From Polyangia bacterium (GTDB taxonomy: Bacteria > Myxococcota_A > Polyangia > Polyangiales > Sandaracinaceae): 49,866 bases of DNA. How positions within the stretch are numbered: the first letter of the stretch is position 1; each line of letters starts with the position of its first letter. The notes beneath the pieces are model-generated. The model made no database searches, was not told the origin of the DNA, and saw only the letters and a list, made by a program, of their open reading frames with translations. Where the stretch lies: NCBI GenBank assembly GCA_030426845.1, contig JAUHXR010000022.1, positions 1 through 49,866 on the forward strand, in the 5' to 3' direction. The translations under genes and the position numbers were made by a program. Below are positions 1 to 49,866 of the stretch, one piece after another.

Positions 1-130
1 ATTCGCCCGCCGTGATCACCGGCCAGCCACGCTGCTGCGGCAGGGTCGGCGCTTCGAACGAGGACGCGAACCAGCGACGGGTCGCCGGGTGCGCGAAGTC
101 GAGGGGCGCGAGGTCGGGGGCGATGCTCAT
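1..130 (-). CDS. Lhr-like DEAD/DEAH-box helicase, N-terminal fragment
   Basis: Only the first 43 codons lie in the window; the gene runs off the left edge. The peptide begins MSIAPDLAPLDFAHPATRRW and continues with WFASSF, APTLPQQRGWPVI and TAGE. This matches the segment just before the ATPase core of Lhr-type superfamily 2 helicases, where a conserved W-F, an APT-x-x-Q and a GWP motif precede Walker A. Lhr helicases unwind DNA or RNA:DNA duplexes in repair. The ATG at 128-130 is the only obvious start and has no clear Shine-Dalgarno sequence. The motor motifs cannot be seen here, so a different SF2 helicase is possible. Confidence 0.6.
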   Translation of the reverse strand, partial: MSIAPDLAPLDFAHPATRRWFASSFEAPTLPQQRGWPVITAGE

Positions 131-198
131 CGGCGCGAGAGCACCATGCCACGCCCTCCCGCCAACGTGGTGTCAGCAGCCGAGCGGCCGGCGCCTTC

Positions 199-239
199 GC
201 GGTCCGCCCGTCGCGGTCCGCCCGTCGCGGTCAGCCCTC
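199..239. repeat. 14-bp tandem repeat at the 3' end of the PilZ gene
   Basis: Two identical copies of GCGGTCCGCCCGTC (199-212, 213-226) and a third degenerate copy (227-239) lie head to tail. The third copy contains the stop codon of the PilZ gene. The rest of the 131-230 gap shows no other feature. It is probably a slippage product. Confidence 0.7.
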
Positions 240-1622
240 GCGGAAGAAGAACCACCAGGCGGCGCCGAGTGCCACCACCGCGAGGACCACCACCAGGGGC
301 CAGAACATCGGGCCGAGGCCCTCGTCCTCCGGCTTGGCCGCGGCGACCGGCTCCTTCGCCTCGGGCTTGCTCGCCGGCTTGGCGCCGCTCTTCTTCTTGG
401 TCTTCGAGGCCGTCTTCGAAGCAGCCTTGGAAGCCGGCTTCTTGGCCGCCTTCGTGGCGGGCGCCGTCTCCGGCGCGGCCGTCGCGGCCGCGGCCGGGGC
501 CGCCTCGACGTCCTCCTCGGCCTTCGCCTTGCGCCGGGCCGCCTTGCGCGCCCGCGCCTCCTCGCGCCGCTCCTTCTTGGAGCGCTTGCCCCGGCGCTTC
601 TTGCTCTTGGCCTTGCCGCGCTGGCCGCTCGACGCCGCCTCCGAGGTGTCGTCCTCCGGAGTCTCGTCCTCCGGAGTCTCGTCCGGCTCCTCCTCGGCGT
701 CCTCCGACTCGGCGTCGTCCGACTCGTCCGAGCTGGCCTCGCCCGAGCTCGCCTCGCCCGAGCTGGCCTCGTCCGAGCTCGCCTCCTCCGAGCTCGCCTC
801 CTCCGGCTCCTCGGCGTCGCCCTCATCCGACGGGTCTGCGGCGGCCTCCGCTTCGTCCGGCTCCGAGGTCTCCTCGGGCTCCGGGGTCTCGGTCTCCTCG
901 GGCTCCGGCTCCTCGTCCGGCTTCTCCTCCGACGAGGCCTCCTCCGACCGCGCCTCCGACCGCAGAGCCTCGTCCGCGGCCGGCTCCTCGTCCGGCGAGG
1001 CCTCCTCCGACGGCTCCTCCGACGACGGATCCGCGTCCGCGTCCAGCGCCTCGTCCGCCTCCGACGGCGGGGCCTGCTCCGGCGCCTCGGCGGTCGGCGC
1101 CTCGGTCTCCTCCGACGCCTCGTCCTCTGGCGACTCGTCGGCCACCGGAGGCTCGCTCCGCTTCGCCTCGGCGGGGATCTCCACCACCGGCGCCGGCCGG
1201 GTCGGCGCGGCCGACGGCGGACCCGACGGCGGACCCGACGGCATGAGGCTCTTGCGCAGGTGCATCCCCGACTCGAACTGGCTCGCGTCGGAGCCGGCCG
1301 CGCCGACCAGCTCGCGGATGCGGGCCCGGGCGTCGTCGTTGATCTTGACGAACTTGATGCCCATCCCGGCCGGCTCGTCGCCCGCCGCCTCGCGGCGCAC
1401 CCAGACCACCCGGCCGACCGCGGTCACCGGGTCGCCCGGGTCGAGCTCGAGCTCGAGCTTGAGGAGCGTCGAGCGCTTCGCCGGGGCGTCCGTCTGCACG
1501 AACAGCCCGAGCTCCGACACGTTGCCCACGTGGCTCTCCACGAAGTCCACGTCGGTCGGGCTCCGCAGCCGGACGGTGGCCGAGAACTCGGCCCGCGCGC
1601 TCTCGCGTTCTTCTTCACCCAC
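231..1622 (-). CDS. PilZ-domain protein with acidic linker and C-terminal membrane anchor
   Basis: 463 aa from a GTG start. Residues ~8-110 form a PilZ-type domain of the kind expanded in myxobacteria (RVVWVRRE, GMGIKFVKI); PilZ domains often bind cyclic-di-GMP, but I do not see a clear RxxxR motif, so binding is uncertain. Residues ~120-330 are a low-complexity tract dominated by Glu, Ser, Asp, Ala and Pro, including five 15-bp DNA repeats. Residues ~330-435 switch to Lys, Arg and Ala (KKRRGKRSKKERRE). The protein ends in one hydrophobic helix (~438-458) and the short tail FFFREG. With no signal peptide, it looks tail-anchored with the PilZ domain in the cytoplasm. It diverges from the YbjN-like gene. 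Confidence 0.85.
   Translation of the reverse strand: MGEEERESARAEFSATVRLRSPTDVDFVESHVGNVSELGLFVQTDAPAKRSTLLKLELELDPGDPVTAVGRVVWVRREAAGDEPAGMGIKFVKINDDARARIRELVGAAGSDASQFESGMHLRKSLMPSGPPSGPPSAAPTRPAPVVEIPAEAKRSEPPVADESPEDEASEETEAPTAEAPEQAPPSEADEALDADADPSSEEPSEEASPDEEPAADEALRSEARSEEASSEEKPDEEPEPEETETPEPEETSEPDEAEAAADPSDEGDAEEPEEASSEEASSDEASSGEASSGEASSDESDDAESEDAEEEPDETPEDETPEDDTSEAASSGQRGKAKSKKRRGKRSKKERREEARARKAARRKAKAEEDVEAAPAAAATAAPETAPATKAAKKPASKAASKTASKTKKKSGAKPASKPEAKEPVAAAKPEDEGLGPMFWPLVVVLAVVALGAAWWFFFREG
730..804. repeat. Five 15-bp tandem repeats inside the PilZ gene linker
   Basis: Units GAGCTSGCCTCSYCC at 730-744, 745-759, 760-774, 775-789 and 790-804. Each encodes five residues of the acidic Ser/Glu/Ala linker on the minus strand. 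The period keeps the reading frame, so copy number could vary without breaking the protein. Confidence 0.85.
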
Positions 1623-1670
1623 GGCGCTGTGCGTACCCTAATTCGGCGCGAAAGTCAGGATAACTCGGGA

Positions 1671-1676
1671 TACAGT
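1671..1676 (+). promoter_or_regulatory. -10-like box of the YbjN-like gene
   Basis: TACAGT ends seven bases before the GTG start at 1684, so transcription would begin at or next to the start codon. No Shine-Dalgarno sequence or convincing -35 is visible. This suggests a leaderless mRNA. Confidence 0.45.
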
Positions 1677-1683
1677 CGGCCGC

Positions 1684-2109
1684 GTGAGCGGCTTCATCGA
1701 TCGCGTGACCACCATGGCCGAGGAGCTGGGCCTCGGGGACGTCCACGTCGACGGCGACCTCGTGCGGATCGCGGTTCCCCGCGAGGACGCGGGCCCGGTC
1801 GAGGTCCGCGTGACCCCGTGCGGCGAGATGCGGGGCAAGGAGGTACTGGAGTTCAGCTCGAGCGGCCTGCCCCTGCCCGACGACGACGCCCACAAGATGC
1901 CGCTGCTGATCCTGGCCCTGCAGCGCAACGCCGACGTGATGCTCGGGCACTGGGGCCTCGACGAGTCCGAGGACGGCTCGGTGCTCCGCGTCTTCCACAG
2001 CCAGATCACCGAGACGATGGACCTCCCCGAGCTCGAGGGCGCGGTGCTCGGGGTCGCCGACGAGTACGCCACGCTCCACGGCGCGTTCCGCGAGCTCTTC
2101 GGCTCGTGA
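1684..2109 (+). CDS. YbjN-like / secretion-chaperone-fold small protein
   Basis: 141 aa, acidic, no signal peptide or membrane segment. The pattern (short N-terminal helix, VHVDGDLVRIAV strand, EVLEFSSSGLPL, HKMPLLILALQRNADVMLGHW, a final DEYATLHGAFRELF helix) resembles YbjN or type III secretion chaperone folds. The resemblance is by eye and weak. The GTG start sits just after a -10-like TACAGT. The stop overlaps the start of the next gene as GTGA, so the two are probably translated together. The function is unknown; a role tied to the downstream transporter is inference from coupling. Confidence 0.75.
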   Translation: MSGFIDRVTTMAEELGLGDVHVDGDLVRIAVPREDAGPVEVRVTPCGEMRGKEVLEFSSSGLPLPDDDAHKMPLLILALQRNADVMLGHWGLDESEDGSVLRVFHSQITETMDLPELEGAVLGVADEYATLHGAFRELFGS

Positions 2110-3437
2110 GCGCGGCCGTCCTGCCGACCCCGGAGCAGCGCCGCCGCCTCGAGGCCTGGCGGTGGTCGACCTTCGTCGTCTGCCTCGTCGGCTACATCGC
2201 CTACTACCTCGGCCGAAAGAACCTCCCGGCCGCGTTCCCGCTCCTCGGCGAGGAGCTCGGCTACAGCAACACCGACCTCGGCCTGATCGCCGCCTACTCC
2301 GAGGTCGCCTACGCGATCGGCAAGCTGATCAACGGCCCGCTCGCGGACCGCTTCGGCGGGCGCACGATGTTCATGATCGGCCTCGCCGGGACGCTGGTCT
2401 TCAACCTCGTGTTCAGCCAGATGACCCACCTCGTCGGGTTCATCCTCGCGTGGTGCGGCTGCCGCTACTTCCTCTCGATGGGCTGGGGCGGCCTCGCCAA
2501 GACGATCGGCCACTGGTTCGAGCCCAAGCGCAACGGGACGGTGATGGGCTGGGTCTCCATCAGCTTCCAGTTCGGCGGCGTCGTCTCGACCGCGCTCGCC
2601 GGCGCGATCGTGGGCGCGGGCCTCGGCTGGCGCTGGGTCTTCATCATCCCGGCCGGGCTGATCCTGCTGATGCTGCTGTGGACCTGGCTCGGCAGCCGGG
2701 CGGCCCCCCAGGACGTCGTCGAGGACGTCGTCTTCGGCGGCAACGACCACGAGGGCCGCCCCCCCGAGTTCGAGACCGAGGGCGACGAAGACGGACACCC
2801 GATCGCGATCATCCGCCGCCTCTTCAAGGTCCCGCTCTTCCGCCACATCCTCGTCTTCAGCTTCCTCACCACGTTCCTGCGCTCGATCTTCTTCTTCTGG
2901 ACGCCGAAGTTCCTCGCCGACGTCGGGATGGACACCTCGAGCGCGATCTTCAGCTCGACGGTGTTCCCGTTCCTCGGCGCGATCGGGACGATCGGTCTCG
3001 GCTGGTACACCGACCGCTACGCGAGGGACGGCGACCGCGGCCGCGCGATGTGGATCATGCTGAGCGGCCTCGCGGTCAGCGTCTTCGCGATCGCGGCCGT
3101 GGTCGCGAGCGCCGAGCCGTCGACCTTCGTGATCGTGATCCTCCTCGGGGTGGCCGGCTTCTGCCTGCTCGGCCCCTACTCGATGTCGAGCGGCGCGCTC
3201 ACCCTCGACATCGCGGGCGCCAAGGGCGCGGGCTCCTGCACCGGGATGATCGACGGCGTCGGCTACGCGGGCGGCGCGCTCGCGTCGTTCGGCGCCGGCT
3301 ACCTCAGCGACGTGATGGGCTGGGCGGGGGTGTTCACGATCATCGGCGTCGCGGCGCTGCTCTCGACGCTGTCGGCCTACTTCATCAGCCGCGTCACCCG
3401 GGCCGCGCACCGGGCCAAAGCCGCGGCTCAGCCGTAG
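2106..3437 (+). CDS. MFS transporter, organophosphate:phosphate antiporter (OPA) type
   Basis: 443 aa with about twelve hydrophobic segments, the usual MFS size. Near the N-terminus it has GYIAYYLGRKNLPAAFPLL, close to the signature of the GlpT/UhpT/UhpC (OPA) family, in which an Arg contacts the substrate phosphate. The cytoplasmic loop after helix 2 carries DRFGGR. A charged central loop (~195-225) separates the two six-helix halves. Family members exchange sugar phosphates or glycerol-3-phosphate for inorganic phosphate across the inner membrane, or act as sensors (UhpC); the substrate cannot be read from sequence. The GTG start overlaps the YbjN-like stop. The 3' end overlaps the convergent dipeptidase by 10 bp. 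Confidence 0.88.
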   Translation: MSAAVLPTPEQRRRLEAWRWSTFVVCLVGYIAYYLGRKNLPAAFPLLGEELGYSNTDLGLIAAYSEVAYAIGKLINGPLADRFGGRTMFMIGLAGTLVFNLVFSQMTHLVGFILAWCGCRYFLSMGWGGLAKTIGHWFEPKRNGTVMGWVSISFQFGGVVSTALAGAIVGAGLGWRWVFIIPAGLILLMLLWTWLGSRAAPQDVVEDVVFGGNDHEGRPPEFETEGDEDGHPIAIIRRLFKVPLFRHILVFSFLTTFLRSIFFFWTPKFLADVGMDTSSAIFSSTVFPFLGAIGTIGLGWYTDRYARDGDRGRAMWIMLSGLAVSVFAIAAVVASAEPSTFVIVILLGVAGFCLLGPYSMSSGALTLDIAGAKGAGSCTGMIDGVGYAGGALASFGAGYLSDVMGWAGVFTIIGVAALLSTLSAYFISRVTRAAHRAKAAAQP

Positions 3438-3985
3438 GGCACGTCGAGGGCCGGCGGCATCGGATCGAGCGGGAGCTCGAAGTGCCACCACTCGCGCCGG
3501 TAGCCGACGAACCCGCGCCGGCTCATCGCCTCGGCGAGCGTCCGCCGGTGGGCTCTCGCGGGGCCCCACGCGCAGCCGGTCCAGCTCGCGCGGTCGAAGT
3601 CGTCCCACGCCGTCCCCATCGGGAGCGGCGCCCCGCGCGCGCGCCACGTGAGGCCGAGATCCACCGCGACCCCGCGGTTGTGCCGCGACGTGCGCCCGAC
3701 GTAGCCGTCGAGCAGCCACGCGTGCCCGTGCGCCTCGCACCACGCGACCATCGCCGCGCTCGCCCGCGCCGGCCGGTAGGCGTCGTAGATCACGAGCCCG
3801 AGCCCGCGCGGCCGCAGGTCCTCCAGCACCTCCGCGAGCCGGTCGGCGGCCGCGCGGTGCAGCCACGCGCCCGGCCGCTCGTAGCCGGGGAGCGGGGCGC
3901 CGGTGAAGTTGTCGGCCGACGCGTAGCCGATCGCGAAGGTCAGCCCGTCGAGCGCGCGAAGGTCGACGAGGTCGGGAGGCGGCAC
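3428..3985 (-). CDS. D-alanyl-D-alanine dipeptidase, VanX / M15 family
   Basis: 185 aa, close to the usual VanX length. The zinc site is visible as SRHNRGVAVDLGL (SxHxxGxAxD, giving one His and one Asp ligand) and EWWHFE (catalytic Glu plus third His ligand). An upstream Arg in YDAYRPARA matches the Arg that stabilises the transition state. These enzymes hydrolyse D-Ala-D-Ala or other D-amino-acid dipeptides from cell-wall turnover. No other glycopeptide-resistance genes are nearby, so a recycling role is more likely than resistance. No signal peptide is obvious, so it may be cytoplasmic. The start is GTG. Confidence 0.9.
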   Translation of the reverse strand: MPPPDLVDLRALDGLTFAIGYASADNFTGAPLPGYERPGAWLHRAAADRLAEVLEDLRPRGLGLVIYDAYRPARASAAMVAWCEAHGHAWLLDGYVGRTSRHNRGVAVDLGLTWRARGAPLPMGTAWDDFDRASWTGCAWGPARAHRRTLAEAMSRRGFVGYRREWWHFELPLDPMPPALDVPYG

Positions 3986-4055
3986 GGGCGTGAGTGTGCC
4001 CTCATCCGCGCCGCAATTCCCGGAGCTCGACGCGAAGCGAGCCGAGGCGCCCGGG

Positions 4056-5402
4056 CTACATCATCATGCCGCCTCCGGTGCCGCCCCCCGGCCCCCCAAC
4101 GAGGCTCACCCGACAGGCGACCAGCGTCCCCACGACGTCGGGCTCGGTCCACTGGGCGGAGACACGGAGCAGGTAGCGGCCGGGCGCGGCCTCCACCGGC
4201 TCCCCCGGCGTCCCCTCCATGTCCCACGTGGCGAGCACGGTCTCGCCCGACACCAGCTCGAGGACGGGCGCGGTCGACGACCCGAGGAGCTGCCCCGCGC
4301 ACTCGCCGGAGAGCCACGTCGCGGTGGACACATCGATGGCGAAGTGATCGACGTCCTCGGCGCCCACGTGCGCCACCCACACGAGCTCGTCGGAGCCGGA
4401 GAACGCCGGCAGGACCTCGGGGGTGGCCGCGGCGTCGTTCGCTGCGTCGGCGGACTCGACGTACGACGGATCCGCTCCCCCTCCGAAGATCGGTCCGACG
4501 CGGAGCACGTAGCCCACGTTCGCGGCCTCCAGGCCCCATCCGCGCACCTCGACGACGGGGTCCGCGAGGTCGTCGATCGCCAGCGGCCAGCCGCTGCCCC
4601 GCCCATGACGGGCGCCGCTGCCGTCCTTCAGCTCGAGCGCCAGCGGCGCGTTGTACTCCGGATGGAGCGCGCGGTATGCGGGCAGCCTCACCGCGAACCC
4701 GTCAACGTCCTCTTCGTCCTCGAGGACGCCGACCACGCACCGTTGGTCGCTCGAGAGCTCGGCCTCGGTCCCCTCGCTCAGCACGAGGGCCGTCGGGACG
4801 GTCGCGAGGTCGAGCGCCTGGACCGTCCACGCGTCGGAGGGCTGCGGGAGCCCCGGGAGGTCGGACGGGTCGAACCACCCCTGGGCGTACTGCAGCTCGA
4901 CGTAGTAGGTCGCCGCCTCGTGCGCGTAGAAGACGACCTCGACCAGCTCGTGGGTCGGCGCCTCGACGCAGTTGAGCCCGCTCGATCCGGACCCGAGGAG
5001 GTTCCCGTCGGCGTCCTTCAGCCTCAGCTCCACCCCCTGCTCGACCGCGCCCCCGCGCAGCAGCACCGCGATGTGCTGCCCCGCGCCGGCTTGTACCGCG
5101 ACGTAGTCGCGATCGTCGTCGTCAGGGAGCTCGCCGCTCACCGTCTCTCCGACGCGCACCGGGATCGCCGTCGCGAAGCTCGAGTTGCCGTCGCCGTCCG
5201 AGGTCCCGACGTGCGCGTCCGGCAAGGGGCCGGCCTCGGGGAGGTCGACGTGGGCGTCGAGCCGGCTCGCGTCTGGCGCGACCGACGCGTCGAACAGCTC
5301 CGCGTCGCCGCCCGCCCCGTCGCACGCCGCCGACGCCAGCAACGACACGGACGCCAGGACGGTTCGCCGCCACCACCTCGAGCTCTGCCGCAAGCACCTC
5401 AT
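4056..5402 (-). CDS. Lipoprotein with PPC-like domains, last gene of a three-lipoprotein operon
   Basis: 448 aa. The N-terminus (MRCLRQSSRWWRRTVLASV then LLASAAC) is a signal peptide with a somewhat atypical lipobox. An Asp/Ala-rich linker follows. The segment GNSSFATAIPV, GETVSGELPDDDDRDYVAV resembles bacterial pre-peptidase C-terminal (PPC) beta-sandwich domains, and a second such stretch near ~310-370 (DAAATPEVLPAFSG, DVDHFAIDV) looks similar. The C-terminus ends in a Gly/Met run. I chose the ATG at 5400-5402 because it overlaps the upstream stop as ATGA and gives the best signal peptide. PPC domains usually accompany secreted enzymes, but none is seen here. Probably surface-exposed or periplasmic; role unknown. 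Confidence 0.8.
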   Translation of the reverse strand: MRCLRQSSRWWRRTVLASVSLLASAACDGAGGDAELFDASVAPDASRLDAHVDLPEAGPLPDAHVGTSDGDGNSSFATAIPVRVGETVSGELPDDDDRDYVAVQAGAGQHIAVLLRGGAVEQGVELRLKDADGNLLGSGSSGLNCVEAPTHELVEVVFYAHEAATYYVELQYAQGWFDPSDLPGLPQPSDAWTVQALDLATVPTALVLSEGTEAELSSDQRCVVGVLEDEEDVDGFAVRLPAYRALHPEYNAPLALELKDGSGARHGRGSGWPLAIDDLADPVVEVRGWGLEAANVGYVLRVGPIFGGGADPSYVESADAANDAAATPEVLPAFSGSDELVWVAHVGAEDVDHFAIDVSTATWLSGECAGQLLGSSTAPVLELVSGETVLATWDMEGTPGEPVEAAPGRYLLRVSAQWTEPDVVGTLVACRVSLVGGPGGGTGGGMMM

Positions 5403-7297
5403 TCGAGCACCTCCACGTTCATGCCCGCCGCGTAGGCGTAGCTGACCCACTCATCGAACCCGGACACGACGACCCCCACCGGCATGTCCGCGCGCACGCG
5501 ATGCACGCCGTCGCCCTGACCGACCGGGCCCACGCTCAGGTCCCCCTGGATCTGCGGGAACGAGAGGGCGCATCGATAGACGACCCACTCGGTCGGCGTC
5601 GGGTAGGGATCGACCGCCGCGCGCTCGCACGTCTCCGGGAGCGGCTCGCCGTCGAGGTACACCGTTGCGTCGACCGGCGCGGTGATCGTGACCGCGTCGA
5701 ACGCGTAGGTGGACGGCGTGAGGAAGACGTAGTCGCTGCGGAACTGATCCGCCGGGGGGACCACGAGGAGCGCGGGATCGCCTCCGGGATACCCGGGCGG
5801 GATGCCGAGCACCTCCTGCGACGCCATCAGCTGGATCACCGAGACCGACTGGGACGCGCGCAGCTGCGTGTCGCGATCGAGGGTGAGGAAGGCGCTCTGC
5901 CCCTGCTCCAGCGTGAATGCGTGGTAGGGAGCCTCGAGGCTCGTGTCGACGCGCGTGGTGCCCGGTCGCACCGCGAGCACCCGGACGATCTCGGGCTCGT
6001 TCGACTCCGGGACGAAGAGCGCCGGGTCGAGGAGCGCCTCGTTGATCGAGCGGGCCTTCGCGGGGGTCCGCGCCAGCACGAAGGTGCCGCCGAGCGCGTG
6101 ATCCGGCAGGAGCTGGCCCTCGATGTGGTCGGCGCAGCAGCGTCGATCGATGACCCGCCCGGGGACCGGGGCGTCGGCCGCCTCCGCGCCGGTGTAGATC
6201 ACGACGCCTTGCGTAGACTCGACCACGGTGCCGGTGAAGTCCGCGCGGTACGCGTCGGTCTCGAGGTTCAGGGTGTCGAAGGGCCCGAGCGTGAAGGTCG
6301 CCGACTCCCCGGGTCCCCACGACGTGCCCGCCTCGAGGCCGAGGACCCGCTCGACGAGCGGGCCGAAGCGGACCGTCACGTCGGTCGCCTCGGTCGTCCC
6401 CACGACGGTCAAGAACGCTCGGAGATCGGTGTCGCTCTGCTCGTCCACCGTGCCCCGCGTGGAGTGGCTCTGCATCCACCCCACCACCGTGGTCCGGGTG
6501 CCCAGCGCGGAGGTGGGCAAGAGCAGCGACGCGTCGTTGGAGAACGCGCTGCTGCCGGCGAGCGGGTTGAACTGATAGGCGATCACCGGGTGACGTGAGT
6601 GGATCCGGTACGCGCGCCGGGTGTACGCCGAGTGCGTCTCGTCCCACTCCGCGCCGCGCTGCGACCCGTCGACCCGACGGCGCGGGAGCGAGAGGACCGC
6701 GAGGTCGAAGGGCGCGACCTCGACCTCGTCCAGCGTGCGGACCGCGGGCGCGTCCCCCGGCGCGGAGTCGTCGACCTCGAGCGTGACGGTCGTCGCGAAG
6801 TGGTTCGGGTTGGAGACGATGATCCCGTAGGGAGGGCTCCGCGGCGCGTAGGTGTCGAGGTCGACAGGGAAGAACTCGCAGCCGTGGTACGACCGGTCGC
6901 GCCGCGCGCTCTCGCAGAGGTCCGCGCAGACGCCCGCCACGCACGAGAGCCCCGCCGCGAGGTCACACTCGCTCTGCGTCTCCCAGCCGCTTCCGTCGTC
7001 GCGGCACCGAGCCACGTTGCCCGCCAGGCAACCGGAGGAGCCCGGTCGACACGCCACGCACGCGCCGTCATGGCACACGCGATCGGTCAGCCCGCAGGGC
7101 TCGGCGCGCGCGACGACGCGGCCACCCTCTTCGACGCACTCGACCACGACGTCGCCGGCGCACTGGGACGCGCCCGCCTCGGCGCAGGCCAGCGTGTCCG
7201 TGTCCATGTCCGGCGCGAGCTCCCCCGTGGTGCACGCCGTGAGCGCGAGCGCGATGAGCGCTGGCCAGAGGGGCGAGATGTACCGTTCCATTCTCAT
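5399..7297 (-). CDS. IgGFc-binding-protein-like lipoprotein
   Basis: 632 aa. Signal peptide MRMERYISPLWPALIALA with lipobox LTAC. Residues ~35-115 are Cys-rich (CRPGSSGCLAGNVARC, repeated CxxxxC spacing), reminiscent of small disulfide modules of myxobacterial surface proteins. From ~120 on it matches the family annotated as IgGFc-binding protein: HGCEFFPVDLDTY, GIIVSNPNHFATTVTLEV, YRIHSRHPVIAYQFNPL, NDASLLLPTSALG. In animals this domain occurs in mucus-associated FCGBP; in myxobacteria it is widespread and without assigned function, so immunoglobulin binding should not be assumed. It overlaps both operon neighbours by ATGA. An alternative ATG lies two codons downstream. Confidence 0.88.
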   Translation of the reverse strand: MRMERYISPLWPALIALALTACTTGELAPDMDTDTLACAEAGASQCAGDVVVECVEEGGRVVARAEPCGLTDRVCHDGACVACRPGSSGCLAGNVARCRDDGSGWETQSECDLAAGLSCVAGVCADLCESARRDRSYHGCEFFPVDLDTYAPRSPPYGIIVSNPNHFATTVTLEVDDSAPGDAPAVRTLDEVEVAPFDLAVLSLPRRRVDGSQRGAEWDETHSAYTRRAYRIHSRHPVIAYQFNPLAGSSAFSNDASLLLPTSALGTRTTVVGWMQSHSTRGTVDEQSDTDLRAFLTVVGTTEATDVTVRFGPLVERVLGLEAGTSWGPGESATFTLGPFDTLNLETDAYRADFTGTVVESTQGVVIYTGAEAADAPVPGRVIDRRCCADHIEGQLLPDHALGGTFVLARTPAKARSINEALLDPALFVPESNEPEIVRVLAVRPGTTRVDTSLEAPYHAFTLEQGQSAFLTLDRDTQLRASQSVSVIQLMASQEVLGIPPGYPGGDPALLVVPPADQFRSDYVFLTPSTYAFDAVTITAPVDATVYLDGEPLPETCERAAVDPYPTPTEWVVYRCALSFPQIQGDLSVGPVGQGDGVHRVRADMPVGVVVSGFDEWVSYAYAAGMNVEVLE

Positions 7298-9435
7298 GGC
7301 GCCTCCAGGATCGCGGTGAGGTTCAGCGAGCGGCGCCGCGGGTTCGCGAGCCGCAGCGCCTGCAGGTCGACGCGGTCGAACTCGAGGCCGGCCACGTCGA
7401 GCACCTCGACGAACACGACGGCTTGTCCGATCTCGTCGAGCTCCGGCGGCAGCACGACCGAGCGGACCGACGGGTGCGCGAAGAGGGTCAACGAGCCCCA
7501 GCTCCGCTCGACGTTGTTGTAGCCGACGCGGATTCGGATCAACGAGCCCGCCTCTTCGCCCGCGCCGCCAACCTCGAACCGAAAGGTCCGATCGGCGGGG
7601 AGCGGCCCGACCGCCGGCAGGTCGGGGATGGGGAGGAACGCGCCCGCGTCGACCGCCTCGGTCGAGATCGGCGTCCGCAGCGCGATCCGGGAGTGGGGGG
7701 AGAGATCGAGGTCGAGGTACTGCTCGGCCCCCCAGGCGAGATCCTCCGGTCCGGCTCGCACCACGGCCCACATCTCCTGGATCGCCCCCCGGAAGCTCCC
7801 CTCGGGGCTCGGCTGCCAGGGGACGGCGACCGACGACGCGAGCGGGCCCCAGGAGGTGGGATCGTAGACCCAGGCCCCGCTGAGCAGGCGCTCGAGGACG
7901 ACGCTCGTGACGACCCCGGGAACGGAGTAGCGAACGAAGAGCTGCTGCCGTGAGACGGCGTCATCGTCGAGCAACCCGTCTTGCCGGAGGTGACGGACGG
8001 TCGGGGGGTCGGCCGGCGGCGCGAGCGCGACGGATCGACCCGCCATCACGGGCGTGTCCATCGGGATCTCGACGCCCGCTTCAACCCCCGAGACGGGGAG
8101 CGCGAAGGGCGCGCCGAGCCCCAGGACGTGAGGCTCGAAGCTCGCGAGCGAGCCGTCCGTCTCGAGCCCGGCCATCGCGATCGGGACGAGCAGCCCCTTC
8201 GAGCGCACGCTCTCGACGGCGAACGGGTAGCCGCGGGTGCCGCGCTCGTCGCTGACGCGAAGAGGTCCCGACACGACCTGGGCGCCGCTCGGGTCGCCGG
8301 GCTGAGGCTGCGTGACGAGCCACACGTAGGCAGCCCGCGTCTGCCCCGGCCGCGGCTCGGGCAGCCCGCTCCAGTCGAAGGTCGGCGAGGTCATGAGCTC
8401 GTCGCCGTAGAAGACGATCTCGCCGCTCACGTCCGCCTCGGGATCCGGGTAGACGACGCCACCGCCGCCCGACGGCTCGCCGCTGGCGCCGAGGCAGCGG
8501 TAATCGACCCCGACGAGCCCCAACGTGACGTGCGTCGCCTCTGCGCCGAGGAACCCGGCGTCGAACGCGCACGGGTGCCACGCGATGACGTCCACGCGAC
8601 CGCGGAGATCGTCGCCGGTGAGGACCACGATCCCGTCCGCGCCGGTCACCGCGCGGTGGCTCAGCGGGCCGCCGCGAGGGCCGGCGACAACCGTCGCGTT
8701 CTCGAGCGGCATGCCGTTCGGCACGCGCACGAGCACCGTGACCCTCCCCTCGGCCGGGCCCCCGCTCAGGCCCCCGTGGCTCCGGAATGGGCTCTCGTAG
8801 GTGAAGGCCTCGGCGAGGGTCAGCGCGTCCGAGCCGACGGTGAGGCCGACGTCCACCGCGCCGATCGGGTGGGGGGGCGTGCGGCACGTCGCCTCACGCG
8901 CCGAGACGATCGTCACGTCCGCGCACGTCTGCCCGTCGAGCGTGACGCGGAGGTCCGGCGCGAAGAGATCCGAGGCCGCCCGGAGCGTGATCCGCGTCCC
9001 GCCTTCGGGCGCGCCCGTCGCGGGTGAGACGCTCACCGCGTAGTACTCGTACGCGTCGTCGAGCGTGTGCTCGATCGCGCCATCCCGGACCGACACGTCG
9101 ACGCGCCCCGGGGCGTGCGGAGGGACGATCACCCGGATGCGATCGGACGCGATCCGCAGCACGTCCTGCGCGGGCACCGCCACGTCCCCGAAGCGGACGG
9201 ACGGCGTCGCGGAGTGGAGCTCGCCGCCTCGGAGGAGCGCGAGATGCCCGCCGGAGAACGGGCCGTGGTCGGGGGTCAGGCGAAACGACGAGCCGCCAGC
9301 GTCCTCGACCTCCGGCCCCGCGTCGGGGAGCGCGCCCCCGCCGGCGTCCCCGGGCTCCGAACGCTCGCCGCACGCGGCGAGCATGAGGGGGAGGAGGAAG
9401 GCGAGGGGCGCGCAGCGCCAGCGAACGTCCGGCAT
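7294..9435 (-). CDS. TIG/IPT-domain lipoprotein, first gene of the operon
   Basis: 713 aa from the ATG at 9433-9435, which gives a clean signal peptide (MPDVRWRCAPLAFLLPLML) and lipobox LAAC. An upstream in-frame ATG at 9474 would add 13 residues. A DAGGGALPDAGPEVEDAGG linker follows. Residues ~48-125 and ~130-205 look like two IPT/TIG immunoglobulin-like domains (LTPDHGPFSGG, VRFGDVAV, VIVPPHAPGRVDVSV; then VSPATGAPEGGTRITL, CRTPPHPIGAVDVGL). The rest is beta-rich and unrecognised, with a carboxypeptidase-regulatory-like stretch near 215-270. It overlaps the IgGFc-type gene by ATGA. The three genes probably form one transcript for an outer-surface assembly; that is inference from organisation. 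Confidence 0.82.
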   Translation of the reverse strand: MPDVRWRCAPLAFLLPLMLAACGERSEPGDAGGGALPDAGPEVEDAGGSSFRLTPDHGPFSGGHLALLRGGELHSATPSVRFGDVAVPAQDVLRIASDRIRVIVPPHAPGRVDVSVRDGAIEHTLDDAYEYYAVSVSPATGAPEGGTRITLRAASDLFAPDLRVTLDGQTCADVTIVSAREATCRTPPHPIGAVDVGLTVGSDALTLAEAFTYESPFRSHGGLSGGPAEGRVTVLVRVPNGMPLENATVVAGPRGGPLSHRAVTGADGIVVLTGDDLRGRVDVIAWHPCAFDAGFLGAEATHVTLGLVGVDYRCLGASGEPSGGGGVVYPDPEADVSGEIVFYGDELMTSPTFDWSGLPEPRPGQTRAAYVWLVTQPQPGDPSGAQVVSGPLRVSDERGTRGYPFAVESVRSKGLLVPIAMAGLETDGSLASFEPHVLGLGAPFALPVSGVEAGVEIPMDTPVMAGRSVALAPPADPPTVRHLRQDGLLDDDAVSRQQLFVRYSVPGVVTSVVLERLLSGAWVYDPTSWGPLASSVAVPWQPSPEGSFRGAIQEMWAVVRAGPEDLAWGAEQYLDLDLSPHSRIALRTPISTEAVDAGAFLPIPDLPAVGPLPADRTFRFEVGGAGEEAGSLIRIRVGYNNVERSWGSLTLFAHPSVRSVVLPPELDEIGQAVVFVEVLDVAGLEFDRVDLQALRLANPRRRSLNLTAILEAP

Positions 9436-9556
9436 GCGGAGGAGAGCCACCCGGGCGCCAAGAGCGGTCCACATTTGCGCGCGCTCGAGGGCGTTTTCTT
9501 GATCGAGCCCTCAAGCCTCGGCGCGATCGACCGTTGGTGAGCCTGGAGGCTTCCCC

Positions 9557-10315
9557 GTGATCGGCTCTGTCTCGACCCGCTTCGGTCTACCGACCCGCGT
9601 CCAGTACGCGGGCGAGGTCCAGGCCGACTCCGCCTGGCGTCCGCACGGCCAGCAGGCGAGCCAGCACGCGCGCGGGATCACCGATCGCCACGTCCCGCCC
9701 ACCGCGCAGACCGAGGCCGGCGCGACCGAGCGCGGGGTCAGCCCCGAGGAGCGACGCAGCGCGCCGCCGCCCGGCGAGCCGCGGAAGGATGGCGCGAACG
9801 GCGAGGCCCAGAGCGCCGACGAGCTGAGCGCCGACGAGCTGAGCGCCGACGACCAGAAGGAGGTCCAGCGCCTCCAGAAGCGCGACGCCGAGGTCCGCCA
9901 GCACGAGCAGGCCCACGCCGCGGCGGGCGGTGCCCACGCGGGCGCGCCGAAGTACGAGTACGAGACCGGACCCGACGGCAAGCGCTACGCGGTCGGCGGC
10001 GAGGTCCCGATCGACGTCTCGCCGGTCCAGGGCGATCCCGGCGCGACCATCCAGAAGATGCAGCAGGTGCTGCGCGCGGCCCTCGCGCCGGCCCAGCCGT
10101 CCGGCCCCGACCGCAACATCGCGGCCGGCGCCCGCGCCAAGCTCGCGCGCGCCCAGGCGGAGATGCGCAAGGAGTCTTCCCCCGAGGAGTCCGAGGACGG
10201 CGGCGCGGGGATGCGCGCGGCCAGCGCCTACGCCAAGGCCGGCGCCGCCGACGTGCCCACGAGCACGATCCAGACGATGGCCTGCGAGAGCTGCGGCGGA
10301 GCGCACTCGCCCTAG
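9557..10315 (+). CDS. SprA-related putative metalloprotease
   Basis: 252 aa. The start is GTG with GGAGG eight bases upstream. The N-terminal half is disordered and contains a SADELSADELSADD repeat. The conserved core is VRQHEQAHAAAGG (H116-E117-x-x-H120, a zincin-type HExxH), then YEYETGPDGKRYAVGGEVPID, the hallmark of the SprA-related family. The C-terminus ends with a CxxC pair (MACESCGG). No signal peptide is seen. Family members are predicted metallopeptidases of unknown substrate. The TAG stop codon at 10313-10315 overlaps the left arm of palindromic element A, so the element directly abuts the coding sequence. Confidence 0.82.
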   Translation: MIGSVSTRFGLPTRVQYAGEVQADSAWRPHGQQASQHARGITDRHVPPTAQTEAGATERGVSPEERRSAPPPGEPRKDGANGEAQSADELSADELSADDQKEVQRLQKRDAEVRQHEQAHAAAGGAHAGAPKYEYETGPDGKRYAVGGEVPIDVSPVQGDPGATIQKMQQVLRAALAPAQPSGPDRNIAAGARAKLARAQAEMRKESSPEESEDGGAGMRAASAYAKAGAADVPTSTIQTMACESCGGAHSP

Positions 10316-10480
10316 GAGCTTCATTCGCTACCGGCGCGATGCGGATCCCGGAGCGCCATGCGTTCGGATCGGCGTCGGACGTGACGAGGCGATGCTCGGG
10401 CATCGTCGAGGAGCGGCCGGCGGCGAGGCGGACGCTTGCCGCCCGGGAGGCGCCCCGCGACGGTGGTGAATCAAGCTCCT
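10314..10480 (+). repeat. Palindromic element A (167 bp): terminal inverted repeats plus conserved core
   Basis: The left arm AGGAGCTTCATTCGCTACC (10314-10332) pairs with the right arm GGTGGTGAATCAAGCTCCT (10462-10480): 16 of 19 Watson-Crick pairs, and as plus-strand RNA two of the three mismatches become G-U wobbles. Inside, 10378-10421 is a 44-nt core nearly identical (42/44) to the inverted core of element B at 13121-13164. The core holds an 8-bp stem GGCGATGC/GCATCGTC (10388-10407) with loop TCGG. No ORF is supported inside. It could be a MITE-like repeat or a structured RNA in the 3' region of the metalloprotease gene. Confidence 0.8.
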
Positions 10481-10579
10481 GGGAGCACGCCGGAGGATCC
10501 GAGGCCGGCCGGGACCCGGCTCGCACCCACGCACGCTCCCTCGACGTTCCTCGCCGCCGCCACAACTCCGCCACATCGG

Positions 10580-11401
10580 ATGAAGACCGTGGTCCTCATG
10601 CAGCGAACCACGCTCCTCTCCGTCGCCGTCCTCCTCACCCTCACCGGCTGCGGCTTCGGCCTCGGCGACGATCTCGCCCGCGCCGACGAGCCCCAGGTCG
10701 CCTTCGCCGACGACGCCCCGGGCTGGTCCGACGTCAGCTCCGGCCGGTACCGGCCGAGCGCCCCTGACGCGAGCGACCTCGAGGCCGACCTCCATGGCCT
10801 CTACCTCGCGCCGCCGGACCGCGCCCTCGTGCGCGTGACCGTCCGCGCCGAGACCGAGGGCTCGCGCGAGGCCGCCGGGCAGCGGGTCCGCGAGGTCGCC
10901 GCGTCCGTCCGCGACGCGCTCGGGCAGGGCGAGCCGTGCCGCGCCCAGGTCATCGACTACAGCGGCCTGCGCCGGAGCGGCGACACCTGGAGCGGCGACG
11001 CGACCCTCCGCTACGACGTCGACCTGCGCGGGCTCGAGGACGCGGGGGCGCGCTTCGAGCGCCTCGAGGCCTGCATGCGGCGGTTCGGGGCCCTCGACGC
11101 GGGCGGCGCGAGCGACGTCCGGGTCTCCGCGCCGATCGTCACCGTGGACGACCCCGACGCGCACCGCGAGGCGCTGCTCCGCCGGGCGGCCGAGGGGCGA
11201 CGCGCGGTCGAGGCGATGGACGCGCTCCCCGGCGCGCCCGCGGCGCGGACCTGCTACAGCCGCGGCGACGTCACCCTCGGGCGGCGCTCGCTCCGCGGCG
11301 TCGCGCTCCAGCTCGACCTCGAGTGCCCCTCCACCCCGCCGGGCGCGGCCGCGCCGGGCGCCCTCGCGGCCAGCCCCGGGATCGTCGACGGGACCCTCTG
11401 A
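10580..11401 (+). CDS. SIMPL-like (DUF541-type) lipoprotein
   Basis: 273 aa from the ATG at 10580, or 267 aa from the ATG at 10598, which gives a compact signal peptide. The lipobox is LTGC. Residues ~70-175 (ALVRVTVRAETEGSREAAG, CRAQVIDYSGLRRSGDTWSG, YDVDLRGLEDAGARFERLE) alternate strands and helices in the way of SIMPL/DUF541 periplasmic proteins; this match is by eye only. The C-terminus is Ala/Pro/Gly-rich. Function unknown; probably attached to a membrane facing the periplasm. It lies 99 bp after element A and converges with the next gene. Confidence 0.75.
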   Translation: MKTVVLMQRTTLLSVAVLLTLTGCGFGLGDDLARADEPQVAFADDAPGWSDVSSGRYRPSAPDASDLEADLHGLYLAPPDRALVRVTVRAETEGSREAAGQRVREVAASVRDALGQGEPCRAQVIDYSGLRRSGDTWSGDATLRYDVDLRGLEDAGARFERLEACMRRFGALDAGGASDVRVSAPIVTVDDPDAHREALLRRAAEGRRAVEAMDALPGAPAARTCYSRGDVTLGRRSLRGVALQLDLECPSTPPGAAAPGALAASPGIVDGTL

Positions 11402-11423
11402 GCCAGCGACCTCGAGAGGTGAC

Positions 11424-11984
11424 TCAGCCGTCGTAGCCGGCCGCGATCAGCAGCTCGCGGTCGGACGCGGAGCTCATCGCGCACGGGACCTCGAAGACGA
11501 GGTAGACGTGGGAGCCGCTCTGGATGCTGCTCGGCATCTCCGACTCCGCGAAGTAGCGGCTGCTCGAGATCTCGAACGACGACTCGCCGAAGTGCCGCGC
11601 CTCGACCTCGGGCCGCGGCGCGTGGCCGTAGTAGGCCTCGGTCGCGTCGAGCTCGACGAAGCACTGGCCGTCGGCCGGGGTCAGGTCCTCGAAGAAGCCG
11701 TCGTCGACCTCGACGCTCCGCGCGCTCACCTGACCGTCGCCGCGGACGAGCTCGACCGCGTGGGTCCCCTGCTCGAGCTCGATCTCTCCGTGCTGCGCCG
11801 GCCCGAGCGTGGCCTGCTCGATCCCGTCCACCCGCACCACGAGCGAGCCCTCGACGGGCGCGACGACGTGGAGCGTCCCCGTGCCGTTGAAGTACTCGCG
11901 GATGCCCATGAACGCCGCGAAGAGCGCGACCGGGATGCCCACGATCAGCGCGATGACGAGCCGGATGTTCCTGAGAATGCGCAT
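11424..11984 (-). CDS. Hypothetical protein with one N-terminal membrane anchor
   Basis: 186 aa. The start follows a purine-rich AAGGGGGGG. The N-terminus MRILRNIRLVIALIVGIPVA then LFAAFMG is a single transmembrane helix or uncleaved signal anchor. The rest is a beta-rich acidic domain (GTLHVVAPVEGSLVVRVDG, ATLGPAQHGEIELEQGTHAV) reminiscent of PEGA-like carbohydrate-binding-type repeats, followed by an unrecognised C-terminal half with two Cys residues. Probably exported and membrane-tethered. No function can be assigned; it is not clearly co-transcribed with either neighbour. Confidence 0.75.
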   Translation of the reverse strand: MRILRNIRLVIALIVGIPVALFAAFMGIREYFNGTGTLHVVAPVEGSLVVRVDGIEQATLGPAQHGEIELEQGTHAVELVRGDGQVSARSVEVDDGFFEDLTPADGQCFVELDATEAYYGHAPRPEVEARHFGESSFEISSSRYFAESEMPSSIQSGSHVYLVFEVPCAMSSASDRELLIAAGYDG

Positions 11985-12074
11985 GTCCCCCCCTTACGTG
12001 TCCCTGTCCCGTCGAATTCCTCCCTGGCGCTTGACGCGCGGCGGGCAGAACCGGCAAATGCGCAGGGTAGCCCC

Positions 12075-13046
12075 GTGCTGGATCTCGCGCTCTACGACAA
12101 GGTCCACCTCAGCCGCCGCCCCCCGGCGCAGCGGCTCATCGCCGAGCTGTTCCTGCGCTTCGACTACCGCAAGGTCGACCTCGTGGTGGAGGGCCTGTCG
12201 AACCTCCCGGACCGCCCGGTGGTCCTCGCGATGAACCACACCGACAACTTCAATTACTGGCCTCTGCAGTATCGGATGCACCAGGAGGACCGATACACCG
12301 CGACCTGGGTCAAGGGGAAGAACTACGAGGGCCGCGGGGTCAGCGCGTTCATGCGGTGGACGAACAACATCCCCATCGCGTCGCGCGGCTACGTGATCAC
12401 GCGCGACTTCCTCAACGTCCTCGGGCGGCGCCCCGACCCGGACGAGTACCGGGCGCTCCGCACCGCGATCGACCAGCTCACGCCGGTTCCGCGCGGCGCG
12501 GTCCCGGCCCGGCTCCTCGAGCAGGGCCGCGACATGCTCGGCCGCCGCTTCGACCCACGCGCCGAGGCGTACCACGAGGCGATCGAGGGCCTGATGGACG
12601 CGCTCACCGGGCGGTTCCTCGACCTGAACCGCAAGGCCCACGACGTGGGCTGCGACGTCCTCGTGTTCCCGCAGGGCACCCGCAGCATCCGCCTGTCGCG
12701 CGGGCACATCGGCCTCGCGCAGATCGCGATCTTCCTCGGCGCCGACATCGTCCCGGTCGGCTGCAACGGGACCGACACCCTCTACCCGGGCCGCAGCTTC
12801 CGCGCGAAGCCTGGCCGCGCGGTCTATCGAATCGGCGAGCCGATCCCCCTCGCGAGCTTCGGCGACCTGCTCCCCGGGCCGTCGTTCAAGCCGTTCACAC
12901 GCGAGGGCGAGGAAGCCCACCGCGCGTCGCTCCAGGCGATGGTCGACCGCGTGATGGACGCGATCAACGGGCTGCTCGACCCGCCCTACCAGTACAGCGA
13001 CGAGAAGGAGAGCGACGGCACGAGCGGCACCGACCGCTTCGTGTGA
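12075..13046 (+). CDS. PlsC-like 1-acyl-glycerol-phosphate acyltransferase
   Basis: 323 aa from GTG. Acyltransferase motif I appears as AMNHTDNFNYW (NHx4D type, where D is replaced by N in NHTDNFN but an earlier Asp is present) and motif III as FPQGTRSIRLSRGHIG (usual FPEGTRS). Motif IV is likely DIVPVGCNG. An insertion of ~90 residues (PDPDEYRALRTA to DLNRKAHDV) separates the motif I and III blocks, longer than in standard PlsC. These enzymes transfer acyl chains to lysophosphatidic acid or related lipids at the inner membrane. The Gln for Glu in motif III and the altered motif I make the exact substrate uncertain. Its stop is 15 bp before element B. Confidence 0.8.
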   Translation: MLDLALYDKVHLSRRPPAQRLIAELFLRFDYRKVDLVVEGLSNLPDRPVVLAMNHTDNFNYWPLQYRMHQEDRYTATWVKGKNYEGRGVSAFMRWTNNIPIASRGYVITRDFLNVLGRRPDPDEYRALRTAIDQLTPVPRGAVPARLLEQGRDMLGRRFDPRAEAYHEAIEGLMDALTGRFLDLNRKAHDVGCDVLVFPQGTRSIRLSRGHIGLAQIAIFLGADIVPVGCNGTDTLYPGRSFRAKPGRAVYRIGEPIPLASFGDLLPGPSFKPFTREGEEAHRASLQAMVDRVMDAINGLLDPPYQYSDEKESDGTSGTDRFV

Positions 13047-13061
13047 GGGGAGCGCAGCGGC

Positions 13062-13228
13062 TAGAGCGCCAATCGGTTTGAAACCGCCGCAAATCACGGG
13101 CGGGACAGCCGTCCGGCGCGGCCAGCCGCTCCTCGACGATGCCTGAGCATCGCCTCGTCACGTCTGACCACGCCGAACGGCCGTCGCGCTCCGAGCTTTC
13201 TCGACTCTCCAAACCGATCGGTGCTCTA
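13062..13228 (-). repeat. Palindromic element B (167 bp): different terminal repeats, same core as element A
   Basis: The arms TAGAGCGCCAATCGGTTTG (13062-13080) and CAAACCGATCGGTGCTCTA (13210-13228) pair at 17 of 19 positions. They differ from the arms of element A. The core at 13121-13164 is the reverse complement of the A core with two changes, one in the loop (TCGG to TCAG). Read on the minus strand, the core starts at element position 65, exactly as in A, and the total length is the same. CGGAGCGC and CGTTCGG motifs upstream of the core are also shared at the same spacing. B lies between convergent genes and its minus-strand 5' end supplies the TAG stop of the next gene. Confidence 0.8.
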
Positions 13229-14524
13229 ATCGCAGCCGGTCTCGCGCGAGTGGCGGGTGAGGTCGACGCTCCCATCGCTCCGCGCGCTCGCGACGAGCTC
13301 CACCCGGTCGACGCCCCACGCGACGCCGACGGGCGCCGAAGGCTGCACGCGCGGCCCCGCGATCCCGTCGTCGCGCAGCCGGGCGAAGCCGCCCTCGCCC
13401 CACGCCGAGCCGTCGGAGGCGAGCCGGAGGAGCGGCGCGATGGCGGCGAGGGCGTCGGCGCGCAGCGGGACGGGCGCCTCGTCCCCCTCGAGGTCGACGA
13501 TCGCGCCGTCGCGCAGGCCCGCGAGCGCGCCGCGCGGCGTCTCGGTGAGGACCGAGACGCCGGCGTCGAGGTCGAGCGTGGGCTCGACGCCGCGGTAGCG
13601 CACGACCCGGCCGCCGAAGCGCAGCGCCAGCTCGCCCAGGCTGACGCGCGCCTCGTCGGGAGCGGCCGGCAGGCGCGTGGACGCGGGCGTTCCGCCGACC
13701 GAGGGGACGTGGATCAGGAGGTCGTCCGCGATCACCCAGAGCCGATCGACCACGCCAAGGAGGCGCAACGTCGCGTCGTCGGGGACCGCGTCGAGCAGGA
13801 GCCGCCCGCGGACGTCGTCGGGGCGGACGCCGGCCACCACGAGCTGCATCCCCGCGTCGGTCCGCTCGACCCACGCGACGCCCTGCGGGCCGGTCGACAG
13901 CGCGACGACGGGCCACGCGGCGGCGTAGGAGCCACCGGCGTAGCCGTGAACTCCCGTCGCAGTCGCGTAGGCGCGCGGAGAGAAGTCGACGAGATCGCGG
14001 ACCGCGGGCGCCGACGGGGCAGGCAGGTCGAACGGCGCCCCCTCGCCGACGCCGGAGATCCAGGATCCGTCCGCGCGGAGACCTCTCGCCTCCACCCGGA
14101 TCGTGTCCACGAACCGTGTGTGGATGACCCCGTTGCCGAAACCGTCGTCGCTCAGCGCGTCGCCCACGGCGATCCCGCTCGCCGGGTCGACCTCGAGCAC
14201 GCGGAAGCAGGACCTCACGATCGGAGAGGCCGCGCCGGAGCCCACGCCCCACTCCGCCTGGATCACCGCGACGGGGACGCCAGAGCCCGTGCAGCCGTCG
14301 AGCGACCCGACCCTCAACACGTCGCCGAGCTCCGCGTCGACCGGCCGCGCCCACACGGCCGGATCGTCGCAGTCGACCTCCGGGGGCGCGCCCGCGTCGG
14401 GCGGGCCGGCGTCGGACGGCCCCGCGTCGAGGCCGGCGTCCGCGCCGGCGTCGCGCTCGTGGGAGCGGCCGCACTCGCAGCCCGCGCACGAGAGGAGCGA
14501 CAAGAGAAGTATCGCGCGGCGCAT
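13226..14524 (-). CDS. Uncharacterised lipoprotein with Asp-Ala-Gly-Pro linker
   Basis: 432 aa. The signal peptide MRRAILLLSLLSCAGC carries lipobox CAGC, then CECGRSHERDAGADAGLDAG and a Pro-rich linker. The mature domain is beta-rich with repeated short segments (RLWVIADDLLIHV, GALAGLRDGAIVDLEG, SDGSAWGEGGFARLRDDG) that suggest a propeller or similar repeat fold, but no family is recognised. The stop TAG is provided by the terminal bases of element B. A -10-like TACGGT lies seven bases before the ATG, arguing for a leaderless transcript. It diverges from the methyltransferase. Probably a cell-envelope protein of unknown role. Confidence 0.8.
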   Translation of the reverse strand: MRRAILLLSLLSCAGCECGRSHERDAGADAGLDAGPSDAGPPDAGAPPEVDCDDPAVWARPVDAELGDVLRVGSLDGCTGSGVPVAVIQAEWGVGSGAASPIVRSCFRVLEVDPASGIAVGDALSDDGFGNGVIHTRFVDTIRVEARGLRADGSWISGVGEGAPFDLPAPSAPAVRDLVDFSPRAYATATGVHGYAGGSYAAAWPVVALSTGPQGVAWVERTDAGMQLVVAGVRPDDVRGRLLLDAVPDDATLRLLGVVDRLWVIADDLLIHVPSVGGTPASTRLPAAPDEARVSLGELALRFGGRVVRYRGVEPTLDLDAGVSVLTETPRGALAGLRDGAIVDLEGDEAPVPLRADALAAIAPLLRLASDGSAWGEGGFARLRDDGIAGPRVQPSAPVGVAWGVDRVELVASARSDGSVDLTRHSRETGCD

Positions 14525-14531
14525 GACGGTG

Positions 14532-14563
14532 ACCGTACACCCGGCGCGCCACCCGGGCATACT
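14532..14563. promoter_or_regulatory. Divergent -10-like boxes between lipoprotein and methyltransferase
   Basis: On the minus strand TACGGT (14532-14537) lies seven bases from the ATG at 14524. On the plus strand CATACT (14558-14563) lies six bases from the GTG at 14570. Neither start has a Shine-Dalgarno sequence. Both genes look leaderless from back-to-back promoters. Confidence 0.45.
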
Positions 14564-14569
14564 CACCGG

Positions 14570-15319
14570 GTGAGCAACCGGACCGACTACGCGAAGATCG
14601 CGGCGACCTACGACGAGGGCTACCGCCGCAAGGAGATCCCCGTCTCCGCGCTCCTCACCGCGATCGCGGCCGAGCGGCCCGAGCCGCGCGTTCTCGACGT
14701 GGGCTGCGGCACCGGCAACTGGCTCGCGGTCCACCGGGCGGCGTTCCCGGACGCGTGGCTCACCGGCGTCGACCGCTCCAAGGAGATGCTCGCCCGGGCG
14801 CGGGAGAAGCTCCCCGAGGACGTCGTGCTCCTCGAGGGCGAGGCCGAGCGACTCCCCGTCGACGACGGCGCGTTCGATCTGGTGGCCTGCAACTTCGCGT
14901 TCCACCACTTCGTCGACAAGCCGCGCGCGCTCGACGAGCTGCTCCGCGCGACCGCCCCCGGCGGCGGGCTCCGGATCTGGAACCTCTGCCCCGAGCATCA
15001 GCCCGGCTGGTGGGTGCACCGGTTCTTCCCGGGCACGGTCGCGATCGACGAGGCGCGCTTCTGGAGCGCCCGGCGGATCGTGGAGGCGCTCGAGGCGCGC
15101 GGGCTCACGGTGGAGGCGAAGGTCGAGGTGTCGCTCTACCGGGCCCCGCTCGACGCGCTGATCGCGGAGGCCGAGCGCCGCGACGTCTCCGAGCTCGCGC
15201 TGATCGACGACGACGCGTTCCGCGCCGGGGTCGCCGCGCTGCGCGAGGCGCGCGAGGCGGGCCCGACCGTGCTCGACGAGAGCGCGCTCCTCACCGTCCG
15301 CGCGCGCCGGCCGCGATGA
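14570..15319 (+). CDS. Class I SAM-dependent methyltransferase
   Basis: 249 aa from GTG. The Rossmann-fold motif I is VLDVGCGTGNWLAVH (SAM-binding glycine loop), followed by the acidic motif II around LTGVDRSKEML, motif III near LLEGEAERLPVDDGAFDLVAC and a post-III stretch LRATAPGGGLRIWN. It resembles the Methyltransf_11 group of small-molecule or quinone-type methyltransferases. The substrate is not evident. The TGA stop overlaps a possible ATG of the next gene (ATGA at 15316-15319), suggesting co-transcription with the peptidase gene. Confidence 0.9.
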   Translation: MSNRTDYAKIAATYDEGYRRKEIPVSALLTAIAAERPEPRVLDVGCGTGNWLAVHRAAFPDAWLTGVDRSKEMLARAREKLPEDVVLLEGEAERLPVDDGAFDLVACNFAFHHFVDKPRALDELLRATAPGGGLRIWNLCPEHQPGWWVHRFFPGTVAIDEARFWSARRIVEALEARGLTVEAKVEVSLYRAPLDALIAEAERRDVSELALIDDDAFRAGVAALREAREAGPTVLDESALLTVRARRPR

Positions 15320-15354
15320 TGGCGCGCGCGGCCCGGGGGCGTCACACCGTCTCC

Positions 15355-16782
15355 ATGCGTCGGACCCTGCCGCTCCTCGGGGCGCTCGCGCTCCTCGCGG
15401 CCGCGGCGAGCGCGCAGCCCCGGCCGCGCCCCGCCCCGTCGGTCCACTACACGGTGCGCGCCGATCCGGCGCTCGAGCACCTGAACGTCGAGGTGTGCTT
15501 CGACCGGACGCCACCCGCGCGGCTCGGCCCGGGGATCAGCGGCGCCGGCCGCGCGCTCGAGGGGGCGTGGGCGAGGCGGCGGCGCCTCCCGGTGGTCGAG
15601 GACCGCATCGTCCTCGAGGGGCTGTCGGCCGGCGACTGCGCGCGCTACCGGGTGGACGTGGACGCGGCCCTGCGCGCGTCGGGGCTGGGCCTGCGGGTCG
15701 GCACGGACATCGTGGCCTCTCAGGGAGCGTGGCTGTGGCGCGATCGGGCGCGCGTGCCGGCGGGCGGCGCGACGATCCGCTTCGCGCTCCCCGACGGCCT
15801 GCGCGCCGCGACGCCATGGCCGCGACGTGACGGGCGGCAGTGGCTCGGGCCGAGCGCGTTCCGGCGCGCGGGCTTCGTCGCGATCGGGCGGTTCGACACG
15901 CGCGCGGTGGAGCGCGCGAGCGGGCGGGCGCGGCTCGTGATGCTGGGCGACGGCTGGTCGCTCGACGCGGACGAGGCGGCGGGGTGGCTCGCTCGCGCGA
16001 TGGACGGCGTCGCGACGGTGCAGGGGCGCTTCCCGGTGGACGACCTGCTCGTGATCCTCGTGCCCCAGCCGGGGCGCGGGATGGGCTTCGGGATGGTGCG
16101 GCGGGGCGGCGGCTACGCGATCGCGTTCCTCGTCGGCCGCGAGTCGAGCGCGGAGGACATCGCCCGGAGCTGGGTGAGCTGGCACGAGCTCAGCCACCTC
16201 TACCTGCCGGCCCTGCCGCGCGAGGACGCGTGGCTCTACGAGGGCCTCGCGACCTACTACCAGGAGGTCCTGCCCGCGCGCGCCGGGGTGCAGAGCGACG
16301 AGGACGCGTGGGACGACCTCAGCGACGGCTTCGCCCGCGGCGAGCGCGGCCGCCGGCGCTACGGGCCGCTCGGCGAGGAGGCGGCGCGGATGCGGCAGAC
16401 GGGCGCGTTCACCCACGTCTACTGGTCGGGCACCGCCTTCGCGCTCGAGAGCGACGTCGCGCTCCGGCGCCGCGGCAGCTCCCTCGACGCGGCGCTCCGG
16501 CGCGGCGGCGCGCGGTGGCGGGGCGATCAGCGAGAGTGGTCGAGCCAGGAGGTCTGCGCGCTCTGGGATCGCGGCCTCGACGGACGCGTCCTCGAGCCGC
16601 TGCGCGACCGCTACGCCGGGCGCTCCGACTTCCCCGCCACCGCCGCGCTGCTGCGCCGCCTCGGCGTGCGCCGCGAGTCGCAAGGCGTCGTGCTGGGAGC
16701 AGGCGAGCTGGCGGAGACCCGCGACGCGATCATGCGGGCCGCGGCCGACGCTCGCTCTACCCCGAGACGAGCTACTCCGTGA
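15355..16782 (+). CDS. Secreted gluzincin-type peptidase (M1/M61-like)
   Basis: 475 aa from the ATG at 15355, which gives a standard signal peptide (MRRTLPLLGALALLAAAASA). An in-frame ATG at 15316 overlaps the methyltransferase stop and would add 13 residues. The active site is HELSH (H277, E278, H281) with a downstream WLYEGLATYY whose Glu296 fits the third zinc ligand of gluzincins. The HExxH-to-Glu spacing is 14 residues rather than the common 18, so the domain is slightly compacted. The N-terminal ~160 residues are beta-rich, as in M61 glycyl aminopeptidases. Likely periplasmic or secreted. It overlaps the convergent transpeptidase gene by 11 bp. Confidence 0.8.
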   Translation: MRRTLPLLGALALLAAAASAQPRPRPAPSVHYTVRADPALEHLNVEVCFDRTPPARLGPGISGAGRALEGAWARRRRLPVVEDRIVLEGLSAGDCARYRVDVDAALRASGLGLRVGTDIVASQGAWLWRDRARVPAGGATIRFALPDGLRAATPWPRRDGRQWLGPSAFRRAGFVAIGRFDTRAVERASGRARLVMLGDGWSLDADEAAGWLARAMDGVATVQGRFPVDDLLVILVPQPGRGMGFGMVRRGGGYAIAFLVGRESSAEDIARSWVSWHELSHLYLPALPREDAWLYEGLATYYQEVLPARAGVQSDEDAWDDLSDGFARGERGRRRYGPLGEEAARMRQTGAFTHVYWSGTAFALESDVALRRRGSSLDAALRRGGARWRGDQREWSSQEVCALWDRGLDGRVLEPLRDRYAGRSDFPATAALLRRLGVRRESQGVVLGAGELAETRDAIMRAAADARSTPRRATP

Positions 16783-18337
16783 CCAGGACGTGCGAGCCGT
16801 GGAACGGGGTGCCCTCGGTGGCCAGCCCGTGCCAGCCGGTCGGCAGCTCGGGCCAGGTGCGGCCGAAGACGTAGTGCGCGTCGTAGGGGGTCATGTTCAC
16901 GCAGCCGTGGCTGCGCGGGAGGCCGAAGCGGGTGTGCCAGAACGCGGTGTGGAGCGCGACGCCCGCCTCGAAGTACTGCGTCCACGGGACGTCCTCGATG
17001 CTGTAGCGGTCGTCGCCCGCCTCGGGGCCGATGTTGCTCATCGTGTCGGTCACGTGCTTGCGCCGGATCTCGAACAGGCCGAGCGGGGTCTCGTGCTCCT
17101 CGACGCCGGTCGAGACGAGGGTCGCGTAGAGCGGCGTGTCGCCGCGGTAGAGCACCAGCGTCTGCTCGCCGCGGTCGACGTGCACCCAGGGCTCGTCCTC
17201 GCCGACCCCCTCGGGGCGGTCGACGCGCTCGGCCACCGCCGCGAACCAGGCGCGCAGGTAGCGATCGCCCGCGTCGGTGCTCACCCGGTGCATGATCTGG
17301 CCGCCCCGGTTGGCGCGGTCCTGCCAGCCGGTGAGGAGGGTCTGCCGCTCGATCGGCTCGGCCTCCTCGTCGAACACGAAGGAGACCGTGCCGTCCTCCG
17401 CCTCGCGCTGGATCATCGGGCGCGCGGTGCGCACCGTCCACGCGACCGGGAGCGTCACGTCGCCGCCGAGCTCCACGCCGCGGAAGTCGTGCCCCGTGCG
17501 CGTCTCGAGCTGCGCCTGCTTGATGTAGCGGCCGCCGGTCGTGCGCACGAAGCGGCGGAAGGCGCGCACCTCGACGCCATTGCTCGCGACGTAGAAGCCG
17601 CGGTCGAGGTAGCGCGCGGTCACCGCGGTGCCGGGCGGGCCGTCCTGGGCCTCGCCCGACAGGTAGCGGCGGGCCCTGGCCTCGTCGAGCTCGAGGAGCT
17701 CGCGGTAGCGATCGGCCTTCGCGCCCGCCGCGCGCTGCTCGTTGCGCGACGGAAGCCGGTGGTACTCCGGGACCGCCGACTCCTTCACGTAGTAGTAGTC
17801 GTAGGGCAGCGGCTCGTCGCGAGCGGTCGGCGGCAGCACCACCGCGCCGCGCGCCGCGGCCTGCTCGACCTGGTCCTCTTTCCAGCCCTCGAGGGTCGGC
17901 TCCTCCACCTCGATCGGGCCGTCGCGCACCTCGAGGCCGTCGTCGTCGCAGACCCAGCCGGTCGGGTGGACGGGGCGCCAGCCGCCCGCGCAGCCACCGC
18001 CGCGCCGGGTCTCCGCGCCGAGACGCACGAGGCCGCCGATCCGCAGCCAGCCCACGATCGTCGCGTCCGGGCTCGGCTCGGTGTGTACGGTGAGGAGCAC
18101 CCCGGTGACCGCGCCGTGGGCCGGGAAGTCCGCGTCGAGGCGCGCGGCCGCCCGCTCCTCCTCGGTGGCGGTGGCCGGCAGGGCCGCGACCGCGCGGTCG
18201 CCGGCCGAGGCGGGGGGGGCCTCGGCTCGGGAGGAGGTCTCCTCGTCGTCGCCCGAGCAGCTCGCCGCGACGGCGACGAAGAGCAGCATCGCCAGGGCGG
18301 AGGCGGGGCGGGCGCGGCGTCGCGGGTTCGCCTTCAT
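16772..18337 (-). CDS. L,D-transpeptidase (YkuD) lipoprotein
   Basis: 521 aa. The signal peptide (MKANPRRRARPASALAMLLF) ends with an AASC lipobox. An SH3-like stretch (~75-130; VLLTVHTEPSPDATIVGWL, GCAGGWRPVHPTGWVC) precedes a long linker. The C-terminal YkuD domain (~375-521) shows LVLYRGDTPLYATLVSTG, HETPLGLFEI, then HTAFWHTRFGLPRSHGCVN with catalytic Cys479. Such enzymes make 3-3 peptide cross-links in peptidoglycan or attach lipoproteins to it in the periplasm. SH3-like domains often position them on the wall. I chose the ATG that starts the signal peptide; an upstream in-frame codon would add 12 residues. Confidence 0.9.
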   Translation of the reverse strand: MKANPRRRARPASALAMLLFVAVAASCSGDDEETSSRAEAPPASAGDRAVAALPATATEEERAAARLDADFPAHGAVTGVLLTVHTEPSPDATIVGWLRIGGLVRLGAETRRGGGCAGGWRPVHPTGWVCDDDGLEVRDGPIEVEEPTLEGWKEDQVEQAAARGAVVLPPTARDEPLPYDYYYVKESAVPEYHRLPSRNEQRAAGAKADRYRELLELDEARARRYLSGEAQDGPPGTAVTARYLDRGFYVASNGVEVRAFRRFVRTTGGRYIKQAQLETRTGHDFRGVELGGDVTLPVAWTVRTARPMIQREAEDGTVSFVFDEEAEPIERQTLLTGWQDRANRGGQIMHRVSTDAGDRYLRAWFAAVAERVDRPEGVGEDEPWVHVDRGEQTLVLYRGDTPLYATLVSTGVEEHETPLGLFEIRRKHVTDTMSNIGPEAGDDRYSIEDVPWTQYFEAGVALHTAFWHTRFGLPRSHGCVNMTPYDAHYVFGRTWPELPTGWHGLATEGTPFHGSHVLVTE

Positions 18338-18414
18338 GAGACAGGCGCGTACCAGACTCGCGGCGCGGGGCAAGCCCGCTCCTCGGGCGCGCCTGGGTGA
18401 GCTCGCGGGAGAGC

Positions 18415-18648
18415 TCAGCCCTCGTCGGGCTCGGGGACGCGGCGGCGGAGCACCCGGCGCAGGGCGATCCGCGCGATGGGCACCCCCGCCATCGGCGCGC
18501 GACGGGCCGCGCGGGCTCGCGCGAGCTCGCCGAGCACGCTCACGCGCTCCTCACGTGGGAGCGGCGGCGGCGGCGGCTCGGCCGCGGGCGTGGTGGACGG
18601 AGCGGGCAGGACCTGGAGGGCCGGGGCGGCGATGCGAGGGTCGTTCAC
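18415..18648 (-). CDS. Small proline- and arginine-rich hypothetical protein
   Basis: 77 aa from GTG. It begins with NDPRIAAPALQVL, then a Pro-rich run (AAEPPPPPLPREE) and a basic C-terminal half (RARAARRAPM, IALRRVLRRR). Third positions are strongly GC, consistent with a real gene, but in this genome that bias alone is weak evidence. It fills the gap between citrate synthase and the L,D-transpeptidase on the same strand. No family is recognised, and it could be a chance ORF. Confidence 0.4.
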   Translation of the reverse strand: MNDPRIAAPALQVLPAPSTTPAAEPPPPPLPREERVSVLGELARARAARRAPMAGVPIARIALRRVLRRRVPEPDEG

Positions 18649-18721
18649 GAGCGAGATCGTCGCCCGCGCGCCCTCGCCGCCTCAAGAAAGGCGCGCCCCG
18701 AGCCGCCTCGCCCGCCGCAGC

Positions 18722-20002
18722 TCAGCGCCCGTCGATCGGAACGTAGTCGCGCGCGTTCGCGCCCGTGTAGATCTGCCGCGGGCGCCCGATGACGTGACCG
18801 GGGTCGTTGTTCATCTCGCGCCACTGCGCCATCCAGCCGGGCAGGCGCCCGAGCGCGAACATCACCGTGAACATGTCCTCGGGGATGCCGATCGCGCGGT
18901 AGAGGATGCCGCTGTAGAAGTCGACGTTCGGGTAGAGCTTGCGCTCGACGAAGTACGGGTCCTTGAGCGCGATCTGCTCGAGCTCGATCGCGATGTCGAG
19001 GAGCGGGTCGCTCATGCCCTTCTTCGCCAGGATCTGGTCGACCATCGACTTGAGGATCCGCGCGCGCGGGTCGTAGCTCTTGTAGACGCGGTGCCCGAAG
19101 CCCATGAGGCGGCGGCCGGAGCTCTTGTCCTTCACCTGCTCCATGAAGCCCTTGTAGTCGCCGCCGGAGTCCTTGATCTCCTTGAGCATCTCCATGACGG
19201 CCTGGTTCGCGCCGCCGTGGAGCGGGCCCCAGAGCGCGCTGATCCCGGCGCTGATCGAGGCGTAGACGCTCGCGTCGCTCGAGCCGACGAGGCGCACCGT
19301 GGAGGTGGAGCAGTTCTGCTCGTGATCGGCGTGGAGGATGAGGAGCGTGTTCAGCGCCCGGACCTCGAGCGGGTCCGGCTCGTAGGTCGTGGTCGGGACC
19401 GCGAACATCATGTGGAGGAAGTTCGCGCAGTAGGAAAGCTCGTTGCGCGGGTACATGAACGGCTGGCCGATCTTGCGCTTGTAGCCGAACGCCGCGATCG
19501 TCCGGACCTTCGACAGGAGCCGGGTGATGTGGAGGTCGGTGTCCGAGTCCGGGTCGAGCGAGTCGGGGTAGAACGCCGACAGCGAGCCGACCATCGCGGA
19601 GAGGACGCCCATCGGGTGGCCGCTCGCGGGCACGCCCTGGAAGAACGTCTTCATGTCCTCGTGGAGGAGGCTGTGCATCGTGAGCGCCTGGGAGAAGCGC
19701 GCGAGCTCCTCCTTGTTCGGCAGCTCCCCGTGGATGAGCAGGTAGGCCGTCTCGACGAAGGTCGACTGCTCGGCGAGCTGCTCGATCGGGTAGCCGCGGT
19801 AGCGGAGGACCCCCTGCTCGCCGTCGAGGAACGTGATGGCGCTCGTGGTGGAGGCCGTGTTCTTGAAGCCGGGGTCGATGGTCACGAGCCCCGTGAGCGC
19901 GCGCAGCTTCCCGATGTCGATGGCGCGCTCGCCTTCGGAGCCCGATACCACGGGCAGCTCGATCTCTTTGCCATCGACGATGAGGCGGACGGTGTCGCTC
20001 AT
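18722..20002 (-). CDS. gltA: Citrate synthase
   Basis: 426 aa, the usual length of bacterial type II citrate synthase. It condenses acetyl-CoA and oxaloacetate to citrate, the first step of the TCA cycle, in the cytoplasm. The catalytic residues are visible: the first His in GPLHGGAN, the second in MGFGHRVYKSYDPRA and the Asp in NVDFYSG. The N-terminal domain (RLIVDGKEIELPVVSG) matches the Gram-negative GltA type, which is often hexameric and NADH-inhibited. A good GGAGGA Shine-Dalgarno sequence lies before the ATG. It diverges from a lipoprotein gene across a 121-bp gap. Confidence 0.97.
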   Translation of the reverse strand: MSDTVRLIVDGKEIELPVVSGSEGERAIDIGKLRALTGLVTIDPGFKNTASTTSAITFLDGEQGVLRYRGYPIEQLAEQSTFVETAYLLIHGELPNKEELARFSQALTMHSLLHEDMKTFFQGVPASGHPMGVLSAMVGSLSAFYPDSLDPDSDTDLHITRLLSKVRTIAAFGYKRKIGQPFMYPRNELSYCANFLHMMFAVPTTTYEPDPLEVRALNTLLILHADHEQNCSTSTVRLVGSSDASVYASISAGISALWGPLHGGANQAVMEMLKEIKDSGGDYKGFMEQVKDKSSGRRLMGFGHRVYKSYDPRARILKSMVDQILAKKGMSDPLLDIAIELEQIALKDPYFVERKLYPNVDFYSGILYRAIGIPEDMFTVMFALGRLPGWMAQWREMNNDPGHVIGRPRQIYTGANARDYVPIDGR

Positions 20003-20069
20003 GAGGTTCCTCCGGACGCGCAGGGTCGGGCTCCTGTGCCCGAGCCGCAACCCCCAAAATGGACGAAAT

Positions 20070-20096
20070 GTACCCGCCAGGTACGTCCGGTATGCT
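20070..20096 (+). promoter_or_regulatory. Inverted repeat and -10 box upstream of a Cys-rich lipoprotein
   Basis: GTACC-cgcca-GGTAC (20070-20084) is a 5-bp-arm palindrome just before TATGCT (20091-20096). The palindrome lies where a -35 element or operator would be. A GGAG ribosome site follows at 20112-20115. It lies in the 121-bp divergent region with citrate synthase, so it might affect either gene. Confidence 0.4.
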
Positions 20097-20123
20097 CTGC
20101 GCTCAACCCTCGGAGATCCGCTC

Positions 20124-20768
20124 ATGCTTTCACGACGCGCCCACTTCGTCCTCGCCACCCTCCCCCTCGCCCTCGTCGTCGCCCTGGGGGGGTGCAGCGA
20201 CTCGCACGGCGGAGACGACGCCGGCGGCATCCTGCTGATGGACAGCGGGCCGGGGGCGATCACCGACGCGGGCCCCGGCGCGACCACCGACGCGGGTCCG
20301 GGCGCGATGGCGGACGCGGGCCCCGGCGCGATGGCTGACGCCGGCCCCGGCGGAGGCTTCGACGCCGGCCCGCCCACCGACGGAGGCGGCACGGTGGGCA
20401 TCGACTGCATGGGCATGACCTGCGACCCGCGCACCGAGACCTGCTGCGTCACCGGCGGTCTCGGCACCCCCGCGTCGGCGAGCTGCATCCCCAACACCGA
20501 GATGTGCATGGGCGCGACCGCCGACTGCGACGGCCCCGAGGACTGCATGGGCGACGTCTGCTGCGCGCGGGCCAGCCTCGGCGGGATCACGGTGAGCTGC
20601 GAGCCCAGCCCGTCCACCTGCGGGAGCGGCGGCTTCGGCGAGTTCGAGCTCTGCCACGTCGCGAGCGACTGCAGCGGGCCGACGGACATGTGCTGCCCGG
20701 TGCGGATGGGCGGCTTCAGCGCGATGTACTGCAGCGAGACCTGCTTCGGCGGCCCCCCGATGCCCTGA
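20124..20768 (+). CDS. Cys-rich lipoprotein with tandem DAGPGA linker
   Basis: 214 aa. The signal peptide (MLSRRAHFVLATLPLALVVA) ends with lipobox LGGC. Four 24-bp repeats (20256-20351) encode a linker of Thr/Ala-Asp-Ala-Gly-Pro-Gly-Ala. The mature domain has about eighteen cysteines in patterns such as CDPRTETCC, CMGDVCCA and CCPVRMGG, typical of small disulfide-rich surface modules in myxobacteria. No enzyme motif is seen. Probably surface-anchored; function unknown. Confidence 0.85.
   Translation: MLSRRAHFVLATLPLALVVALGGCSDSHGGDDAGGILLMDSGPGAITDAGPGATTDAGPGAMADAGPGAMADAGPGGGFDAGPPTDGGGTVGIDCMGMTCDPRTETCCVTGGLGTPASASCIPNTEMCMGATADCDGPEDCMGDVCCARASLGGITVSCEPSPSTCGSGGFGEFELCHVASDCSGPTDMCCPVRMGGFSAMYCSETCFGGPPMP
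20256..20351. repeat. Four 24-bp tandem repeats in lipoprotein linker
   Basis: Copies at 20256-20279, 20280-20303, 20304-20327 and 20328-20351, each eight codons and each centred on Asp-Ala-Gly-Pro. In-frame length variation by slippage is plausible. Confidence 0.9.
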
Positions 20769-20824
20769 GCCGGTGCCCTGAGCGGTGCCCTGAGCGTCGG
20801 GGAGCGCCGGGGTGCGCCGCCGGC

Positions 20825-22510
20825 TCAGACGCCGTCGAGGTAGACGCGCCGGGCCTCGGGCAGGTCCGCGGGGTCGAGCACGCGGACCCGCGTCCGCTGC
20901 TCGGCCTGTCCAGCGACGGTCGCGCGCAGCTCGAGGGTGATCGGGAAGAGGTTCTCGAGGTCCTGCATCGGGATCGTCTCCGACGTCCACGCGGGCACCA
21001 GGTTCCGGCGCACGACCAGGCCCGGGGCCACCGCGTCGAGGTGGATCGCCACCGAGCCGGCCTCGAGGTCGTCACGGAACGAGACGCCGCAGTGCAGGTC
21101 GCCGCGCTCGATCCAGCAGCCGATCAGCTCGTCCTGCGGGTCGGCGAGCGGGGGCTCGACGAGGCCGTCGGGGGTCGCGAAGAGGGTCTCGCCGCGGATG
21201 GCCACGCTCGGCAGCTCGGTCACCTGCCCGTCCGGGCGCAGCAGGGTGTAGGCGACGTTGGCCTCGGTGACGTCGCGGGTCACCGCGACCCAGAGGTCGG
21301 GCGCGTCGGCGGTGACGAACGCGGAGAGCTGGGCCGTCTGGACCTCGCCCTCGATCGTGATGGAGTGCGCGTCGGCGTTGAAGAGCGCCGTCTCGCCCTC
21401 GCCCACGTTGATCGCGGCGTGGAGGAGATCGAACGGCGCTTCGAGCGCGACGACGTTCGGGATCACCTCGCCCGGGAGCGCGTTCTCGTAGCGCACCGGG
21501 GTGAGCGGGGCCTCGATGACGCCGAGGTCGAAGCCGTGCAGCCCCTCGTCGAGGACCACGCGCCCGTAGAGGCTCTCCCCCTCGGGGATGTCGGCGTACT
21601 CGCCGTCGAGCGGGAGCGACACCTCGGCGCCATCGACCACGACCGACGCCGACCGGAGCGTGATGCCGTCGCGCCGGACCACCCGGCAGGCCTGGATCGC
21701 GCCGTGGCCGTAGCAGGAGAGGAACGGCACCCGCGCGGGCTCGAGCCGCGCCGGGGGCTCGCGCTCGGGCTCGAGCCCGGCCCGGGTCACCCGGTAGCGC
21801 CCGGGCCGGTCGATCGTGAAGGGGACCGCGTCCGAGTCGCCGCCGGCCGTGCCGGTCAGCGCGTCGGTGCCGTGGGGCACCGCGAGCCGCACCACCGCCA
21901 CGTCGCCGAGGCCGAGCGAGCGCGTGCGCGGGCGGACGCTGACCTGCGAGCGGCGCTCCCCCCGGAGGTCGAGCTCCCCGCTCGCGAGGACGAGCTCGTA
22001 CTCGTCGAAGGACACGTGCGCGAGGTCGAGCCCCGACTCGATCCGCATCTCCCAGACCTCGAAGGGGAGCTCCGGGCCGCGGCGCTGCGCGAGGTCTGCG
22101 GCCGACGCGATCGTCATCTCGGTGCGGAGCTGACCGTCGAGACCGACGATGCCCTCGTCGTTCAGCCCCGCGCGAGCGTGGGCGCGGATCCGCAGCGGGT
22201 AGCGGTCGGCGAAGAAGCGCAGCTCGAGCGGCCCGTCGCCGAGGCGGCCCGAGCCGAGGTGGCGGTCGTCGGTCCCGTAGACGTCGAGGTCGACGGCCGG
22301 CAGGGTCGCCTCGGCCGGCAGCTCACAGCGGAGCATGTCGGTGCTGAACGACGAGTCCCCGTCGCCAGGCTCGATGCGGCACACGAACAGCGCGCCGGGG
22401 CCGTTGCCGTCGGCCTTGGCGGTCGGCCCGACGAGCGAGGCGGGACCCGCGGTCGGGCCGGCGCAGGCGACGAGGGCGAGGAGGGGAAGGAAGAACAGCG
22501 TGCGCGTCAT
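20825..22510 (-). CDS. Large uncharacterised lipoprotein
   Basis: 561 aa. The signal peptide MTRTLFFLPLLAL carries lipobox LVAC. The mature protein is acidic and beta-rich, with a few short motifs repeated loosely (LFVCRIEPGDGDSSFSTDMLRCEL; YGHGAIQACRVVRRDGITL; LIGCWIERGDLHCGVSF), which suggests three related modules with paired cysteines. No family is recognised. A -10-like TAGGGA lies seven bases before the ATG. Probably an envelope or surface protein. Confidence 0.8.
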   Translation of the reverse strand: MTRTLFFLPLLALVACAGPTAGPASLVGPTAKADGNGPGALFVCRIEPGDGDSSFSTDMLRCELPAEATLPAVDLDVYGTDDRHLGSGRLGDGPLELRFFADRYPLRIRAHARAGLNDEGIVGLDGQLRTEMTIASAADLAQRRGPELPFEVWEMRIESGLDLAHVSFDEYELVLASGELDLRGERRSQVSVRPRTRSLGLGDVAVVRLAVPHGTDALTGTAGGDSDAVPFTIDRPGRYRVTRAGLEPEREPPARLEPARVPFLSCYGHGAIQACRVVRRDGITLRSASVVVDGAEVSLPLDGEYADIPEGESLYGRVVLDEGLHGFDLGVIEAPLTPVRYENALPGEVIPNVVALEAPFDLLHAAINVGEGETALFNADAHSITIEGEVQTAQLSAFVTADAPDLWVAVTRDVTEANVAYTLLRPDGQVTELPSVAIRGETLFATPDGLVEPPLADPQDELIGCWIERGDLHCGVSFRDDLEAGSVAIHLDAVAPGLVVRRNLVPAWTSETIPMQDLENLFPITLELRATVAGQAEQRTRVRVLDPADLPEARRVYLDGV

Positions 22511-22881
22511 GGAGGGATCCCTATCAAGCCACGTGCCGACCTCACGGCGGGACGCCGTGGGGCCGGAGTGGAGTCGAAGGTCGGAGGGCGGAGCGTTCAC
22601 CAAGGGCTCGTTTCTGGGGGTTACGCAGCGGGTTTGGTCTCGGGTCGGCGTTCTCAGCGAGAAAAGATGGAGAGCTGAGACGAAATGGGAGCTGGGAAGC
22701 TCTTGTGGGTCACGCGCGGCGGGATCGGCTACTCGAGTGACCACCGGGTCGTGGCCTCGGGCGCTCGCGCGGCGAGAGCCCCCGCGGCCTCGTGGGTCAA
22801 GGGTGGTCATCCTCCCTCGCACCCGCGCTTGCACCTCGGGCGCGGTCCGCCGCGAGCGCCGTTTGGGTATGCTCGGGCGTC
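22511..22881. other. 371-bp intergenic region without a supported gene
   Basis: It lies between a divergent lipoprotein and the MoxR ATPase gene. It holds a perfect hairpin CACGGCG-GGA-CGCCGTG (22543-22559) and a stretch at ~22600-22720 with visibly lower GC. Short ORFs here have no start signals or recognisable composition. The right end contains TATGCT (22868-22873), eight bases before the GTG of the ATPase gene, a probable leaderless promoter. Confidence 0.5.
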
Positions 22882-25317
22882 GTGAGGGGACAGAGCCAGA
22901 CGAGCGGGACCGCGGGGAGGTCGCCCTCCAGCGCGGAGCGGCGGCGCGCGGCCCTCGAGCGCTTCGCGCGCTTCTTCGCCGAGCTGCGCGAGACGTTCCT
23001 CGAGCGCGAGGACGTGCTCACCCAGCTCGCGCTGGCGCTGATCGCGCGCGAGCACGTGCTCATCACCGGCCCGCCGGGGACGGGCAAGAGCCGGCTCGCG
23101 GCCTCGGTGGTGGGGCGCGTGGTGCGCGCGGAGACGGGCGAGCCGAGCCTCTTCGCCAAGCAGTTCACCGAGAGCACCGTGCAGACGGAGCTGATCGGGC
23201 CGGTCGACTTCCGGACGCTCACCGAGACGGGGCGCACCGAGCACTTCACCGACGAGGGGATGCTCGGCGCGGTCCACGCGTTCCTCGACGAGGTGCTCGA
23301 CGGGCGCGACATGCTCCTGCGCTCGACGCTCAACATCCTCGAGGAGCGCGAGCTCAAGCAGGGCGCCCGGATCACCGCCGGCGAGATCGAGTGCGCGGTG
23401 ATGACGAGCAACCGCTACCTCACCGAGGTGCTCGAGGAGAGCCGGCAGACGCTGCTCGCGTTCGTCGACCGCGTGGCGTTCGTAGCGTTCGTGCCGCGCG
23501 GCTTCGCCGACCCGACGCACCTCGAGCGGATCGTCGGGACGACCCTCGGCCGCGGCATCCGCCTCAGCTCGCGGCTGACCGTCGAGGACGTGGACGTGCT
23601 GCAGGAGATGGTCGACGAGGTGCGCGTGCCCAAGCGCGTGGTCTCGCAGCTCGTGCGGCTCGCGCGCGCGTTCGAGGAGCGCGCCGGGCAGCGCGAGCGC
23701 TCCGACCCGACGTTCACCGCGACCCGCTACTTCTCGACGCGGGCGGTCGCGCGCCTCGCGCGGCTCCTCCGGGCGAGCGTGCTGCTCGACAAGGCCACCG
23801 CCCGCCCCGACCGCTCGCTCACCGCGTCGGTGAGCGACCTCGGGCCGCTGCGGCTGGCGATGATGCTCGCGGGCCCGCGGGTCGACGAGATCGACGCGCT
23901 CCTCGCCCACGAGTCGGACCCGCGCGAGCGCCGGCAGCTCCAGATCATGCAGGCCGAGCTCGAGCTGTTCCGCGAGTGCCTGCGCGAGCTCTCCGACGAG
24001 GCCGGCGCGGAGGGCGGCGCGGAGGGCAGCGACGAGGACGACGCGGGAGACCACGACCGGCCGGCGGCGCGGGCGCCGGAGCCCACGCCCGACGAGCCCA
24101 CCGCGGAGCGCCGGCTGAACGACGCGGTCACCGCGCTGACCGCCGCGCCCGAGGTCCTCGAGGCGGCGCGCGCGATCCTCGAGGCCTCGCGTGCGCTCGA
24201 GGACGAGCACCCGCCCCTCGCGCGTTCGGCGCAGGCGGCTCGCGGCCACGCGCTCGTCGCGCTCACCGACACGCTCGCGTTCGACGCGCCGACCCGCTAC
24301 GCCCCGACCCTCGAGGACATGCACGCCCACTTGACGCGGGTCGAGGACGCGCGCGCGCTGCGCGAGGCCCTCCTCGCGGCCGAGGTCGCCGGGGTCGACC
24401 GTCAGGCGGAGGCCGACGCCTTCGCCGGCGTGCTCGCGGCCCTGGTGGAGCACGCGGCGACCGTCTTCGATCGGCTCGCTCACGACGCGGTCGCCGAGCC
24501 GCTCGCGGGCGCCGGGCCGCCGTCGCTCGACGCGCTCCTCGACGCGCTGCGGCCGGCCCTCGGCGAGCTGCGCGCGATCGACGCCCGCCTCGGCGCCCTC
24601 GGCGCCCCGGTGTCGCCCGCTCCGAGCGACCGCGTGCTCTCGCGCCGTGTCGCGCCGTCCCTCGCGGCCGCCTACGCCGCATCAGAGGCCCCCGATCGGG
24701 CGCGCGTCGCCGAGATCATGACGGGCACCCTCGCCCAGCTCGCCGAGCTCGGCCTCGCCGCCGCGATCGACGTGGGCGATCACCTCGAGTGGGTGGCCGA
24801 CGCGCTCGTCCGCGGGCACGCGCCGCCCCCGACGCAGACCTACGAGCCGAGCCTCGAGGGCTACCGCGCGCTCCGCGCGGCTGAGGATCGCACGCCGATG
24901 GCCTACGCGCTGGCCGAGGTCGTGGCGACCCTGAGCGAGCACGACGACCAGCCGTGGGAGCCGGGCCTCGAGGCGGTCGCGCGCGCCCTCGCGGCGCTCC
25001 CGCCGAGCCTCCGCGAGCGGCTCGCCGCCGTGGACCTCGAGCGGCTCGAGCGTTGCGCGGCGCTGCTCGAGGCGTGGCACGAGGCGCACCTCGGCCGGCC
25101 GCCGATCGACTTGCTCACGATCGCCTTCGAGGAGCGCGCGCTGCTGCGGTTCGCGCTCGAAGGGCGCCTCCTCGGCGCTCTCTTCCCCGGCCAGTCGGCG
25201 CGCGCGGACGCGATCGTCGAGCGGCTGCGCGCGCTCACCGTCGCGATGCGAGGCGAGGTCCAGACCGCCCAGCGCGCGAACACCGACGCCCAGTGGGCCG
25301 AGCTGCTCGGCGGGTGA
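22882..25317 (+). CDS. MoxR/RavA-type AAA+ ATPase with long C-terminal extension
   Basis: 811 aa from GTG. The AAA+ core occupies ~20-320: Walker A GPPGTGKS (63-70), Walker B AFLDEV (~136), a sensor MTSNRYL and an arginine-rich region. MoxR proteins are ATP-driven chaperones that mature partner complexes and usually pair with VWA proteins. After an acidic linker (~375-405), ~400 residues are helical and unlike known MoxR C-terminal domains. The stop overlaps the VWA gene start as GTGA, so the two are translated together. It resembles a RavA-ViaA pair in layout, but the C-terminal half differs from RavA. Confidence 0.88.
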   Translation: MRGQSQTSGTAGRSPSSAERRRAALERFARFFAELRETFLEREDVLTQLALALIAREHVLITGPPGTGKSRLAASVVGRVVRAETGEPSLFAKQFTESTVQTELIGPVDFRTLTETGRTEHFTDEGMLGAVHAFLDEVLDGRDMLLRSTLNILEERELKQGARITAGEIECAVMTSNRYLTEVLEESRQTLLAFVDRVAFVAFVPRGFADPTHLERIVGTTLGRGIRLSSRLTVEDVDVLQEMVDEVRVPKRVVSQLVRLARAFEERAGQRERSDPTFTATRYFSTRAVARLARLLRASVLLDKATARPDRSLTASVSDLGPLRLAMMLAGPRVDEIDALLAHESDPRERRQLQIMQAELELFRECLRELSDEAGAEGGAEGSDEDDAGDHDRPAARAPEPTPDEPTAERRLNDAVTALTAAPEVLEAARAILEASRALEDEHPPLARSAQAARGHALVALTDTLAFDAPTRYAPTLEDMHAHLTRVEDARALREALLAAEVAGVDRQAEADAFAGVLAALVEHAATVFDRLAHDAVAEPLAGAGPPSLDALLDALRPALGELRAIDARLGALGAPVSPAPSDRVLSRRVAPSLAAAYAASEAPDRARVAEIMTGTLAQLAELGLAAAIDVGDHLEWVADALVRGHAPPPTQTYEPSLEGYRALRAAEDRTPMAYALAEVVATLSEHDDQPWEPGLEAVARALAALPPSLRERLAAVDLERLERCAALLEAWHEAHLGRPPIDLLTIAFEERALLRFALEGRLLGALFPGQSARADAIVERLRALTVAMRGEVQTAQRANTDAQWAELLGG

Positions 25318-27677
25318 GCGACCCTCCCGACCTCGGCGCCCTCCCGAGCCGCGCGCTCCACGACCGCCTCACCGGGCTGCGGCCCCGGCTCGAGCGCCTC
25401 TGGTCGCGACCCGGCTCGCTCCGGGAGGACGCGGGGCCCCTGCTCCGCGGCTGGATCTGGCTCACCGCGCGCGAGGGCCCGCGCCTCGCCACGGGCGCGA
25501 TGGCGGCGTTCCGCGCCGACTCGGTCGGAGACGACTTCGCCCGGTTCCGCCGCCATCAAGACGCGCTCCTGAGCGAGCTCGAGATCAACGTCACGCGCCT
25601 CGAGGACGGCGCGCGGCTGCGCGGCGACGTGCCGGGCGAGATCCTGCGCTGGCTGTTCGCGCTGCACCGCTGGATGGGCGCGATGGACGCGAGCGCCCGC
25701 GCGCTGAACCGACACGCCCACCTCGCGCTCACCCGCGGTCTCGCCAGCCGCGCGACGCTCGGGCCGGCCGCGCTCGTCGACCCCGGCCACCAGGTCGCGC
25801 TCGCGGGGGTGGACGCGCTCCTCGACGAGGCGGCGCAAGAGACGCAGCAGCTCGCGCGCCGGCGGCAGCTCCTCACGGCGGCGCGGCGGCTGCTCCTCGA
25901 CGCCGAGGCGACCGCGGGCGAGGCCACGGCCCCCGAGCAAGGTGACGCACCCTTCGCCGCGCGCCGGGCGATCGTGGCCCAGGAGCTCCACCAGCTCGCG
26001 CGCATCGAGGCCGCGGGGATCGACCCGGTCCGCGACCTGCGTCAGCAGCTCGCCCAGCGCGCGGGCCGCGGGCAGACGAGCGAGACGGCGACCGCCTGCG
26101 CGGCCCAGGCGTACCTCGGCGCGGAGGGCCCGGACGTGAGCGAGGCCGCGGCCGCCCTGCTCGCCCGCCTGCCCGAGTCGAGCACGCACGAGCGCTTGCT
26201 CCCCGGCTCGGTCGAGGCCGCGATCGAGCGGGGCTACCGGCGGGCCCGGGAGGCGAACGCGCAGGCGCTGGAGACGGCCGGCCTCTCCGACGCCCTCGCG
26301 CTGCGGCGCCAGCGCCAGCACGTCGGCGAGGACGCGCACCTCGCGCTCGTGCGGATGGCGCTCGGGGTCGACGGAGTGTTCGACGTGGGTGGCGGGCTCG
26401 AGCGCGAGCAGGTCGACATCGAGGCGCCGACCACGCGGGTCGTACCCTTCCCGACCCCCGAGCTCGAGCTCCACCCGGTGCGCGACGCCCGCGACGTCCG
26501 CGACGCGATCATCGAGGACCCGCGCCTGCTCCTCTACCACCTCGCCTCGCGCCGCCTGCTCCACCGGCGCTTCGTCCACCGCGAGGTCACGCGCCGGCGC
26601 GGCCGGGGCGCGCGGGCCGCGGTGCGCTTCTACCTGCTGGACGGCTCGAGCTCGATGGGCGGCCACCGCGCGCGGATGCGCGACGCGATCCTCGTGGCGG
26701 AGCTCGCGTCCCTCGTCTCGCGTCTCGAGCGCCCGGGCGGCCGCGTGCGGAGCCTGCTCTACTACCGCTTCTTCAACTCGGCCGCCGAGATCACGCGGCG
26801 CGTGGCCAGCGTCCCCGAGGCGCTCGAGGCGATCGAGGAGGTGCTCGGCGCGATGCGCACCGGGCAGACCGACATCGAGGGCGCGCTGCTCGACTCGATC
26901 GCCACGATCGCGCGCAACCGCGACGACGACGTCGAGCTGGCGCGGGCCCAGATCGTCCTCGTCACCGACGGCGCGGCGCCCCTCGACCCCCGGCTGATCC
27001 TCGAGGCGCAGCGCGGGCTCGACGTCCCGGTGCGGGTCAGCGTCATCCTCCTCGGCGAGCCGAGCCCGACCCTCCGGGCGCTCGCGGCAGAGCAACGCGC
27101 GGCCGGGCTGCGGGTCCTCTACCATCACGTCGACGACGCCGCGCTCGACGCCTGGGAGCGGGGCGAGGCCGGCGGCGCCTGGCCGAGCTTCGCGGTGGCC
27201 AGCGGCGGGCTCGAGGCGCCGGAGGGGTGTCTCGAGGAGCTATCCCGGTCGCTGGCGGCCGCGCCCGACGACGACGACCCCGAGGCGCTGCTCGCCGGGC
27301 TGCGCGAGGTGGGTCTCGACGAGGGCGCGCTGGCCGAGGGGGTCCGCGCGCGCGTCGAGCTGCGCCGGCGCGACCGAGCCGCCCTGGCCCGGCGCTTCGA
27401 CCGGCTCTTCCCCGCGCCGCCCCGCGCGCCGGAGAGCCTCGAGGATCCGAGCGACGTCGAGCTCACGGTGGTCCTCGATGCGCTGACGGTGGTGAGCGAG
27501 GTCCTCGCGCTCGGCCCGGCCGACCCCGAGGCGCGGCGGCGCGACGCGATCGCGATCCTCGAGCGCCTCCTGCGCGAGCGGGAGATGACGCCGACCCGCT
27601 ACCTCGCGCTGCTCGAGGCGCACTCCGATCACCTCGCGCCTGCGCTCCTGACGCTGCGCGCCCAGGCCGGGCTCTGA
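25314..27677 (+). CDS. VWA-domain protein paired with the MoxR ATPase
   Basis: 787 aa from a GTG that overlaps the ATPase stop. The N-terminal ~420 residues are helical and unrecognised. The VWA domain (~435-620) has a complete [13 protein letters not shown] (D443, S445, S447), a Thr in GQTDIEG (~519) and Asp in TDGAAP (~552). MIDAS binds a divalent ion that completes contact with a target. The C-terminal ~160 residues are helical. In MoxR systems the VWA partner brings substrates to the ATPase. No client gene is obvious nearby; sthA, 94 bp downstream, is a housekeeping gene. Confidence 0.88.
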
Positions 27678-27771
27678 CAACCGCGATCGGTGAGCGCGCG
27701 GGCGAGGGACTCTTGCTACCCTCCCGCGCGACCCCGCCGGCGCGGCCTCCGCGCCAGACCAGGAGCCTCGC

Positions 27772-29190
27772 GTGACGCTTTCGATTCTCCCCTTCGATCG
27801 TGACCTCGACGTGGTCGTCATCGGCAGCGGCCCCGGCGGCGAAGGCGCGGCGATGACCTTCGCGAAGGACGGCCGCTCGGTCGCGGTGGTGGAGCGTCAC
27901 TCCCAGGTCGGCGGCGGCTGCACGCACTGGGCGACCATCCCGAGCAAGGCGCTGCGGCACTCGGTCCAGACGGTGATGGAGTTCCGCCGCGACCCGCTCT
28001 TCGCGGGCATCAGCGACCGCGTGCGCTTCAACTTCCCGCAGCTCCTGCGCAAGGCCGAGTCGGTGATCGCCCAGCAGGTCTCGATGCGGCGCGACTTCTA
28101 CCTGCGCAACCAGGTCTCCGTCATCCATGGCTCGGCGCGCTTCGCCGACGACCACACGGTCGAGGTGGTCATGGGCGACGGGACGATCCGCACGCTGCGC
28201 GCCGAGCACATCGTCATCGCGACCGGCAGCCGCCCCTACCACCCGAAGGACATCGACTTCGACCACCCGCGGGTCTTCGACAGCGACACGGTCCTCAAGC
28301 TCGATCACACCCCGAACATCGTGACGATCTACGGGGCCGGCGTGATCGGCTGCGAGTACGCGTCGATCCTCCGCAACCTCGGCGTGAAGGTGAACCTCAT
28401 CAACGGCCGCAACAAGCTGCTGAGCTTCCTCGACGACGAGATCATCGACGCGCTGAGCTACCACCTGCGCGACCGCGGGGTGGTGATCCGCCACGACGAG
28501 AAGTACGCGCGGGTCGAGGCGACCGACGACGCGGTCTACGTGCACCTCGAGAGCGGCAAGAAGATCAAGAGCGACATCCTGCTCTGGGCCCAGGGGCGCA
28601 CCGGCAACACGCAGGGCATGGGCCTCGACAAGATCGGCGTGACCCCGAACTCGCGCGGCCAGCTCGACATCGACGATCGCTTCCGCGTGCAGGACAAGCC
28701 GCACATCTACGCGGTCGGCGACGTCGTCGGCTACCCCGGCCTCGCGAGCGCGAGCTACGACCAGGGCCGCTTCGCGGCCGGCCACGCGATCGACCCCGAG
28801 CGCGGGCGCTCGCTCGTCGAGGACATCCCGACCGGGATCTACACCGTCCCGGAGATCTCGAGCGTCGGCCGCACCGAGCGCACCCTCACCGAGCAGGGCG
28901 TGCCCTACGAGGTGGGGCACTCGCTCTTCCGCAGCCTCGCCCGCGCGCAGATCACGGGCAACACGGTGGGGATGCTGAAGATCCTCTTCCACCGCGAGAC
29001 GCTCGAGATCCTCGGCATCCACTGCTTCGGCGATCAGGCCGCCGAGATCGTGCACATCGGCCAGGCGATCATGGCCCAGCCCGGCTCCGCCAACACCCTC
29101 GCCTACTTCGCCGAGACGACCTTCAACTACCCCACGATGGCCGAGGCCTACCGCGTGGCCGCGCTCAACGGCCTCAACCGGCTCTGCTGA
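27772..29190 (+). CDS. sthA: Soluble pyridine nucleotide transhydrogenase
   Basis: 472 aa, the usual SthA length. It is a cytoplasmic FAD enzyme that moves hydride between NADPH and NAD+, usually to relieve excess NADPH. It has the FAD fold at the N-terminus ([13 protein letters not shown]), [15 protein letters not shown] where dihydrolipoamide dehydrogenases have the redox CxxxxC but only one Cys remains (the feature that marks SthA), an NAD-binding motif [11 protein letters not shown] and a C-terminal dimer domain ([26 protein letters not shown]). A GTG start follows AGGAG at 27761-27765. Confidence 0.95.
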
Positions 29191-29204
29191 CCGCTCCGCG
29201 CGCT

Positions 29205-29280
29205 CCTCGGCCCCGCGTCCTCGGCCCCGCGCGGCGATCTTTGAGTGGCGGCGATCCTCGAGCGGCGGCGATCTTTGAGT
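29205..29280. repeat. Short tandem repeats after sthA
   Basis: A 14-bp unit TCCTCGGCCCCGCG occurs twice near 29205-29232. It is followed by three copies of a 17-bp unit GGCGGCGATCTTTGAGT (29230-29246, 29247-29263 with changes, 29264-29280). They lie in the 156-bp gap before the next lipoprotein and encode nothing evident. Confidence 0.75.
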
Positions 29281-29310
29281 GGCTTTGAGGGGCCCGGCTG
29301 AACACGGTCC

Positions 29311-29337
29311 TCCCCGACCTACCCGGTAGGAAGGGGA
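29311..29337 (+). promoter_or_regulatory. Hairpin covering the ribosome site of a lipoprotein gene
   Basis: TCCCC-ga-CCTACC-c-GGTAGG-aa-GGGGA folds into an 11-bp interrupted stem. Its 3' arm contains the purine-rich AGGAAGGGG that would serve as Shine-Dalgarno for the ATG at 29347. If formed in mRNA it would reduce translation. Confidence 0.5.
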
Positions 29338-29346
29338 CCCGGACCG

Positions 29347-30480
29347 ATGCTCGACCGCCACGCTCACCTCCTGAGGATCGTCGTCTGCCTCGGGCTGCTC
29401 GGCTGCGACGCCCCCGCGCCGGGTGAGCCCGACCCGTCGATCGTGCTGATGACTTCGGACGCGGGGCTGCGCCCGGGCGAGGACGCCGGGCCGGCCCTCG
29501 GAGCGGACGCGGGGGTCGGCGTGGACGCGGGCCCGGCGGGCGCGACCGCGGCGTGGGAGCGCTGCGCCGAGGCGGTCGTCTTCGGCGCGGAGGGAGAGCC
29601 CTGCACGTTCGTCGGGAGCTGCGCCGAGTGCGCCCTCGTCACGTCGCCGCGCCAGGTCGTCTGCGTCGGAGGCGCGCTGCGCTTCGCGGAGGCCGGGCCG
29701 GGCTCCTGCGGCTCCGAGGGTTCCTCCCCGCCGGAGATCGCGGACCCCGGGCCCACGCGCGACTGCACATCGCTGCGCTACCCCGCGCCCACCGCCGCGG
29801 CCTGCTCGGCCGCGGTCGTCTCCTGCCTCGACGGCGGGGGCGGCGCGGCGTGCGTCGACGCGGAGCCCGCCTGCGAGGCCTGCGTGCGGCGCGACCTGGC
29901 CGCCTGCACGACCGCTCACGGCTGCGACGACGAGGCCGCAGCGCTCCAGTGCTGCCGCTACGACTCTTGCGCGGTGGGCGACGACGCCTGCGCGGCGGCC
30001 CGGTGCGCAGCCGAGCAGACGAGGTACCTCGACTGCGCCAACGACACCTCGTGCCGGCTGAGCGACGTCTGCTTCCCCGCCTCCGGCCCCGCGTGCGGGC
30101 CGCGCCGGTGGACCGCGCCTCCCCCCGACCAGTGCGCCGCCGCGACGCGCGGCTGCCTCGCCGCCGCGAGGACCCAGGCCGAGGCGCGGGCGTGCCTCCA
30201 GGCCGACCCGAACGGCGACTGCGCGGCCTGCGTGACCACCGAGCAGGCCTACTGCGCGACCAGCCCCGCGCTCGCGACCTCGTGCGGGCCCGCGCTCGGG
30301 ACGCTCGAGTGCTGCCTCGAGGCGGCGTGCCCCATCGGCGCCTCGAGCGCGAGCTGCTGGACCGACGCGCAGGGCCCGGGCGGCGTGTGCGAAGGGCAGG
30401 CCTACGACGTCTGGAGCTGCGTCGGGGCGCGGGTCTCCGAGGGCGCCTGCCCGACGACCGACCACTGCTTCGCAAGCTGA
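29347..30480 (+). CDS. Cys-rich lipoprotein with internal duplication
   Basis: 377 aa. The N-terminus ([20 protein letters not shown]) carries lipobox LLGC, then an Asp-Ala-Gly linker. The mature part has more than thirty cysteines. Two related halves can be seen: [20 protein letters not shown] with [13 protein letters not shown] and [13 protein letters not shown], and again [20 protein letters not shown] with [13 protein letters not shown] and [12 protein letters not shown]. This points to an internal duplication of a disulfide-rich module. No known family or enzyme motif. Likely surface-exposed. Its ribosome site lies in a hairpin. Confidence 0.85.
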
Positions 30481-30504
30481 GCGCGCTCGGAGGTGCGCAG
30501 CGCT

Positions 30505-30549
30505 CGCGCGGTGTTCGTCCGCGCGGTGTTCGTCTACGCAGTGTTCCTC
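30505..30549. repeat. Three 15-bp tandem repeats before a hypothetical gene
   Basis: CGCGCGGTGTTCGTC at 30505-30519 and 30520-30534, and a diverged copy at 30535-30549. Read in one frame they encode Arg-Ala-Val-Phe-Val repeats that look like part of a signal peptide, but that frame does not continue into a convincing protein. Confidence 0.7.
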
Positions 30550-30584
30550 CGCGCAGGGGCGCCACCATTTGGTAGATTCTCGCC

Positions 30585-31121
30585 ATGCTCAACGACACCG
30601 AGGCGCCCACCGCGCCGATGGAGTGGGCCGCGCCGGTCCACGGTGACCTGGTCCTCGTCGATCGCGTGCGCGCCGACAGCTGGGAGCCGCTCGACGCGGG
30701 TGAGCAGGACGACAGCGAGGCGACCCTCGTCGAGGGCGTCCTCGCCACCGTGGAGCGCGGGGCCGGGCCGAGTCTCCTCCTCAAGTCGAGCGTCGAGGGC
30801 TCACGCACCTGCCTGCTGTCGCTCGACGAGGGCGGGTTCCTCGTGGTCACCCACCTCGGCGGCGAGGGCGGCCCGGACGTGAAGGTCGCGGCACGCGACG
30901 TACCCGCGGACGCGTTCACCGACACCGGCGCGACGATCACCATCGGCTTCGTCGGCGCGGTCCTGTTCGACGGTGGCTCCACCTGGGAGATGGCCTCCGA
31001 GCAGTTCGTCTACGCCTTCGCGGAGCCGCGCAAGGGCGACTACGCGGTGTCGGTCGCAGACGAGCGCGAGACGGAGAGCGGCAAGCGCTTCCGGGTGATC
31101 AAGCTCAGCCTCCAGGCCTGA
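30585..31121 (+). CDS. Hypothetical acidic protein
   Basis: 178 aa, cytoplasmic-looking, beta-rich ([52 protein letters not shown]). No family recognised. A TAGATT box six bases before the ATG suggests a leaderless transcript; a small palindrome ACCA-TT-TGGT (30564-30573) runs into it. It converges with the hydrolase gene, with seven bases between stop codons. Confidence 0.75.
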
Positions 31122-31128
31122 GCGGGCG

Positions 31129-33096
31129 CTACATCGGGCCGACGAGCGTGGCCTGACCCGTCGTCACGTAGGTGCGGAAGAACTCGACGTAGCGGTTCGT
31201 CGCGTCGTCGTTGCGGTAGATCGCGAAGTGCCCGTCGTCGGGGAACTGCATCACCCCGCCGGTCACCGCCTCGCCGCCGGGCGCCGTGAGGTTGCCTGTC
31301 GCGGGCGGCGCGACGGTCGGCGTGCCGACGAGGGTGAAGGCGTCGGTCGACTGGTGGACCGGCTCGACGATCGGGAGCCCGATCGCGACCGCGAGAGCCT
31401 CGATGCCCCGAGGCGAGGTGAACGTGTCCATCAGCCCCTCGGTCATCGCGACCGAGAGCGGCGCCCAGTCGGTCGGCCGCTCGCGCAGGAACCGGTGCGC
31501 GAAGGCGGTCGGGTCCGCCGGCTCGAGGATCGGCTGCACGATGAGCGTGATCGCGGGGTGGTCCTCGGTCATCGCGTCGCACGACTCGTTGAGGATCGTG
31601 CCGAGCAGGCAGCGGATCGGGTTGCCCGGGCTCAGCTCGCGGTCGTTCACCGTGATGATCCCCGACATGCCCCCCGCCGACAGGAACGCGGCCGACACGC
31701 GCGGCTCGACGCCGAGCAGGACGCCCGCCTCCTGCGAGCCCTGGCTGTGGCCCATGTACATCGCCGGCGCGCTCGCGAGCGGGATCGGGGTCCCTTCGTT
31801 GAGCTCCGCCGGGATCACCACCCCGCCCTCCTCGAGCATCGCGAAGAGCAGGATCATGTCGAGGACGGTCTGGCGCACGACCTCACGGGCCGCGACCGGG
31901 TTCTGCGCGATGAGGTTCTCCACCTCGAGCGGCACGGGCGAGCGCTCGCCGTGGAGCACCGCCTCGAGCCCGAGCGTCGCGACGCCGACCTCGGCGAGCG
32001 CCGTGCTCTCGCGGCCGAGGTGCGACTCGTGGTCGCCGCCCGTCCCGTGGCCGTAGAGCACCGTCGGGTGCCCCTCGGCCGGCGGGTCGCCGACCGGGAC
32101 GCTGATCCCGACGCGGACGGGGCGGCGGTCGACCGCGGTGGGCATCCCATCGGCGCCCATCCGGAGGCGCCCCGAGCCGAAGTCCGCGTAGGGAGGGTCG
32201 CCCTCGAGCAGCTCGTAGGTGTCGAAGGTCGCCTGCACCCGCAGCTCGGTCGCGCTGACCCGGAGGACCTGCCAGTCGCGCAGCGTGGGCCGCGGCTGGG
32301 CGAGCACGTAAGCGCGCGCGGCGTCGAGCTCGACCGCGGGGTCCATCGTCGTGAACATCGTCGCGATCGCGACGTCCTCGCGCGGCAGGCCGAGCTCCTC
32401 GAGGGTCTCGAAGAGCTCCGCGTAGTGAGCCGCCTCGGGGCCGCTCCCGCCGCCCGCCTTGAGCGCCTCGAACGCGGGCGAGGGCTCGAGCGCGGGGTCG
32501 ATCGAGTCGCGGATCACCGCCGCGTAGCGCCGGCCGGGGTGGAGGTGGCGGCCGGCCACCGGGCGAACCACCAGGCAGTTGCCCGGCCAGACCCGCGACG
32601 GCTCGGCGTAGAAGGTCGCGTAGGCGGGCAGGCGCTCGCCGCGCGACGGGGAATCCGGATCCACGTCGACGAGCCACACCGGGCTGTCGGCCGACTCGCG
32701 GCGCGCCGGGTCGGGATCGGGGATCTGGATGGGCGCGCTGAAGCGGAAGTAGACGCCGGTCAGGTTGCTGAAGCCCGGCCGCTCGCCCTCGACGAGCGCG
32801 GCGCCGTCCGCCGCGAGGCCCCGCAGGAACGGAAACCCCTGGAGCACCGGGCGCCCCTCGGCGTCCGTCCGGAGGTCGCTCGGGTACGGCGCATCGAAGA
32901 ACGCCCCGTTGACGTCGAAGATCGGCGCCGGGGGCCCGGCCGGAGGCCCCGCGTCGACCCCGCCCGCGTCGGTCGGCGTGGGGAGGGAGTCGCAGCCGAG
33001 CGCGAGGAACAGGGCGAGCGTGCCGGCGACGCGAGCCCGGGGACCGCCCCGGAGCGCGCTGCGGAGCGGGAGGACCAAGGAGACGAAGCGACGCAA
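31129..33096 (-). CDS. Alpha/beta-hydrolase lipoprotein
   Basis: 655 aa. A basic N-region and hydrophobic stretch end with lipobox LALGC at ~35, then a short Asp-Ala-Gly/Pro linker. The N-terminal ~230 residues resemble the prodomain of bacterial Pla-1/cef-type extracellular lipases (FFDAPYPSDLRTD, FRFSAPIQIPD). The catalytic domain has the oxyanion region YGHGTGGDHESH, the nucleophile elbow MGHSQGS (Ser ~451) and a likely catalytic His in DDGHFAIY (~622). It is probably an outer-membrane or secreted esterase or lipase. It starts three bases after the acetyltransferase stop, so the two are co-transcribed. Confidence 0.85.
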   Translation of the reverse strand: MRRFVSLVLPLRSALRGGPRARVAGTLALFLALGCDSLPTPTDAGGVDAGPPAGPPAPIFDVNGAFFDAPYPSDLRTDAEGRPVLQGFPFLRGLAADGAALVEGERPGFSNLTGVYFRFSAPIQIPDPDPARRESADSPVWLVDVDPDSPSRGERLPAYATFYAEPSRVWPGNCLVVRPVAGRHLHPGRRYAAVIRDSIDPALEPSPAFEALKAGGGSGPEAAHYAELFETLEELGLPREDVAIATMFTTMDPAVELDAARAYVLAQPRPTLRDWQVLRVSATELRVQATFDTYELLEGDPPYADFGSGRLRMGADGMPTAVDRRPVRVGISVPVGDPPAEGHPTVLYGHGTGGDHESHLGRESTALAEVGVATLGLEAVLHGERSPVPLEVENLIAQNPVAAREVVRQTVLDMILLFAMLEEGGVVIPAELNEGTPIPLASAPAMYMGHSQGSQEAGVLLGVEPRVSAAFLSAGGMSGIITVNDRELSPGNPIRCLLGTILNESCDAMTEDHPAITLIVQPILEPADPTAFAHRFLRERPTDWAPLSVAMTEGLMDTFTSPRGIEALAVAIGLPIVEPVHQSTDAFTLVGTPTVAPPATGNLTAPGGEAVTGGVMQFPDDGHFAIYRNDDATNRYVEFFRTYVTTGQATLVGPM

Positions 33097-33099
33097 GGG

Positions 33100-33678
33100 C
33101 TACTCCGGGCGGGGCTCGCGCGAGCGGGTACGCCGAAAGCTGGCGAAGTCGAAGACGGGGTTCAAGGCCTTGGCGTACCGCACCACGGGCACCGAGCGGT
33201 CGCCGAACGGGTCCCAGCGGCGCGCTCCGTCGAGGCGGAAGCCGAGCCGCTCGTAGAAGGCGCGGGCCGCGCGGTTCTTGGCGAGCACCCACACCGCGAC
33301 CCAGCGGCAGCGGTGGCGGGCCAGGTCGGCGGTCGCGAGGGTCATCAGCCGCGCCCCGAGGCCCCGGCCGGTGAGCTGGGGCTCGAGGTAGATCATGGAC
33401 ACCTCGCCCGCGTAGCCCATCCACGACGGATCGTCGCGCAGCGGCCCGTAGCTCACGAAGCCGCCGACGCGCCCCTCCTCCTCGACCACGAAGATGGACT
33501 CCTCGACCTCGTGGGCCGCGAGGCGGCGCCACCAGCGGGCGGCGAGCTCGTCGTGGCGCAGGCGGTCGAGGTAGGCGTCCGGCAGCAGCCCACGGTAGGC
33601 CCAGCGCCAGCTCGCGAGGTGCACGCGGGCCAGCTCGTCGGCGTCCCCGCGGTGGGCCGATCTCAGAAGCGCGTCCAC
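33100..33678 (-). CDS. GNAT family N-acetyltransferase
   Basis: 192 aa from GTG. The acetyl-CoA loop is visible as LTGRGLGARLMTLA (R/Q-x-x-G-x-G/A), preceded by strand VSMIYLEPQ and followed by AVWVLAKNRAARAFYERLGF, the typical C-terminal part of GNAT enzymes. N-terminus HLASWRWAYRGLLPDAYLDR matches RimI-like small-molecule or protein acetyltransferases. Substrate unknown. It is three bases upstream of the hydrolase lipoprotein gene. Confidence 0.9.
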   Translation of the reverse strand: MDALLRSAHRGDADELARVHLASWRWAYRGLLPDAYLDRLRHDELAARWWRRLAAHEVEESIFVVEEEGRVGGFVSYGPLRDDPSWMGYAGEVSMIYLEPQLTGRGLGARLMTLATADLARHRCRWVAVWVLAKNRAARAFYERLGFRLDGARRWDPFGDRSVPVVRYAKALNPVFDFASFRRTRSREPRPE

Positions 33679-33756
33679 GTCCCAAGCGTGGCACGCCCAC
33701 CGACGCGCGAGAAGGTCGACCCCCGAGAAAGCCCGGCCCGCGCCGGAGCGCTCCCG

Positions 33757-34152
33757 TCACTCCACGACGGGCACGCAGCGGCCGCCGAGGCAGCGCGCGC
33801 GATCCGTCCCGCAGCTCCGGTGCTCGGACGCGCCGACCGGGCAGCTCGCCGCCGCGCACTCGGCCGGCGCCGCCTCCTGCAGCGCAGCCACGCGGTCGCG
33901 CCGCACCGCGAGCTGGCGACCCTGGCGCGCGCAGCCGCAGCAGTCCTGCACGAGCACGCACTCCGCGTCGCGTGAGCAGGCCTGGTCCTCGCTCGCCGCG
34001 CTCGCGATGGGCGGGGGCCCCTCGGCCGGGGCCTGGTACGAAGAGCCGCAGCCGACGAGGAGCGCCACGAAGACCGCCGCCACGAAGACCGCCGACCCGA
34101 AGACCGCCGACCCGAGGACCGCCGACCCGAGGACCGCCGACGCGAGCCTCAC
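33757..34152 (-). CDS. Small Cys-rich lipoprotein with repeat-built signal peptide
   Basis: 131 aa from GTG. Residues ~5-29 are five repeats of Ser-Ala-Val-Leu/Phe-Gly or Ala-Val-Phe-Val-Ala, encoded by five 15-bp DNA units, followed by LLVGC as lipobox. The hydrophobic core of the signal peptide is thus made of a tandem repeat. The mature part has cysteines in CSRDAECVLVQDCCGCA and CLGGRC, resembling small disulfide-bonded modules. Its GTG start overlaps the TcdA-like stop as GTGA. Function unknown. Confidence 0.8.
   Translation of the reverse strand: MRLASAVLGSAVLGSAVFGSAVFVAAVFVALLVGCGSSYQAPAEGPPPIASAASEDQACSRDAECVLVQDCCGCARQGRQLAVRRDRVAALQEAAPAECAAASCPVGASEHRSCGTDRARCLGGRCVPVVE
34066..34140. 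repeat. Five 15-bp tandem repeats encoding a signal peptide
   Basis: Copies at 34066-34080, 34081-34095, 34096-34110, 34111-34125 and 34126-34140, consensus CMCGARGACCGCCGM on the plus strand. They encode the hydrophobic core of the lipoprotein signal peptide on the minus strand. Confidence 0.9.
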
Positions 34153-35009
34153 GGCGCGCCGCTCAGCGCGCGGACCGCGACGCTGGCCGCGGCGAGACCG
34201 AACGCGCCGGTGACGAAGGCCGCGCTGCCGTCGATGCGGTTGCGCGCGTCGCAGGTGTGGAGGCCGTTGTCCTTGTTCGGGCAGACGCAGACGAAGCCCT
34301 GGCCGTCGTCGTAGGAGAGCGCGGCCGGCTCGCGCGGCGTCTCCTCGCTGTAGACGGCGTCGACGCCGATCGGCTGGCCCGGCTCGACCGCGAGGCCGTG
34401 CTCGCGCCGGAGGATCTTGCGGAGCGCGCGCGCGAACGGGTCGCGCCGGGTGTCGGCGAGATCGGCGACCCGGATGAGGGTCGGGTCCATCCGCGCGGCC
34501 GCGCCCATCGACGAGACGACCGGGACGCCGCGGCGCAGGCAGGTCGCGAGGAGGTGGGCCTTGGCGGTGAGGTTGTCGATCGCGTCGATCACGTAGTCGA
34601 CCTGGCCGTCGAGGAGCGCCTCGCTCGCCTCGGCCGAGTAGAAGCGCGGCACCGCCGTCACCGTGGCCGCAGGGTTCACGCGGCGCAGGCGCTCGGCCAT
34701 CACCTCGACCTTCGGCTTGCCGATGTTGCCGCGGAGCGCGTGGAGCTGGCGGTTCGCGTTGGTCACGCAGACGTCGTCGAAGTCGATCAGCACCAGCTCA
34801 CCGACCGCGCTGCGCGCGAGCGCCTCGGCCGCGAAGGAGCCCACCCCGCCGACGCCGATCACGAGCACCCGCGCGCCCATGAGGCGGTGCAGCCCCGGCT
34901 CGGTGAAGAGGCGCGCGGCGCGGTCCCAGCGGCGGTGCGTGCGGGGCGCCCGGTCGGTCGGGCCCGCCTCGAGCGAGGGCGAGCCGGGATCGATCATCGG
35001 CAGCGGCAT
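34149..35009 (-). CDS. tcdA: TcdA-like E1-type adenylating enzyme (t6A dehydratase)
   Basis: 286 aa. The E1/ThiF/MoeB nucleotide-binding motif is VLVIGVGGVGSFAAEAL, with LIDFDDVCVTNANRQLHAL supplying the acidic residue and Arg of the site. RVADLADTRRDPFARALRKI and GVDAVYSEETP match TcdA (CsdL), which cyclises the threonylcarbamoyl group of t6A37 on ANN-decoding tRNAs. The C-terminal CVCPNKDNGLHTCDARNRID contains clustered cysteines, then GSAAFVTGAFGLAAAS. I chose the ATG at 35009; ATG at 34997 is also possible. It lies 13 bases after the glycerophosphodiesterase stop, so co-transcription is likely. Confidence 0.85.
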   Translation of the reverse strand: MPLPMIDPGSPSLEAGPTDRAPRTHRRWDRAARLFTEPGLHRLMGARVLVIGVGGVGSFAAEALARSAVGELVLIDFDDVCVTNANRQLHALRGNIGKPKVEVMAERLRRVNPAATVTAVPRFYSAEASEALLDGQVDYVIDAIDNLTAKAHLLATCLRRGVPVVSSMGAAARMDPTLIRVADLADTRRDPFARALRKILRREHGLAVEPGQPIGVDAVYSEETPREPAALSYDDGQGFVCVCPNKDNGLHTCDARNRIDGSAAFVTGAFGLAAASVAVRALSGAP

Positions 35010-35022
35010 GACGACGCCACGA

Positions 35023-35829
35023 TTACTCGCCCGCGAGGGGAAGTCCACGCGACGCGAAGACCCGCGCGAGCCGCGCCGGGTGGTCGGTCATCACGCCGTC
35101 CACCCCGAGGTCGAGCAGGCGGTGCATCTCGGCCGTCTCGTCGATCGTCCAGACGTGCACCCGGAGGCCGCGCGCGTGGGCGGCGTCGACGAACCGCCGG
35201 GTCACCACGCGGACAGGCCCGTGCCGCACCGGCACCTGGAGCGCGTGGTAGGGGACGCGGGGTGGCAGCCCGGCGCGGGCGGCGAGCACGAAGCGGATCA
35301 CCCCGCGCACCCCGGGCGAGGTCGGGATCGCCGCGCCCGGACGGAGCGCGCGGAACCGGTGGACGATCGGGTCGTGGGCCGCGGCGACGAGGATCCGATC
35401 GTGCACGCCGAGACGATCGATCTCGTCCCACATCGCGCGCTCCATCTGCGGTGACCGCTGCTTGATCTCGACGTTGAGGCGCAGCTCGGGGTGGAGCGCG
35501 AACGCCTCCTCGAGCGTCGGGATGCGGCAGCCCTTGCCCCGGAACGGGAAGCGCACGCCGTCGCGCGTGAAGCGGTAGCCGGCGTCGAGGCGCTTGAGCT
35601 CGGCGAGGGTGCGCTCGAAGACGAAGCCCGAGCCGTCGGTCGTCCGATCGAGGGTCGGATCGTGGAAGCAGACGATCGCGCCGTCGCGCGTGCGGTGGAC
35701 GTCGGTCTCGAGGTAGCGAAAGCCCAGAGCCACCGCCCCCTCGAACGAAGTGAGGGTGTTCTCCGGCCAGACCGCCGCGCCCCCGCGGTGCGCGAAGGCG
35801 ACGGGCCGCGGCACGAGGTAGGGATGCAC
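35023..35829 (-). CDS. Glycerophosphodiester phosphodiesterase
   Basis: 268 aa from GTG. The start VHPYLVPRPVAFAHRGG puts the catalytic AHRGG (His and Arg) close to the N-terminus, as usual for cytoplasmic GDPDs. ENTLTSFEGAVALGFRYLETDVHRTRDG carries the metal-binding Glu-x-Asp, and CFHDPTLDRTTDGSG the second catalytic His. The later strands NVEIK, HVWTIDE and GVMTDHPA complete the PI-PLC-like barrel. It releases glycerol-3-phosphate from glycerophosphodiesters. A TACACT box lies eight bases before the GTG, suggesting a leaderless transcript. It diverges from tag. Confidence 0.92.
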   Translation of the reverse strand: MHPYLVPRPVAFAHRGGAAVWPENTLTSFEGAVALGFRYLETDVHRTRDGAIVCFHDPTLDRTTDGSGFVFERTLAELKRLDAGYRFTRDGVRFPFRGKGCRIPTLEEAFALHPELRLNVEIKQRSPQMERAMWDEIDRLGVHDRILVAAAHDPIVHRFRALRPGAAIPTSPGVRGVIRFVLAARAGLPPRVPYHALQVPVRHGPVRVVTRRFVDAAHARGLRVHVWTIDETAEMHRLLDLGVDGVMTDHPARLARVFASRGLPLAGE

Positions 35830-35837
35830 GGGGCGCG

Positions 35838-35865
35838 AGTGTAGCCGACTCTCACGCGGTACCCT
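35838..35865. promoter_or_regulatory. Back-to-back -10-like boxes between GDPD and tag
   Basis: Minus strand TACACT (35838-35843) is eight bases from the GTG at 35829. Plus strand TACCCT (35860-35865) is seven bases from the ATG at 35873. The two boxes are 16 bases apart, so RNA polymerase cannot occupy both at once. Confidence 0.5.
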
Positions 35866-35872
35866 CCCGCCC

Positions 35873-36523
35873 ATGACGGACGGCACAGCGGAGGGGCTCA
35901 CGGAGGGCGCCGACGGCCGGCGCCGCTGCTGGTGGCCGGGCGAGGCGCCCGACTACCTCGCGTATCACGACGACGAGTGGGGTCGGCCAGTGCTGGACGA
36001 CCACCGGCTGTTCGAGAAGCTCTGCCTCGAGGGCTTCCAGTCCGGGCTGAGCTGGCTGACGATCCTGCGCAAGCGCGAGGGCTTCCGCCGCGCGTTCCGC
36101 GGCTTCGACTTCGCGGAGGTCGCCCGCTTCGGCCCGCGCGACGTGGAGCGGCTGCTGCAAGACGCGTCCATCGTGCGGCACCGCGGCAAGATCGAGGCGT
36201 CGATCCACAACGCGGCGCGCGCGCTCGAGGTGGTCGAGGACCAGGGCTCGCTCGCGGCGTTCTTCTGGAGCTTCGAGCCGCCGCCCGACGAGCGCCCCTC
36301 GCGGGTCGACCGCGCCTCGATCGACGCGACGACCCCGGCCTCGACGCGGCTCGCCAAGGCGCTGAAGCGGCGCGGCTTCCGCTTCGTCGGGCCGACCACC
36401 GCCTACGCGTTCATGCAGGCGATGGGGATGGTCAACGACCACCTCGACGGCTGCTTCGCGCGCGACGAGGTGGAGCGAGCGCGGGCGGCGCTGACCCGCC
36501 CTTCGCCGCCGCGGGCGAGTTGA
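35873..36523 (+). CDS. tag: DNA-3-methyladenine glycosylase I
   Basis: 216 aa. It removes 3-methyladenine from alkylated DNA to start base excision repair. RCWWPGEAPDYLAYHDDEWG carries the first zinc ligands (Cys19, His32); LFEKLCLEGFQSGLSWLTIL holds the conserved Glu and Trp of the base pocket; VGPTTAYAFMQAMGMVNDH then LDGC supplies the last His and Cys ligands, as in E. coli Tag. The N-terminus has about 15 extra residues. No Shine-Dalgarno sequence is seen; a TACCCT box is seven bases upstream. Confidence 0.95.
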   Translation: MTDGTAEGLTEGADGRRRCWWPGEAPDYLAYHDDEWGRPVLDDHRLFEKLCLEGFQSGLSWLTILRKREGFRRAFRGFDFAEVARFGPRDVERLLQDASIVRHRGKIEASIHNAARALEVVEDQGSLAAFFWSFEPPPDERPSRVDRASIDATTPASTRLAKALKRRGFRFVGPTTAYAFMQAMGMVNDHLDGCFARDEVERARAALTRPSPPRAS

Positions 36524-36536
36524 GGGCGCGGCCGAA

Positions 36537-38123
36537 TTGACCGCGCGGGCCGGCTGGCTGGCGATCGGGCTGCTCGTCGCCCTCCCCTCGCTCGGGGTCG
36601 GCTTCTTCGGCGACGACCTCCGCGCGGTCCTCGTCCTCGAGGGCCGGGTCGTGGGGGCGCGGTGGACGGACGCGGTCGGGGGGCCGCCGGCCGCGATCGA
36701 CTCGACGCAAGGTACACTGACGCCTTGGTGGGCCGAGGAGGAGGCCGTCGCGCGGCCGTGGCGGCCGCTCACCGCCGCGTCCCTCGCGCTCGACCACGCG
36801 GTCTACGGGCGCGACGCGCGCGGCTACCATCTGACCAACGGGCTGCTGTTCGCCCTCGCGGTCCTCCTCGCCGCCGCGTGCTTCCGCGAGCTCGCGCGCG
36901 GCCGCCGGGGCATCGCCGTCCTGGCGGCGCTCGTGTTCGCGCTCGACGAGGCGCACGCCACCGCGATCGCGCAGCCGACCGCGCGGCACGCCCTCCTCGG
37001 CGGCGCCCTCGCGCTCGGGGCCTGGCTGACGCGCCGCCGGCCCTGGGCCTCGCTCGGCCTGCTCGCGATGGCGCTCGGGGCGAGCGAGCTCGCCGCGCCG
37101 GTCGCCCTCTGGATCGCGATCGACGCGCGCCTCCGCGGCCGGTCGCTGCGCGCCGCCGCGCCGGCCCTCGCGCTCGGCCTCGGCGCGCCTCTCCTCACGG
37201 CCGCGCTGGGCCGGGGCGAGCTCGCCCCGCTCGAGGCGGGCGGCGCGCTGTGGGTCCGTCTGCCCGTGCTCGCGGGCGCGCTCCTGGCGCCGGTCCGACC
37301 GGAGCGCCTGCTCGAGGCGGAGGGCGGCGGCATGCTCGCGATGGGCTGCGCGCTCCTCGTCGTCCTCTTCGCGGCCCTCGCGCGCCCCGCCCTGCGCGAG
37401 CCCGGCGCCCGCTTCAGCGCGCTCGCCCTCGCCGCGCATCTCCCCTGGCTCGCGCTCGGTCCGCCGTCGAGCGTGAGCCTCTTCCTCGCGAGCGTGCCCG
37501 CCGCCTACCTCGTGGCCGCCACCGTCCGCGTCTACGCGCGCGGCGGCGTCGAGGCGCGCGTCCTCGCAGGCGCGCTGCTCGCCGTCCACCTGGTGCTCGC
37601 GCCCGCGCTCGTCCTGCGGACCACCTCCCGCATGGCGGAGCGCGTGGCGTGGCAGGAGCGGGCGGCCGCCTCGATCCCGCGGCTCCCCGGTGCGCGCGTG
37701 CTGCTGCTCACCTCACCGGCCGACGTCGACGCGGACCTCCCGCTGCGCGTCCTCCTCGAGTCGCCGCGGCCCGCGGGCGTCTGGCTGATGTCCCTGAGCC
37801 TCGAGTCGCACGGCCTGTGGCACCCCGACGCGGGCTCGATCGCGCTGAGCGGCGAGCTCCTGCGGCGACCGATCGAGCGCGGCATGCGCGCGGCGGCGCC
37901 GCGGGTCGGCGAGGTGAGCCGCCGCGGCGCGCTCGAGGTGACGATCGAGGAGGTCGCGCCCACCCACGTCGCGCGCGTCGCGATCCGGGTCGACGGCACG
38001 ACCCCCGAGAGGCTCTGGCTCCTCGCCCGCGACGGCGATCGCTACGCGCCGGTCGCGCTGCCCGAGGAGACGGGCGCGGTGACCCTGCCGCGCGCGGACG
38101 AGCGGGCCCGCGCGCAGCCTTGA
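36537..38123 (+). CDS. Polytopic membrane protein, GT-C glycosyltransferase-like
   Basis: 528 aa from TTG, 13 bases after the tag stop. The first ~370 residues contain about nine to eleven hydrophobic helices, starting with WLAIGLLVALPSLGVGFFGD. An acidic pair after the first helix (GDD) and the segment WRPLTAASLALDHAVYGRDA, GYHLTNGLLFALAVLL match the layout of bacterial GT-C membrane glycosyltransferases, which use polyprenyl-phosphate sugars. The C-terminal ~150 residues are soluble. The assignment is by topology and short motifs only. Confidence 0.65.
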   Translation: MTARAGWLAIGLLVALPSLGVGFFGDDLRAVLVLEGRVVGARWTDAVGGPPAAIDSTQGTLTPWWAEEEAVARPWRPLTAASLALDHAVYGRDARGYHLTNGLLFALAVLLAAACFRELARGRRGIAVLAALVFALDEAHATAIAQPTARHALLGGALALGAWLTRRRPWASLGLLAMALGASELAAPVALWIAIDARLRGRSLRAAAPALALGLGAPLLTAALGRGELAPLEAGGALWVRLPVLAGALLAPVRPERLLEAEGGGMLAMGCALLVVLFAALARPALREPGARFSALALAAHLPWLALGPPSSVSLFLASVPAAYLVAATVRVYARGGVEARVLAGALLAVHLVLAPALVLRTTSRMAERVAWQERAAASIPRLPGARVLLLTSPADVDADLPLRVLLESPRPAGVWLMSLSLESHGLWHPDAGSIALSGELLRRPIERGMRAAAPRVGEVSRRGALEVTIEEVAPTHVARVAIRVDGTTPERLWLLARDGDRYAPVALPEETGAVTLPRADERARAQP

Positions 38124-38137
38124 GGAGGACGCCCCGT

Positions 38138-38863
38138 TCAGCCAACGCCGTACAGGGCGCTCGCGTTGGAGAACGTCGCGGCCGCCAGCGCCTCGGGCGC
38201 CTCGCCCCGCGCGTCGGCCACCGCGGCGAGGACGTCCACCAGGCCGACCGGCGCGGCCTGATCCGGCGCGTCGGTCTCGATCAACAGGCGCTGCGCCGGC
38301 ACGCGCCGCGCCGCCTCGCGCGGCCGACGCGCGCCCGCTCGGAGCACGCTCGGGCCGATCCCGATCGAGAGGCCGAGCGCGACGTAGCGATCGACCAGCG
38401 CGGCCGAGCCGCTGTAGCCGTGGATCACCCCTCGGAGCGGGGCGTGGCGCGCCAGCCGATCGAGCGCGTGCCCGTGGAGCCCCACCACGTGCAGGATCAC
38501 CGGGCGCTCGAGGCCGCGCGCGAGCTCGAGCTGCGCGTCCGCCACCGCGTCCTGGCGCGCGAGGTCCGCCTCGACGCCCCGGTGCCAGCCGAGCTCGCCG
38601 ATCGCGTCGAGCGGGCGGGTCGAGGCGAAGGCCACGAGCGCGTCGACCTCGGCCTCGTGGGCGTGGGCCGGGTGGATCCCCGCCGCGCGCGCGAGCGTGG
38701 TCCCTTCGATCGACAGCGCGGCCACCGCCTCCCACTGCTCCGGCGCCACGCCGGGGACGCAGGCCGCGACCACCCCCGCGCTCCGCGCGGCGTCGCGCGC
38801 CGGCGCGTCGGTGCGCTCGAGGTGGCAGTGGCTGTCGAACAGCCGGAGGTCGAGCGGCCTCAG
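38138..38863 (-). CDS. TatD-family metal-dependent hydrolase, probable CTG start
   Basis: 241 aa. Metal ligands of the TatD family are visible: FDSHCHLER (HxH), IGELGWHRG (Glu), ILHVVGLHGH (His), GVIHGYSGS (His) and IETDAPD (Asp). TatD proteins are 3'-5' exonucleases or other amidohydrolase-fold enzymes. Between the adenosine deaminase stop and the conserved FDSH there is no in-frame ATG, GTG or TTG. The only candidate is CTG at 38861-38863, which overlaps that stop as CTGA, the same four-base pattern seen between other genes here. Confidence 0.82.
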   Translation of the reverse strand: MRPLDLRLFDSHCHLERTDAPARDAARSAGVVAACVPGVAPEQWEAVAALSIEGTTLARAAGIHPAHAHEAEVDALVAFASTRPLDAIGELGWHRGVEADLARQDAVADAQLELARGLERPVILHVVGLHGHALDRLARHAPLRGVIHGYSGSAALVDRYVALGLSIGIGPSVLRAGARRPREAARRVPAQRLLIETDAPDQAAPVGLVDVLAAVADARGEAPEALAAATFSNASALYGVG

Positions 38864-39966
38864 GCCTGCGCCTCGGCCGGCTCGATGCTCACACGCTCCT
38901 CGGCCTCGCTCGTCGGCGGATCGATCGTGCCGTCGTCGTGGAAGCGCCCGAGCTCGCGGCTGATGCGCCGCAGGAAGGCTTGCTTGACGTGGAACGGCAG
39001 GAACGCCGCCTTGAAGCCGTTGCGGATGATCCGCTTGAGCTCCGGGAGGCCCAGCCCCACCTGGGTGTGGGTCAGCCACAGCTCCTTGCTCACGCTCGTG
39101 TCGGTGATCAGGCGGTTGTCGGTGTTGACCGTCACCCGCAGCCCGAGGTCGTGGTAGAGCTTGATCGGGTGGCTCGCGAGGTCGCGGACCGCGCCCGTCT
39201 GCACGTTCGAGCTGGGGCAGCACTCGAGCGCGATGCGATGGTCGTTGACGTAGTGGAGCAGGTCGCCGTCCTCACGGAGCCGGCACCCGTGCCCGATGCG
39301 GTGCGCGCCGCAGTCGTGGATCGCCTGGTGGATCGACTCGGGCCCGTAGGCCTCGCCCGCGTGGATCGTCACGTTGATGTTGTTGGCCCGCACGAGCTGG
39401 AACGCGGGCAGGTGGTGCTTGGCGGGGTAGTCGTACTCCGCGCCCGCGAGGTCGAACGCGACCACGCCGCGGTTCTTGTAGGCGACCGCGAGCTGCGCCA
39501 TCTCGATCGAGCTCTCGGGCGAGATGTTGCGGATGCCGCAGACGATCACGTTGGACTCGATCCCGTGAGACTCCTTCGCCTGCCAGAGGCCCTCGAGCAC
39601 CGCCTCGACCACCGTGGTGAGGCGCAGGCCCTGGCGGGTGTGGAGCATCGGCGCGTAGCGGACCTCCATGTAGCGGACGTTCTCCTTGGCCGCGTCCTCG
39701 GCGAGCTCGCGGGCGCAGCGCACCAGCGACTCCTCCGTCTGCATGACCTTGAGCGTCGTCTCGAACGCCTTGAGGTACTCGACGAGCGAGCCGGTGTTCT
39801 CCCCGAGGTGGAGCCGGCGCGCGAGCTCGGCGGGCTCGGTGGAGGGGAGCTCGACGCCGTACTCGTCGGCGAGCTCGATGAGCGTCTCGAGGCGGAGCGA
39901 GCCGTCGAGGTGGACGTGGAGGTCGGTCTTGGGAAGCTGCTGGAAGAACTCGAGGGGGAGCGACAT
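38860..39966 (-). CDS. add: Adenosine deaminase
   Basis: 368 aa. It converts adenosine or deoxyadenosine to inosine in purine salvage. The zinc site is TDLHVHLDGS (His17, His19), then TIHAGEAYG (His and catalytic Glu region), GHGCRLRED, and TVNTDNRLITDT with the Asp that binds zinc. NTDN in place of the eukaryotic NTDD is the form I recall in actinobacterial-type enzymes. It is 20 bases after the carbamoyltransferase stop and overlaps the TatD gene, so the three may share a transcript. Confidence 0.95.
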   Translation of the reverse strand: MSLPLEFFQQLPKTDLHVHLDGSLRLETLIELADEYGVELPSTEPAELARRLHLGENTGSLVEYLKAFETTLKVMQTEESLVRCARELAEDAAKENVRYMEVRYAPMLHTRQGLRLTTVVEAVLEGLWQAKESHGIESNVIVCGIRNISPESSIEMAQLAVAYKNRGVVAFDLAGAEYDYPAKHHLPAFQLVRANNINVTIHAGEAYGPESIHQAIHDCGAHRIGHGCRLREDGDLLHYVNDHRIALECCPSSNVQTGAVRDLASHPIKLYHDLGLRVTVNTDNRLITDTSVSKELWLTHTQVGLGLPELKRIIRNGFKAAFLPFHVKQAFLRRISRELGRFHDDGTIDPPTSEAEERVSIEPAEAQA

Positions 39967-39986
39967 CGAGGGAGGTTAGCAGGTAC

Positions 39987-41678
39987 TCAGCGCGGCGGCT
40001 TCTCGTAGAGCCGGTCCTCGAGGAGCAGGGCGTCGATCCCCGAGGTGAAGAACACCGCGAGCGCGTCCTCGACCGAGTGGGCGATCGGCTTGCCCATGAC
40101 GTTGAACGAGGTGTTGAGGAGGATCGGCACGCCGGTGCGCGCGAAGAAGCGCGAGAGCACGGCGTGGAGGTTCGGGGCGAGCTCCGCGGTCACCGACTGG
40201 AGCCGGCCGGTCCCGTCCTCGTGGACCACGCCCGGCACGCGCGCGCGCTGCTCCTCGCGGAAGCGCAGCGCCCGCTCCATGTACGGGCTGAACGCGTAGC
40301 CCTCGAACCACGCGTCGCCGTGCTCGTGGAGGATCGCGGGCGCGAACGGCCGGAACGCCTCGCGCCGCTTCACGCGGTCGTTGATCGTCGCCTTCACGGA
40401 CGGGTCGCGCGGGTCGGCGAGGATCGAGCGGTTGCCGAGCGCGCGCGGCCCCAGCTCGGCGCGGCCGCGCGCCACCGCCACGATGCGAGAGCCCGCGAGC
40501 AGCTCCGCCGCGCGATCGAACGACGCCTCGACGCCCCGCACCGCCGGCGTGAGCTCCACGCGATCGTCGACCGCCCCGTCGACCATGAGACCCGAGCCGA
40601 GAAACGGGGTCAGCCGGCGGCCGGGCGGGCGCTGGCCGGGGTGGTCCTGCTGCCAGGCGAGCCACGCCGCGCCCACCGCGTTGCCGTCGTCGGCCGGCGC
40701 GGACGGAACCCAGAGCTCGCGGAACGGCGTCCGCTCGAGGAGCTGCCCGTTGCACGCGGAGTTGAGCGCGCCGCCCCCGCTCAGCACGAGCCGCGGCGAC
40801 GGATGCGCGCGGTGGAGGTGGGTGAGGAGCGCGACCATGCGTTCGGTGAACACGCGCTGTCCGGTGAACGCGAGATCGGCGGCGACGAGCGGGCTCGGGT
40901 CGGTGCGCCGGCGAGCGGCGAGCGCGCGCACGATCGCGTGGTTGTCGCCGACGAGGCGCAGCCCCTCGACGCGGATCATCGCCGAGAGCTCGCGGTAGAG
41001 CGCCTCGTCCAGCCGGCCGTAGGGGGCCAGGCCCATGACCTTCCACTCCTCGCCCTTCACCGGGTCGAAGCCGCAGGCCACGCAGAGCGCCGAGTAGAAG
41101 ACGCCGAGGCTGCCGTTGCGGTCGAAGCGCTTGAGCGGCGCGCGGTCGAGCGGCGTCAGGCGCGCGCCCTCGAAAGCGAAGGTGGAGCAGCTCGCGCGCT
41201 CGCCGTTGGCGTCCACCACCGCGCAGGCCGCGTCGTCGAACGGCGAGCCGAAGCACGCGAGGGCCGCGTGGGCGAGGTGGTGATCGAAGTGGCGGTGCAC
41301 CGGCGGGCGGTCGCCGCGCGCGTGGAGCGCGTGCTCGAGGTGGCGCCCCGCGAGGTCGAAGCTGTTCATCTGGCCGAGCGCGGTGGGGCGCAGCCGCGGC
41401 GAGAGTCGCTCGCCGAAGAGCGTGAAGCCCGCGCGGAAGAGCGGCCCGCGCCAGCGGCGGCGACGCCAGCTGTGTCCCGCGATCACCTGCGCCCCCGCTG
41501 GCGCGTGGCGGTCGAGGAGGCGGCCGATCCCGAGCGGCTCGTCGGGCGGGACGTGCCACGCGCGCTTGTAGCCGACCGCGCGCTCGACCGCCTCGGCGAA
41601 GCGGACCTCGCCCGCCTCGTCGACGAACGCGATCGCGGGGTCGTGGACGGTCGAGGCGAGGCCGACGTAGACGCGCAT
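39987..41678 (-). CDS. NodU/CmcH-type O-carbamoyltransferase
   Basis: 563 aa. The N-terminal Kae1-like domain has YVGLASTVHDPAIAFVDE, HFDHHLAHAALACFGSPF (metal-binding histidines), GSLGVFYSALC, EEWKVMGLAPYGR and LSGGGALNSACNG. The C-terminal domain carries RGRAELGPRALGNRSILADP and NTSFNVMGKPIAHSVEDA, the family signatures. These enzymes transfer carbamoyl from carbamoyl phosphate to a hydroxyl of sugars, antibiotics or lipids. No biosynthetic cluster surrounds it, so the acceptor is unknown. ATG at 41678 is chosen; a GTG lies one codon upstream. Confidence 0.93.
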   Translation of the reverse strand: MRVYVGLASTVHDPAIAFVDEAGEVRFAEAVERAVGYKRAWHVPPDEPLGIGRLLDRHAPAGAQVIAGHSWRRRRWRGPLFRAGFTLFGERLSPRLRPTALGQMNSFDLAGRHLEHALHARGDRPPVHRHFDHHLAHAALACFGSPFDDAACAVVDANGERASCSTFAFEGARLTPLDRAPLKRFDRNGSLGVFYSALCVACGFDPVKGEEWKVMGLAPYGRLDEALYRELSAMIRVEGLRLVGDNHAIVRALAARRRTDPSPLVAADLAFTGQRVFTERMVALLTHLHRAHPSPRLVLSGGGALNSACNGQLLERTPFRELWVPSAPADDGNAVGAAWLAWQQDHPGQRPPGRRLTPFLGSGLMVDGAVDDRVELTPAVRGVEASFDRAAELLAGSRIVAVARGRAELGPRALGNRSILADPRDPSVKATINDRVKRREAFRPFAPAILHEHGDAWFEGYAFSPYMERALRFREEQRARVPGVVHEDGTGRLQSVTAELAPNLHAVLSRFFARTGVPILLNTSFNVMGKPIAHSVEDALAVFFTSGIDALLLEDRLYEKPPR

Positions 41679-41703
41679 CACGAGGAGACAGACCGAGGCG
41701 CGG

Positions 41704-42660
41704 TCACTCCGTCGGGAGCTGGTCGGCCACCCCGAGGCGCTCGAGCACGTCGCGAAGCCGCGACCGCGGGACGCTGACCCGGGTCGGCATCCCGCCCTCG
41801 AGCCCGAAGAGCTCGAGGAGGTTCACCCCGCTGTCGAAGCGCGCGGCCGCGGTCACCGTCGTGCGGTCGTAGACCACCGCGATGCGCGCGCGCTCCTGGC
41901 CCAGGAGCAAGAGATGCGTCTTGTCGTAGCTCCCGCGGCGCGCGCTCGCGTCGACGAGCGCCACCCCTTCGGCGAGGCGGTAGCCGCGGCTGAGGCGCTT
42001 GGCCTCCTCCTCCATCGACTCGAGCTCGGAGGCGGCCTCCGCGATCGGCTGCCACAGCCCGGTGTCCGACGCGCCGCCCGCGAGGAACCGGACCACGATG
42101 CCCTTGAGCCCGTCGTCACGGTGCCGCGCCCGAAGCGCGCGATCGATCGCGGCCGCGCGGGGGCTCGGCGTGCCCATGCGGGTGTCGATCGCGCGCGCGT
42201 CCGCGTCGGCGCCCGGGTAGGGCTCCTCGCCGCCGCGGATCCACTTGGCGGCGGCGCAGATCCCGTCGAAGTCGATGTGGCAGCAGATCGTGTCGACCTT
42301 GCCGGCCGCGGCCACCCGCTCGGGGGTGACCATCTCGGGGCAGGCCGGGTGCTGCGCCTTGGTCGCGAGGACGAAGCGCGGGTCGGCCGCGTATTCGGCG
42401 TGGCGCACGTGGTCGTGGTGATCGATCCACATCGCGAGCCGATCGCCGAGCCCCTCGATGAAGCGCCCGGTGACCTTGTCGAAGCTCGAGTTGCCGGTGT
42501 CGGCCGCGAACGCGATGTCGAGCACCACCACGCGACCGTCGAGGTCCTTGGCCTTGGGGAGCTTGCGCGGAGTGCCGTAGGCGACGCGGGGGAATGCCAC
42601 GGCGCGAACATGGCGGCGCGGCGGCCTCCGAGCAAGGGCCGTCGGCGCGCGGGACGTCAT
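41704..42660 (-). CDS. DHH-like phosphoesterase candidate
   Basis: 318 aa. WIDHHDHVRHAE resembles the DHH motif and CCHIDFDGICAAAKWI the DxDG motif of DHH-family phosphoesterases. VVVLDIAFAADTGNSSFDKV near residue 45 may supply another Asp, and the C-terminal RIAVVYDRTTVTAAARFDSG may be the DHHA1-like substrate lobe. The order is not the canonical one and a weak match is possible. No signal peptide. Substrate unknown. The first ~20 residues are basic and may not be translated; an internal GTG could be the true start. Confidence 0.6.
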   Translation of the reverse strand: MTSRAPTALARRPPRRHVRAVAFPRVAYGTPRKLPKAKDLDGRVVVLDIAFAADTGNSSFDKVTGRFIEGLGDRLAMWIDHHDHVRHAEYAADPRFVLATKAQHPACPEMVTPERVAAAGKVDTICCHIDFDGICAAAKWIRGGEEPYPGADADARAIDTRMGTPSPRAAAIDRALRARHRDDGLKGIVVRFLAGGASDTGLWQPIAEAASELESMEEEAKRLSRGYRLAEGVALVDASARRGSYDKTHLLLLGQERARIAVVYDRTTVTAAARFDSGVNLLELFGLEGGMPTRVSVPRSRLRDVLERLGVADQLPTE

Positions 42661-42676
42661 TCGTCCGGGTCGAGGC

Positions 42677-43867
42677 TCAGCGGCGCGGAGGCGCTGGGCG
42701 GACCGGGACGCCGGGCGCGGCGGGTCCGGGGCGCGCGCCTCCGGGCGGCGGCAGCCCTTCCCAACCGGGCAGCCCCTCGTGCGCGGGGCGCGTGCGGAGC
42801 CGGAGCGCGAGGGTGCCCCCGCCCGACTCGGTGCGCGGGGGCACGAGGACAGCGAGGAAGAGACCCTGCGGGTCGGCCGCGTTCACCTGCACCCGACCAC
42901 GGCCCTCGCGGACCACCCGGCCGTCGCTGGTCAGCAGGCCCACCGCGAGGGCGGGCGCGACCTCGATGCGCACGGGGCGCGCGGCCGGCACGCGGTAGTA
43001 GTGGAGCTCGGGGCGGTCGAACGCGCCCCCGTCGCCGACCGCCTCGTCCTGCAGCTCGCCCTGATCCGGGAGCACCGGGACGCCCGCGACGACGGTGTCG
43101 TCGATGTGCCCGCGGCGGAGCAGCCGCAGCCACTCGCGCGGCACGCGCTCGACGGGGCGCGCCAGCTCGATCGGCTCGAGGGTGCCGTGGCCGCTGAGCA
43201 CCGCGGTCGGGATCGCGATGAGGCGCCCGCGCGTGTCGAGGAGCATGCCGCCGCTGTTGCCAGGGTTGAACTCGGCGTCGGTGCGGATCCACGCGACCTC
43301 ATCGCGCGAGTTCATCTGGAAGCCGCTCATCTCGCCGCTCGTGACGTTGATCGTCGAGACGCCGAGCGGGAACCCGAACGCGAAGACGCGCGAGCCCGGG
43401 CGCAGCCGCGAGGTGTCGGCGAGCGGCAGGAAGGGGAAGCGCTCGCGCGCGTTGAGCGGCTGCCCCTGCAGATCGCTGACGATGCGCACGAGCGCGAGAT
43501 CGAGTCGGGCGTCGGCGCGCACCACCTCGCCGAGGTAGCGCTCCTGCGCGGTCTCGCGTGCGTGGGTGACGAGCGCGATGCGGACCTGGTTGTTCGGGCT
43601 GATGAAGCTGCCGGGCTCGCCGCGGCCGGGCCGCGTGTGACCCACCACGTGGAAGTTGGTGAGCACGTAGCCGCGCGGATCGATGATCGTGCCCGAGCCG
43701 GTCGAGCCCTCACCCCGCGACGACTCGGCGGTGATCTTGACCGCGGCGCGCACCGCTCGGCGAGTGAGGGAGCTGGACAGCTCCTGCGCGCTGGCGGGGG
43801 CGGCCGAGAGGCCGGCCGCGAGGAGGAGGACAGCGAGGGAGCGTGCGAGCGGACGTGCAGTTCTCAT
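42677..43867 (-). CDS. Secreted trypsin-like serine protease (S1C type)
   Basis: 396 aa. The signal peptide is MRTARPLARSLAVLLLAAGL with cleavage near PASAQ. The triad is visible: His in LTNFHVVGH, Asp in ARLDLALVRI and Ser in FNPGNSGGMLLDTRGR. This is the DegP/HtrA-like catalytic domain (~30-230). No PDZ domain follows; instead ~165 residues of beta-rich sequence end in a Gly/Pro/Ala-rich tail (GLPPPGGARPGPAAP). It is probably periplasmic, in protein quality control or processing. It lies 16 bases upstream of the DHH-like gene. Confidence 0.9.
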   Translation of the reverse strand: MRTARPLARSLAVLLLAAGLSAAPASAQELSSSLTRRAVRAAVKITAESSRGEGSTGSGTIIDPRGYVLTNFHVVGHTRPGRGEPGSFISPNNQVRIALVTHARETAQERYLGEVVRADARLDLALVRIVSDLQGQPLNARERFPFLPLADTSRLRPGSRVFAFGFPLGVSTINVTSGEMSGFQMNSRDEVAWIRTDAEFNPGNSGGMLLDTRGRLIAIPTAVLSGHGTLEPIELARPVERVPREWLRLLRRGHIDDTVVAGVPVLPDQGELQDEAVGDGGAFDRPELHYYRVPAARPVRIEVAPALAVGLLTSDGRVVREGRGRVQVNAADPQGLFLAVLVPPRTESGGGTLALRLRTRPAHEGLPGWEGLPPPGGARPGPAAPGVPVRPAPPRR

Positions 43868-44009
43868 CTATGCGGTCTCTTCACCCTCGTGCCTCGGCCA
43901 GGCGAATGCAAGGCCGCAAACGATGATACGGCGAATCACGCCAGATCCTCGCCTCGAGAAGCTCGGAAACTTGGACGGCCCAGGTCCTTGGGGCTTCAAC
44001 GCAGCGTGC

Positions 44010-44558
44010 TCAGCCGGCGGCGCCGCGGAGCATGAAGTAGATGACCACGCCGGTGACCGACACGTAGAGCCAGATCGGGGTCAGGACGCGCGTGATCTTC
44101 TTGTGAGTCGCGAAGCGCTTGCGCCACGCGAGGTAGAACGCGCTGAGCGCCATCGGCACGATCGCCATCGAGAGCAGCACGTGGCTGATGAGGACCGCGA
44201 AGTAGACGTAGCGGAGCGCGCCCTCGCCCTCGTAGCGCGTGTCGCCGTGGGCGTAGTGGTAGACGACGTAGCTCACGAGGAACAGCGCCGAGGCCGCGAA
44301 GGCGCTGACCATCAGGTACTTGTGCAGGTCGCGCCGGCCGCCGCGGATCGCCAGCCAGCCTCCCGCGAGGAGGAGCGCCGCGGTCGAGTTGAGCCCCGCG
44401 TTCACCGCGGGGAGGAACGCCACGCGCTCGGCCAGCTCGGTGCCCGAGCCCTCGTTGAGCAGGAGCAGCCAGGCGAGGAACCCCAGCGCGACAGCGGAGA
44501 GGAGCCCGTTGAAGACGGCGAAGAGGCGGTCCTGGCGCGGCTGTGCGGCGGTGCTCAC
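44010..44558 (-). CDS. DUF420 membrane protein
   Basis: 182 aa with about five hydrophobic helices. FLPAVNAGLNSTAALLLAGG, RRDLHKYLMVSAFAASALFL, SYVVYHYAHGDTRY and PIWLYVSVTGVVIYFML match the DUF420 family, whose conserved His and Asn residues lie in membrane helices and which often neighbours cytochrome oxidase assembly genes. Here no oxidase gene is adjacent. The GTG start is six bases after a TAGATC box on the minus strand. Confidence 0.88.
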   Translation of the reverse strand: MSTAAQPRQDRLFAVFNGLLSAVALGFLAWLLLLNEGSGTELAERVAFLPAVNAGLNSTAALLLAGGWLAIRGGRRDLHKYLMVSAFAASALFLVSYVVYHYAHGDTRYEGEGALRYVYFAVLISHVLLSMAIVPMALSAFYLAWRKRFATHKKITRVLTPIWLYVSVTGVVIYFMLRGAAG

Positions 44559-44564
44559 GGCGGG

Positions 44565-44570
44565 GATCTA
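44565..44570 (-). promoter_or_regulatory. -10-like box of the DUF420 gene
   Basis: On the minus strand TAGATC lies six bases before the GTG at 44558. There is no Shine-Dalgarno sequence, suggesting a leaderless transcript. Confidence 0.4.
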
Positions 44571-44610
44571 GTCCACATCCGCGCCACGTCCATCGGGGCC
44601 GGATCGGGAC

Positions 44611-45225
44611 CTATCTCACGAGGAGGACGCGGCCGCGAAGGAGGCGCTCGGGCACGGGACCGAACCGACGGCTGTCGTTGGATCGGTCGCGGTGGTCGCC
44701 CACCACGAACACGTGCCCGGGCGGCACGGTCACGGCGGGCGGGTCCTCGGGCCACGGCGCGGCGGAGCGGCTCGTCGTGTAGCGGGCGTCCCCGAGGCGC
44801 TCCTCGTAGACCTGGCAGCCCGCGTCCCAGTCGATGTGCTCCTCCGGGTCGCACGCGCGCAGCCAGCCGCGCTCGGCGCGGACCCCGTTGCGCACGAGCG
44901 CTCCGCCGACGAAGGCGATCTCGTCGCCCGGGAGGCCGACGACCCGCTTCACCAGATCGAGCGGCTCGAGCGGGCTCTCGATGACGACGACGTCGCCGAC
45001 CGCGGGGCGCGCCCAGAGCGCGAGCGCGTCGCGGCGGAACGGAACGCTCAGCCCGTAGGCGGCGCGCAGCACGAGCAGGCGCTGCGACGTCACGAGGCTC
45101 GGCTCCATCGACGGCCCGTCGACGACGTAGGCCTGGGCGATCCCCACGCGGACGCCCATCGCGAGGCCCACGGCGAGGAGGACGGTCTTGGTGGACTCCC
45201 AGATCCGGGCGCGCGACAGCCTCAT
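44611..45225 (-). CDS. lepB: Signal peptidase I
   Basis: 204 aa. It cleaves signal peptides of exported proteins at the outer face of the inner membrane. One N-terminal helix (TVLLAVGLAMGVRVGIAQAY) precedes VVDGPSMEPSL with nucleophile Ser39. DLVKRVVGLPGDEI carries the general base Lys93, and GDHRDRSNDSRRFGPVP is the conserved box E. ATG at 45225. A ~45-residue insert with two cysteines (ACDPEEHIDWDAGC) separates the last boxes. It suits a genome this rich in exported proteins; it diverges from amt. Confidence 0.95.
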   Translation of the reverse strand: MRLSRARIWESTKTVLLAVGLAMGVRVGIAQAYVVDGPSMEPSLVTSQRLLVLRAAYGLSVPFRRDALALWARPAVGDVVVIESPLEPLDLVKRVVGLPGDEIAFVGGALVRNGVRAERGWLRACDPEEHIDWDAGCQVYEERLGDARYTTSRSAAPWPEDPPAVTVPPGHVFVVGDHRDRSNDSRRFGPVPERLLRGRVLLVR

Positions 45226-45303
45226 GGCGCTCCGAACTGCCGAGAACGCTCGGGCATTCGCGCTTTTTTCCGGCCCGAAACCGCGCGGAAACACGGGGCA
45301 CGA

Positions 45304-46611
45304 ATGCTCCCGGCGATGCAGACCCTCGTCGACAGCGTCTGGGTGCTCCTGAGCGCCTTCCTGGTGTTCTTCATGCACGCGGGCTTCGCGCTCGTGGAGA
45401 GCGGGTTCTGCCGCCGCAAGAACGTGGTCGTGGTGCTCCTGAAGAACGTCTCGGTCGTCGCGATCGCCTCGCTCCTCTACTACGTGCTGGGCTTCGGGCT
45501 GATGTTCGGCGGCGGCAGCCCGTGGGCCGGCCTCGAGGGCTTCGCCCCCGCCGCGGACGCCTCGGTGGCCGGCGCGCCAGAGGGCCTCCCGCTGTTCGTG
45601 TTCCTGTTCTTCCAGCTCGTCTTCGCGGCCACCGCGGCCACGATCGTGAGCGGCGCGGTGGCCGAGCGCGCCGCCCTGTGGCCCTTCCTCGCGTTCACCG
45701 CCCTCGCCTCGGCGGTGGTCTACCCGCTCGTCGGGCATCAGATCTGGGGCGGCGGCTGGCTGGCCACGAGCACCGGCTTCCACGACTTCGCGGGGAGCAC
45801 CGCGGTCCACGCGGTCGGCGGCGCGATGGCGGTCGCGGGCGTGATGGTGGTCGGCCCGCGCCACGGTCGCTACGGGCCCAAGGGCCGGCCGCGGCCGATG
45901 CCCGCCCACAGCTTCCCCCTCGCCGCCCTCGGCGTGCTCATCCTCTGGCTCGGCTGGTTCGGCTTCAACGGCGGCAGCACCCTCAGCGCCGCCCCGGAGG
46001 CGGTCGGGCCGGTCATCCTGGTGACCAACCTCGCGGCGGCGGCGGGGTTCCTCGGGGGGCTCGCGCACACGCGGCTCCGGACGGGCGCGCTGGATCTCTC
46101 GATGGCGCTGAACGGGGCGCTCGCGGGCCTCGTCGCGATCACCGCGGGCGCGGACGTCATCGGGCCGCTCGAGTCGATCGTGGTCGGGGCGCTCGGCGCC
46201 GTGCTCGTGGTCGAGGCGGTCCTCTTCCTCGACCGGGTCCGCCTCGACGATCCCGTCGGCGCGATCCCCGTGCACCTCGTCGGCGGGCTCTTCGGGACGG
46301 TCGCGGTCGGCCTGTTCGCGAACGCCGAGGGCGCGCGCGGCCTGCTGCACGGCGGCGGCCTCGGGCTCCTCGGGACGCAGGTCCTCGGGGCGGGCGGCTG
46401 CGCGGCCTTCGCGTTCGTCGCCGGGTGGTTCGCGTGGCGCGGCCTCAAGGCGACGGTCGGGGTCCGCGTGCCGCTCGATCACGAGCTCGAGGGGCTGGAC
46501 CGCGCGGAGTGCGGGGTCGACGCCTACGACGAGAGCGTGGCCCCCGGCCGGGGCGCGGTGCGGATGATGGACGATGGCCCGGCCCTCGACCGGCCGGCGA
46601 TGGAGGGCTGA
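45304..46611 (+). CDS. amt: Ammonium transporter
   Basis: 435 aa with about eleven membrane helices. The pore twin histidines are visible in GSTAVHAVGGAM and IPVHLVGGLFG, and Phe-gate and recruitment residues lie in GFALVESGFCRRKN and SGAVAERAALWPFL. GWFGFNGGSTL is a family signature. Amt proteins move ammonium across the inner membrane. The hydrophilic C-terminus is ~50 residues. Its partner glnK is not in this window. Alternative ATG at 45316. Confidence 0.95.
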   Translation: MLPAMQTLVDSVWVLLSAFLVFFMHAGFALVESGFCRRKNVVVVLLKNVSVVAIASLLYYVLGFGLMFGGGSPWAGLEGFAPAADASVAGAPEGLPLFVFLFFQLVFAATAATIVSGAVAERAALWPFLAFTALASAVVYPLVGHQIWGGGWLATSTGFHDFAGSTAVHAVGGAMAVAGVMVVGPRHGRYGPKGRPRPMPAHSFPLAALGVLILWLGWFGFNGGSTLSAAPEAVGPVILVTNLAAAAGFLGGLAHTRLRTGALDLSMALNGALAGLVAITAGADVIGPLESIVVGALGAVLVVEAVLFLDRVRLDDPVGAIPVHLVGGLFGTVAVGLFANAEGARGLLHGGGLGLLGTQVLGAGGCAAFAFVAGWFAWRGLKATVGVRVPLDHELEGLDRAECGVDAYDESVAPGRGAVRMMDDGPALDRPAMEG

Positions 46612-46620
46612 GCGGGCGCG

Positions 46621-48162
46621 TCAGGCCGCGGTCAGCCGGCCGCGCAGGCGCCAGAGCCGCTCGAGGCCCCGGGTGGTCCGGGTGAGGCCGCTCTCGAGGA
46701 GCTCGTCGATCAGCTCGGCCGCCTCCTCCGGACGCGAGCGGCCGATCTCCGCGATCACGCGCTCGGCGAGCAGCAGCGTGCCGTAGGGGAGGCGCTGGCC
46801 GACGGCGAGGGCGCTCCAGCCGGCGCGCACGCGGGACACCGCCTCCTCCGCCTCCGGCACCACCGCCGCGCGCAGGAGCTCGGCGTCACACTCGGCGAAG
46901 GCGCGGTACGACGAGCCGACCTGGTCGAGGGCGAGGCCCGCGAGCCGCCCGGTGAGCCCGCGACGGAAGACGTCGAGCTCGGCGCGGTCGGACGGGGGCA
47001 GCTCGATCCAGCCGAGGGCGTCCTCCACGATCCGCAGGGCGAGGCCGGGGCTGCCCCGACGGATGCGCAGCTCGGCGAGGGTCCGCGCGAAGCCGGCGGC
47101 CACGTGCGCGCTCGCCCCCTCGCGCGGAGAGCGGCGCGCGCGCTCGATGCCGCGCTCGAGCGACTCCATGGCCGCGGTGAGCTCGTCGTCCTCGATCGCG
47201 CTCTTCACGTGCATGTCGAGGAGCAGCAGCGCGGTCGAGACGTCACCGACGCCGAGCGCGACCTCCGCCCGGACCGCGAGCGGGGCCTCGTCGGCCGCGT
47301 AGCGCTCGAGCGCACGGTCGCTGAGCCGGGCGCGCGTGACGGGGTCCAGCCGGGCGAGCAGCGTGTCGGCGAGGTCGCCGTCGACGAACGCGACCTCGTC
47401 GCCGCGCCGCGTCAGCACCCCGGCCTGGGCGCACTCGCGCAGCACCGCGCTCGGCCGCTCGACCAGGGACTCGAGGGTGGAGAGCGACGCGCGCGGGCCG
47501 AGGACCGAGAGGGCGTCGAGCGCCTCGAGGGCCCGGGCGCTCAGGGCGCCCGGGAGGTCGGCGGCGGCGATCTCCCCCTGGGCGACGCGCCCGCGGGTGG
47601 GCGCCTGGCTGGTCCGCAGCACGACCCTCGCGCCGTGGGCGGCGGCCTGCTCGAGCAGGTCGCGGTCGCGGTCCGCGATGCGGTGGGCCTGCTCGACGAG
47701 CACGACCTGCGGGCCCAGGTCCTCGGCGAGCGCGCGAGGGTCGGGGTCGGTCGCGGCCACCGGCCCGAGGAGCTCCGCGAGGACGTGCCCCGACACGCGC
47801 GCCCGGGTCGGGTGGGTCGCGACCGCCCGCACCTCGGCCCGGTCATGCAGCCGATCGCGCAGCGTCGCGTCGTGCCGCTCGACCACCCAGAGCGGCTCCC
47901 CGCCCGGGCTCTCCAGCCAGGAGTCGAGCGCGTGCGCTCCCCGCGGCAGCGCTCGGGCGCCGCAGGCACCGCACTCGGCCGCGCTCTCGCGCAGCGGCAC
48001 GCCGCAGGTCCGGCAGCGCGCGCCGCTCTGCTTGCCGTCGAAGGGCCGGACGACGGCGCGCTCGGAGGGCTCGCCGCAGCCCTGGCAGAAGTGGGCGCCT
48101 CCCACGACGTCCAAGCCGCAGGCGCCGCAGCGCATCGCGTCCAGCGTCAGCCTCTCAGCCAT
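46621..48162 (-). CDS. Zinc-ribbon protein with degenerate STAND/AAA-like region
   Basis: 513 aa; a GGGGGA ribosome site precedes the ATG. Two zinc ribbons open the protein: CGACGLDVVGGAHFCQGCG and CRTCGVPLRESAAECGACG. Residues ~85-200 look like a AAA-type core: AEVRAVATHPTRARVSGHVL, then QVVLVEQAHRIADRDRDLLE in place of Walker B and VVLRTSQAP in place of sensor I, but there is no Walker A. A winged-helix-like part (SARALEALDALSVLGPRASL) and ~250 residues of helical repeat follow, as in STAND regulators. It may be a non-ATPase scaffold or regulator. No DNA-binding domain is recognised. Confidence 0.75.
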   Translation of the reverse strand: MAERLTLDAMRCGACGLDVVGGAHFCQGCGEPSERAVVRPFDGKQSGARCRTCGVPLRESAAECGACGARALPRGAHALDSWLESPGGEPLWVVERHDATLRDRLHDRAEVRAVATHPTRARVSGHVLAELLGPVAATDPDPRALAEDLGPQVVLVEQAHRIADRDRDLLEQAAAHGARVVLRTSQAPTRGRVAQGEIAAADLPGALSARALEALDALSVLGPRASLSTLESLVERPSAVLRECAQAGVLTRRGDEVAFVDGDLADTLLARLDPVTRARLSDRALERYAADEAPLAVRAEVALGVGDVSTALLLLDMHVKSAIEDDELTAAMESLERGIERARRSPREGASAHVAAGFARTLAELRIRRGSPGLALRIVEDALGWIELPPSDRAELDVFRRGLTGRLAGLALDQVGSSYRAFAECDAELLRAAVVPEAEEAVSRVRAGWSALAVGQRLPYGTLLLAERVIAEIGRSRPEEAAELIDELLESGLTRTTRGLERLWRLRGRLTAA

Positions 48163-48209
48163 CGCAATCCCCCCGCGTGCGACCATGAGGGATCTCCGGG
48201 GGGCTGTCT

Positions 48210-48265
48210 AGGAGCTTGATTCGCTAGGGGCCACCTGGCGCTGGCCCGTAGCGAATCAAGCTCCT
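48210..48265. repeat. Palindromic element C (56 bp hairpin) sharing element A's arm sequence
   Basis: AGGAGCTTGATTCGCTA (48210-48226) and its exact complement TAGCGAATCAAGCTCCT (48249-48265) are 17-bp perfect arms. An inner GGGCCA/TGGCCC stem and an 8-nt loop follow. The arm is nearly the same as the arms of element A (AGGAGCTT[C/G]ATTC). It lacks the 44-nt core. It lies between divergent genes, so it is not a terminator of either. Confidence 0.85.
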
Positions 48266-48328
48266 GGCGTCGGTGCCAACCTGCCTGGAGGATACCAGGG
48301 CCGGGAACCGCACCAAGGAGGCTCGTCG

Positions 48329-48835
48329 GTGGACAAGTGGATGGACAAGCTGCCCTGCGTCCTCACCCTCGCGCTCGCCGCGTGCGGAGGCGCCACCCCC
48401 GGGGCGCAGAGCCCCGCGGAGCTCGAGACCGCACGGGCCGCGATCGGCGAGGTCCTCGACGACTGGCACGCCGCGGCCGCGGAGGCTGACGAGGCGCGCT
48501 ACTTCGGGCACCTCGCGCCGGACGCGGTGTTCCTCGGGACCGACGCGACCGAGCGGTGGGGACGCGACGCGTTCCGCGCCTACGCGCACCCGCACTTCGA
48601 GCGCGGCAGCGCCTGGACCTTCCGCGCGGTGCGCCGCGAGGTGACCGTCGATCCCGGGGGACAGCTCGCCTGGTTCGACGAGGACCTGACGACCGAGAAC
48701 CTCGGGCCGTGCCGCGGCAGCGGGGTGATGCGCCGCGCGCCCGACGGCGTCTGGCAGATCACCCAGTACAACCTCGCGATCACCGTCCCGAACGAGCGCT
48801 TCGGCGAGGTCCGCGCGCTCCTGCGGGGCGAGTAG
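48329..48835 (+). CDS. SnoaL/DUF4440-like lipoprotein
   Basis: 168 aa from GTG, eight bases after an AGGAGG ribosome site. The N-terminus (MDKWMDKLPCVLTLALAAC) has lipobox LAAC. The mature domain (ARAAIGEVLDDWHAAAAEAD, RYFGHLAPDAVFLGTDATERW, FRAYAHPHFERGSAWTF, MRRAPDGVWQITQYNLAITV) matches the SnoaL/NTF2-like fold, in which a cone-shaped barrel holds a small ligand. Catalytic residues are not identifiable, so enzyme activity is uncertain. Membrane-tethered in the periplasm or on the surface. Confidence 0.85.
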   Translation: MDKWMDKLPCVLTLALAACGGATPGAQSPAELETARAAIGEVLDDWHAAAAEADEARYFGHLAPDAVFLGTDATERWGRDAFRAYAHPHFERGSAWTFRAVRREVTVDPGGQLAWFDEDLTTENLGPCRGSGVMRRAPDGVWQITQYNLAITVPNERFGEVRALLRGE

Positions 48836-48931
48836 TCCGGCGCTTCAGCTCCGTCCGGCTCCGTCGCGCCGGGCGGTCACGGGGCCGCTATCCTCAGTGA
48901 TATCAGACCTTTTGCACTTCTCAACAACATC

Positions 48932-48963
48932 TATGTTGACCGTTCAACATATGAACCTAGGAT
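48932..48963 (+). promoter_or_regulatory. Operator and promoter of the TetR gene
   Basis: The palindrome TATGTTGA-ccgt-TCAACATA (48932-48951) overlaps a TTGACC -35 (48936-48941). A TAGGAT -10 (48958-48963) follows after 16 bases and is seven bases from the GTG. A repressor bound here would block RNA polymerase, fitting autoregulation. This stretch is markedly more AT-rich than its surroundings. Confidence 0.7.
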
Positions 48964-48970
48964 CGTCTCC

Positions 48971-49666
48971 GTGAAGAACGCGGAGCGGACGGCTCGGACC
49001 AAGGCGGCCCTCATCGAGGCCGCGGTGCAGCTCTTCGGGGAGCGCGGCTACGGCGCGACCTCGCTCAAGGCCATCGGGGAGCGCGCGCGGGTGAGCCACG
49101 GCGTCATCCCCTTCCACTTCGGCTCCAAAGAGGGGCTCCTGCTCGCGGTGGTGGAGACGCTCTTCGCGCGGTTCAGCGACGCGGTCATCGCCCCGCTCCT
49201 GCGCGGCCGCCGCGACTGGGGGAGCCGCGACCTCGAGGCGGTGATGCGGGCCCAGCTCGCCTTTCAGATCGAGCACCCGGAGGTCGGCCGCCTCTTCCAG
49301 GTCCTGATGTTCGAGGCGATCGGCCCACAGCCCGAGCTGCGGCCGTACTTCGTCGAGTTCCACGAGCGCCTGCACGGCCTCGGCTGCGCGTGGGTCCGCG
49401 AGGGCGTCGCCCGCGGCGCGCTGCGGGACGACCTCGACGTCGAGGCCACGGTGACCGCGCTGCTGAGCTTCTTCACCGGCCTGCGCACCCACACCCTGCT
49501 CGCGGAGGGGCGCGTCGACCCGGTCCGCGTACACGAGCAGATGCTCGCGATCGTCACCGCGGGCACCTCGCTGCTCCAAACGACCGGCCGACCGGCCGAC
49601 GCGACCCGTGAACCACCCACCGACCCAGCCACGAGGGGGACTGATGCAGATGAGCACGGAGCCTGA
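48971..49666 (+). CDS. TetR family transcriptional regulator
   Basis: 231 aa from GTG. The N-terminal helix-turn-helix is ALIEAAVQLFGERGYGATSL and KAIGERARVSHGVIPFHFGSKEGLL, typical of TetR repressors. The ligand-binding C-terminal domain (~60-200) is helical and variable as usual; the last ~30 residues are polar and Pro/Thr-rich. It sits just after a palindromic operator and overlaps the next gene by 23 bases, so it probably represses its own operon. Ligand unknown. Confidence 0.92.
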   Translation: MKNAERTARTKAALIEAAVQLFGERGYGATSLKAIGERARVSHGVIPFHFGSKEGLLLAVVETLFARFSDAVIAPLLRGRRDWGSRDLEAVMRAQLAFQIEHPEVGRLFQVLMFEAIGPQPELRPYFVEFHERLHGLGCAWVREGVARGALRDDLDVEATVTALLSFFTGLRTHTLLAEGRVDPVRVHEQMLAIVTAGTSLLQTTGRPADATREPPTDPATRGTDADEHGA

Positions 49667-49866
49667 CGAGACACCCGACCGGATCGATCTCTCGGAGCGG
49701 CAGCAGCTGATCCGCCCGATCTGGCGCGAGAGCGCCAAAGGCGTGGTGCGCGGCCTGCTGTCGAGCGAGGAGCCGCCCTCGATCGGTCGCCTCGCGCCGA
49801 TGCCGGAGCCGTCGAGCCGGGTCCTCGGCCACCTCCGCGAGGGGATCGGCGACCCGCTCACCGCGT
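49644..49866 (+). CDS. Unidentified protein, N-terminal fragment after TetR
   Basis: The gene runs off the right edge; 74 codons are visible. The ATG at 49644 (or 49650) follows a GAGGGGG ribosome site and lies inside the end of the TetR gene in another frame. The visible peptide (TEPDETPDRIDLSERQQLIR, PIWRESAKGVVRGLLSSEE) is hydrophilic and has no signal peptide. No family is recognised. The overlap and shared operator suggest it is the gene that TetR controls. Confidence 0.7.
   Translation, partial: MQMSTEPDETPDRIDLSERQQLIRPIWRESAKGVVRGLLSSEEPPSIGRLAPMPEPSSRVLGHLREGIGDPLTA

Follow-up and report, generated by a model that had tools for sequence, protein, structure and literature searches.

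Putative IS1182-mobilised miniature transposons with exchangeable ends and a conserved folded core in a Sandaracinaceae-related bacterium

Introduction

Bacterial MITEs are commonly regarded as insertion sequences (ISs) that have suffered deletion and whose interior is unimportant. The long-hairpin members Correia/NEMIS, ERIC, RUP and QMITE2 (PMC2229807, PMC10969869, PMC5896051) are 100–200 bp in length, intergenic and present in many copies, with terminal inverted repeats and short duplications; each forms a whole-length stem-loop, and most have TA at their ends. REP/BIME palindromes with RAYT transposases (PMC3733652) are likewise extragenic and high in copy number; they consist of a 20–40 bp unit with a GTAG or CGTC tag and make no target duplication. 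ISs of the IS1182 family encode a DUF772 plus DDE transposase, and ISPse1, a published member, generates a 4-bp duplication (PMC3281130). Here we analysed two palindromic elements, A and B, in a stretch of 49,866 nucleotides (the window) from a 9.4-Mb Sandaracinaceae-related draft genome of 538 contigs and 95% completeness. In contrast to the usual view of MITEs, the ends of these elements are exchangeable, and the interior is conserved and folded on one strand.

Results

Elements A and B are imperfect palindromes (Table 1) whose common core matches at 10383–10417 (+) and 13125–13159 (−), with 0 matches expected in dinucleotide shuffles. Both fold far beyond shuffled sequences, with z of −8.4 for A and −11.1 for B. 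The sequence-only reading had described such a pair, and the pair is real; the length of 167 bp that it gave to both was an artefact of measuring from arm to arm, the bodies without duplications being 163 bp (A) and 161 bp (B). As read from the alignment, GACGAGG and TCGAGGAGCG can form two tandem G.A pair steps; the centre can be read as CG, U.G and then a C-G pair flanked by two tandem G.A steps. The ORF 9557–10315 (+) upstream of A encodes a SprA-related protein (PF12118, 141 bits) and ends with the TAG of the target duplication of A. At element B, the minus-strand ORF 13226–15514 terminates in the CTA at 13226–13228 (TAG when read on that strand), and an acyltransferase-like ORF, 12078–13046 (+) (PF01553, 32 bits), ends 14 bp before the element.

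Table 1. Coordinates of the elements and their parts in the window
Feature	Position	Strand	Length	Remark
Full-length element A including its two 4-bp target duplications (CTAG / CTGG)	10312..10482	+	171 bp	
Left target duplication of A, CTAG	10312..10315	+		includes the TAG stop of the upstream ORF
Left (5') arm of A, A-type end GAGCTTSATTCGC	10316..10382	+		
Centre of A, conserved 5' side GACGAGG	10383..10389	+		
Apical hairpin of A, CGATGC-TCGG-GCATCG	10390..10405	+		family C has another stem, pairing kept
Centre of A, conserved 3' side TCGAGGAGCG	10406..10415	+		
Right (3') arm of A, end GAATCAAGCTC	10416..10478	+		
Right target duplication of A, CTGG	10479..10482	+		decayed CTAG
Element B, full length including 4-bp target duplications	13061..13229	−	169 bp	
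GACGAGG of B	13153..13159	−		
TCGAGGAGCG of B	13127..13136	−		
Mini-element with A-type ends	48208..48267	+	60 bp	CTAG/CTGG flanks, no conserved core

Searching the host genome with the core at up to 3 mismatches gave 49 occurrences against 0 in a reversed control. At least three hairpin families (A, B and C) of about 160 bp are present in dozens of copies each; these copy numbers are lower limits, as many contigs end inside these repeats and each search scored at most 40 candidates. Family C resembles A and B in size and has the same GACGAGG / TCGAGGAGCG centre but different arms, and its apical stem is GAATCC..GGATTC in place of CGATGC..GCATCG, still complementary. The lack of further copies, or copies with unpaired arms, would have spoken for a mere local duplication; copies are abundant and their arms pair. 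Further or older families in the host genome (L176, L241, L243 and L239) resemble the type of two other genomes, G179 and G180 (right half ..GGCAGGCGACGGGAGGGG..), and the fold of L243 reaches about −160 kcal/mol.

The elements have inverted ends and 4-bp YTAR target duplications and are often inserted at stop codons. The left and right 4-mers are identical in 18 of 58 full copies, compared with 6.8 in shuffles; matched flanking bases number 174 versus 137.7, a value as high in 0 of 10,000 shuffles, and identity is maximal at exactly the 4-mer register. Mobility of the elements is well supported. In a related genome (G175), two IS copies are bounded by B-type ends, CTAG|AGCACCGATCCGTTTGAA ... 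|CTAG, and their transposase scores 306 bits against the NCBIfam IS1182 cut-off of 270. In another (G179), a DUF772 transposase gene lies between the C-type ends CTAG|CAGCCTGTTGA ... TCAACGGGCTG|CTAG; this transposase is under the same cut-off (178.7 versus 270). Given that B-type and C-type ends match those of real IS1182-family ISs in two related genomes, an IS1182-type transposase most likely moves the elements. An IS1182-moved MITE superfamily is well supported for B and C, with a transposase above the cut-off between matching ends for the B type and one under it for the C type. No IS with A-type ends was found in any genome searched, and mobilisation of A-type elements by an IS1182-type transposase would follow by analogy. 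A search of the host genome (538-contig draft, 95% complete) found no DUF772 transposase. The IS5 family (IS427/IS1031, DUF4096) was rejected as a source, with 0 of 7 element-carrying genomes over the cut-off, and so was a REP/BIME assignment: the present elements are about 160 bp with 4-base duplications, and the tag was not seen.

YTAR occurs 9 times in the 50-kb window, 4 of them at the stops of likely genes as called by a simple codon-composition rule that over-calls. The stop codon of a neighbouring gene lies inside the duplication in 21 of 58 full copies, both window elements included. Orientation relative to the neighbouring gene leans antisense (20 versus 8), which does not support a sense-oriented 3'-UTR element. 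One B half-copy (L059) lies within a terminator-like inverted repeat, GCTCCACGG..CCGTGGAGC, in the CTAG that forms its loop, which suggests insertion into hairpin loops.

In addition to the mini-element in the window, which contains a short G+C-rich hairpin, such mini-elements occur elsewhere in the genome (L093, L160, L161, L162, L163, L164 and L167). As these A-ended 60-bp elements have no core, mobility itself does not require one. The ends of L160, L161, L164 and L167 are unequal (GAGCTTGATTCGC and GAGCTTGGTGAGCGC), so that only part of the end is common to both sides. The sequence-only reading had also offered a mobile element recognised by shape: target duplications and IS1182-family ends bear out the mobility, whereas shape recognition in moving is not borne out, as the ends look like ordinary inverted repeats recognised by a transposase and core-less mini-elements exist.

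Alignment of relatives with MAFFT, which is blind to structure, revealed changes on both sides in 20 of 30 pairs, and pairing in 84.9% of cells against 66.6% in shuffles. Double-sided changes amount to 66 cells versus 23 expected, a number that none of 500 shuffles reached. For covariation, the score is 0.49 compared with 0.20 when shuffled (0/500) and far lower, 0.05–0.17, with the partner slid, although prediction of the structure from the same alignment gives it some advantage over the slid versions. The earlier proposal of differing arms with pairing kept holds up in this covariation and in the other arms and other complementary apical stem of family C, and there is strong support for a selected fold. 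Near-invariance marks the centre GACGAGG-[hairpin]-TCGAGGAGCG, including its positions outside Watson-Crick pairs, although the arms are wholly replaced between genera.

The fold is strongly biased to one strand. Under RNA energies, the core strand is 7 to 39 kcal/mol stabler than its complement in 21 of 22 representatives; under DNA parameters, it is somewhat stabler in 22 of 22, a weaker bias than as RNA. G.T mispairs outnumber A.C mispairs by 166 to 47 in an alignment treating both alike, a count that draws on partly non-independent representatives and in which one or two of the G.T pairs fall in the conserved centre. The far better folding of one strand suggests that selection acts on a single-stranded molecule, RNA or ssDNA. 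A structured RNA, which the sequence-only reading had also put forward, is a candidate in view of this one-strand preference. Within recent copies, G.T is only weakly favoured over A.C (67 versus 46), and in B the preference is reversed; the constraint is thus probably stronger on the active lineage than on settled copies, and selection acting on inserted copies is doubtful.

The main alternative to a selected single-stranded fold is hairpin-templated repair. In that reading, the elements would be ordinary MITEs in which the common centre reflects ancestry, quasi-palindrome correction keeps the arms complementary, and the fold has no selected function. Templated correction can give compensatory changes without selection, and among double changes in recent copies 24 kept the pair and 8 did not; the weak selection in inserted copies and the existence of hybrids with mismatched arms fit as well. 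Correction of paired arms, however, leaves unexplained an invariant non-Watson-Crick centre beside wholly replaced arms, and it predicts no one-strand G.T excess of the kind counted. We regard ordinary MITEs as an unlikely account, and a selected single-stranded fold is supported by covariation together with strand bias.

Neighbouring copies form tandem arrays such as C-A-B (L001/L263), which share duplications. Two hybrids join an A-left to a B-right half (L023 and L136), and one A-left/C hybrid and two right-right hybrids are present as well; some hybrids have mismatched arms. A simple explanation of the A/B hybrids is recombination between the identical cores of arrayed copies.

Truncated copies are polarised. 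Among 5'-truncated copies, 16 of 25 keep the 3' half and break close to where the apical loop starts (about −8 to +3 nt), whereas 0 of 10 3'-truncated copies break at the loop; some copies in the truncated set are hybrids or have internal deletions, and breakpoints taken from BLAST are good to within a few bases. This polarity points the same way as the strand bias, to a selected single-stranded molecule. For SbcCD, hairpin cleavage 5' of the loop has been reported, along with a 3'-5' exonuclease activity (PMC6265447). For the half-copies only, and compatibly with mobile elements of IS1182 type, the core strand might extrude as an ssDNA hairpin, be cut 5' of the loop by an SbcCD-type nuclease and lose its left arm to the 3'-5' exonuclease. 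The breakpoints near the loop start, the loss of only the 5' half, the reported cleavage 5' of the loop and the greater stability of the core strand all suit such damage, which we hold to be a real contender at somewhat under even chances. Against it, exact duplications flank three C half-copies (TTAG/TTAG, TCAG/TCAG and CTAG/CTAG), which suggests that some halves were inserted as halves.

The same duplications, together with apical-loop truncations of a single polarity and a strand preference that increases under RNA energies, would be expected of SINE-like retroelements, whose core strand would be transcribed, folded and reverse-transcribed into YTAR sites, the 5'-truncated copies being incomplete reverse transcripts. 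Repeats resembling msDNA have reportedly been seen in Nannocystis, which also counts for this reading. Yet the ends match IS1182-family DNA transposons, A-type half-copies mostly have no left duplication, and the sole RVT_1 protein found is one retron-like reverse transcriptase; we consider SINE-like elements very improbable. The RVT_1 gene (L099, contig C520 of the host genome, G000) has long inverted repeats upstream. A retron msr-msd/msDNA origin was rejected: the only reverse transcriptase is on contig C520, no core match lies there among the matches listed, and the upstream DNA is unlike the element by eye.

Relatives were sought in 318 genomes of the class by a motif search followed by a 12-sequence covariance model. 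The model recovered similarly organised elements in 16 of the 318 genomes, usually several per genome. Their ends vary widely, many being quite different (e.g., AGAGCACATCTC.., GAGCGTGTTTAATAA.., CAGGCCAGTGAAGAAG.. and GAGACTGGTGTCAAAC..), and the relatives have unrelated arms. Some of the weakest model matches, such as L302, may be something else; that locus (in G024) consists of related-looking G+C-rich units in tandem, with CGCGACGACG..GGAGGAGCGC, and may be a different feature. Motif matches outside the class failed the covariance model. Among 15 genome-contig loci, only those of Sandaracinaceae MED-G138 and Deltaproteobacteria Zod_Metabat.169 are real, and those in Opitutaceae, Planctomycetota, Frankiales, Dehalococcoidia, Agromyces, Microbacterium and Streptomyces are chance matches by the model. 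In viral contigs, the strict core pattern gave 0 matches; the loose pattern gave many, and the model rejected all 80 of the 80 viral loci tested.

Discussion

We consider it probable that A and B belong to one large superfamily of non-autonomous miniature transposons, with IS1182-recognised ends, a conserved folded core and exchange of ends. In the proposed model, inverted ends recognised by an IS1182-family DDE transposase would flank a hairpin core of about 100 nt, in which the fold and the tandem G.A centre would be conserved. Transposase supplied in trans would insert the element at YTAR with a 4-bp duplication. Because YTAR is rare in this GC-rich genome and located in large part at TAG/TAA stop codons, insertion there would do little harm. 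New families would arise when neighbouring elements recombine through the common core, as in the A-left/B-right hybrids, after which the arms would be brought back into complementarity in a way that we can only infer. A core could thus change its ends and use another transposase. It would work as a folded single strand of one polarity, either RNA or ssDNA during transposition or replication.

As a working choice, we infer for the core a function in which its strand would act in folded form at some stage in the life of the element itself. More tentatively, the real replicating unit may be the conserved single-stranded folded core itself, probably RNA, with invariant tandem G.A motifs; it would persist across Polyangiia families by exchanging ends through core recombination and using whichever transposase is present, and its fold might act in its own spread, e.g., by recruiting or being processed by a protein.

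The group is a previously unclassified, large one of tiny bacterial jumping elements, in which the arms are repeatedly replaced while the shape of one strand and the central motif are kept. The element would thus seem to benefit from the folded molecule itself. It opens to test the dependence of a miniature transposon on its own RNA or ssDNA shape and its change of transposase partner, and the polarised half-copies provide a natural record of which strand forms the hairpin in living cells.

Compared with known systems, a covarying fold with conserved internal-loop motifs is reminiscent of Rfam structured RNAs, but with six family representatives no family of Rfam 15 reached even E = 5, nor the gathering threshold. 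IS1182-family ISs in the two related genomes share with the elements the B-type or C-type inverted ends and the 4-bp CTAG/YTAR duplication; the elements differ in having no transposase gene, a size of about 160 bp and an internal hairpin core that the IS ends read did not show. In contrast to Correia/NEMIS, ERIC, RUP and QMITE2, several families with unrelated ends here have one conserved centre, combined with covariation across genera, a strong strand bias, and YTAR targets with IS1182 ends.
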